In this document: piece after piece, positions 1 to 38,616 of the stretch
How positions within the stretch are numbered: the stretch's first letter is position 1
Layout of the letters: every line of letters starts with the position of its first letter
Origin: Cyclobacteriaceae bacterium
Lineage (GTDB): Bacteria > Bacteroidota > Bacteroidia > Cytophagales > Cyclobacteriaceae
Assembly (NCBI GenBank): GCA_015488485.1
Contig: WFNR01000109.1
Span: 1 to 38,616, forward strand
Reading direction: 5' to 3'
Length of the DNA: 38,616 nucleotides
Made by a program: the position numbers and the translations under genes
Notes under the pieces: generated by a model
What the model was told of the DNA's origin: nothing
Seen by the model: only the letters and a program-made list of their open reading frames with translations
Database searches by the model: none

Positions 1-2
1 AA

Positions 3-296
3 GTAGCCGGCAAGCTACGGGAGGTGTATATTGAAGTGTGGCTACAAGAACAGCGCCTGGCGGTAATCAGCCAGGAGAAAAAAACCACCGTGCCGGCAAA
101 CGACACTTTTCAGGTGCCTTTACAAGCCCGTATTGCCACCCGTGCCCTGCAGCAAAATTTCTGGGATCATGTGCTTACGCTGGCGCAAGGCAATAAGCTT
201 ACCCTGCATTTCAAGGGCCATATCAGCATCAGCAAAGCAGCCGGCCTCTACCGCCAGCAGGTGGCTATCGACCACATGGCCGAGGTGCGGTTGTGA
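3..296 (+). CDS. 3' end of an unidentified gene (partial, possible LEA/WHy-like)
   Basis: The reading frame is open from the window edge to a TGA at 294-296, so this is the C-terminal ~97 residues of a longer protein. The GTG at 24 is probably internal. The visible part alternates hydrophobic and polar residues like beta-strands and has a segment (VPLQARIATRAL) reminiscent of LEA-14/WHy-type proteins, which in Bacteroidota are often small lipoproteins. That family guess is weak; the N-terminus, where a lipobox would be, lies outside the window. No catalytic motif is visible. Confidence 0.5.
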   Translation, partial: VAGKLREVYIEVWLQEQRLAVISQEKKTTVPANDTFQVPLQARIATRALQQNFWDHVLTLAQGNKLTLHFKGHISISKAAGLYRQQVAIDHMAEVRL

Positions 297-564
297 AGGC
301 AGAGGCCGGCAGGCATTTTTGATGGGAAAAGGCTTCTCTTCCGCTTATGCAAACCAGGAGATATCCCAGAATTTATACCTCAGCACAAGATATACGATCA
401 ACAGCAGGCTTATTAATAACCCGAAACAATAAAATTGTCGTTTTGCAAATTTTGCCATTACGTGATTCTTGGTTGCAAAATTCAATTTCGATCAATATTA
501 AAAATGGAGAATATTTGAATGTTACATGATACATAACATCTGTTTTGAAAAAAGCTGAAAAAGC

Positions 565-1179
565 ATGATACGATTAGTAATAATTGCACTCCTGACAAGC
601 ATTGTTATGCTATTACTAAGTGCTAGTCAGTTGATAGCCAGCCAAAAGTATGAGGTTAGCGATAACCCGATGAGAAAAAAGAAAAAATTAAAAGAAAAAA
701 TTATTGTTTATCAGGCGACAATAGTCCTAAAAGACAAACCTAAAAGGGTTATAAAAGGGTATTTGTATGATCTTAGCGACTCTTCCCTGTTTATTATACC
801 AGTGAACAATAGATGGAGAATTGATATTAAATCCCAACCAGTAGAGATTCCGTTTGCAAGAATAGAACTTGTCCGGATTAGAAAGAAGAAGATTAGGAGT
901 AAGCCTTTCTTGGTTGGGGCCTTTGTGGCTACGCTTGTAACCGTACCAACACTTGTTCTTTTTTCCGGGGGATATATTGGAATCCAAACTATCATTTTTT
1001 ATACTATTCCGGCAGCAGTTATTGTTGGTTTAATAACGCATGGTATAGCCTCAATATGGACTAAAGTCCCGAATATTACTGATCCTGTCAATCAGGAATT
1101 CTTAAGGAAAAATACCATGGTGGTACACAATGTTTCCATCGAAGATTTGGCAAATGCTTTTGGGAACAAACGGCAATAA
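565..1179 (+). CDS. hypothetical membrane protein (204 aa)
   Basis: The family is not recognised. The protein starts with a hydrophobic segment (residues ~1-25, MIRLVIIALL...) that could be a signal peptide or anchor. A lysine-rich stretch (~33-45, KKKKLKEK) and a region of probable beta-strand follow. Two adjacent hydrophobic helices lie at about residues 115-160 (LVGAFVATLVTVPTLVLF and IIFYTIPAAVIVGLI), and the C-terminus is soluble. The arrangement suggests an inner-membrane protein or lipoprotein-like small protein. Codon use is clearly more AT-rich than that of neighbouring genes. It stands alone on the plus strand, with AT-rich non-coding DNA on both sides (297-564 and 1180-1411, where I see no other feature). 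Strand and start are plausible but rest only on the ORF and hydrophobicity. Confidence 0.6.
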   Translation: MIRLVIIALLTSIVMLLLSASQLIASQKYEVSDNPMRKKKKLKEKIIVYQATIVLKDKPKRVIKGYLYDLSDSSLFIIPVNNRWRIDIKSQPVEIPFARIELVRIRKKKIRSKPFLVGAFVATLVTVPTLVLFSGGYIGIQTIIFYTIPAAVIVGLITHGIASIWTKVPNITDPVNQEFLRKNTMVVHNVSIEDLANAFGNKRQ

Positions 1180-1411
1180 TTAACTTGATCCGATTAGCCC
1201 TTGATTGTCTGGCAGGAAGTAATTATTTAGTTCTTGCAATGGATCGCCAAGTGTAATAGAGCGATTCCTCTAATCGTGCTGTAAAACTTCCTGTAAGTTA
1301 TAATAAACTATAATCAGCCAATTATCTTGTTGAAATATGGAAAAGTTTTTCCCTTGCAGGAAAAAAGCCGTATTATCAAAAAGGTAAATTTTAAAAGGAT
1401 AACATTTCAAC

Positions 1412-1442
1412 AAAAAAGCCACCCTGAACAGGCGGCTTTTTT
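1412..1442 (-). terminator. rho-independent terminator of tRNA-Asn
   Basis: Read on the minus strand, GCCGCC pairs with GGTGGC (one G-U pair) around a 7-nt loop. The stem is extended by an A6/T6 pair and the 3' side ends in six T. It lies immediately downstream of the tRNA 3' end on the same strand. Confidence 0.75.
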
Positions 1443-1443
1443 G

Positions 1444-1517
1444 CTCCCCAGGTTGGGCTCGAACCAACGACCCCCTGATTAACAGTCAGGTGCTCTAACC
1501 AGCTGAGCTACTGAGGA
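1444..1517 (-). tRNA. tRNA-Asn (anticodon GTT)
   Basis: The minus strand folds into a complete 74-nt cloverleaf. The acceptor stem TCCTCAG/CTGGGGA has one T-G pair. The D-stem is GCTC/GAGC. The anticodon stem CCTGA/TCAGG encloses the loop CTGTTAA, giving anticodon GTT. The T-stem is GTTGG/CCAAC with loop TTCGAGC, and the discriminator base is G. CCA is not encoded. A terminator follows directly, so it is a single-gene unit. Confidence 0.95.
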
Positions 1518-1645
1518 ATTTTAAGTATAATCAAAACCAAAACCGTTGCCTTGGCAAACGGGACTGCAATATTAGCGAACAGAAAGTTTTTCGGCAATAT
1601 TTTAACAAAAATTAACTGTTTTTTCCGGTGTGAAGCCCGGCTCCG

Positions 1646-2929
1646 CTACGGCAAGAAAGTGGTGGCAAACCAGTCGGGCATAAACCACACCACGAAAAAG
1701 ATAAGGGTAAAGATGGTAAGAAAGGCCAGTCCGGCAATGGCCAGGGCATTGAGCCAGCGCGGCAGGCGGTACTCGTCCGTTACCTCGCGGGCGCGTACCA
1801 CCACGTAGTTGAGCCAGCCGGCCAGCGGGGCTATCACAAACGACAAGATGGTAGCCAGGTCCACCAGGCTCTTCAGGTTGTTGAGAAACTGGGCTATCAC
1901 CAGCCAGGCGGCTACTGCCGTCAGCACGGTCATGATCAGGTAGGTTCTGCGGCTGTCGGGCTCCTCGCTGCTGCCGGTCATCAGCTTCAGCGTGCGGGTC
2001 ATGGCACGGCCGTAGCCGTCAATTACCGTGATGGTGGTAGAAAACATGGTGGAAAAAGCTGCCAGGGCAATGATAGTATAACTCCACGGACCGATAGCGG
2101 TGGTAAACATGCCGATGAGCTGGCTGGCAAACACGGCCGAGCTATTGGACAGCTCGGTGCCGGTGCCGTAGATGATGTAGGCACCCAGGGTGAGGAAAAA
2201 GATAGACAGGACGGCCGTTACCCAATAGCCGAAATTGAAGTCGGCCAGGCTCTCGCGCAGGGTAGGGCGGTAGCCGGTGGTGCGCGTTTTGGCCTCCGAC
2301 CACAGGCTGGTCCAGGTGGATATATCCACGGCAGTGGGCATCCAGCCCATCAGGGCTATGGTAAAGGTGATGCCGGTGATCGAGTATAGCTCTTTGGGTA
2401 CAAAATCGGGGGCCTGCGGCACCGGGCCGTGCACCAGGGCGCTGACAAACGCCACTAAGGTGGAGATAAGCAGTACCAGCCCCACCAGCTTCAGCAGGTT
2501 GTCGAGCAGGCGGTATTTGCCTATGGCCAGCACCGCTACACATACTACAAACAGCACAACAGCCCATACATCGGTACTCAGATTGGCCTGCAGCAGGTTT
2601 TCCAGCAAGCCGGCCGTTACAAAAGTGACGGCTGCCGTAACGATAACCATCGAGGGGATGGTGATAAAAAAATAAGCCCAGACGATCCACCGCCCTTTGC
2701 GGGCATAGCCGTCAATAATGCTGCGGCCCGTAGCGCTGGTGTAGCGCACGGCAAATTCAAAAAACGGATACTTAAAGATATTGGCCAGGATAATGGCCCA
2801 AAGCAGGGCAAAGCGGTAGTCAGCCCCGGCCCGGGTGGACTGCACCAGGTGCGATACCCCGATGCAGGTGCTGGCAAACAGGATGCCGGGCCCCAATACC
2901 CGGAAGAATTTCTTTAATCTGGCATTCAT
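1646..2929 (-). CDS. NRAMP-like divalent metal transporter with altered metal-binding motifs
   Basis: This is a polytopic membrane protein of ~427 aa with about 11 hydrophobic helices, of the NRAMP/SLC11 fold by overall pattern (N-terminal VLGPGILFAS, the TM6 region, and the intervening loops). The canonical family uses DPGN in TM1 and MPH in TM6 to bind Mn2+/Fe2+. Here the aligned TM1 tetrad reads GVSH (residues ~24-27) and TM6 reads MGWMPTAVD. The Asp and Asn of TM1 and the His of TM6 are therefore missing, while a Met-Pro is kept. Substrate is thus uncertain; related divergent clades include NRAMP-type magnesium transporters. I take the ATG at 2927-2929 as start. A TTG seven codons upstream (2950) would also keep the frame. 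Confidence 0.8.
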   Translation of the reverse strand: MNARLKKFFRVLGPGILFASTCIGVSHLVQSTRAGADYRFALLWAIILANIFKYPFFEFAVRYTSATGRSIIDGYARKGRWIVWAYFFITIPSMVIVTAAVTFVTAGLLENLLQANLSTDVWAVVLFVVCVAVLAIGKYRLLDNLLKLVGLVLLISTLVAFVSALVHGPVPQAPDFVPKELYSITGITFTIALMGWMPTAVDISTWTSLWSEAKTRTTGYRPTLRESLADFNFGYWVTAVLSIFFLTLGAYIIYGTGTELSNSSAVFASQLIGMFTTAIGPWSYTIIALAAFSTMFSTTITVIDGYGRAMTRTLKLMTGSSEEPDSRRTYLIMTVLTAVAAWLVIAQFLNNLKSLVDLATILSFVIAPLAGWLNYVVVRAREVTDEYRLPRWLNALAIAGLAFLTIFTLIFFVVWFMPDWFATTFLP

Positions 2930-3181
2930 AGCTGCTGTATCAGCCGCCAAACCTATGAAATTTTTTTAAGTATGGCTATACCTGGCCTGTGCTCTCTTAT
3001 CCTTGCTTTCCATTTTTGAAAAACAGAAAACAAGACATTTTGGCGCAAAAGTTAATCGCAAACGAAGGAAAGCGGCCAAATTGACATAATAATTCTTGTT
3101 GTACGGGTGTATTTCTCCGTTGGTACGATTTTGAAAGGGAGTGTGAGTGGAATTGATTCTGAAACCAAAAACTTAAGAACC

Positions 3182-3619
3182 ATGAGCATTATAAAACACA
3201 GAAGCAGAACAGGACAAATGCCTGTTACAATGGCCGAATTGTTGGAGCGTTTTTTTAACGACAGCATATTTGACAACACGCAGGTATCTACCAACTTTAC
3301 TCCGGGAGTTGACCTGATCGAGTCGGATAAGGCTTACGAGATTCACTTTGCTGTACCCGGTTTTGAAAAGGACAACTTCAATATCGAAGTAAAAGACAAC
3401 GTGTTGACTGTGAGCGGTGAGCGTAAGTTTGAAGAGCAGGATGGCGACAAGACCTTTAAATTGGTGCAAACCAGCTATGGTCGTTTTGAGCGTTCGTTTA
3501 CCCTGCCTGAAAATGTGAACGTGGATAAAATAGAAGCTCACTACAACAACGGCATATTGGAGGTAGTAATACCTAAGACCAAAGCCAAAGAACTGAAAAC
3601 CAGCATTAAGGTTAAGTAA
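3182..3619 (+). CDS. small heat-shock protein, Hsp20/alpha-crystallin family
   Basis: This 145-aa ATP-independent holdase chaperone binds unfolding proteins in the cytoplasm until DnaK/ClpB can refold them. The alpha-crystallin domain spans about residues 40-140. It contains the typical start VDLIESDKAYEIHFAVPGF, the central NFNIEVKDNVLTVSGE strand pair, and the C-terminal AHYNNGILEVVIPK signature. The I-x-I/V tail motif is degenerate (TSIKVK). I chose the ATG at 3182 because the upstream GTG-initiated extension is not family-like and runs into the divergent promoter region. The gene stands alone; a long hairpin-rich 3' region follows and could be part of its transcript. Confidence 0.93.
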   Translation: MSIIKHRSRTGQMPVTMAELLERFFNDSIFDNTQVSTNFTPGVDLIESDKAYEIHFAVPGFEKDNFNIEVKDNVLTVSGERKFEEQDGDKTFKLVQTSYGRFERSFTLPENVNVDKIEAHYNNGILEVVIPKTKAKELKTSIKVK

Positions 3620-3662
3620 GAACCAGGCAGTTGGGAGTCCGTGGACAGCGGTTTCCAGATTA

Positions 3663-3847
3663 GGTTAACCGGGAATTGTCATTAGATAAACTAATGACAA
3701 TTGACGAATTGAAAATCAACGAGTTATACGACTAATTAAATTACCCAAAAATGATTTTCAATTGTCACGGTTAACCCTGACAAGTTATTGTTTATCAATA
3801 ACTTCGTCAGCCCGAAGGGCAAAATTGTCAATTCTATTGACAATTTT
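3663..3847. other. hairpin-rich structured intergenic element
   Basis: This 185-bp AT-rich stretch is packed with perfect inverted repeats. A 9-bp outer stem pairs 3663-3671 with 3768-3776 (ggttaaccg). It encloses a 12-bp hairpin at 3674-3702 and a 10-bp stem pairing 3709-3718 with 3752-3761. Downstream come a hairpin at 3777-3810 (9+5 bp around a one-base bulge), a tiny GCCC-gaa-GGGC hairpin at 3810-3820, and a 12-bp hairpin with a 3-nt loop at 3821-3847. The motif AATTGTC or its complement recurs at least five times. It resembles a folded RNA or a miniature inverted-repeat element. No open reading frame is supported here. The rest of the gap (3887-4217) shows nothing comparable. Confidence 0.6.
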
Positions 3848-3863
3848 GGGGTTAAGCAAAAGG

Positions 3864-3886
3864 GGTAGGCACAGCCTGCCTTTTTT
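3864..3886 (+). terminator. rho-independent terminator
   Basis: The stem GGTAGGC/GCCTGCC (7 bp with one T-G pair) has a 3-nt loop and is followed by six T. It lies 245 bp after the hsp20 stop and directly after the hairpin-rich element, so it probably ends a transcript that includes that element. Confidence 0.7.
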
Positions 3887-4217
3887 GTTTTAGCCCGGTT
3901 TAATCATGCAAGATTCATGTGAAGAGACTGTGTAATCTTGTTAACATCAGATTATCAACTATTTATAATAGGGCTGAACCCGAAAATGCCAAAATTTACA
4001 ACCTTATTTTTGAGTATGGTTTTATCGATTGTCTTTTCATGAGAGTATGAAAAATCACCAAATACATGAATTTTCCGGCTTATAGCCGCTGATACCGGCC
4101 ATCAACCGCTACCGGTAATCTTTGTGAAAATTCTTTACCGGGGTGCAACAGCGCTGGGGGAATATCGTAGTAAAAGCAGGATTCGTTTTTAATTAAATCA
4201 TCTAAATCTTCATAATC

Positions 4218-5639
4218 ATGAGAAAAAATATTTTGTTGCCCCTGGCCATTGCTGTGCTGGGCGGCTTTATCGCTTTGGGCGGCTATAAGTGGCTGGTAGA
4301 AGAACCGGCCCCGGCCTACCGCTCTATTCAGGAGCGCCAACAACAAATACAACAGGTAGCCAATATAGCGGCTACGGTACCGGTAAACCTCGATTTTACC
4401 GAAGTGGCCCAGCGGGCTATCAACAGTGTGGTGTATATCCAGTCGCACTACGACTCGCGCCTGGTTACCCAGGGCATGTATCGTTTCCAGCAGGGCCCGG
4501 CCGTAGCCAGCGGTTCGGGGGTAATCATTTCCGATGATGGCTATATCGTAACCAACAACCACGTAGTGGAAGAGGCGGCCGAGATAGAGGTAACCATGGA
4601 AGACAACCGCAGCTTCGAGGCCAAGGTAATTGGTACCGATCCTACTACCGACCTGGCGTTGATCAAGATCGAGGCTACCGACCTGCCTTTTTTGCCTTAT
4701 GGCGATTCGGACGAAGTAAAAGTAGGCCAGTGGGTGCTGGCTGTGGGCAACCCGTTTAACCTTACCTCCACCGTAACAGCCGGTATTGTAAGTGCCAAAG
4801 CACGCAACATAGGCATACTGCGCGATGAAAATAACCTGCAGATTGAGTCATTCATCCAGACCGATGCAGCCGTAAACCCCGGCAACTCGGGTGGGGCGCT
4901 GATAAATATTCAGGGCGAACTGGTCGGTATCAACTCGGCTATCGCTTCATCTACCGGTAGCTATACGGGTTATTCGTTTGCCATACCGGTAAACCTGGTA
5001 AAAAAGGTAATGGACGACCTGTTGGAATTTGGCGTGGTACAGCGAGGTTTGCTGGGTATTCAGATACGCGATGTAAACGCCCAACTGGCCGAAGAAGAAG
5101 ACCTGGATATTTATGAAGGGGTATATGTGGCAGCTGTAAATGAAGGCAGTGGGGCTGAAGAGGCCGGTATAAAACAAGGTGATGTAATTACGGCCGTAAA
5201 CGGCAAGCCGGTACGCAACACCTCACAACTGCAGGAACTGGTGGCCATTCATCGTCCGGGAGATAAGGTAACGGTTACCTTGATTCGCGATGGCAAAGAA
5301 AAGATTCTGACAGCTACCCTGCACAATATGGAAGGCAACACGGGTATTGTAAAGCGTACCAGCAGTGCTACAATTGACGGGGCTGTATTTGAAGAGGTAA
5401 GCCAGCAAGAGCGCGAGCGCCTGAATATTGACGGGGGTGTGAAGCTGGTAGAGCTGGGCGAAGGCAAATGGGCTGAAGCCGGTTTCGAAAAGAACTTTAT
5501 TATCACTCACATCGATAAATTCAGGATCAATTCTGTAAGCGACCTGAAAAGAGTGCTGGCACACAAAAAAGGCGACCGGGTAGTATTCCTCGGGGTTTTC
5601 CCCGATGGCACCAAGTCTTACTACTCGGTGGACTGGTAA
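4218..5639 (+). CDS. degP: HtrA/DegP-family periplasmic serine protease with PDZ domains
   Basis: This is an S1C-family trypsin-like protease (473 aa) that degrades or refolds damaged envelope proteins. An N-terminal hydrophobic segment (residues ~4-23) serves as signal sequence or membrane anchor. The protease domain spans about 65-265 and shows the full catalytic triad: His115 in NNHVV, Asp145 in TTDLALIKI, and Ser224 in GNSGGAL. A first PDZ domain (~270-365, RGLLGIQIRDV ... VNGKPV) is followed by a weaker second PDZ-like region (~385-470). The length and order match DegP/DegQ-type proteins. The gene is monocistronic, between an upstream terminator and its own strong terminator. Its proximity to a small heat-shock gene fits a protein-quality role, though the two are transcribed separately. 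Confidence 0.95.
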   Translation: MRKNILLPLAIAVLGGFIALGGYKWLVEEPAPAYRSIQERQQQIQQVANIAATVPVNLDFTEVAQRAINSVVYIQSHYDSRLVTQGMYRFQQGPAVASGSGVIISDDGYIVTNNHVVEEAAEIEVTMEDNRSFEAKVIGTDPTTDLALIKIEATDLPFLPYGDSDEVKVGQWVLAVGNPFNLTSTVTAGIVSAKARNIGILRDENNLQIESFIQTDAAVNPGNSGGALINIQGELVGINSAIASSTGSYTGYSFAIPVNLVKKVMDDLLEFGVVQRGLLGIQIRDVNAQLAEEEDLDIYEGVYVAAVNEGSGAEEAGIKQGDVITAVNGKPVRNTSQLQELVAIHRPGDKVTVTLIRDGKEKILTATLHNMEGNTGIVKRTSSATIDGAVFEEVSQQERERLNIDGGVKLVELGEGKWAEAGFEKNFIITHIDKFRINSVSDLKRVLAHKKGDRVVFLGVFPDGTKSYYSVDW

Positions 5640-5660
5640 AGCCAGCGAACTTAAAATGAA

Positions 5661-5687
5661 AGAGGGGTGCAATGCCCCTCTTTTTTT
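5661..5687 (+). terminator. rho-independent terminator after degP
   Basis: AGAGGGG pairs with CCCCTCT around a 7-nt loop, followed by a run of T. It starts 21 bp after the protease stop codon. Confidence 0.85.
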
Positions 5688-5751
5688 ACCTTAAGAATGG
5701 GTATATATCAAGGTACCGGAACAGATCAAAGAATCTGGCGGTGCTGACTGA

Positions 5752-5990
5752 GGCCCTCGAAGTCAGCAAGCAGCACTCCGGGAAAAGCCGGCTGTCCTGC
5801 CTGTCCTGCCTGAATTTGCTGAGGCACTCGAAGCAAGGTTCTCGAAGGCAACTGGCTGAGGCTCTCGAAGCAAGGTTTTCGAAGACAGGCTCTCGAAGCC
5901 AGCTGGCTGAATTGACTGAGGTACTCGAAGGCAGGCTCTCGAAAGCAGCTGCCTGAGGTTCTCGAAGGCAGGCTCTCGAAGCCAGGATAC
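5752..5990. repeat. degenerate 14-bp tandem repeat array built on TCGAA
   Basis: TCGAA occurs at 5757, 5828, 5842, 5865, 5879, 5893, 5925, 5939, 5962 and 5976. Spacings after the first interval are 14, 23, 14, 14, 32, 14, 23 and 14, that is 14 plus 0, 1 or 2 times 9. The 14-bp unit reads approximately CTCGAAGNCAGGCT. The longer spacers add GGCTGAGG-like 9-bp pieces. Frames on both strands happen to be open through it, but the period is not a multiple of three and the translations look like nothing known, so I treat it as non-coding. Confidence 0.7.
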
Positions 5991-5999
5991 CGAAATCCC

Positions 6000-6400
6000 C
6001 TTTGTGCCTATTTGCCCCAGGCAAGCCGCCTGCCTGACCAGTACGGGCAGGGGTCTCTATCATGCTGCAACGCTGCTAATTCACAGACCCCGGCACTGGG
6101 CCGGGGATCAATGCTGTTGTTTTTGATCTTGCGGCTTCGAACCGAAACGCGCATTCCCCCACGCATTCCCGCTTTTACTCTTAGCGCCCTTGTCGGCTCC
6201 TTTGCACACTCTGCGGTTAAGCATAAGAAATGAGTAGATAAAAGATTTGATTTAGCTGTTGGTATCAGTCTTCCGGCCTCTGACCCTGCGTCCTCTGTTG
6301 CCCGCGCCCCCTCTATCCCCAAAAGGGAAAGCCCAGCGCACTATGAGCCTGCCTTCGGCACGCAGGCTACGAGCTACGAGATTATAACCCCATTCCCATA
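6000..6400. other. gene-free intergenic DNA with decayed repeat-like pieces
   Basis: No supported gene lies here. Visible items are a CCTGCC/GGCAGG inverted repeat (6029-6051), a strong GC hairpin CCCCGGC/GCCGGGG (6088-6106), and an AGCCTGC/GCAGGCT inverted repeat near 6346-6368. A stretch at about 6175-6225, read on the minus strand, gives a TTAACCGCAGAG...GCAAAGG pattern like short dispersed intergenic sequences common in Bacteroidota genomes. That last comparison is from memory and needs a search. Confidence 0.4.
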
Positions 6401-6470
6401 TCTTCACTTAGAAGCACAAGGCCGTCCCGTAATACCCCTATTTTTCTGCACATTTTTACCGGCCAGTATG

Positions 6471-6478
6471 TAGCTTTG
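6471..6478 (+). promoter_or_regulatory. candidate -7 promoter element upstream of the ALDH gene
   Basis: TAGCTTTG matches the Bacteroidota -7 consensus TAnnTTTG and ends 20 bp before the ATG at 6499. No clear TTTG lies at the expected -33 spacing. Confidence 0.4.
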
Positions 6479-6498
6479 CTGCATAAAAATTTTTTGTC

Positions 6499-8043
6499 AT
6501 GACAGAGCAATATGGAATCAAGGAAGCCCTGGAAATACTGGGCGTAAAAGAACATAATGCCGGGGTATCTACCGGCAGCGAATGGCTGGAAGCAGGCAGT
6601 GATAAACTTACATCGGTGTCTCCGGTAGATGCCGCTACCATTGGCACGGTTACGGTAACTACTGCCGAGGAATATGAGCAGGTAGTGCAAAAAGCACAAG
6701 AGGCCTTTTTGCAATGGCGCCTGGTGCCGGCCCCCAAGCGTGGCGAGATAGTGCGACAGATAGGTCTGGCCCTGCGCGAATACAAGGAGCCGCTGGGCAA
6801 GCTGGTATCGTACGAGATGGGTAAATCATTGCAGGAAGGCCTGGGCGAAGTGCAGGAAATGATCGATATCTGCGATTTTGCCGTGGGGCTGTCGCGCCAA
6901 TTGTACGGCCTTACTATGGCTTCGGAGCGTCCCAACCACCGCATGTTTGAGCAGTACCATCCGCTCGGTGTGGTGGGTATCATCTCTTCTTTCAACTTCC
7001 CGGTGGCCGTGTGGTCGTGGAATAGCATGATAGCCTGGGTATGTGGTGATGTAACCCTGTGGAAGCCTTCGGAAAAGGTGCCATTGTGTAGTATTGCCTG
7101 TCAGAATATTGTGGCCGAAGTGTTTCGTAAAAACAACCTGCCTGAGGGTATCTCCTGCCTGATTAATGGCGGCCGTGAGGTGGGTGCTATGATGACGGCC
7201 GATAAGCGCGTACCACTGGTATCGGCTACCGGCTCGATCAGGATGGGCAAAGAAGTGGGCAAGGTGGTAGGCGCCCGCCTGGGGCGTGCCTTGCTGGAGC
7301 TGGGCGGCAATAATGCCATCATCGTGACCGAAAATGCCGATCTGCAAATGGCCTTGAACGGTATTCTTTTCGGGGCGGTAGGCACAGCCGGCCAGCGTTG
7401 TACTACTACCCGCAGGCTGATCATCCATGAGAGCATTTATGACGAAGTGAAGAACAAGCTAAAGAATGCCTATGGTCAGCTTAAAATCGGCAATCCGCTT
7501 GATGAGGCCAACCACGTAGGGCCGCTGATTGATACAGCTGCTGTGCAGATGTACCAAAATGCCCTGGAGGCCGTGGTGCAGCAGGGTGGCCGCATGGTGG
7601 TAGAAGGCGGGGTACTGGAGGGACCTGGCTATGAATCGGGGTGTTATGTGAAGCCGGCTATTGCCGAGGTAGAAAATCATTACCCCATCGTGCAGGAAGA
7701 AACCTTTGCACCTATCCTGTATCTGATCAAATACAAGACCATTGAAGAGGCCATTGCCTACCAGAATGGCGTGGTACAGGGCTTGTCATCGGCTATTATG
7801 ACTACCAATATGCGTGAGATGGAGCTCTTCCTGTCACCGGCCGGTTCCGACTGTGGTATTGCCAATGTGAATATCGGTACCTCCGGAGCCGAGATCGGGG
7901 GCGCTTTTGGTGGAGAGAAAGAAACCGGTGGTGGTCGCGAGTCGGGCTCCGATGCCTGGAAGATATACATGCGCAGACAAACCAATACGGTGAATTACGG
8001 CACGGACATCCCCCTGGCACAGGGTATCAAATTTGAACTGTAA
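6499..8043 (+). CDS. amaB: ALDH7-family aldehyde dehydrogenase (alpha-aminoadipic semialdehyde / P6C dehydrogenase type)
   Basis: This 514-aa NAD(P)-dependent aldehyde dehydrogenase closely resembles ALDH7A1 (antiquitin). That enzyme oxidises alpha-aminoadipic semialdehyde, in equilibrium with piperideine-6-carboxylate, to 2-aminoadipate in lysine catabolism. The catalytic residues are present: general base Glu267 in [10 protein letters not shown] and nucleophile Cys301 in [11 protein letters not shown]. The C-terminal stretch [19 protein letters not shown] and the RESGSDAWK motif, shared with ALDH7A1, bind substrate and the oligomer interface. The start ATG at 6499 gives the usual family length. 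No other lysine-degradation gene is adjacent, so pathway assignment rests on family only; osmolyte or general aldehyde detoxification is an alternative. Confidence 0.9.
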
Positions 8044-8154
8044 AGCTGCCGGATTGGATAATTCCTGTGAAAAGCGGCTTTTAGCAGATTATTTTTTAAG
8101 TTTATTGTAATTATTCTTATTAAACCCTAACTTGGGGACTTTAAAAGCTTGAAT

Positions 8155-8574
8155 ATGGCCGACTCTAAGTATTATGCTGTCATGCTGATTGATGATAATG
8201 AGATCGATAATCTCATTAATCAAAAGATGATTGAAGCTTCGGGTATAACCGAGCAGATTTACACCCATACGGGAGCCAGAAGTGCCATTGAGTTTTTGAA
8301 GAACCTGGAAAAGCTCGGAGAAACCGGCATCAATGTGTTACCGCAACTCATTTTTCTGGATATCGACATGCCATTGATGGACGGTTTCCAGTTTCTCGAT
8401 GAATTTGAGAAACTACGGGACGAAACAAAGGCCCGTTGTAGTGTGGTCATGCTTACTTCTTCTATCAGCCCGGCTGATGTAAACAAATCGAAGAAGTATG
8501 CTTATGTGAAAAAGTATATCAACAAACCGCTTACACAAGAGAATCTCGAAAAACTTCGTCCCGGCCAGGCTTAA
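8155..8574 (+). CDS. single-domain response regulator (CheY-like receiver)
   Basis: This 139-aa protein consists of one receiver domain with no output domain. Phosphorylation-site features are visible: the acidic pair in LIDDNEID (residues ~11-17), the phospho-acceptor Asp69 in FLDIDMPLMDG, a Thr/Ser in MLTSS, and Lys124 in YINKPLT. Such stand-alone receivers are common in Bacteroidota and pass phosphate within phosphorelays or act by protein contact. No histidine kinase lies in the window, so its partner is unknown. I chose the ATG at 8155 over a TTG two codons upstream. The gene ends 4 bp from the stop of the convergent gene at 8579. Confidence 0.92.
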   Translation: MADSKYYAVMLIDDNEIDNLINQKMIEASGITEQIYTHTGARSAIEFLKNLEKLGETGINVLPQLIFLDIDMPLMDGFQFLDEFEKLRDETKARCSVVMLTSSISPADVNKSKKYAYVKKYINKPLTQENLEKLRPGQA

Positions 8575-8578
8575 CACC

Positions 8579-10009
8579 TTACAAACGTACCGCCAGTTCG
8601 GCAAAAGAAGGCTTGAGCAGCAAGGTAGGATACATGCCTTGTAGGTTAATGGCATTGAGCTTATCCAGTACCTGCTCTATTTTCTCCACTTTGTTGTGTC
8701 TTATCTTGCGCTGTAGGATACTTAGCAACTGTACAAACAGCCGTAGATGTTCCGGGGCTTCATTGCCTGCCAGGCGCAACAGGCGCTGGGCGGCCTTGTA
8801 GTTTTGCCTGAACAGTAGTTCATCGTTTTGCATATATTTAAGGTAGGCGGTCAGGCATTTTATTTCAAGGTGCAAAATGCCATATTCCTTAAAGCTCACC
8901 TCATTATTGAGGTAAAACAGCCATTTGGTAGCTGTAGCATATTCGCCCGCTTGATAACATATCAGCGAGCGGAACAGCAGGTAGGTAACACGGGCCGGGA
9001 TGCTCAGGTGGCTGTAGTTGAAATCCAGAAACATCCGGTTGATGTCCATGGCTGTGAAGTCGGCCTGCTGCTGGAGCTTGAGTTGCAGCATGCCCGGCAG
9101 TATTTGGGCCGGGAACCCGTAGCTCTCGTAGTGCAGCAGCAGGTCGGGTATCTGACCGCGGATTTCACTTAGTGTCAGGCGCGCTTTGGAGTAAATGCCG
9201 TACTTCAGATAGTATTCAAAGCGCAGCCATTTAAAGAGCACCTGCAGATGTTTGTAAATGCTGTCTTTCGGGTAGGCTTTGAAAGTGCCTGTTACCATGT
9301 CCAGTACATCCTCAATAGGTTGCAGGTCGTAGGTGTCCAAAGCTTTATCATCTACATAAAGTTGGTGGATGATCTGCATGGCGGCAAAATAGACCTGCAT
9401 CCGGTGCGAATGGTACAGCGCGGTCACATTCTTCATTTCTTCAAAAAGCACGGTCAGCGCTACCTGCTTGTCGCGCTTACCCATAATCTGAAACTCCCCG
9501 TATTCCTTGAAGTACTTACCCAGGATATCTTCGGCCTTGTCGAGCGCCAGGCTATACGCTACATGGCGGTTGTAGAGCTGCGAGTAGTGATAATACTCCG
9601 GGCTGTTGAGGTGAAGTTTTTTCATGTATTTATACACTACTGTCAGCTCGTTGGCCAGGTCATAGCGGATCAGTTCTTTTTCCAGTTTTTTCAGGGTAGT
9701 TAGGGCAATTACCGGCTTTTGGGTAAAAAAGGTGTCATCAATGCTCAAAAGCTTGTTCAGCACATCGGCTTTGGGGCCATCTGCCTGCGATATCAGGTAG
9801 TTTTGCACCTTGCTGCGCAGGCGCGAACGCAGTGTGCTGTAGGCATTTTCGTTGAGTTGCAGTTGCTGCATGATGTCGGCATCGCTCAGGCCTTCGCGCA
9901 ACATGCGGAACAAGCGGGCCACCTTGTCGTTAGGGCGATAAAACGACCTGCTCAGCCCTTTTTCATCTTTGGCCGACAACTCACTTACGATGATTCTGAT
10001 ATTCTTCAT
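8579..10009 (-). CDS. unrecognised protein with N-terminal HTH-like segment and long helical repeat region
   Basis: I do not recognise a named family. From the ATG at 10007-10009 the protein is 476 aa; an in-frame extension to 10081 would overlap no gene but looks non-conserved. Residues ~41-68 (SDADIMQQLQLNENAYSTLR...) look like the recognition half of a LuxR/sigma-4-type helix-turn-helix. The rest is almost all predicted helix with a TPR-like rhythm (many Tyr/Leu/Ala, pairs such as KYMKKL and YYHYSQLYNRHVAYSLA) and no membrane segment or catalytic motif. This suggests a DNA-binding or scaffold protein with a protein-protein interaction domain. It lies 58 bp after an EamA permease on the same strand and is convergent with the response regulator. 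Confidence 0.75.
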   Translation of the reverse strand: MKNIRIIVSELSAKDEKGLSRSFYRPNDKVARLFRMLREGLSDADIMQQLQLNENAYSTLRSRLRSKVQNYLISQADGPKADVLNKLLSIDDTFFTQKPVIALTTLKKLEKELIRYDLANELTVVYKYMKKLHLNSPEYYHYSQLYNRHVAYSLALDKAEDILGKYFKEYGEFQIMGKRDKQVALTVLFEEMKNVTALYHSHRMQVYFAAMQIIHQLYVDDKALDTYDLQPIEDVLDMVTGTFKAYPKDSIYKHLQVLFKWLRFEYYLKYGIYSKARLTLSEIRGQIPDLLLHYESYGFPAQILPGMLQLKLQQQADFTAMDINRMFLDFNYSHLSIPARVTYLLFRSLICYQAGEYATATKWLFYLNNEVSFKEYGILHLEIKCLTAYLKYMQNDELLFRQNYKAAQRLLRLAGNEAPEHLRLFVQLLSILQRKIRHNKVEKIEQVLDKLNAINLQGMYPTLLLKPSFAELAVRL

Positions 10010-10067
10010 TTTGCGACTATAAAACTCGCTTGATTTTAACTGCCAAACAACCCTGTAAATCGTTTTT

Positions 10068-10946
10068 TCAGCGTCCGGCACTTACCAGATATACCCCGGC
10101 AAATATCAAGCCTGCATATAGGGCTTCTTGCAGGTCCAGCGTATCGCCCCGGAAAACAACGGCTACTACCGTGGCAAACAAAGGCTGTAGGTAGATATAG
10201 TAGCCCACCAGCGTTGGGTTTACATATTGCAATGACCAGACATTGAGCAGGTAGGCGATAAAAGTGGTAGCCACTACCACATAGATCAGGGCATACCAGG
10301 CGGGGGCCGGCATGGCGCCCCAGTTTACCTGACTGAACTCCCCGATACCGAAAGGCAATACATACACCGTGCCGAACAGAAATACCCATTTGATAATGGT
10401 AACAGGGCGGTAGCGCATCATCAGCGGTTTGACCAGCACCAGGTAAAGGCTGTATGAAGTGGCGTTAATCAGAATAAACAAATTGCCCAGAAAAGTGGTA
10501 TTGCTAAAGTCAAAACCTTCAATGCCAATCAGCATGATAGCCCCCGTGGCACCGAGCAGAATACCGACCACCTTACGGGCGGTGATTTTTTCGTGCAAAA
10601 GAAAATACGACACCACCAGCACGGTGATGGGCGAGGAGGTCATAATAACCGCAGCTGATATGGGGCTGGTCATGCTCAGGCCTTTGAAGAACATGAGTTG
10701 GTTGAGGGCTACGCCAAATACAGCCAGCCCGGCCAGCCGCAGGTAATCGCGCTTGTACCTGATAGGCTCGGAGCCGGCCAGCCGGGCAAACAGCCAGTAC
10801 AGCAGGGTGCCGGCCACCACGCGGATCAGGATGACCCCGAAAGGCCCCACATAGGCCGGCATCACCACCTTGGCAATAGAATAGTTGGCTCCGTAAATGA
10901 GCCCTACCAGCAACAGGGCACTATGTATTTTATAGCGGGCAGGCAT
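10068..10946 (-). CDS. EamA/DMT-superfamily permease
   Basis: This 292-aa inner-membrane protein has ten hydrophobic helices in two EamA halves (about residues 5-140 and 150-290). It is typical of drug/metabolite transporters of the RhaT/YdcZ/EamA type that export amino acids or metabolites. The repeated signature is seen in ADVGL/ISAAVIMTSSPITVLVVSYFL near the end of the first half and NPTLVGYYIYLQPLFATVVAV in the second. The substrate cannot be told from sequence. Start ATG at 10944-10946; the gene is divergent from rarA, with a short (~50 bp) shared promoter region. Confidence 0.88.
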   Translation of the reverse strand: MPARYKIHSALLLVGLIYGANYSIAKVVMPAYVGPFGVILIRVVAGTLLYWLFARLAGSEPIRYKRDYLRLAGLAVFGVALNQLMFFKGLSMTSPISAAVIMTSSPITVLVVSYFLLHEKITARKVVGILLGATGAIMLIGIEGFDFSNTTFLGNLFILINATSYSLYLVLVKPLMMRYRPVTIIKWVFLFGTVYVLPFGIGEFSQVNWGAMPAPAWYALIYVVVATTFIAYLLNVWSLQYVNPTLVGYYIYLQPLFATVVAVVFRGDTLDLQEALYAGLIFAGVYLVSAGR

Positions 10947-10997
10947 GGATTATCGGGCGAAATTACGATTTTTAACCTTGATTTAACGTGTATAAAA

Positions 10998-12257
10998 TTG
11001 TTTAACCAAAAGACACCTCTGGCCGAGCGTTTACGCCCTGCCCGCCTTGACGACCTGGTAGGTCAGGCGCATCTGTTGGGGCCCGATGGCGTACTGCGCC
11101 AGGCCATAGCCGGGGGCAATATCCCCTCGATGATCCTGTGGGGTCCTCCGGGTGTAGGCAAAACCACCATTGCTAATATCATCGCCCATGAGCTGAAGAT
11201 ACCCTTTTTTACGCTGAGCGCTGTTTCGGCCGGGGTGAAAGATGTGCGCGAGGTAATCGCCAAAGCCAACCGGCTGGCCCGCGCCATTCTGTTTATCGAT
11301 GAGATACACCGCTTCAATAAGGGGCAGCAGGATGCCCTGCTGGGGGCGGTGGAGAAAGGCACCATCACCTTGGTAGGCGCCACTACCGAGAACCCGTCTT
11401 TTGAGGTAAATGCCGCCCTGCTGTCGCGCTGCCAGGTATACACCCTGCAGCCCCTGCGTGAGGAAGAAATGGAGGTACTGCTGCAGCGGGCGCTGCAACA
11501 GGATGCCGATATCAGGGAGAAACAGTTGGTGTTTAAAGAAAAAGATGCCCTGTTTAATCTGGCCGGGGGCGATGCCCGCAAGCTCTACAACCTGATAGAG
11601 CTGGTAGCCGATGCCGGGGTGCAGGAGGTAACCAACGAGGTACTTACCCGGCTGGCACAGCAGCGCATCGCCCTGTACGACAAGGGGGGCGAGCAGCACT
11701 ACGACATCATCTCGGCTTTTATCAAATCTATCCGTGGCAGCGACCCCAATGCCGCCCTCTATTACCTGGCGCGCATGATCGAAGGAGGTGAAGATGTAAA
11801 GTTTATTGCCCGCAGGCTGCTTATCCTGGCCTCCGAAGACATCGGCAATGCCAACCCCACCGCTCTGGTGCTGGCCAACAGTTGTTTTCAAGCCGTCAAT
11901 GTAATCGGCTACCCGGAGGCCGAGCTCATCTTGTCGCAAACGGTGGTCTACCTGGCCACCTCACCCAAGAGCAACGCCAGCTACAAGGCCATCAAGGCGG
12001 CCCGCCAGGCCGTACAGGCCACAGGCGACCTGCCCGTGCCGCTGGCGCTGCGCAATGCCCCCACCCGGCTGATGAAGGAGCAGGGCTATGGCCAAGGCTA
12101 CCAGTATGCCCATAACCATGCCGGCAATTTTGCAGCGATGGAGTTCCTGCCGCCCGAGCTGAGCGGCCAGCGCTTTTATGAGCCGGGCGACAACCCACGT
12201 GAACAGGAAATACGCCAGCGCCTGCGCGCCTGGTGGCGGGAGAAGTACGGGTATTGA
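10998..12257 (+). CDS. rarA: replication-associated recombination protein RarA (MgsA, AAA+ ATPase)
   Basis: RarA is a clamp-loader-like AAA+ ATPase acting at stalled forks and single-strand DNA ends. Walker A GPPGVGKTT starts at residue ~49, Walker B LFIDEIH at ~98-104, and the sensor-1 region GATTENPSFEVN is intact. The C-terminal tetramerisation domain is present (SYKAIKAARQAV, QGYQYAHNHAGNF). The family normally begins a few residues before PLAERLRP. The only sensible in-frame start here is the TTG at 10998 (about 419 aa). ATG codons further upstream would push the gene into the divergent permease gene, so I reject them. No terminator is obvious after it. Confidence 0.93.
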   Translation: MFNQKTPLAERLRPARLDDLVGQAHLLGPDGVLRQAIAGGNIPSMILWGPPGVGKTTIANIIAHELKIPFFTLSAVSAGVKDVREVIAKANRLARAILFIDEIHRFNKGQQDALLGAVEKGTITLVGATTENPSFEVNAALLSRCQVYTLQPLREEEMEVLLQRALQQDADIREKQLVFKEKDALFNLAGGDARKLYNLIELVADAGVQEVTNEVLTRLAQQRIALYDKGGEQHYDIISAFIKSIRGSDPNAALYYLARMIEGGEDVKFIARRLLILASEDIGNANPTALVLANSCFQAVNVIGYPEAELILSQTVVYLATSPKSNASYKAIKAARQAVQATGDLPVPLALRNAPTRLMKEQGYGQGYQYAHNHAGNFAAMEFLPPELSGQRFYEPGDNPREQEIRQRLRAWWREKYGY

Positions 12258-12501
12258 AAGGGTATGTCGGATACATATCTCAACAATATCAAAATCAAAG
12301 AGGTGATTTACAGGCCGCACTTCGGATATACTCTCCTGCATTACATGACCAACAGTCAAAAATGATGAGATAGATAGTATACAGGCAAGTGTTTATTTCG
12401 ACAAGGGGGGTGTAGGAGGACAAAGCTTTGTGGGTGAAATAACAGTTTTCCTTATTTTAAGCTTATCACAAAAACTAAAACAATAGCTCTTCTTATTTTA
12501 A

Positions 12502-12522
12502 ATTTTACTATTTTAGTAAAAT
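12502..12522. promoter_or_regulatory. perfect palindrome upstream of fic (candidate operator)
   Basis: ATTTTACTA-TTT-TAGTAAAAT is a perfect 9-bp inverted repeat with a 3-bp centre, ending 34 bp before the fic ATG. Size and position fit a dimeric repressor site. The winged-helix end of the Fic protein itself is a possible binder (inference). Confidence 0.5.
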
Positions 12523-12556
12523 AACATCGATCTTTATTTAATTTATTTAAAAAAAG

Positions 12557-13675
12557 ATGAAAAACTTTAAAGCCGGCCAATTTGTTTCGCAAGGTACGTA
12601 CAAGGCCTTTATACCTGCCAAAATCAACAGAACCTGGCACATTGATGATATGGAAGTCATTGCCCTGCTCAGCCGGGCCGACCGTGAATTGGGGCGCCTC
12701 GATATGTTTTCGGAATACGTGGATATTGAGCGTTACATCCGCATGCACATTGCCAAAGAGGCCAACCAATCATCCAAAATAGAAGGTACACAAACCAGAA
12801 TGGAAGACATTTTTTTGTTGGAAGAAGATGTTAAGCAAGAAATGCGTGATGACTGGCAAGAAGTGCAAAACTACATATCGGCCATGAATGAATCGGTTCA
12901 GCAATTGCACCGCTTGCCTTTCTCCGGTCGTCTTATCAGGCAGGCACATAAAATACTGCTACAGGGTGTAAGGGGCAGGCATAAATTGCCCGGGCAGTAC
13001 CGCACCAGTCAAAATTGGATAGGTGGTGCCACACTCAATGATGCTGCTTTCATACCACCGCCATACACCGAAATACCGGAATTGATGTCTGACCTGGAAA
13101 AATTTGCCAACAGCCAGGACAATACCCTGCCGGACTTGCTCAAGATAGCTATTATTCACTACCAGTTTGAAACCATTCACCCTTTTTTGGATGGCAACGG
13201 CCGGGTGGGCAGGCTCATTATCACCCTGTATCTGGTAGATAAAAATATTCTCAAACGCCCCATCCTCTATTTGTCGGATTTTTTTGAAAAACATCGCCAA
13301 TTGTATTACGACAACCTGATGCACGTCCGTACGCATGATGATTTGTCGCAATGGCTCAAATTCTTCTTAACTGGAGTAATTGAAACCGCCAAGCAAGGGG
13401 TGGATACATTTGATAAAATCTTCAACCTGCAAAAAGAACTGGATGCGAAGCTCAAATCGCTCAAATCACGGGAAGGCAACGCCCGTAGAATGTTGGAGTT
13501 TATGTATCATCAACCTGTGTTTAATGCCAATTTGCTTGCCCGGGAGTTGGATATTTCTATGGCCACAGCCTATAAGTTAATCGAAATGTTTGTAGAATGG
13601 CAGATAATCAAAGAGATGACAGGAGCTAAACGAGGGCGGTTGTTCGTTTTTGAAGAATATCTACTATTGTTTTAA
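12557..13675 (+). CDS. Fic-family protein (putative AMP-transferase) with winged-helix C-terminus
   Basis: Fic enzymes transfer AMP, or other nucleotide parts, from ATP to target proteins. The 372-aa protein has the active-site motif HPFLDGNGRVGR starting at His208. An N-terminal auto-inhibition motif S-x-x-x-E-G is also present (Ser72...Glu76-Gly77, SSKIEG), making it a class II Fic whose activity is held off by its own alpha-inh Glu. After the Fic fold (about 115-275), residues ~305-372 look like a winged helix-turn-helix (LLARELDISMATAYKLIEM). This is a common Fic-DUF4172/wHTH layout in Bacteroidota. The gene stands alone; no antitoxin gene is adjacent, in keeping with internal inhibition. 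Targets are unknown. Confidence 0.92.
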   Translation: MKNFKAGQFVSQGTYKAFIPAKINRTWHIDDMEVIALLSRADRELGRLDMFSEYVDIERYIRMHIAKEANQSSKIEGTQTRMEDIFLLEEDVKQEMRDDWQEVQNYISAMNESVQQLHRLPFSGRLIRQAHKILLQGVRGRHKLPGQYRTSQNWIGGATLNDAAFIPPPYTEIPELMSDLEKFANSQDNTLPDLLKIAIIHYQFETIHPFLDGNGRVGRLIITLYLVDKNILKRPILYLSDFFEKHRQLYYDNLMHVRTHDDLSQWLKFFLTGVIETAKQGVDTFDKIFNLQKELDAKLKSLKSREGNARRMLEFMYHQPVFNANLLARELDISMATAYKLIEMFVEWQIIKEMTGAKRGRLFVFEEYLLLF

Positions 13676-13730
13676 TCATGGCCAGCACATTTACCGTTAA
13701 AGGGGCATAAGCAGGTTGCAGTTGGTGTCC

Positions 13731-13759
13731 CCGGGCTGAGGCCTCTCCATTTAGCCCGG
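13731..13759. terminator. inverted repeat between fic and the XRE gene
   Basis: CCGGGCT/AGCCCGG pair across a 15-nt loop between two convergent genes. There is no T-run, so it is only a possible terminator. Confidence 0.3.
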
Positions 13760-13774
13760 TAAACTCAGTGCCAA

Positions 13775-13975
13775 TTAATCTGTCGCTTCAAGCTCGAATA
13801 TATCATTTACCGATTTTTCGAAAATTTGTGCAAGCTTAAGCGCCAACACAGTTGACGGATTGTATTTACCAAGCTCAATGGCATTGATTGTTTGCCTGCT
13901 TACTCCAACCATTTTGGCAAGTTGCTCCTGGGTTAAATTTTTGCGGGCCCTTTCTATTTTCAAATGATTTCTCAT
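13775..13975 (-). CDS. small XRE-family HTH regulator
   Basis: The 66-aa protein is almost entirely a Cro/C1-type helix-turn-helix (LTQEQLAKMVGVSRQTINAI, residues ~14-33), followed by a short dimer tail (IFEKSVNDIFELE). Such YozG-like mini-regulators are usually encoded just after a small membrane protein and control the pair. Here its ATG lies 2 bp after the TGA of the upstream membrane-protein frame, so translation is probably coupled. It is convergent with fic. Confidence 0.9.
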   Translation of the reverse strand: MRNHLKIERARKNLTQEQLAKMVGVSRQTINAIELGKYNPSTVLALKLAQIFEKSVNDIFELEATD

Positions 13976-13977
13976 GC

Positions 13978-14446
13978 TCAGGCAGTTTTGGAAACGCGGT
14001 ACAAAACCCAGTGGAATCTAATCATAAAGAAAAGCAAGATCGTAAAAAGGTTGAAAGTGGTGACCCATAAAAAAGAAAAGCCATGTATAAAAAGGATACT
14101 AAACAGGATCACTGAATAATTAACGTAAGTTGCCCATACCAATGATTCCAGACGCAGCTTGTTGATGTATTCGTCTTCGGTCTGCTGGCAAGAGAAATTT
14201 ACCAAAATACTACCTACAATAATCAAGACAAGGATTAGCTCGTCAAACATATCCAGCTCGACAATTGCCAGGTGCGCTTCCTTCTCAAATAGTGTATCGC
14301 TATACACAACAAACCACGGTATTTGTAAAACACCCTGGTCAAGGTTAAGGGCGATCCTTACCAGATAAACAATTCCCAGTATTATCCCAACACTGAAAAT
14401 ATACCAACCAATTTTTTTGTATTTGTGCGGAAAATAAGAACTTCAT
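13978..14446 (-). pseudogene. small membrane protein, apparently frameshifted near its N-terminus
   Basis: The main frame (downstream of 14431) encodes ~150 aa with about four membrane helices (IFSVGIILGLIYLV, ELILVLIIVGSILV, YSVILFSILF, LFTILLFFMI), but has no normal start. An ATG at 14446 in another frame reads MKFLF. Removing one base from the AAAA run at 14431-14434 (TTTT on the coding strand) would join it as MKFLFPHKYKKIGWYIF, a sensible N-terminus. So this looks like a one-base insertion: real decay, phase variation or a sequencing error. The frame ends 2 bp before the XRE gene and starts 78 bp after galE. Function is unknown; such proteins usually accompany the regulator. Confidence 0.6.
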
Positions 14447-14524
14447 TTTGCATTGTATTTTTTACAAAAGTAAAGTAAACATTACTAAAAGACAGGCAAA
14501 CGTGTCATTTTTTGATAAATTTTT

Positions 14525-15532
14525 TTATTCCAAGCTCTGCTGCCAGCGCCAGGCATCGCGCAGGGCGTCTTCGAGGCTGTAGCGCGCCTGCCAGCCGAGG
14601 GTGGTGCGTGCCTTGTCCACGGCCGCATACACCTGCTCCACATCACCGGGGCGCCTGGGGCCGATACGGTGTGGCAGGGAGCGGCCGCTTACCTGCTCGA
14701 AGGTATGCACTACCTCCAGCACCGAATGGCCGCGACCGGTGCCTACGTTAATCACATCGTAGGAGACATCTTCTTTCTGCAGGTATTGCAGTGTCTTGAC
14801 ATGCGCTACCGCCAAATCCACCACATGAATATAATCACGGATATTGGTGCCGTCCGGGGTGTTGTAGTCGTTGCCGAAAACCACCAGCTCAGGGCGGATG
14901 CCGGCAGCTGTCTGGGTAACAAACGGCACCAGGTTGTTGGGTACACCCAGAGGCAGCTCCCCGATATGGGCCGAAGGGTGGGCCCCAATGGGGTTGAAAT
15001 AACGTAAGGCCACAGCCGCCAGCCCGGGGTGTGCCCGGCAGGTGTCGGCAATGATGCGCTCGCTCACCTGTTTGGTGTAGCCGTAGGGCGATTCGGCCTC
15101 CTGCATGGGCGAGGCCTCGGTTACCGGCAGTTTGTCGGGGGTGCCGTAAACCGTGCACGATGAGGAGAACACCAGCAGGTGGCACTCAAAAGCCAGCATG
15201 GTCTTGAGCAGTACCAGCAGCGAGCCGATATTGTTTTCATAATACATCAGCGGCTTGGCGACCGACTCTCCCACTGCCTTGTAGGCGGCAAAGTGAATAG
15301 CCCCGGCCGGCCGCTCACTGGCAAACACCCGTGCCATAAAGGCGGCATCGTTGCAGTCGCCCTCGTAGATTGCCGGCCGCTTGCCGGTAATTTTGGCGAT
15401 GCCATCCAGTACCGAGGGGCTGGAGTTGCTGAAATTATCAACAATTACCGGCTCATAGCCGTGGTTGACCAGCTCTACCACCGTATGCGAGCCGATATAG
15501 CCCGCTCCGCCCGTAACCAGTATTTTCGTCAT
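14525..15532 (-). CDS. galE: UDP-glucose 4-epimerase family (GalE)
   Basis: This 335-aa short-chain dehydrogenase/reductase-type sugar epimerase interconverts UDP-glucose and UDP-galactose through a transient 4-keto sugar. The NAD-binding GGAGYIGSH is at residues 8-16, the catalytic Ser region SSSCTVYG at ~123-130, and Tyr150/Lys154 in SPYGYTK. The length is standard. Its ATG overlaps the uxs stop by 4 bp (ATGA), making it the third gene of a ugd-uxs-galE unit. In that company it might instead (or also) epimerise UDP-xylose to UDP-L-arabinose or UDP-glucuronate to UDP-galacturonate; the sequence does not settle this. Confidence 0.92.
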
Positions 15533-16524
15533 CTTTTTATGTAGCCTTCGAAACTATTATGCTCCTTGCGGTACAGTTCCTCACGGGGCAGCGATTTAAA
15601 ATACTCATAGGTGATCTTCAACCCCTCGCTGCGGCTTACCTGTGGCTCCCAGCCCAGCACTTCGCGCGCCCGGCTGATGTCGGGCTGGCGTTGCATGGGG
15701 TCATCTTTGGGCAGCGGCTTATAGACAATCTTCTGGGCCGTACCGGTCAGTTTGATGATTTCTTCGGCAAACTCCCGGATGGTGATCTCATCGGGGTTGC
15801 CAATGTTTACGGGGTACACATAATTGCTGTGTAGCAGGCGGAAGACCCCCTCTATCAGGTCATCCACATAGCAGAAGGAGCGCGTTTGCGAGCCGTCACC
15901 GAAGATGGTCAGGTCTTCACCCCGCAGTGCCTGGCCGATAAAAGCGGGTAGCACGCGGCCGTCATTCAGCCGCATGCGCGGGCCGTAGGTATTGAAAATA
16001 CGCACGATACGAATATCCAGTCCGTGGAAAGTGTGGTAGGCCATGGTGATAGCCTCCTGAAAGCGCTTGGCCTCGTCATAGACCCCGCGCGGGCCTATGG
16101 GGTTTACATTGCCGTAGTAGCCTTCGTGCTGCGGGTGCACGGTGGGGTCGCCATAGACTTCGGAGGTAGAGGCAATGAGCATGGTAGCTTTTTTGGCCTT
16201 GGCCAGGCCCAGCAGGTTGTGGGTGCCCAGCGAGCCCACCTTGAGTGTCTGGATGGGTATCTTCAGGTAGTCGATAGGGCTGGCCGGTGAGGCAAAGTGA
16301 AGGATGTAATCCAGGTCGCCCGGTAAATGCACATAGTTGGATACATCGTGCTTAATAAATTCAAAGGCCGGCTCGTTGTACAGATGCTCGATGTTGCGGA
16401 TATCCCCGGTGATCAGATTATCCATGCCAATTACATGGTAGCCTTCCTGCAGGAAACGATCGCACAGGTGCGAGCCCAGGAAGCCGGCTGCCCCGGTTAT
16501 CAGTACTCTTTTTTTAGCGGTCAT
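15529..16524 (-). CDS. uxs: UDP-glucuronate decarboxylase (UDP-xylose synthase)
   Basis: This 331-aa SDR enzyme converts UDP-glucuronate to UDP-xylose and CO2 using bound NAD. It shows GAAGFLGSH at ~11-19, the UXS-typical substrate loop [11 protein letters not shown] (~76-86), STSEVYGDP (~119-127), the catalytic pair Tyr149/Lys153 in YDEAK, and the [10 protein letters not shown] signature. The sequence is close to bacterial and eukaryotic UXS1 catalytic domains and lacks a membrane anchor. The preceding gene makes its substrate and overlaps its start by 11 bp. The following galE overlaps its stop by 4 bp. Confidence 0.94.
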
Positions 16525-17833
16525 GTACTACATCCTTTCTGCCAATGCTAAAATAATCAAAACCCAGCTCTTGCATGCGTGCTACCGGGTACAAGTTGCG
16601 GCCATCAAAGATCACCGGTTGCTTGAGGCTGTTTTTAATCTGCTCAAAATCAGGTGTGCGGAATACCGGCCACTCGGTAGCAATAAGCAGGGCATCGGCA
16701 CCCTGCAGCACTTCGTACTGATCCTTGCCATAGGTTATGTTATCGCCATAGCGCGCCTTTACATTGTCCATAGCCTCGGGGTCGAAAGCTTGTACCCGGG
16801 CACCGGCAGCCAGCAGCTCGTCAATGTTATATAAGGCCGGGGCCTCCCGGATGTCATCGGTATTGGGTTTGAAGGCCAGCCCCCACAAAGCGATGGTTTT
16901 GCCCTGCAGGTTATTGTTGAAGTATTTCTTCATTTTTTCCAGCAGGCGGGTTTTCTGTCCGGCATTAATGTTCATCACGGCATTCAGAATGCGGAAGTCA
17001 TAGGCCACTTCGGCAGCCGACTTCGCCAGCGCCTGCACGTCTTTAGGAAAGCAACTACCACCATAGCCGATACCCGGAAAGAGAAAGCGCTTGCCTATGC
17101 GCGTGTCGGTACCGATACCTTTGCGCACCATATCCACATCGGCTCCCAGGCGGTCGCACAGGTTGGCAATTTCATTCATAAAAGTGATTTTGGTAGCCAG
17201 AAAGGCGTTGGCGGCATATTTGGTCAGCTCGGCCGAGCGCTCGTCCATATAGATGATCGGGTTGCCCTGGCGCACCAGCGGGGCGTAGAGTTCATCCATT
17301 ATCTCTTTGGCCTTTTCCGAAGTAGTGCCGACAATCACCCGGTCGGGTTTCATGAAGTCATTCACGGCCACCCCCTCGCGCAGAAACTCTGGGTTGGACA
17401 CCACATCAAAGGGCACCTGGGTGCGGGCCGCAATGGTAGCGCGCACTTTCTCAGCAGTGCCCACCGGCACGGTGCTCTTATCAACAATTACGGTGTAATC
17501 GGTAAGCAGGGGCGCCAGGTCTTCGGCTACCCGCAAGATATATTGCAGATCGGCCGACCCGTCTTCACCCGGAGGGGTAGGCAGCGCCAGAAAAATCACC
17601 TTGGCATCGCGGATGCCTTCGGCCAGCGAGGTGGTGAAATCCAGCCGCCCCTGGCGGGTGTTGCGCTCAAAAAGAATCTCCAGACCGGGCTCATAAATAG
17701 GCATGCGGCCCTCATTGAGCATCTTGATTTTGTTTTCATCAATATCTACACAGGTTACGTGGTTGCCCGTTTCGGCAAAGCAGGTGCCGGTTACCAGCCC
17801 TACATATCCGGTGCCAATTACAGCTATTTTCAT
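16514..17833 (-). CDS. ugd: UDP-glucose 6-dehydrogenase
   Basis: Ugd oxidises UDP-glucose twice with NAD+ to give UDP-glucuronate. The 439-aa protein has the N-terminal Rossmann motif [10 protein letters not shown] (residues 7-16), the central helical domain with [11 protein letters not shown], and the catalytic Cys261 in [10 protein letters not shown]. The C-terminal UDP-binding domain contains [11 protein letters not shown]. The family length is normal. It is first of three overlapping genes supplying UDP-glucuronate and UDP-xylose for surface polysaccharide. Start ATG at 17831-17833. Confidence 0.96.
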
Positions 17834-17865
17834 TAGGTAAGAATTATAAAAAATGACAGTTGCGG

Positions 17866-17873
17866 CAAAAATA
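17866..17873 (-). promoter_or_regulatory. candidate -7 promoter element for the ugd operon
   Basis: On the minus strand TATTTTTG matches TAnnTTTG, 32 bp before the ugd start. No good -33 partner is seen. Confidence 0.35.
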
Positions 17874-18004
17874 GGATGAGGCTGGCAATAAAATAAACAA
17901 TCTGCTATGTATTGAATAAACTGACAACTGATAACCTGCTATGGTATATCACGTTTAATCCCTATAAATTAGCGGCTCATTAAAACAAACCACCTGAAAA
18001 GCTC

Positions 18005-19138
18005 ATGTCTGTAACCGAAAACCTCCGGATGATTGCCCAAATGATAGAGGATTTGGGTGAGAAATACATTGCCCCGTATCGCAAGGAATGGGATGATAAA
18101 CAAGAATTTCCGGCCGATTTGTTCAAGAAGCTGGGCGAGTACGGCCTGATGGGCGTGCTGGTGCCGGAAGCCTATGGCGGGGCCGGCATGGGTTATCATG
18201 AGTATGTAGCCATTGTTTCCGGTCTGGCGCGCTTCGATCCGGCCATCGCCTTGTCGGTGGCGGCCCACAACTCGCTTTGCACCGGGCATATTCTGGCTTT
18301 TGGCAACGAAGAGCAAAAACAGCGTTGGCTGCCCAAGCTGGCCAGCGGGGAGTGGCTGGGCGCCTGGGCCCTTACCGAACCCAATACCGGCAGCGATGCC
18401 GGCAATATGATGACCACCGCCCGCCAGGAGGGTGCTGAATGGGTCATCAACGGCACCAAGACCTTTATCACGCACGGTAACTCGGGCAATATAGCGGTGG
18501 TGATGGCACGTACCGGTGAGCTGGGCGACAAGAAGTCGGCCACCGCCCTGGTGGTAGAGCGTGGCAACCCTGGTATGCAAGCCGGCCGCAAGGAAGATAA
18601 GCTGGGTATGCGTGCCTCCGAAACCAGCGAGATGATTTTTACCGACTGCCGCGTGCCCGCTGATAATATGCTGGGCAAGCCGGGCGAAGGGTTTGCTCAG
18701 GCGCTGAGCGTGCTGGATGGCGGCCGTATTTCCATCGCTGCGTTGGCGCTGGGCATTGCCGAAGGGGCGCTGGCAGCGGCCGTGAGCTATGCGCAGGAAA
18801 GGCACCAGTTCGGCCAGCCGATAGCCAACTTTCAGGGTATTTCGTTCAAGCTGGCCGACATGGCTACCAAAACCGAAGCAGCCCGACAACTGGTACACCG
18901 GGCTGCCGACATGAAAAACCGGGGTGAAAAAGTGACCCTGGAAGCAGCTATGGCCAAGTACTATGCGGCCGAGATAAGTGTGGAGGTGGCCAACGAGGCC
19001 GTACAGATATTCGGAGGTTACGGCTATTCCAAGCTCTTTCCGGTCGAGAAATTTTACCGTGATGCCAAGCTGTGTACTATTGGTGAGGGTACGTCCGAAA
19101 TACAGAAAGTGGTGATCGCCAAAAATTTACTGCGGTAG
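18005..19138 (+). CDS. acyl-CoA dehydrogenase
   Basis: This 377-aa FAD enzyme introduces the alpha,beta double bond of acyl-CoA in beta-oxidation or branched-chain amino-acid breakdown. All family segments are present. The FAD/substrate loop GAWALTEPNTGSDAGNM lies near residues 119-135 and WVINGTKTFITHGNSG follows it. The C-terminal helical domain contains FGGYGYSKLFPVEKFYRDAK. Within the GEGTSEIQK motif the first Glu aligns with the catalytic base of MCAD/SCAD. Chain-length specificity cannot be read off. It is transcribed alone, divergent from ugd and 71 bp before rpsU, which has its own promoter. Confidence 0.94.
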   Translation: MSVTENLRMIAQMIEDLGEKYIAPYRKEWDDKQEFPADLFKKLGEYGLMGVLVPEAYGGAGMGYHEYVAIVSGLARFDPAIALSVAAHNSLCTGHILAFGNEEQKQRWLPKLASGEWLGAWALTEPNTGSDAGNMMTTARQEGAEWVINGTKTFITHGNSGNIAVVMARTGELGDKKSATALVVERGNPGMQAGRKEDKLGMRASETSEMIFTDCRVPADNMLGKPGEGFAQALSVLDGGRISIAALALGIAEGALAAAVSYAQERHQFGQPIANFQGISFKLADMATKTEAARQLVHRAADMKNRGEKVTLEAAMAKYYAAEISVEVANEAVQIFGGYGYSKLFPVEKFYRDAKLCTIGEGTSEIQKVVIAKNLLR

Positions 19139-19142
19139 TCTT

Positions 19143-19174
19143 TTTGGCTTATTAAAAATAATGCCATACATTTG
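19143..19174 (+). promoter_or_regulatory. Bacteroidota-type promoter of rpsU
   Basis: TTTG (19143-19146) lies 20 bp upstream of TACATTTG (19167-19174), an exact fit to the TTTG-N19-21-TAnnTTTG consensus for the Bacteroidota primary sigma factor. The predicted transcript starts about 30 bp before the rpsU ATG. Confidence 0.7.
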
Positions 19175-19209
19175 CACTCCGTTTTGCAAGAGAGAATAAT
19201 ATTACCAAT

Positions 19210-19404
19210 ATGATAGTAGTAAACGTAAAGGAAAACGAATCGATAGACAGGGCTTTGAAGCGCTTCAAGAAGAAGTTTGAGCGGGCCGGTGTGCTGAAGG
19301 AGTTGCGGGCACGCAGCTACTATGTAAAACCTTCGGTAAAGCGCAGAAATGTAAAGCTCAAAGCCGCCTACCGGCAAAAAATGTACGCCAACAACAATTA
19401 TTAG
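19210..19404 (+). CDS. rpsU: 30S ribosomal protein S21
   Basis: This 64-aa basic protein of the small-subunit platform sits near the anti-Shine-Dalgarno end of 16S rRNA. It has the typical S21 body: [19 protein letters not shown], then the [17 protein letters not shown] stretch and a basic tail. The length is normal for Bacteroidota. It is followed by a strong terminator, so it is mostly transcribed alone although xerC and hpf follow in a conserved order. Confidence 0.97.
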
Positions 19405-19426
19405 GCGCTTTTGTCAAAAATATATC

Positions 19427-19456
19427 ATCCCGGTTTTTACAGCCGGGATTTTTTTT
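19427..19456 (+). terminator. rho-independent terminator after rpsU
   Basis: ATCCCGG/CCGGGAT, a 7-bp stem with a 9-nt loop, is followed by seven further T. It begins 22 bp after the rpsU stop. Confidence 0.85.
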
Positions 19457-19554
19457 GCCCTCGCCCGGCAAAATATTCTCACGGGTGGCATCTCTTTTCG
19501 GTAAAAAATCGTTAAATTAGTATCAAACCTGTTAGGCAAGACGGTATTGATTTA

Positions 19555-20430
19555 ATGATAGATTCCTACCTGCGATACCTCGAGTACGAAAAACGTTATA
19601 GCCGGCATACGCTTACCGCTTATAAGACCGATTTGCAGCAGTTTGCCACCTTTTTAGGGGCTTATGAAACTTTACCCGAAAAGGCCGATTACCGGCTGAT
19701 CAGGCTCTGGGTAATCAGCCTGGTGGAAGACGGCCTGCACCCGCAGTCAGTCAACCGCAAGATCGCTTCTCTTCGTAGTTTTTATAAGTTTTTGCTGAGA
19801 AAGCAGGCCATTGACAAAGACCCGACTGCACCCTTGCAAGCCCTTAAAACCCCACGTAACCTGCCGGTTTTTGTACAGGAGAAAGACCTTGACAGGCTGT
19901 TTGATCATTATGAATTTAGTGATGACTTTGCCGGTCTGCGCGACCGGCTTATCCTGGAGCTGCTCTACGGCACCGGCATGAGGCGGGCCGAGCTACTGGG
20001 CCTTACCAATGAGGCGATAGATAAAACCAGGCGCCAAATCAAGGTGCTGGGCAAGCGCAACAAAGAACGCATCATACCGGTTTCGGCCGGTTTGGTAGAA
20101 CTAATTGGCAAGTATATTCAGGAGCGCAATAAGACCTTCGGCAGGCTGCCGCACAACAAACTGATTGTGACTGACAAGGGGGCACCTGCTTATCCGGTAT
20201 TGGTGTATCGTACGGTGGTGCGCTACCTGGGCAGTGTGGTGTCGCTCGATAAAAAGAGTCCACATATCCTGCGTCACAGCTATGCCACTCATCTGCTCAA
20301 CAACGGGGCCGACTTGAATGCCGTAAAAGATCTGCTGGGGCATGCCAGCCTGGCCGCTACGCAGGTATATACCCATAACTCGCTGGAGAAACTAAAAAAA
20401 GTATTTAAACAGGCGCATCCCAAAGCCTGA
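19555..20430 (+). CDS. xerC: tyrosine recombinase XerC/XerD family
   Basis: This 291-aa site-specific recombinase probably resolves chromosome dimers at dif. The N-terminal SAM-like core-binding domain spans ~1-90 and the catalytic domain ~105-285. The full active site is visible: Arg143 in GTGMRRAEL, Lys167 in LGKRNKERI, His237 and Arg240 in HILRH, His263 in LLGHASL, and nucleophile Tyr272 in YTHNS. The length is standard. The position between rpsU and hpf matches the conserved chromosomal order in Bacteroidota, which argues for the housekeeping Xer and against a mobile-element integrase. XerC versus XerD cannot be decided here. Confidence 0.93.
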   Translation: MIDSYLRYLEYEKRYSRHTLTAYKTDLQQFATFLGAYETLPEKADYRLIRLWVISLVEDGLHPQSVNRKIASLRSFYKFLLRKQAIDKDPTAPLQALKTPRNLPVFVQEKDLDRLFDHYEFSDDFAGLRDRLILELLYGTGMRRAELLGLTNEAIDKTRRQIKVLGKRNKERIIPVSAGLVELIGKYIQERNKTFGRLPHNKLIVTDKGAPAYPVLVYRTVVRYLGSVVSLDKKSPHILRHSYATHLLNNGADLNAVKDLLGHASLAATQVYTHNSLEKLKKVFKQAHPKA

Positions 20431-20458
20431 TATTATAAACCGTTTAAACTATAAAGCT

Positions 20459-20755
20459 ATGAACGTGAACATTCAATCATTGAAATTCGATGCCGATGTG
20501 AAGTTGCTGGATTTTATCCGCAGGAAATTGAACAAGCTGGATACTTTTTATGATCGCATCATTGACGGAGAGGTGATTTTGAAATTAAATAACGAAGGCG
20601 TAAACAACAAGACCGTGGAGGTAAAGGTAAACGTACCGGGCGAGCAGCTATTTGCTGCGGCCGATGCCCGCACTTTTGAAGCGGCTACCGAAGAAGCCGT
20701 AAAAGCACTAAAACGGCAGATACGCCAATACAAAGAACGCCTGGTAGCTCACTAG
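20459..20755 (+). CDS. hpf: ribosome hibernation-promoting factor (short HPF/RaiA)
   Basis: This 98-aa protein of the HPF/YfiA family binds the 30S decoding channel and inactivates or dimerises ribosomes in stationary phase. The single S30AE domain is visible (NIQSLKFDADVKLLDFI; KLDTFYDRIIDGEVIL; the C-terminal EAVKALKRQIRQYKERL helix). There is no long-form dimerisation tail. It follows xerC by 28 bp and probably shares its transcript. A strong terminator comes next. Confidence 0.94.
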   Translation: MNVNIQSLKFDADVKLLDFIRRKLNKLDTFYDRIIDGEVILKLNNEGVNNKTVEVKVNVPGEQLFAAADARTFEAATEEAVKALKRQIRQYKERLVAH

Positions 20756-20775
20756 GCAACCTATGTTATTCGTAA

Positions 20776-20800
20776 AAGGCCGGTATTCCGGCCTTTTTTT
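20776..20800 (+). terminator. rho-independent terminator after hpf
   Basis: AAGGCCGG/CCGGCCTT, an 8-bp stem with a 4-nt loop, is followed by further T. It lies between convergent hpf and metK; the A-run on its left side could let it work weakly for metK too. Confidence 0.85.
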
Positions 20801-20859
20801 ATGGTTAATTTTTTCGAATAAATATCAAGATATACAGGCTTACCGGAATTGATTTAACC

Positions 20860-22113
20860 TTACAGTCCGAAGGCCTCCTTTATTTTGTCCACGTAGTCCA
20901 GCTTCTCCCAGGTGAAGGTCTCTACTTCGCGGGTCACTTCCTTGCCGGCATTGCTGAAGCGCACGGTTTTTACCTCCGGGGTGCGGCCCATGTGGCCGTA
21001 GGCCGCGGTTTCGCTGTAGATAGGCGCCCGCAGCCTGAGGCGTTGTTCAATGGCTGCCGGCCGCATATCAAACAACTCTTCAATCCTGGCAGCTATTTCA
21101 CTATCGGGCATATCCACTTTGGCCGAGCCGAAAGTATCGACAAAAATACCCATCGGCTTATCCACCCCGATGGCATAAGATACCTGCACGAGCATCTCAC
21201 GGGCTACACCTGCCGCCACCATGTTTTTGGCGATGTGGCGGGTGGCATAGGCAGCCGAGCGGTCCACCTTGGAAGGGTCCTTGCCCGAAAAAGCCCCACC
21301 GCCATGGGCGCCTTTACCGCCATAGGTGTCCACAATAATCTTACGGCCGGTAAGCCCGGTGTCGCCATGCGGGCCGCCTATCACAAACTTGCCGGTAGGG
21401 TTGATATGATAATGAATCTGGTCGTTGAACAAGCCCTGTAGATGAGCCGGCAGCCCGGCCTTTACTTCCGGTATTACCAGGCCGATGATATCTTCTTTGA
21501 TACGGGCCAGCATTTGCGCATCGTCATCCATAAATTCATCATGCTGGGTAGATACCACAATGCTGTCGATACGCAGCGGCTTGTTGTTATCGTCATACTC
21601 AATAGTTACCTGGGCCTTGGCATCGGGGCGCAGGTAAGAAATGCGGTCGCCAGCCCTGCGAAAATCGGCCAGCACCCTCAAAATACGGTGCGACAGGTCG
21701 AGGGGCAGTGGCATATAATTGTCGGTTTCGTCAGTGGCATAGCCAAACATCATGCCCTGGTCACCGGCACCCTGGGCCATGGGGTCGTCCCGCTCCACAC
21801 CGCGGTTGATGTCTTCCGACTGCTCATGTATGGCCGAAATGATACCGCATGATTTGGCATCGAACTGATATTCCGATTTGGTGTAACCGATGCGGGCAAT
21901 CACCTCGCGGGCAATATCCTGCACATCCAGAAAAGTATTGGCTTTTACCTCCCCGGCCAGCACCACCAGCCCGGAGGTTACCAGGGTCTCGCAGGCTACT
22001 TTGGCATTGGGGTCGAAAGCCAGAAAATGGTCGATCAGCGCATCGGATATCTGGTCGGCCACTTTGTCGGGGTGGCCTTCGGAAACCGATTCGGAAGTAA
22101 ACAAATAAGGCAT
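20860..22113 (-). CDS. metK: S-adenosylmethionine synthetase
   Basis: MetK makes S-adenosylmethionine from methionine and ATP. The 417-aa protein carries the family signatures: [14 protein letters not shown] near the N-terminus (ATP and Mg2+ binding), the [12 protein letters not shown] hexapeptide region, and the [12 protein letters not shown] and [19 protein letters not shown] loops. The length is slightly above E. coli MetK, as usual in Bacteroidota. It is last on a minus-strand run after pdxJ, a hydrolase and a methyltransferase, but has a 92-bp leader and its own candidate promoter. I looked for a SAM riboswitch in the leader and saw none. Confidence 0.97.
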
Positions 22114-22137
22114 GTAATTCTGTAATTTTTAGGTTAG

Positions 22138-22145
22138 CAAAAGTA
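22138..22145 (-). promoter_or_regulatory. candidate -7 promoter element of metK
   Basis: On the minus strand TACTTTTG matches TAnnTTTG and ends 24 bp before the metK ATG. No clear -33 TTTG is seen. Confidence 0.45.
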
Positions 22146-22205
22146 GAGAAATTTATCAATTAACCGCTTACCTTAAGTATAACTTGGCTATGAAATCTCT
22201 CTTTT

Positions 22206-22919
22206 TCAGGCCGGGGCCAGCAGCAAAAAGACGGCCGGCACCTTACCGGGCCGGTAGTTGAGTTTACGCCAATCCTTTACGGGGAGTGTCATGATCATTT
22301 CATCGGGGGCTGTCAGGTTGGCAGCCAGGCAGAGCAAGGTGTCGGGCTGCAGCATGTCGAGCAGGCTGTGTAGCATGCGGGCGGTGCGGTAGGGCGTTTC
22401 GATAAAAAGCTGTGTTTCCTGCAGGCGGGCCGAGCGCTTCTCCATATCACGCAGGGCCTGGCGCAGTTCTTTTTTGTCGACAGGCAGGTAGCCGGCAAAG
22501 CGGAAGCGCTGGCCGCCCAGCCCGCTGGCCATCAAGGCCAGCAGTGGGGCCGAAGGCCCCGGCAGGGGCACCACCCGGATGCCCTGCCGCTGGGCGGCCA
22601 GCACCAGATCGGCACCGGGGTCGGCCACGGCCGGACAACCGGCATCGCTGAGCAGCCCCAGGTCATGACCCGCCAGGGTGGGGGCCAGCAGCTCGTGCAG
22701 TGCCTGGCGGTCAGTATGCTTGTTGAGTTCAGTAAAAGAAAGTGCAGAAATATCAATATCAAGTTTTAGTGCGCTGATATACCTGCGTGCCTCACGGGCG
22801 TGCTCGGCCACAAAATAACGGGTGTGCCGCAGCACTTCGGTGATGGCCGGGGTGAGGTGTCGGGCCGCACTGGCAGCGCTCAAGGCGGTGGGAATCAGGT
22901 ATAGGCGCCCCTTTTTCAT
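22206..22919 (-). CDS. RsmI-like SAM-dependent (tetrapyrrole-type) methyltransferase
   Basis: This 237-aa protein has the TP-methylase fold used by RsmI, which 2'-O-methylates C1402 of 16S rRNA. Visible signatures are LYLIPTALS at the start, the LLSDAGCPAVADPGADLV loop (residues ~92-109), VPLPGPSA (SAM-binding) and ETPYRT. It is ~45 residues shorter than classical RsmI and the N-terminal glycine-rich strand is altered (IPTALSAAS, not VxTPIGN). It belongs to a Bacteroidota-specific branch whose substrate is less certain. Its ATG overlaps the preceding hydrolase stop by 4 bp. Confidence 0.82.
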   Translation of the reverse strand: MKKGRLYLIPTALSAASAARHLTPAITEVLRHTRYFVAEHAREARRYISALKLDIDISALSFTELNKHTDRQALHELLAPTLAGHDLGLLSDAGCPAVADPGADLVLAAQRQGIRVVPLPGPSAPLLALMASGLGGQRFRFAGYLPVDKKELRQALRDMEKRSARLQETQLFIETPYRTARMLHSLLDMLQPDTLLCLAANLTAPDEMIMTLPVKDWRKLNYRPGKVPAVFLLLAPA

Positions 22920-23680
22920 GCTTCCAGCAAAAAGTCTTTTACGGTTTTATAAAGCTCAGCCGGTTTGTCGGCATGCACCCAGTGGGTGGCGCCCGCTATG
23001 GTTACTACCTTGCTATTAGGGAAATGAGCTGCAATGTCGGCATAGTCCTCCTCCTGAATATAGGGGCTCAACCCTCCGCGAATAAACAAAGTAGGATGGG
23101 TGAAAACATCCTCCGGGTCAAGGCCCTGGCCTACGTGGGCGATATTCTCTTTGATAACCGGCAGGTTGATTTTCCAACGGAAACCCTGGTCGGTACGCTG
23201 CAAGTTTTTCAGTAAAAACTGCCGGATGGCCGGGTTGTCGATATAGCGGGCCAGCTCGGCATCGGCTTGCTGACGCGACTGCAGCTTGTCGAGCGGTAGC
23301 GCAGCCAGGCCGCGCAGTATAAAATCGTGATGCACGGGGTAGGCCCTGGGGGCGATATCCACTACCACCAGCTTGTTGATCATATCGGGATATTTGGTAG
23401 CGAAAAACATAGCCGTTTTGCCACCCATAGAGTGCCCCATTATATCGGGCTTCGGCAGGTCATGCTGTATAATAAACTCGCGCAGGTCTTCGACCATCAC
23501 CTGGTAGTTAAACTGCGGATCGTGCGGTGAGCGCCCGTGGTTGCGCTGATCTATCAGATAGACCTCGCGAAACTCGCCAAACTGCCGGCCCAGCGTACCC
23601 CAGTTGTCGGATGAGCCGAATATGCCGTGCAGGATGATCAACGGTGGGCCGCTGCCGATGGTTCTGTAGTACAGGTTCAT
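22916..23680 (-). CDS. alpha/beta hydrolase (YbfF-like esterase)
   Basis: This 254-aa alpha/beta-hydrolase fold enzyme has an oxyanion-hole region [11 protein letters not shown] (residues ~18-28), the nucleophile elbow GHSMGG (Ser near 103) and a C-terminal His in ATHWVH (~235). It also has the [10 protein letters not shown] strand turn typical of YbfF-like acyl-CoA or short-chain esterases. The physiological substrate is unknown. ATGA overlaps at both ends join it with pdxJ upstream and the RsmI-like methyltransferase downstream, so the three are translationally coupled. Confidence 0.88.
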
Positions 23681-24390
23681 GCCAGTTGTCGCAGATACAT
23701 TTGAATGGTATTTTCCAGCCCGTAATACAGGGCATCGGAGATAAGCGCATGGCCTATCGACACCTCGTCAATATAGGGGATGGTCTCTACCAGGTAGCGC
23801 AGGTTTTGCAGGTTCAGGTCATGGCCGGCATTGATGCCCAGCCCCAGCTCTTTGGCCCTGGCAGCCGCCTGTACAAAAGGGGCTATAGCCGCCTCACGAT
23901 CGGTGGCGTAGTTTTTGGCATAAGGTTCGGTATAGAGCTCAATGCGGTCGGCACCGGCTGCGGCAGCGCCTTCTATATGGCGCAGGTCGGTATCTACAAA
24001 GAGAGAGGTGCGCATGCCCTGACTCTTCAGCTCGCTGAGCACTTCCTGCAAAAAACTTTGGTGCTTCACGGTATCCCAGCCGGCATTGGAGGTGAGCACA
24101 TCGGGTGGGTCGGGCACCAGGGTAGCCTGCTCGGGCTTTACGCGCCCCACCAGTTCCATATAACGCTGGTCGGGGTAGCCTTCTATATTGAACTCGGTGA
24201 TCACCACCGGTCGCAGGTCAAGCACATCCTGGTAGGTGATGTGGCGCTCATCAGGGCGCGGGTGCACGGTGATACCCTGGGCGCCAAAGGCCTGGCAGTC
24301 AATGGCTGCTTGTACCACATTAGGGATGTCGCCACCACGGGCATTGCGCAGGGTGGCAATTTTATTGATATTCACACTTAAGCGGGTCAT
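23677..24390 (-). CDS. pdxJ: pyridoxine 5'-phosphate synthase
   Basis: PdxJ condenses 1-deoxyxylulose 5-phosphate with 3-amino-2-oxopropyl phosphate in the DXP-dependent vitamin B6 pathway. The 237-aa TIM-barrel has the family marks [16 protein letters not shown] (residues ~5-20), [13 protein letters not shown] (~39-51) with the active-site His and Arg, VPDPPD, and the C-terminal NAGHDLNL and [13 protein letters not shown] loops. The length is normal. It heads a three-gene overlapping minus-strand unit and diverges from the yqeY-like gene across 62 bp. Confidence 0.96.
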
Positions 24391-24408
24391 GGGTTCGGCT
24401 TAAATCTT

Positions 24409-24416
24409 TATTTTTG
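24409..24416 (+). promoter_or_regulatory. candidate -7 promoter element for the yqeY-cvpA unit
   Basis: TATTTTTG matches TAnnTTTG, 36 bp before the ATG at 24453, inside the divergent gap with pdxJ. The -33 element is not evident. Confidence 0.4.
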
Positions 24417-24452
24417 TGCAAGTTATGATTTCCGGCAAATTTCGTAAATAAT

Positions 24453-24908
24453 ATGAGCTTAAAAGAAAAAATAGATGCCGATATCAAGCAGGCCATGCTG
24501 TCCCGCAACAAGGCCGAGCTTACTGCCCTGCGCGGCATCAAGTCGATGATTTTGCTGGCTGAAACCGAGAAAGGTGCCGGTGGCGATCTGAGTGAGGAGG
24601 CAGAGATGAAGGTGCTGATGAAAGCCGCCAAACAGCGCAAAGAGTCGGCCGAGCTGTATGCCCGCGAAGGCCGTCAGGACCTGGCCGATAAGGAAAATTT
24701 TGAATATGAGGTGATTGCCCGCTATTTGCCGCAGCCGCTTGGTGAGGATGAACTGTGCCAGGAAGTAGCTGCTATCATTGCCGAGGTAGGGGCTACCGGC
24801 ATGGCCGATATGGGCCGGGTGATGGGTGTAGCCACCGGCAAGCTGGCCGGCCGGGCCGAGGGCAAGGCGATTGCAGCCGTAGTAAAGGAACTGCTCAGCA
24901 AGGCATGA
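24453..24908 (+). CDS. GatB/YqeY domain protein
   Basis: This 151-aa protein is homologous to the tail domain of the GatB amidotransferase subunit and to B. subtilis YqeY. The start MSLKEKIDADIKQAMLSRNK, the ALRGIKSMI helix, and the final MGRVMGVATGKLAGRAEGK stretch (possible tRNA contact in GatB) are characteristic. The role of the stand-alone form is not known; it is an all-helical, probably RNA-related protein. Its stop overlaps the next ATG (ATGA), linking it to the CvpA-like gene. Confidence 0.9.
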   Translation: MSLKEKIDADIKQAMLSRNKAELTALRGIKSMILLAETEKGAGGDLSEEAEMKVLMKAAKQRKESAELYAREGRQDLADKENFEYEVIARYLPQPLGEDELCQEVAAIIAEVGATGMADMGRVMGVATGKLAGRAEGKAIAAVVKELLSKA

Positions 24909-25435
24909 ACCTGATTGATATTGTGATACTGAGTGTGGCCGCCATCGGGGCTATCAACGGTTTCCGCAAGGGCCTGATCATGGAGGTGGTGTCATTACTG
25001 GCCTTATTCCTGGCGGTAGTCGGTGGCTTTCAGTTTCTACACTGGGGCATTGCTTTTCTAAGTGAACATTTTGAGCTAAGTGGCAAATTTGTACCGTTGC
25101 TGGCTTTCTTGATGATTTTTGTGGCCATTGTGCTGGCCGTGCATGCGGTAGGCAAGTTGGTACATAAACTGGTGCACATGGTATTGCTGGGTACCGTCAA
25201 CCGTCTGGCCGGAGCCACCCTGGGGGTGCTTAAGTTCGTGTTCTTTCTATCGCTGGTGGTATGGGCCTTCGAGGTGTTCGGTGTAGCGTTGCCTGATCAG
25301 GTACAGCAGGGTTCTTATTTTTACCCTTACCTGGTGGCGCTTGGCCCCACCGTAGTCGATTTGCTGGGGTATCTCTTGCCCTTTGCAACGGATGTAATGG
25401 AAAAAATAGCTGCTTTGCTGGCACAATCGGTTTAA
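24905..25435 (+). CDS. CvpA-family inner-membrane protein
   Basis: This 176-aa protein has four hydrophobic helices (ILSVAAIGAINGF, VVSLLALFLAVVGG, VPLLAFLMIFVAIVLAV, FFLSLVVWAFEVFG). The CvpA start DIVILSVAAIGAINGFRKG is present, as is the VGKLVHKLVHMVLLGTVNRLAG loop. The family is named for colicin V production in E. coli and is linked to envelope or bile-salt tolerance; its molecular role is open. I chose the ATG at 24905, which overlaps the previous stop. Confidence 0.9.
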   Translation: MNLIDIVILSVAAIGAINGFRKGLIMEVVSLLALFLAVVGGFQFLHWGIAFLSEHFELSGKFVPLLAFLMIFVAIVLAVHAVGKLVHKLVHMVLLGTVNRLAGATLGVLKFVFFLSLVVWAFEVFGVALPDQVQQGSYFYPYLVALGPTVVDLLGYLLPFATDVMEKIAALLAQSV

Positions 25436-25474
25436 GGGCAAGGTATTTTTATACAGATTAGCTAATTTGGCAAT

Positions 25475-26239
25475 ATGGCAGAGCAACTGGAAGTAAAACA
25501 AAAAGGAGCGTTTTCCTATATCGATCAAGGGCAGGGGCGGGTAATGCTGCTGTTGCACGGCTTGTTTGGCGCCCTGAGTAACTGGGGGGCGGTGGTGGAG
25601 AAGTTTTCGAAAACGCACCGGGTTATTATTCCGCTTTTGCCTATTTATGAGATGCCCTTGCGTCAGGCCGGCATGGAGGGGCTCACCCGCTTTGTAGAGC
25701 AGTTTGTCGAAGAAATGGGCCTCAGCGATATGATTGTGATGGGCAACTCGCTGGGAGGCCATATCGGCCTGATGTACACGCTTAACAACCCCGATAAGGT
25801 AGGAGCGCTGGTACTTACCGGCTCATCAGGGCTGTTTGAAAATTCAATGGGTGGCTCGTATCCCAAAAGAGGCGACTACAACTACATAAAAGAGCGGGTA
25901 GGCTATACCTTTTACGACCCCAATACGGTTGGTGAAGAATATGTAAAAGAAATTTTTGAGACGCTGAAGAGTATTTCCAAGAGCATGCGTATTGTGGCCA
26001 TTGCCAAATCGGCCCAGCGCCACAATATGGCCAGGGAGATAGCCGATATCAAAGTGCCTACCTTGTTGATCTGGGGCCTGAACGATACCATTACCCCACC
26101 GGCCGTGGCACATGAGTTCAACAAACGCATCCCCAACAGCACTTTACGGTTTATCGATAAGTGTTGTCATGCTCCTATGATGGAGCGTCCACAGGAGTTT
26201 AATGAAATTCTGGAAGATTTTTTAACCTCACAATCATGA
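25475..26239 (+). CDS. alpha/beta hydrolase (MhpC-like)
   Basis: This 254-aa alpha/beta hydrolase has an LLHGLFGALSNW oxyanion region (residues ~26-37), the nucleophile elbow GNSLGG (Ser near 92), an acid in LLIWGLNDTITPP (~190-202), and a late His in KCCHAPMMERP (~230). The sequence resembles C-C hydrolases or esterases of the MhpC/BioH type, but the substrate is unknown. It lies 39 bp after the CvpA-like gene and overlaps the CBS gene by 4 bp (ATGA). Together with nadK this order recurs beside porG-uppS-bamA in Bacteroidota as far as I recall. Confidence 0.88.
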   Translation: MAEQLEVKQKGAFSYIDQGQGRVMLLLHGLFGALSNWGAVVEKFSKTHRVIIPLLPIYEMPLRQAGMEGLTRFVEQFVEEMGLSDMIVMGNSLGGHIGLMYTLNNPDKVGALVLTGSSGLFENSMGGSYPKRGDYNYIKERVGYTFYDPNTVGEEYVKEIFETLKSISKSMRIVAIAKSAQRHNMAREIADIKVPTLLIWGLNDTITPPAVAHEFNKRIPNSTLRFIDKCCHAPMMERPQEFNEILEDFLTSQS

Positions 26240-26901
26240 TAGCCAGGGAACTGATAAATGACATGATTCCGCCATTGAAGCCCACCGACCGGGCTGACCA
26301 GGCGCTGGCCTGGATGGAGGAGTTTCGCACACGTCATTTACCGGTAGTTGAGGACGGCCGGTTTTTAGGGTTGCTGGGCGAGGAGCAGATTCTTGAAGGC
26401 AATGACCGGCAGCGCCCGGTAAAAGAATTTGAGTTGTTGTGCAGTCACTGTTTTGTGCATGACTGGCAATATTTTTATGAGGTGCTTAAGCTGGCTGTTG
26501 ATAATCAGGTGGATCTGGTAGGGGTGGTAGATGAGCATGAGGAGTTTCTGGGGGTAATTACCGTTCAGGATACCATCATCGCCTTTGCCCAGACCACCCC
26601 GGTTCAGGCTGCCGGTAGCGTAATAGTACTGGCCATGGACAGCCGCGATTACTCCCTTACCGAAATCAGCCGGCTGGTGGAAGAAAACAATGCCCGTATA
26701 CTGAGCAGCTCTATCAAGCAGGATGCCGATGACCCGCACCGGATAAAGGTGGTGCTCAAGATCAACCGCGAGGATGTAAGTGCCATCCTGGCTACCCTCG
26801 AAAGATTTGGCTATAAAGTTATTTCGCGTTTTCAGGAAACGGAAGTTACCGACACCGACCGTGAGCGCATTGATGAGCTGTTGAAATATCTGGATATATA
26901 A
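26236..26901 (+). CDS. CBS-domain protein with C-terminal ACT-like domain
   Basis: The 221-aa cytoplasmic protein has two CBS motifs in the first ~125 residues (MIPPLKPTDRADQALAWMEE...HLPVVEDGRFLGLL and the later VDLVGVVDEHEEFLGVITVQD). CBS pairs bind adenine nucleotides and act as energy sensors. Residues ~130-205 (SVIVLAMDSRDYSLTEISRL...IKVVLKINREDV) look like an ACT domain. It has no enzyme domain, so a regulatory role is likely. The gene is sandwiched by a 4-bp overlap with the hydrolase and a 2-bp gap to NAD kinase. Confidence 0.88.
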   Translation: MIARELINDMIPPLKPTDRADQALAWMEEFRTRHLPVVEDGRFLGLLGEEQILEGNDRQRPVKEFELLCSHCFVHDWQYFYEVLKLAVDNQVDLVGVVDEHEEFLGVITVQDTIIAFAQTTPVQAAGSVIVLAMDSRDYSLTEISRLVEENNARILSSSIKQDADDPHRIKVVLKINREDVSAILATLERFGYKVISRFQETEVTDTDRERIDELLKYLDI

Positions 26902-26903
26902 CC

Positions 26904-27779
26904 ATGCGCCTGGCAGTACATGGCAAACCCTTTGAACAAGAACTGGCCGGCCGGGTTGCAGATCTTTTGGACGCTATGATGACAGGTGGTCATCAGGTGC
27001 TGATATCACAATCCTATAAACCTCATCTTGACAAGTATGGGCTGGCAGCCGACTTACCCACCTATCCCGATCGATTGCAGGCTGACCATCAGGTTGATTT
27101 TGTTTTTACCCTGGGCGGAGACGGCACCATACTGGATGCAGTAACCCATGTAGGGCCGTTGGAAATACCGATAGTTGGGGTCAACACCGGCCGGCTGGGC
27201 TTTCTGGCCACCATTGGGCTGGATGAAGCCCGCGAAGCCATTGATAAGGTGGCTGCCGGGCAATTTACTCCTGACAAACGTGTCTTATTGAGGCTTGAAA
27301 ACCATGACGACCTGTTTAACGGCACCCCATTTGCCCTGAACGACTTTACCATTCTGAAAAAAGACACCTCGTCCATGATTGTGGTGCATACCTATATAGA
27401 TGGCCACTTCCTGAACTCTTACTGGGCCGATGGCCTGATTGTGGCCACCCCTACTGGCTCTACCGGTTATTCACTGAGTTGTGGGGGGCCGCTGGTTCTG
27501 CCGCAATCGGGCAATTTTGTGCTTACCCCGGTAAGCCCGCACAACCTGAATGTACGTCCGTTGGTGCTGCGCGATGACAGCGAGCTTTCGTTTACCATTG
27601 ACGCCCGGGTGGAAAAAGTGCTTATTTCACTCGATTCACGCTCGGTTACGATACCGGCAGATACGGCATTAACGGTGAAAAAAGAGAAGTTTAAGGCGGT
27701 TTTGGTAAAGTTTGACGGCTATCATCCGTTTGAGACACTCAGACAAAAATTATATTGGGGACAGGATGTTAGAAATTAA
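26904..27779 (+). CDS. nadK: NAD kinase
   Basis: NadK phosphorylates NAD+ to NADP+. The 291-aa protein has the GGDGTILDA motif (catalytic Asp73), NTGRLGFLA (~94-102), the ALNDFTILK segment that contacts NAD, and TPTGSTGYSLSCGGP. These are all the conserved blocks of the PpnK family. The start ATG at 26904 gives the usual length. It is tightly linked to the CBS gene. After it a short gap contains a new promoter-like element for the PorG pair. Confidence 0.96.
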   Translation: MRLAVHGKPFEQELAGRVADLLDAMMTGGHQVLISQSYKPHLDKYGLAADLPTYPDRLQADHQVDFVFTLGGDGTILDAVTHVGPLEIPIVGVNTGRLGFLATIGLDEAREAIDKVAAGQFTPDKRVLLRLENHDDLFNGTPFALNDFTILKKDTSSMIVVHTYIDGHFLNSYWADGLIVATPTGSTGYSLSCGGPLVLPQSGNFVLTPVSPHNLNVRPLVLRDDSELSFTIDARVEKVLISLDSRSVTIPADTALTVKKEKFKAVLVKFDGYHPFETLRQKLYWGQDVRN

Positions 27780-27806
27780 AAAATTTTTATTGTTCTGTCA
27801 AATATT

Positions 27807-27814
27807 TACATTTG
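27807..27814 (+). promoter_or_regulatory. candidate -7 promoter element for the porG-like genes
   Basis: TACATTTG fits TAnnTTTG exactly, 27 bp after the nadK stop. It would start a transcript around 27821, which supports the ATG at 27839 as the translation start of the next gene. Confidence 0.5.
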
Positions 27815-27838
27815 TGGCTAATGCGAACTAAGAAGGGT

Positions 27839-28939
27839 ATGCGATTTATCAAAGTTTCTATCATCTTGTTGCTGGTGGCCATGCTGGTAGCCCCTGCCGA
27901 TGCCCAAATTAACCGTAGAAGAGTTAAGAAGAACAACCGGGCAATGGCCAAGTATCGGGGCAAGAAAAACCGCTTTACCAAGCAGAAGAGGTACTCCTAT
28001 CTGGCTTTTTCGGTAAATGCCAACAACTACCTGGGCGATATAGCCCCCAAGGCAAAATGGGGTAGTACCAAGCTGGCCTTTACCAGACCGGGCTTTAGTG
28101 CTACTTATGGCTATCGTTTCGGGCCGCGCTATTCGCTGCGGGGCTCGTTGTCGTGGGGGCGCCTGCAAAGTGACGATTATAAGGTAGCCGACCCCAATGG
28201 TGAGAGCTCAAAATACCGATATGTTCGTAATGCTAGTTTTCGCAATGATATCTGGGAACTGTCAGCAGTAGCGGTATTTGACTTGTTTAAAAACGAAGGC
28301 TCCTATCTGAGCCGGGTAAATATTACCCCCTATGCCCTTATCGGGGCGGCTGTGTTTCATCACAACCCCAAAGCGCGGGTGCCGGATCGCTATGTGCTGC
28401 CTGCCGACCCGACCGAGCAGTATGATTTTCCCGATGCCGGCAAATGGGTGGCCTTACGGCCGCTGGGCACCGAAGGGCAGTACTCCGACCTGCAGCCTAC
28501 CGATGCCAATTATGGTATTAAGCCCTACAGTCTCTGGCAGTTTGCCATACCTGTAGGTATAGGCGCCCGCTACCGCCTGGCCGATGCGCTTGATATTTCG
28601 TTCGATATATCGGTACGTTGGCTGTTTACCGATTACATTGATGATGTAAGCCGTAATTACGTGGACCTGGGTGTGCTGAACTCCGACCTGGCCCGGGCGA
28701 TGAGCGACCGTTCACGGCTGCCTACCTCGGCCAATGGTGAACCACGCGATATCAGTGGCCTGAGCACCTATATCTACACCGGCCGCGATGGTAAGCAGTA
28801 TGAGGTGATCAATGGCTATGGCCATGAATATCCGACAAATTACCGCGGTGGACGCAATGTCAATGACATTTATTACGTTACCAGTATCCGGATAGCCTAT
28901 ATAATAGGCGCCCGCTTCAGAAGACCGAAGTTCAGATAA
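27839..28939 (+). CDS. DUF6089/PorG-like outer-membrane beta-barrel protein (upstream paralogue)
   Basis: The 366-aa protein has a signal peptide (MRFIKVSIILLLVAMLVAPADAQ in parts, cleaved after AQ) and then a very basic stretch (~24-55). A beta-barrel follows (repeated aromatic-ended strands such as YSYLAFSVNANNYLGD, FSATYGYRFGP and FAIPVGIGARYRL; C-terminal RIAYIIGARF). The pattern AFSVNANNYLGDIAP and FDISVRWLFTDYIDDV matches the DUF6089 family that includes T9SS PorG. Compared with the next gene it is longer and carries extra loops (~190-220 and ~290-345). I chose the ATG at 27839 because of the promoter element and signal peptide; ATG 27821 and TTG 27812 are alternatives. It lies 10 bp before the next gene. 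Confidence 0.8.
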   Translation: MRFIKVSIILLLVAMLVAPADAQINRRRVKKNNRAMAKYRGKKNRFTKQKRYSYLAFSVNANNYLGDIAPKAKWGSTKLAFTRPGFSATYGYRFGPRYSLRGSLSWGRLQSDDYKVADPNGESSKYRYVRNASFRNDIWELSAVAVFDLFKNEGSYLSRVNITPYALIGAAVFHHNPKARVPDRYVLPADPTEQYDFPDAGKWVALRPLGTEGQYSDLQPTDANYGIKPYSLWQFAIPVGIGARYRLADALDISFDISVRWLFTDYIDDVSRNYVDLGVLNSDLARAMSDRSRLPTSANGEPRDISGLSTYIYTGRDGKQYEVINGYGHEYPTNYRGGRNVNDIYYVTSIRIAYIIGARFRRPKFR

Positions 28940-28949
28940 ACCTGCTTTG

Positions 28950-29663
28950 ATGAAACTTTTCTCCCCGGCCACATTACTACTTATTGTAGGGGTCGTGCTG
29001 TTGACTGGCGGCCGCGCCCGGGGGCAGAAGAATGAAATTGGCGGCTCGCTGGGTACGGTTTTTTATACCGGGGATATGGCCCGCACCTGGGTGCCGGCCA
29101 ACACCGGTGTGGCAGGAATGATTTTTCTGCGCACCTTTATCAACGATCATCTAAGCCTGCGGGCAGCTTATATGGGGGGCAATCTGAAAGGCAGTGATAC
29201 GGCCAAACCGGTGGATGCCTTTGCCGTGGCCCGGGCAGCCTCATTCAGCTATTTTGTTTCGGAGTTTACCGGTAGCTTCGAATATTATTTTCTTGACTTC
29301 CGTAGTAAGCGAACGCGGTTGAAATTCTCCCCTTACTTTCATGGCGGGCTGGGTATTTTTGCCATGATAGGTGTTAAGGAACGCACCACCACCTATAGTA
29401 CCGTGCAGGTGGCCGTACCACTGGGGGTTGGTATTACCTACCGCCCCAACAAACTGTGGTCGGTAGGCTTGGAGTTCGGCACCCGGGTGTTGTTTTTCGA
29501 CTACCTGGATAATGTGTCGGAGGGCGATGTGTTTAATAAAAACTACCAATACGGCAACAAATACGACAACGACAACTATCATTACTTCGGTATCACGCTG
29601 AGCCGTACACTCTACAAAATCTATTGCCCTACCTTGCCGCTGCAAAAGGGCTATCGCAGGTAA
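28950..29663 (+). CDS. porG: PorG-like T9SS outer-membrane protein (DUF6089)
   Basis: This 237-aa secreted beta-barrel has a signal peptide (residues ~1-26, ending ARGQ). Its first strand after the signal is EIGGSLGTVFYTGDM, a hallmark of DUF6089/PorG. Later strands include SFEYYFLDF, FSPYFHGGLGIF, VPLGVGITYRP and FGTRVLFFDYLDNVS. PorG is an outer-membrane component of the type IX secretion system that associates with the PorK-PorN ring. In Porphyromonas gingivalis the porG gene also sits just before uppS, bamA and ompH genes, the same order as here. That synteny makes this the likelier functional PorG of the two tandem copies. The ATG at 28950 is preferred to the TTG just before it. Confidence 0.85.
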   Translation: MKLFSPATLLLIVGVVLLTGGRARGQKNEIGGSLGTVFYTGDMARTWVPANTGVAGMIFLRTFINDHLSLRAAYMGGNLKGSDTAKPVDAFAVARAASFSYFVSEFTGSFEYYFLDFRSKRTRLKFSPYFHGGLGIFAMIGVKERTTTYSTVQVAVPLGVGITYRPNKLWSVGLEFGTRVLFFDYLDNVSEGDVFNKNYQYGNKYDNDNYHYFGITLSRTLYKIYCPTLPLQKGYRR

Positions 29664-29703
29664 TAATACTTGGCATTTGCACATATTTTCTCCAAAATTC
29701 AAA

Positions 29704-29711
29704 TACTTTTG
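29704..29711 (+). promoter_or_regulatory. candidate -7 promoter element upstream of uppS
   Basis: TACTTTTG matches TAnnTTTG, 26 bp before the uppS ATG at 29738. A TTTG at 29676-29679 lies 24 bp upstream, slightly longer than the usual spacing. Confidence 0.4.
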
Positions 29712-29737
29712 CAGACCGATTGCAGGCCGGAGTGCGC

Positions 29738-30469
29738 ATGTTGCAAGTTGACAGTACATATATCATACCCAGACATATAGCCGTTATCATGGATGGCAAT
29801 GGTCGTTGGGCAAAAAAAAGAGGGGCGGCCCGCATATTCGGTCATCGTAGTGCTACCAAGTCGGTGCGTGAGGTTACCGAAGGCTGTGCCGAAATAGGCG
29901 TTGAATACCTGACACTCTATGCTTTTTCTACCGAAAACTGGGCCCGGCCCAAGGAGGAAGTAGATGCCCTGATGGAACTTCTGGTGTCGTCATTGCGTAA
30001 TGAACTGGAAACCCTGATGAAAAACAACGTGCGCTTGAATGCAATAGGAGATATTGATGGCTTGCCGGTAAATTGTGCCAAAGAACTAAAGGAGACAATC
30101 CAACTAACTTCGGCCAATACGGGTCTAATGCTTACTCTGGCGCTGAATTACAGCGGCCATTGGGATATCTTACAGGCGGTAAAAAAATATGTAGAAGCTG
30201 TGCAGGCAGGTAAAGAAGATCCGGAAATGCTGGATGAAGAGGTGTTTGCCAATTATTTGGTAACCAAGGATATGCCCGACCCAGAGCTGATGATCCGTAC
30301 CAGTGGTGAACTGCGCATCAGTAATTTTTTGCTTTGGCAACTGGCCTATACCGAGCTTTACTTTACCAATGTACTATGGCCCGATTTCCGTAAAAGGCAC
30401 CTGAAAGCAGCGCTCGATTCTTTTCAAAAACGCGAACGCAGGTTCGGTAAAATCAGTGAACAGATTTAA
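29738..30469 (+). CDS. uppS: isoprenyl transferase (undecaprenyl diphosphate synthase)
   Basis: This cis-prenyltransferase (243 aa) makes undecaprenyl diphosphate, the lipid carrier for peptidoglycan and surface glycans. It shows the catalytic IMDGNGRWAKKRG (Asp at ~19), FGHRSATKSVREV, LYAFSTENWARP and LTLALNYSGHWD. The C-terminal IRTSGELRISNFLLWQ precedes ELYFTNVLWPDF. The frame is open upstream to 29624, but the ATG at 29738 (MLQVDSTYI...) is where the family homology starts. It lies 3 bp from bamA. Confidence 0.96.
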   Translation: MLQVDSTYIIPRHIAVIMDGNGRWAKKRGAARIFGHRSATKSVREVTEGCAEIGVEYLTLYAFSTENWARPKEEVDALMELLVSSLRNELETLMKNNVRLNAIGDIDGLPVNCAKELKETIQLTSANTGLMLTLALNYSGHWDILQAVKKYVEAVQAGKEDPEMLDEEVFANYLVTKDMPDPELMIRTSGELRISNFLLWQLAYTELYFTNVLWPDFRKRHLKAALDSFQKRERRFGKISEQI

Positions 30470-30472
30470 ACT

Positions 30473-33103
30473 ATGAAGCACCTGGCAGTACTCACATTCG
30501 CGTTGATTGGGCTATGGGGAGGACGTCTTATGGCACAAAATACCGATGCCATTCAGTATGCCCGGCCCATTGAGTATGAGATAGGCGGCATTGAGGTTAA
30601 AGGCACCCGTTATCTGGATCCCAATTCGCTCATTTCCCTTACCGGCCTCAAAGTAGGCGATCGAATTAAAGTACCGGGTGAGAGCATTAGCATGGCTATA
30701 AAAAAACTGTGGAAACACGGACTGGTGACCAATGTGGTGATTCGCCAGCAGAAAATCGAGAATGGCAAGATTTACTTGCTCATTGAGCTCACCGAACGAC
30801 CACGCATGTCTAAGTTTCAGTTTTCCGGTATCAACAAAACCCAGAAAACCGACCTGTCGGAGTCGCTTACCTTGTACCGCGGCAAAGTACTGACGGATGC
30901 TATTTTGAAAAATACTGAAAATACGGTCAAAAAATATTTTATTGAAAAGGGCTTTCTGAACTGTGAGGTAAAAACCAAGCAGGTGCCCGATACTACCTTG
31001 CGCAACCATGTAATACTGCACATAGATGTTGATAAAAAGGCCAAGGTAAAGATCGACCGGATCAATATTTATGGTGCTGATCTGGTGTCGGCTCAGAAGA
31101 TGAAAGCCAAAATGAAAAACACCAAAGAGCGCCTGCGTTTTTCATTATTTAGCGATATTCTTTATCGTGTTTTTCATTTGAACCTCAAGTCATTCTTTAC
31201 CGAGAAAAAAGATATGAGCAATGGCGTGTTTACCGATTATCTGGCGCGCCATGTCAATCTGAATATCTTTAAGCCTTCTAAATTTATTGCTGCCGACTTT
31301 AAGGAAGACAAGGCCAGTTTGATCTCCTACCTCAACTCCAAGGGCTACCGCGATGCTATCATTTTATCCGACTCGGTGTATGCCACCGGCCCCGGCACAG
31401 TGAGTATTGACATCAATGTGGATGAGGGGCGCAAGTATTATTTCCGCAATATCACCTGGACAGGCAATTATGTCTACAGCGATGAGCAGTTGGCGCGTAT
31501 TCTGGGCATTAAAAAAGGCGATGTGTACGATAAGGAAGAGCTTGACACGCGGCTGACCATGAACCCGAAAGGCGATGACATTACCGGGCTGTACATGGAC
31601 AACGGCTACCTGTTCTTCAACATCAGGCCTGTTGAGGTGGCCATTGATGGCGACTCCATTGATATAGAAATGCGTGTTTACGAGGGCGCCCAGGCTACCA
31701 TCAACAAGGTTATTATATCGGGTAACGACCGCACCAACGAGCACGTAATCAGGCGGGAATTGCGCACCTTACCCGGCCAGAAATTCAGTCGTTCGAATAT
31801 TATACGCGATCAGCAGCAACTGGCCCAGATGGGTTATTTCGATCCCGAACAAATGGAAATCAATCCCATCCCCAATCCGGTAGACAATACAGTGGATATT
31901 GAGTACAAGGTAGTGGAGAAGCCCAGTGATCAGATCGAGCTTTCTGGCGGCTGGGGCGGTTTTTATGGTTTTGTGGGTACGGTTGGTCTTACGTTCAGCA
32001 ATTTCTCTTTGCGAAATATTCCACATTTTGACAAGTGGCGACCTCTGCCGGTAGGGGATGGCCAGCGTTTGTCGATACGGGCACAAGCTAATGGCCGGCA
32101 GTTCCAGAGCTATACTTTCATGTTTTCCGAGCCCTGGCTGGGGGGCAAAAAGCCCACATCGTTTACTTTTAGCCTGAACAGCTCCATTCAAAACAACGAT
32201 ATACGTTTTCAACCAGCCGGTTCCTTTAGGGTACATTCGGCCACGGTAGCCATTGGCAAACGCCTTACCTGGCCCGACAACTATTTTACCCTTAGTACCT
32301 CGCTTACTTATAAGCTTTATCAACTACGTGACTATTTATACGGGCGAAATACACTGCGCTTTACTACCGGTGATGCCAATACCGTATTGCTCACTTTTCA
32401 GTTGGCACGCAATAGTGTGGACAATCCCTATTATCCGACCAATGGCTCCAATGTATCATTTACGGCCAGCTTTACCCCGCCATTTTCCAAATGGAGAGAC
32501 ATTAATTACGAAACAGCAGCTCCTGCCGAAAAGTACAAGTGGGTTGAGTATACCAAATACATGGTTGACCTGAAACACTATGTGGCGCTTGTGGGCAAGC
32601 TCGTATTAGCCACCAATGCCCATTTCGGCTTTATGTCCACCTACTCTCCCAAAACACTTGAAGTAGGGCCATTTGAGCGCTTCCAGGTGGGCGGTGACGG
32701 GTTGGCCGGACAGAACTTTATATTAGGTACAGACATTATCGGATTACGAGGATACCGAAACCTTAGTATTATGCCCGAAGAACAATATAGCCCTCTGTAC
32801 AATGGGTTTGAGGGCGGTACAATATTCACCAAATATGCTATGGAATTGCGTTACCCGATTAGTACTGCTGCCGCTGCTACTATTTATTTATTTGTTTTTG
32901 GTGAGGCCGGTAATAACTGGGACAATTACAGCCGCTTCAATCCGTTTAACGTATATAAATCGGCCGGTTTCGGGGTACGACTATTTATGCCTGCCTTTGG
33001 CCTGATAGGCCTTAACTGGGGCTATGGTTTTGATACTTTGCCAGATGAGACTTCTCCTTCAGGTTTGCAATTCCATTTCACAATCGGCCAGCAAATACGT
33101 TAA
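30473..33103 (+). CDS. bamA: outer-membrane protein assembly factor BamA (Omp85)
   Basis: BamA inserts beta-barrel proteins into the outer membrane. The 876-aa protein has a signal peptide (residues 1-21, ending LMAQ) and five POTRA-type repeats over about 35-480 (for example YEIGGIEVKGTRYLDPNSL, KVKIDRINIYGADLVSAQK, ATINKVIISGNDRTNEHVI). A C-terminal 16-strand barrel carries the Omp85 signature GLRGYRNLSI (the VRGY/F-type motif). The protein ends in FHFTIGQQIR. POTRA3 is longer than in E. coli, with an insert near SLFSDILYRVF, a common feature of Bacteroidota BamA. It is flanked tightly by uppS and skp genes, as in P. gingivalis. Confidence 0.96.
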   Translation: MKHLAVLTFALIGLWGGRLMAQNTDAIQYARPIEYEIGGIEVKGTRYLDPNSLISLTGLKVGDRIKVPGESISMAIKKLWKHGLVTNVVIRQQKIENGKIYLLIELTERPRMSKFQFSGINKTQKTDLSESLTLYRGKVLTDAILKNTENTVKKYFIEKGFLNCEVKTKQVPDTTLRNHVILHIDVDKKAKVKIDRINIYGADLVSAQKMKAKMKNTKERLRFSLFSDILYRVFHLNLKSFFTEKKDMSNGVFTDYLARHVNLNIFKPSKFIAADFKEDKASLISYLNSKGYRDAIILSDSVYATGPGTVSIDINVDEGRKYYFRNITWTGNYVYSDEQLARILGIKKGDVYDKEELDTRLTMNPKGDDITGLYMDNGYLFFNIRPVEVAIDGDSIDIEMRVYEGAQATINKVIISGNDRTNEHVIRRELRTLPGQKFSRSNIIRDQQQLAQMGYFDPEQMEINPIPNPVDNTVDIEYKVVEKPSDQIELSGGWGGFYGFVGTVGLTFSNFSLRNIPHFDKWRPLPVGDGQRLSIRAQANGRQFQSYTFMFSEPWLGGKKPTSFTFSLNSSIQNNDIRFQPAGSFRVHSATVAIGKRLTWPDNYFTLSTSLTYKLYQLRDYLYGRNTLRFTTGDANTVLLTFQLARNSVDNPYYPTNGSNVSFTASFTPPFSKWRDINYETAAPAEKYKWVEYTKYMVDLKHYVALVGKLVLATNAHFGFMSTYSPKTLEVGPFERFQVGGDGLAGQNFILGTDIIGLRGYRNLSIMPEEQYSPLYNGFEGGTIFTKYAMELRYPISTAAAATIYLFVFGEAGNNWDNYSRFNPFNVYKSAGFGVRLFMPAFGLIGLNWGYGFDTLPDETSPSGLQFHFTIGQQIR

Positions 33104-33105
33104 AA

Positions 33106-33672
33106 ATGAGAAGGTTAAAATTATTTTACAGGGCTTGGTCGGCTGTTTTTGTTTTTTTGGCAATATGTTTGTGGTATAATCCGGTAGCGGCACAGAAGTT
33201 TGGTTATGTCAACACCAATTTTATTCTGAGCAAAATGCCGGAATATGCCGAAGCCCAGGCCGAGATAGAAAAGCTATCGAAAGCCTGGCAGGAAGAAATA
33301 AAAAGCATGCAACAACAGATATTGGATATGCATGCCGAATTGAAGGCCGAAGAGGTTTTGCTCACTCCCGAAATGAAAGAAGAGCGGCTAAAAGCCATCC
33401 AAAAGAAGGAAGAGCAACTGAAAGAATATCAGGCCAAGGTGTTTGGTTTCGAAGGTCTTTTCTTCCTCAAGAAAAAAGAATTGATGAAGCCGGTACAGGA
33501 TAAGGTGTACGATGCCGTAGAAAAGGTAGCACGTAAGCACCATCTGGCGGTGATTTTTGATAAGTCGGGTGAGCTGGTGATGATATACACCGACCCGGTG
33601 CATGATTATACCGACTATGTGCTGGAAGAGCTGGGTCTGGGAGATCCGGTAGATGTATTGGATAATAATTAA
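33106..33672 (+). CDS. skp: OmpH/Skp-family periplasmic chaperone (copy 1)
   Basis: This 188-aa chaperone keeps unfolded outer-membrane proteins soluble on their way to BamA. A signal peptide (residues 1-30, ending VAAQ) is followed by the Skp start KFGYVNTNFILSKMPEYAEA. A long coiled-coil arm (~45-125, rich in Glu/Lys/Gln) follows. The C-terminal strand region is HHLAVIFDKSGELVMIYTDP. The protein ends in an acidic tail (GDPVDVLDNN) not seen in copy 2. It starts 2 bp after bamA, so the two are translationally linked. Confidence 0.93.
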   Translation: MRRLKLFYRAWSAVFVFLAICLWYNPVAAQKFGYVNTNFILSKMPEYAEAQAEIEKLSKAWQEEIKSMQQQILDMHAELKAEEVLLTPEMKEERLKAIQKKEEQLKEYQAKVFGFEGLFFLKKKELMKPVQDKVYDAVEKVARKHHLAVIFDKSGELVMIYTDPVHDYTDYVLEELGLGDPVDVLDNN

Positions 33673-33703
33673 TAGTTTGAATTTTAATAAACCTGTAAGC
33701 ATA

Positions 33704-34264
33704 ATGAAAATGAGAAGCAAATTGATGGCCCTGGTGGCCTTAGCCTTGTTGGTAGCCGGGCAGGCGCTGGCACAGGAACAAAAACCACAAAAAATAGGTA
33801 CTCTGAATATGGATTATGTACTGGCTATGATGCCTGAAATAAAATCCATTCAGTCGTCTTTGTCAACCCTGCAAACCCAACTGCAAAAGCAGGGCGAAGC
33901 CAAGCAGAAGCAATATCAGCAATTGGTGGTAAAATATCAGACCGAAGGCCCCACCATGACCTTGGCCGATCGCCAACAACTGGAGCGCGATATTGCCGCT
34001 CTGGAAGAAGAGCTTAATCAGTTTACCACTACGGCCCAGGAGAAACTAAGTGCCAAGCAAGCCGAGTTAATGGGCCCGATAAACGAGCGCGTACAAGAAG
34101 CATTGAAAGCGATTGTAGCCGAAGAAGGCTATACCCACATTTTTAATATTGGCGTGCCGCAGGCCGGCCTGGAAATACTCTTTTACATAGACCCGGCTTA
34201 TGATGTGTCCAACCTCGTTTTGAAAAAAATGGGCATTGAGCCTCCGGCCGATTCGCAGAATTAA
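33704..34264 (+). CDS. skp: OmpH/Skp-family periplasmic chaperone (copy 2)
   Basis: This 186-aa paralogue of the preceding gene has a signal peptide (residues 1-24, MKMRSKLMALVALALLVAGQ in part, cleaved after LAQ) and the Skp opening KIGTLNMDYVLAMMPEIKSI. A glutamine-rich coiled coil (~45-120) precedes the C-terminal YTHIFNIGVPQAGLEILFYIDPAYD block. Tandem OmpH genes after bamA are usual in Bacteroidota (two also in P. gingivalis). I chose the ATG at 33704, 31 bp after copy 1, because the signal peptide begins there. A strong terminator ends the unit. Confidence 0.93.
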   Translation: MKMRSKLMALVALALLVAGQALAQEQKPQKIGTLNMDYVLAMMPEIKSIQSSLSTLQTQLQKQGEAKQKQYQQLVVKYQTEGPTMTLADRQQLERDIAALEEELNQFTTTAQEKLSAKQAELMGPINERVQEALKAIVAEEGYTHIFNIGVPQAGLEILFYIDPAYDVSNLVLKKMGIEPPADSQN

Positions 34265-34280
34265 ACACTTGACTAAGTAC

Positions 34281-34308
34281 AAAAAGCCGCTGCTATGCGG
34301 CTTTTTTT
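34281..34308 (+). terminator. rho-independent terminator of the bamA-skp unit
   Basis: AAAAAGCCGC/GCGGCTTTTT, a 10-bp stem with a 6-nt loop, runs into two more T. It begins 16 bp after the second skp stop. Confidence 0.9.
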
Positions 34309-34336
34309 GTAATGGGGGTTGCCGTAGCTTTACAGT

Positions 34337-35239
34337 ATGATTAGCCCCCCTCTCTTACAAGCAGGCGACAGGGTAGCCCTGGTGGCTCCGGCCGGCAAAA
34401 TGGAGCCGGCTGCCCTGCAGTCTTTTTATGATACCCTGGATGCCTGGGGGTTGCAGGTGGAGGCCGGCAAGCATTTGTTTGCCGGTAGCAGCTACCTGGC
34501 TGCCCCCGACCATCAGCGCTTGGCAGATTTGCAACGGGCTTTTGACAACCCGGACATCAAAGCCGTGTTTTGTGCCCGAGGAGGCTACGGCAGCGGCCGC
34601 TTATTGCCGGCTCTGGATTATAAAAACCTACTGCAACACCCCAAGTGGCTCATCGGCTTCAGCGACATCACGGCCCTGCTGATGGCCCTGGAAAACAAGG
34701 GCCTGGCAGCTATACATGGCCCGGTAGGTACCACCTTTGGCGGGGCCGACCAGGAGGTACTGCAAGCCTTGTATGAATTGTTGTTTAAAGGCAGCACCCG
34801 CCTGCAAACTACAGAAGCGACAGCCATCAAAGCAGGAGAGGTGCAGGCGCCCGTAACAGGCGGCAACCTGGCCCTGGTAACGGATTCGCTGGCTACTCCG
34901 GCAGAAATAGATACACGTGGCAAAATACTGATACTGGAAGAGGTAGGTGAGCCACTTTACCGGATAGACCGTATGCTGCAGCAGCTTAAAAGGGCCGGCA
35001 AGCTGGCGCCACTGGCCGGCTTGCTTATAGGCAAGGTTACCGCCATACCGACTGATAGCACCTTCGATTATTCGCTCAAAGAGATAATCGTTCAACTTAC
35101 CACTGAGTATGACTACCCCGTTGTAATGGACTTTCCGGTTGGCCACGTGTCGGGCAATTATCCTTTTGTAACAGGAGGCCTCTATACATTAACAGCCAGG
35201 GCAGGACAGGTAGTTATGACAGGCCCTAACGGTGCTTAA
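34337..35239 (+). CDS. ldcA: LD-carboxypeptidase (peptidase S66, LdcA/MccF-like)
   Basis: This cytoplasmic serine peptidase (300 aa) removes the terminal D-alanine from recycled murein tetrapeptides. The catalytic triad is visible: Ser109 in IGFSDITALL, Glu201 in LEEVGEPLYRIDR, and His270 in GHVSGNYPF. The family start (GDRVALVAPAG) and FCARGGYGSGRLLPALDY also fit. The length is typical. MccF-type microcin-resistance enzymes share the fold; nothing here favours that role over recycling. Its TAA stop shares a TTAA with the stop of the convergent chromate transporter. Confidence 0.93.
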   Translation: MISPPLLQAGDRVALVAPAGKMEPAALQSFYDTLDAWGLQVEAGKHLFAGSSYLAAPDHQRLADLQRAFDNPDIKAVFCARGGYGSGRLLPALDYKNLLQHPKWLIGFSDITALLMALENKGLAAIHGPVGTTFGGADQEVLQALYELLFKGSTRLQTTEATAIKAGEVQAPVTGGNLALVTDSLATPAEIDTRGKILILEEVGEPLYRIDRMLQQLKRAGKLAPLAGLLIGKVTAIPTDSTFDYSLKEIIVQLTTEYDYPVVMDFPVGHVSGNYPFVTGGLYTLTARAGQVVMTGPNGA

Positions 35240-36417
35240 AACACCAGGCCGAGCAGCAGCCCACCCAGGATAATGAAAGGCGAAGGTATTTTGGTAAACT
35301 GCAGCAAGGCAAAGGTTACCACTACAATGGTAGGGTTGTACCAGTTGGTTTCCAGCGGATTGAACAACAGTAAAGCGGCCGCTACCACCATGCCCGAGCT
35401 GGCGGCAGTGATGCCTTCCAGCGAGGCCCGCACGATGCGGTATCTTTTCAGCCCTTCCCAAAAACGATATACGAAGAAGATGAAAAAGGTGCCCGGCAGA
35501 AAAATACCGGCAGCAGCACTAAGACCGCCCAGTATCTTGCCGGCAGTACCGTACTCACGCATCGATAAAGAACCGATATAGGCGCTAAAGGAAAACACCG
35601 GCCCCGGCACAGCCTGGGCAAAGCCGTAACCGGATAGAAACTCCTGCGAAGTGAGATAATGCTTAAACTCCACAAATTCGGAATAAAGCAGGGGAATGAG
35701 CACCTGACCACCCCCGAAAATAAGGCTGCCATTGCGGTAAAAATTCTCAAACAGTTTAATGGGCATCAGTTTGGTAATGGCGCCCAGGGCCACGGCCAGT
35801 ACAAAAACCCCGGCCCACAGGAAAAAGCCATCCCATTTTATTTTCAAGGGCTCATTTTTTTCAACCTGCGGCTGTTTCTTGTATTTGATAGCCGTGACCA
35901 ACCCACCTGCCAGTAACAACACCGGAAAAAGAAAAGGATTGGTATAGATATACGATAGCAAAGCGGCCAGTATCATAACCAGAATACCCGACTTGGACTC
36001 AATCACGGCCACACTTATTTTATAACCGGCATAGGCTATAAAACCTACCGCCATGGGCTGGATATATTGGGTCATATCCAACAAGAAGCCGCTGCTTTTA
36101 AAGAAAGTAAAGCCCAGGGCCAGCAAAATCATAATGGCTACGGCCGGTAAGGCCCAGACAAACAAAGTAAGATAGGCCAATGGCAGACCCCCTACTTTAA
36201 AGCCTATGGCTGTAATGGTTTGTGTAGAGGTAGGGCCCGGTAGTATCTGGCACAGGGCGTTCAGCTCCATCAATTCCTTTTCAGACAAATAGCCTCTTTT
36301 TACTACAAACTTGTCGATAAATAGTGCAATATGCGCCTGGGGACCACCGAAAGCTGTTACTGCCAGAATAAGCACATCTTTCAGAAAGATATAATATCTT
36401 ACTTGCTTGATTGTCAA
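35236..36417 (-). CDS. chrA: chromate transporter ChrA, two-domain (long) type
   Basis: This 393-aa inner-membrane protein of the CHR family expels chromate, probably with proton exchange. Both CHR halves are present: AFGGPQAHIALF and LPGPTSTQTI in the first, and FGGGQVLIPLLYSEFV and AQAVPGPVFSFSAYIG in the second. About 10-12 helices are likely. The frame has no ATG near the family start; a TTG at 36415-36417 is the best initiator (upstream in-frame stop about 30 bp away). Some CHR proteins transport other anions, so chromate specificity is inferred from the family. Confidence 0.9.
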   Translation of the reverse strand: MTIKQVRYYIFLKDVLILAVTAFGGPQAHIALFIDKFVVKRGYLSEKELMELNALCQILPGPTSTQTITAIGFKVGGLPLAYLTLFVWALPAVAIMILLALGFTFFKSSGFLLDMTQYIQPMAVGFIAYAGYKISVAVIESKSGILVMILAALLSYIYTNPFLFPVLLLAGGLVTAIKYKKQPQVEKNEPLKIKWDGFFLWAGVFVLAVALGAITKLMPIKLFENFYRNGSLIFGGGQVLIPLLYSEFVEFKHYLTSQEFLSGYGFAQAVPGPVFSFSAYIGSLSMREYGTAGKILGGLSAAAGIFLPGTFFIFFVYRFWEGLKRYRIVRASLEGITAASSGMVVAAALLLFNPLETNWYNPTIVVVTFALLQFTKIPSPFIILGGLLLGLVF

Positions 36418-36504
36418 AGTAAGCCTGTTTTGAGCAGCAAAGCCTGCCTATAAAATTGATAATTATTTGGCAGAAATCGCCAAATGAACAGCAGATTTTT
36501 ACTT

Positions 36505-37185
36505 TCAGGCATTAAAAACGGCTTGCAACACATCCAGTGAGCGCAACTGTGGCAGTTCAATATGATGCCGGTAATATTGCAGGATGTCTTGCAATATTAT
36601 CTGTCGTTGGGCCGTGTTGAGGGCAGGGCTTTGGTCGAAGTCGGCTTGCCAGAGCTGCTGCAGCAAGCGGCTGATAGCTGCATCCTGATAATAGGCCGGG
36701 TTGTCCGCCTGGTTGATAAAGGTATCTGTGTCCGGCAGGCCGAAGCCGAGATGATGAGTAAGTTTGAGGAGAAACTGTAAGTGAAAATTGTTGTTACCGG
36801 TGGTGCTTTCGAGCCTTACGATGGCCGAGCTGATAAAATCGAACAGAGCAGGGTTTTTATCATGCTCTACAATGCATTTGTTCAGTATTTCGGCCAGAAA
36901 CAATACCATCGTTGATTTAAAGATATCCTGGCGGGTATGGTGCAATGGTTGCAGGGCTTTGAGTTCGGTAAGGCGGTTAACTTGGCGACCGGGCTGATAG
37001 TAGGCGGTCAGTTCCAGCAGGCTAAGCGGCTCAAAATAACCGATATTAAACTTGCTTTTGCTGCTGCGTACATTGTTGGCAATAAAGTCCGTCAGGCCTA
37101 ACTGGCGGGTATAAATGGCGGTAATGATAGATGTTTCCCGGTATTTTACCGTTCTGAAAATGATGCCCTGTGTGGTAATCAGCAT
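36505..37185 (-). CDS. recO: DNA repair protein RecO
   Basis: RecO loads RecA on SSB-coated single-strand DNA in the RecFOR pathway. The 226-aa protein begins with the OB-fold (LITTQGIIFRTVKYRETSIITAIYTRQLGLTDF, split by family insertions), including the KFNIGYFEPLSLLELTAYY strands. A helical C-terminal domain with the FLLKLTHHLGFGL segment follows. The family's zinc-binding cysteines are not visible, as in many Bacteroidota RecO. Its ATG follows the porZ-like stop by 3 bp, suggesting one transcript. Confidence 0.92.
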   Translation of the reverse strand: MLITTQGIIFRTVKYRETSIITAIYTRQLGLTDFIANNVRSSKSKFNIGYFEPLSLLELTAYYQPGRQVNRLTELKALQPLHHTRQDIFKSTMVLFLAEILNKCIVEHDKNPALFDFISSAIVRLESTTGNNNFHLQFLLKLTHHLGFGLPDTDTFINQADNPAYYQDAAISRLLQQLWQADFDQSPALNTAQRQIILQDILQYYRHHIELPQLRSLDVLQAVFNA

Positions 37186-37188
37186 AGC

Positions 37189-38616
37189 CTAATAAATAAT
37201 AGCCAGCTTGCCGGCTTGTTTCTTATTGCCATCGGCATCGGTTACAAACACAAAATACACACCGGACGACAGCCCTGTCAAACTGGTGAGTCCGCTCCAT
37301 ACGGCCGTATTTCCGTGGGCGTTGGTTTTGAAAACCAGCCGCCCACCGGCATCGGTTACCCACACCTCGGCATTGGTGGGTACCCCCTCAAAGGTTACGA
37401 TATCATCGCGGCCGGCCATCACAGGATTGGGAAATATCTTCAACTCGGTTTCCTCGGTGATGGTGGCGGTACCCCTGATTGACACCAGCCCCCCGGTAGT
37501 GGCTACAAACACTTCACCATTGAGGTGATTGATGGCAATATCGAGCACTTCATCTGCCGGCAAGGGGCTGTTGTCTTTATTAAAATGCTCTACCAGTACC
37601 CGTCCGTCATCATCAAACAGCCAGATGCCTGATTTGGTGCCCATCCACACGCGGTTGCCTCCGTCAATGGCCAGGGCGGTAACCGGCTCGTCCTTAAAGA
37701 GAATTTCATTCTCATACACCGGCAATACCGGTTGCAGGTTTTGTGCCGTTAGCACAAAAGAAGCATTATAATAATAGCCAATACCGCGGGCGGTGGCCAC
37801 CCACATACGGTCGTCCTGGTCGAGAGCTATGTCATACACCTTGTTATCAGGTAGCTTGCCGCTGTTGGCATCTTCGGTCAGGTAGCGGCTCTGCCCGCTG
37901 GTAGGGTCGTAAACTACAATACCGCCCCCGTAGTTGGCCGCCACGCGTATCCAGAGCTGGCCGTTGAAATCCTGAAGCAACTGCTCGCCATACTGCCCCG
38001 GCCAGGGTACTGCCAGGGCCTGCCAACTGTTGCCATCGTACAGGTGCAGACCGCTGTTGTTGCCAAAGTTAATCATCGCTACCCCGCTGGCGTAGGGGGT
38101 AAGGGCGCTTACCCACACATTGCGCTCCGGTGGCGACAGGTTGATCAAGGTGCTGCCGGGGCTGTTTTCATCCAGTATTTCTGTGTTGTCATCCTGAATC
38201 TTTAGCAAGCCGTAGCCGAAAGAACTCAGATATAGGGTACCGGTGGCCGATACCCAGGCAGCCCCGGAAATATCATAGAATTCGGGCAGCAGGGTACTAC
38301 CCGGCAATGCCAGGCTGGTGTAATTTTGCCAGCGCCCCTCTTTAAAGAGGCCGAAGCCGGCCGGGTTGCGCAGCGGCAGATAGGCATTGTCGTGCGCCTG
38401 ATACATGGCTAGTAGCACATCGTTATAGCTGTATAAGCTCGTCACTTCATTGCGCAGCGGTCCATCGGGGTAGATAGCCTCCCCGGAGGCAATAGCCAGT
38501 AAGCCGCTCCAGCCATCGGCTACCCAGGGCTGGTTGCCAAAATAAATAGCTGCCTGCGGAGCCTTGATAAAGGTGCTGCCCAGCGGGGTTACCGTGGAAC
38601 CGCTTATACTGAATAC
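37189..38616 (-). CDS. porZ: PorZ-like T9SS protein (beta-propeller, sorting domain), 5' end outside window
   Basis: The frame is open to the window edge, so only the C-terminal ~475 residues are present. They hold repeated two-component-regulator propeller blades (for example KVYDIALDQDDRMWVATARG, VTALAIDGGNRVWMGTKSG, EVLDIAINHLNGEVFVATTGG). A type A T9SS C-terminal sorting domain follows (LKIFPNPVMAGRDD ... LTGLSSGVYFVFV). PorZ is a surface-exposed T9SS component that supplies anionic LPS to the sortase PorU. This copy would be exported by the very system it serves. The recO neighbour and the domain layout support PorZ; an unrelated propeller protein secreted by T9SS remains possible. Confidence 0.8.
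   Translation of the reverse strand, partial: VFSISGSTVTPLGSTFIKAPQAAIYFGNQPWVADGWSGLLAIASGEAIYPDGPLRNEVTSLYSYNDVLLAMYQAHDNAYLPLRNPAGFGLFKEGRWQNYTSLALPGSTLLPEFYDISGAAWVSATGTLYLSSFGYGLLKIQDDNTEILDENSPGSTLINLSPPERNVWVSALTPYASGVAMINFGNNSGLHLYDGNSWQALAVPWPGQYGEQLLQDFNGQLWIRVAANYGGGIVVYDPTSGQSRYLTEDANSGKLPDNKVYDIALDQDDRMWVATARGIGYYYNASFVLTAQNLQPVLPVYENEILFKDEPVTALAIDGGNRVWMGTKSGIWLFDDDGRVLVEHFNKDNSPLPADEVLDIAINHLNGEVFVATTGGLVSIRGTATITEETELKIFPNPVMAGRDDIVTFEGVPTNAEVWVTDAGGRLVFKTNAHGNTAVWSGLTSLTGLSSGVYFVFVTDADGNKKQAGKLAIIY

Follow-up and report, generated by a model that had tools for sequence, protein, structure and literature searches.

What is the tightly folded, non-coding stretch that lies behind an hsp20 gene in this Cyclobacteriaceae genome? 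The window, by which the whole stretch of 38,616 nucleotides analysed here is meant, carries hsp20 at 3182-3619 on the plus strand (145 amino acids counted from the ATG; Pfam HSP20 PF00011, E 7.3e-26), and the next gene encodes a protease with Trypsin_2/PDZ matches in Pfam. The original prediction described at least five inverted repeats within 3663-3886 and proposed either a structured small RNA or 3′ UTR element of hsp20 or a miniature inverted-repeat element, with no family that fits. As judged by sequence comparison, the 182 bp at 3669-3850 are very probably a non-autonomous miniature inverted-repeat element (MITE) that would be mobilised in trans by a DDE transposase of the IS1380 family.

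All of the predicted inverted repeats can be found, and the region folds well beyond chance. As RNA, the plus strand of 3650-3900 reaches -102.4 kcal/mol against -51.3 +/- 4.4 for shuffled sequences (z -11.6; 0/200 as good), and the minus strand scores z -9.8, with none of 200 shuffles equal; for 3669-3850, the element by itself, the z-scores are -8.2 as RNA and, as single-stranded DNA, -9.7 (plus) and -10.5 (minus). The 12-bp hairpin with arms 3674-3685/3691-3702 is present, as are those expected at 3777-3810 and 3821-3847, whose arms lie at 3782-3790/3796-3804 and 3820-3832/3836-3848, and a stem given as 10 bp (3709-3718/3752-3761) exists but extends to 12 bp (3707-3718/3752-3763). The 9-bp stem 3663-3671/3768-3776, thought to close a three-way junction, is likewise there; however, because six of the nine bases of its left arm (GGTTAA, 3663-3668) belong to host target DNA, the junction is largely a by-product of a TTAA-type target, and the closing stem does not form in the fold of the element alone. 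Searches of the window and of nine of the 40 related loci described below gave no Rfam match on the element at gathering score, and three weak matches that appeared in the window at E up to 5 were all well under their gathering scores. The expectation that no family fits was thus correct for Rfam, but the ends and the target duplications place the element with IS1380.

The genome G001, of the same genus, shares the hsp20-protease neighbourhood and, as the one relative on which this comparison rests, has an empty site between the hsp20 stop codon and the terminator, where TTAGGTTAA continues directly into the terminator. After the stop codon G001 reads ...GCGTTAGGTTAA-AAAAGGGTGGGC...CCACCCTTTTTT, and the window at that place reads ...GATTAGGTTAA-(element)-GTTAA-GCAAAAGGGGTAGGC...GCCTGCCTTTTTT. 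The insertion is either younger than the split from G001 or was cleanly lost there. The intrinsic terminator after hsp20 (3860-3886, plus strand, start approximate), which had been taken to end the element, does exist but lies outside it, since the GTTAA duplication fixes the right end at 3850. Whether by young insertion or clean loss, G001 has a terminator at the corresponding place without the element, albeit with a different stem sequence, and the terminator is for that reason assigned to the host. The 182-bp element was most likely inserted between the hsp20 stop codon and the hsp20 terminator, and given this position the hsp20 mRNA presumably includes it as 182 nt of tightly folded 3′ UTR, where it may possibly have an effect on the message. 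Further downstream, a slightly changed copy of window 3900-4075, which precedes the next gene (around ATCAGATTATCAACTATTTATAATAGGGCTGAACCCGAAAATGCCAAAATTT), is found in contig C82 (L023); this stretch is either another repeat or a common promoter region.

The limits of the complete MITE are given by sister copies, the empty site in G001 and the flanking target-site duplication GTTAA (3664-3668 on the left, 3851-3855 on the right). It starts with CCG and ends with TTTTGGG, and no open reading frame (ORF) of at least 80 amino acids overlaps it. The left terminal inverted repeat (TIR), CCGGGAATTGTCATTAG, occupies 3669-3685 on the plus strand, and the right one, read inward on the minus strand at 3834-3850, is CCCAAAATTGTCAATAG; the two are imperfect copies, alike at 13/17 positions by eye. 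Each terminal hairpin consists of a TIR and then its own inverted copy. In H1 (3674-3702, plus strand) most of the left TIR pairs in this way over a 12-bp stem (AATTGTCATTAG...CTAATGACAATT), and in H5 (3820-3848, plus strand) the right TIR does so over 13 bp (AAAATTGTCAAT...ATTGACAATTTT). This accounts for the word AATTGTC, rightly noticed as being reused across the stems, which belongs to the parent transposon's TIR. Between the terminal hairpins, and also on the plus strand, are H2 (3703-3766), which consists of GAC, a bulged G at 3706, a 12-bp stem, a 33-nt loop and GTC; the central ACGG-TTAA-CCC junction (3767-3777), which is the symmetry centre; H3 (3778-3809), with TGAC, a 9-bp stem, a bulged C at 3805 and GTCA; and the mini-hairpin CCC-GAA-GGG (3811-3819). 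H3 is H2 on the opposite strand, and the element is mirrored around TTAA.

When searched with 3640-3900, the own genome (3.17 Mb, 182 contigs) yields 12 core copies (C109, which is the window, C28 twice, C85, C150, C146, C11, C56, C64, C99, C12 and C145) and one that is truncated at a contig end (C50). Identity is 87-96% for the 11 other cores, the copy in C12 is a left half only, and the 11 complete copies are 181-353 bp long; extra hairpin cassettes are present between H2 and H3 or between H3 and H5 in C150, C146, C11, C56, C64, C99, C145 and the cut copy C50. In a 5-bp frame the flanks of the 11 complete copies agree at 49/55 positions against a mean of 39.2 when left and right flanks are permuted among copies, and 0/20,000 permutations reach 49; the duplication is perfect in six of the 11 and imperfect in five, and no significance is reached in these copies with frames of 3, 4 or 6 bp. 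A DNA search of 58 related genomes at 1e-5 gave no match, so that the element was seen in the own genome only among 59, and blastn against phage and plasmid records gave none either. The motif TTCGTCAGNCCGAAGG occurs in four other genomes of 240, in open frames of 197-363 aa, as measured in the sequence retrieved, that are without the element's hairpins, and was dismissed as chance. The H3 motif matches the own genome 15 times, and 13 of these are H3s of the element family or of a sequence-diverged sibling in C72 (L021, about 1190-1270), which follows the same plan with other stems and has flanks TTCAA/TTCAA. A 39-bp near-perfect palindrome in C37 (L022 1252-1290; flanks TTTAT/CTTAT) consists of two IS1380-type ends back to back and is possibly the smallest member of the element family.

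Around 42 copies from the own and other genomes the neighbouring genes are divergent in 13 cases, tandem in 19 and convergent in 10, as counted by a crude ORF caller where both neighbours were called, with common insertions entered twice and the Malonomonas locus (L124) included. The copies thus have no preferred gene orientation, which favours reading them as a mobile parasite. Together with the empty site, the missing orientation bias removes a structured small RNA or hsp20 3′ UTR as the origin of the stretch and leaves the miniature inverted-repeat element standing.

The parentage of the element is indicated by contig ends of the same assembly. Those of C34, C177, C145 and C15 start with CCCAGAATTGTCATTAG or a near match, preceded by a flank like TTTAA, TTTAT or TTGAT, and C103 opens on the final 42 codons of a coding sequence, followed 20-odd bases on by the insertion sequence (IS) end CTAATGACAATTCCGGG. 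The left TIR is identical to the end at C103 at 16/17 positions and to those at C34, C177 and C145 at 15/17; the values for the right TIR are 14/17 and 15/17. Relatives of the 42-aa transposase end are found in 24/240 family genomes, own included (E up to 0.1, at which the weakest may be chance), and the full relatives L072, L073, L080 and L082 (440-445 aa) reach 250-261 bits with the model NF033539, 'IS1380 family transposase', whose cut-off is 180. The IS in L072 has the ends CCCAGAATTGTCAATAG...CTAATGACAATTTTGGG, to either of which the right TIR is 16/17 identical. Its flanks (TTTAA/TTTAT) and those of the L073 IS (TTTAA/TTAAA) are imperfect duplications by eye; the duplications are TTAAT/TTAAT in L080, TTTAA/TTTAA in L082 and TTCAA/TTCAA in L081, whose transposase was outside the NF033539 scan. 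About 150 bp of the L072 IS, from its left end as far as the start codon, can be aligned with the C145 contig end, and these contig ends are therefore the own genome's IS ends, split by assembly. For the matching subgroup the 182 contigs yielded ends at contig breaks alone and no intact transposase, and similarity between the IS interior and the element was not seen past the ends. The accessible part of one source describes IS1380 elements as having CC..GG termini and 4-bp duplications and as distant relatives of piggyBac (PMC10045372), and the members ISPsp9 and IS1247 are listed with 5-bp duplications in the portions available of two others (PMC4133298, PMC3281130). The element is placed with IS1380 because its CC...GG ends and target duplications match those of IS1380 elements.

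Several other IS1380-like sequences were encountered. The IS1380 transposase gene in contig C165 (L035 1564-2844) belongs to a different subgroup, with 47% identity to the L072 transposase, and contains one in-frame TGA; the left end there, CCGGGATTATGCATTAG, agrees with the MITE left end at 13/17 positions and with the right end at 9/17. The ORF fragment beside the C15 end (L034 1-348) has no significant Pfam or NCBIfam match and was rejected as the transposon's own gene, as its relatives L040-L042 are other proteins, with ORFs of 273-339 aa that carry a CxxC pair. C15 seems to be a truncated IS1380-type end joined to part of another gene. In contig C187 of G001 (L083 830-872) the palindrome TAACCCGAACTATTCATGATTTTTATGAATAGTTCGGGTTA precedes an IS1380 end and is perhaps another minimal element.

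The proposed parent would be an IS1380 element with CCCRGAATTGTCATTAG-like ends, and the own genome's IS1380 transposase would bind AATTGTC-type ends, excise the element and insert it into TTNAA-like targets. From its symmetry, the element may be an inverted dimer of a unit made up of CC, TIR hairpin, bulged hairpin and GG, the two units meeting at a common TTAA. A second unit could have been inserted into the TTAA beside the first, after which the outer ends would have served to move the pair as one. Stems remain nearly perfect and hairpins are gained, and the loops of the own copies occur in both directions (AAAAT and ATTTT, ACAAT and ATTGT in H1; GTAAA and TTTAC in H3), which suggests cruciform processing or template switching at inverted repeats. 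Either process would give inverted loops along with perfect stems.

The distribution of the element plan reaches far beyond this genome. The pattern TTAACCCTGACAAN{8,38}TTCGTCAG, whose 21 bases are common to the window element and the C72 sibling and for which two to three chance matches are expected by estimate, was found in GTDB genomes in 40 stretches from 15 genome records, 14 of them titled Bacteroidota. Carriers include Cytophagales, Bacteroidales, Chitinophagaceae, Cyclobacteriaceae, Flammeovirgaceae, Draconibacterium, Paludibacter, Roseivirga and others, several with multiple copies; there are fewer independent lineages than records, as insertions are held in common by JADBYQ and JAJTGQ, by JAGQYK and UBA2338, and at one locus by Paludibacter and JAUZOL. 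A viral contig has one pattern match, which scores 22.5 bits with the covariance model. The Malonomonas locus, which contains the search pattern with an H3 stem of only two pairs, was taken as chance and kept in the locus counts.

To the left of the centre the usual plan consists of the duplication, CCC, H1, sometimes CCCnnnGGG, the bulged hairpin GAC-G-stem/stem-GTC (H2) and nnGG TTAA CCC; to the right follow TGAC-stem/stem-C-GTCA (H3), CCCnnnGGG, H5, GGG and the duplication. H2, the inner stem pairs, the mini-hairpin, the terminal hairpins and the target duplications all lie outside the search pattern, and H3's TGACAA/TTCGTCAG, including the bulged C, was set by it. Over the 40 loci H2 is common and not universal: it has one pair only in L102 and L126 and an A bulge in L092, and in 11 loci (L093, L094, L101, L103, L104, L105, L110, L112, L124, L125 and L127) none was called, either because the stretch is cut off, because GTC has changed or because H2 is absent. 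The stem core TGAAAATC/GATTTTCA occurs in H2 of the window (3703-3766), of the UBA2198/Draconibacterium group and of UBA5585 (L098, L118 and L121), and the loops of these H2s are long (26-34 nt) and vary in sequence, in contrast to the short loops of other lineages. Another cassette follows H3 in UBA6161 (L131). L097 and L104 have the element at the same site between near-identical flanks, and the H3 of L104 contains a nested CTGACGG...CCGTCAG hairpin.

Target duplications accompany these distant copies too. In lineages outside the UBA2198/Draconibacterium group 100/110 positions agree against 85.6 when permuted (0/10,000), and 17 of the 22 loci have a perfect 5-bp duplication; here the ends were fixed by motifs composed after the sequences had been viewed, 12/40 loci were dropped, and choosing ends so as to maximise duplications would be biased. 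The UBA2198/Draconibacterium group has perfect 4-bp duplications at four of six loci, and with n=6 the result falls short of significance at 4 bp (p 0.065) as well as at 5 bp (p 0.34).

The stems of the family covary. Alignment A1 consists of 12 rows from 10 genome records (12/40 loci and 10/15 records), excludes own-genome sequence and leaves out JAUZOL, JADBYQ, UBA2338, JAHBUB, Malonomonas and further copies; its rows were picked where the GAC start of H2 could be located, two come from one genome and three from a similar UBA2198/Draconibacterium pair. In this alignment 97.2% of 247 cells pair, compared with 83.0% when the letters of the 3′ side are shuffled, 35 cells are double changes against 11.8, and the covariation score is 0.303 against 0.080, values that 0/500 shuffles reach in each case. 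Further pair types number 18 against 13.8, and 9/500 shuffles are as high. Sliding the partners by one to three columns lowers pairing to 29-49%. The extrahelical G of H2 (column 4) is present in 12/12 rows, as is the C of H3 (column 103), and unlike the latter the G was not set by the search pattern. Among 17 entries for the inner pairs of H3, own arms match at 4.24/5 and swapped arms at 2.33/5. Covariance model R1, built without own-genome rows, matches the window with 64.7 bits (E 2.5e-17), a score that is partly circular through the 21-base pattern; the model matches many copies on both strands because the element is mirrored around TTAA.

Such conservation raises the possibility that selection keeps the bulged hairpins as a functional structured RNA or single-stranded DNA whose shape is read by a protein, be it the transposase, a host factor or an RNase; this would be compatible with a MITE, and we regard it as rather unlikely. 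The excess of pairing and double changes in A1, the bulged G of H2 in every row and the preference of H3 for its own arms speak for this. G-U pairs, however, are few for an RNA (3/240 paired cells), and the own-copy stems, as caught on the plus strand by patterns that missed H2 in C11 and C99 and H5 in C146, comprise 457 Watson-Crick, 6 A-C and 0 G-T cells. An A-C cell on one strand is a G-T cell on the other. The pair types lean towards upkeep of the stems at the DNA level, and some of the six A-C cells share descent. Both strands fold well as DNA, gene orientation is unbiased, template switching could likewise yield perfect stems, and the A1 rows were selected and include several close relatives, with H2 not universal. 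It is accordingly a tentative suggestion, which we would sooner doubt than accept, that the mirrored bulged hairpins, the TIR hairpins and the mini-hairpin act together as a conserved unit of function in a mobile element found across Bacteroidota, and that the transposase or a host factor recognises their shape, single extrahelical base included, on single-stranded DNA or RNA. If true, letters could be replaced wholesale, including those of the TIR to fit another resident IS1380 element, with the shape and the bulge retained.

Very improbable is a repeat of the REP/BIME type moved by a tyrosine (RAYT) transposase, with inner hairpins like CGTC-tagged REPs. H3 does end in CGTC and its stem opens with A-T pairs as in CGTC REPs, whose occurrence in Bacteroidetes is reported in the accessible part of the paper describing them (PMC3733652), but GTC is paired with GAC in 12/12 H3 rows, where these bases are fixed by the pattern, and in the window. 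The hairpin has an extrahelical base, no CCA-type tail was seen by eye opposite the tag in the window and related loci, the stem base being TGAC, and TIRs and target duplications are present. The reading as an hsp20 small RNA or 3′ UTR element, to which the position between stop codon and terminator and the strong fold lend some colour, is hardly credible, given that the same site is empty in G001, that about a dozen copies are scattered among varied gene orientations, that there are target duplications and that Rfam gives no match at gathering score; as an origin it is ruled out by the first two of these points. Integron attC sites and IS200/IS605 hairpins were dropped in view of the TIRs and target duplications.

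A MITE mobilised in trans is the preferred reading, and its structure carries some wider implications. DDE transposons are thought to require little beyond duplex ends. The bulged-hairpin shape is kept in several Bacteroidota orders, with covarying stems and lineage-specific ends, and the question arises why a parasite would keep a single-strand shape. There is also a warning for RNA finders, in that covarying multi-copy hairpins resembling a non-coding RNA family can be transposons. Finally, MITEs may grow by a route that can be put to the test, to judge from the unit mirrored around TTAA and from the added cassettes.

The open full-text literature, as far as its accessible parts go and with subscription papers and ISfinder outside the scope, yielded no IS1380-derived MITE and no such element from Bacteroidota, and the string TTAACCCTGAC led to no paper on the element, judged by title. 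In the portions of the sources available, MITECca01 of Cardinium derives from IS982, MITEPye1 is linked to IS1182 and BrickBuilt of Porphyromonas gingivalis has IS5-like ends, so that the two published Bacteroidota MITEs have other parents (IS982; IS5-like ends).

Among known systems, piggyBac likewise has CC..GG ends and a TTAA target, but it is eukaryotic and is compared here via IS1380 only. CGTC-tagged REPs, as far as the available text describes them (PMC3733652), are likewise short hairpins with CGTC at one side and A-T first pairs, often as dimers, whereas in the present element CGTC is not an unpaired tag and the hairpins are embedded between TIRs and a target duplication. Pneumococcal BOX elements, in the accessible part of their description (PMC3049150), are also modular and strongly folded, with outer modules and a variable inner number, yet they belong to another phylum, and the element has several different cassettes instead of tandem copies of one. 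Bacterial MITEs in general, in the sources as partly available, are short, non-coding and mostly intergenic, with IS-like TIRs and in some cases a predicted secondary structure; the differences here are the IS1380 parent, an architecture common to several orders and stems that covary. With IS1380 insertion sequences (NF033539) the element has in common the CC...GG ends, TIRs that agree at 14-16/17 positions and an AT-rich 4-5 bp duplication of the TTNAA type, but it is without a transposase gene and its interior consists of hairpins. The element is a MITE, but an unusual variant.
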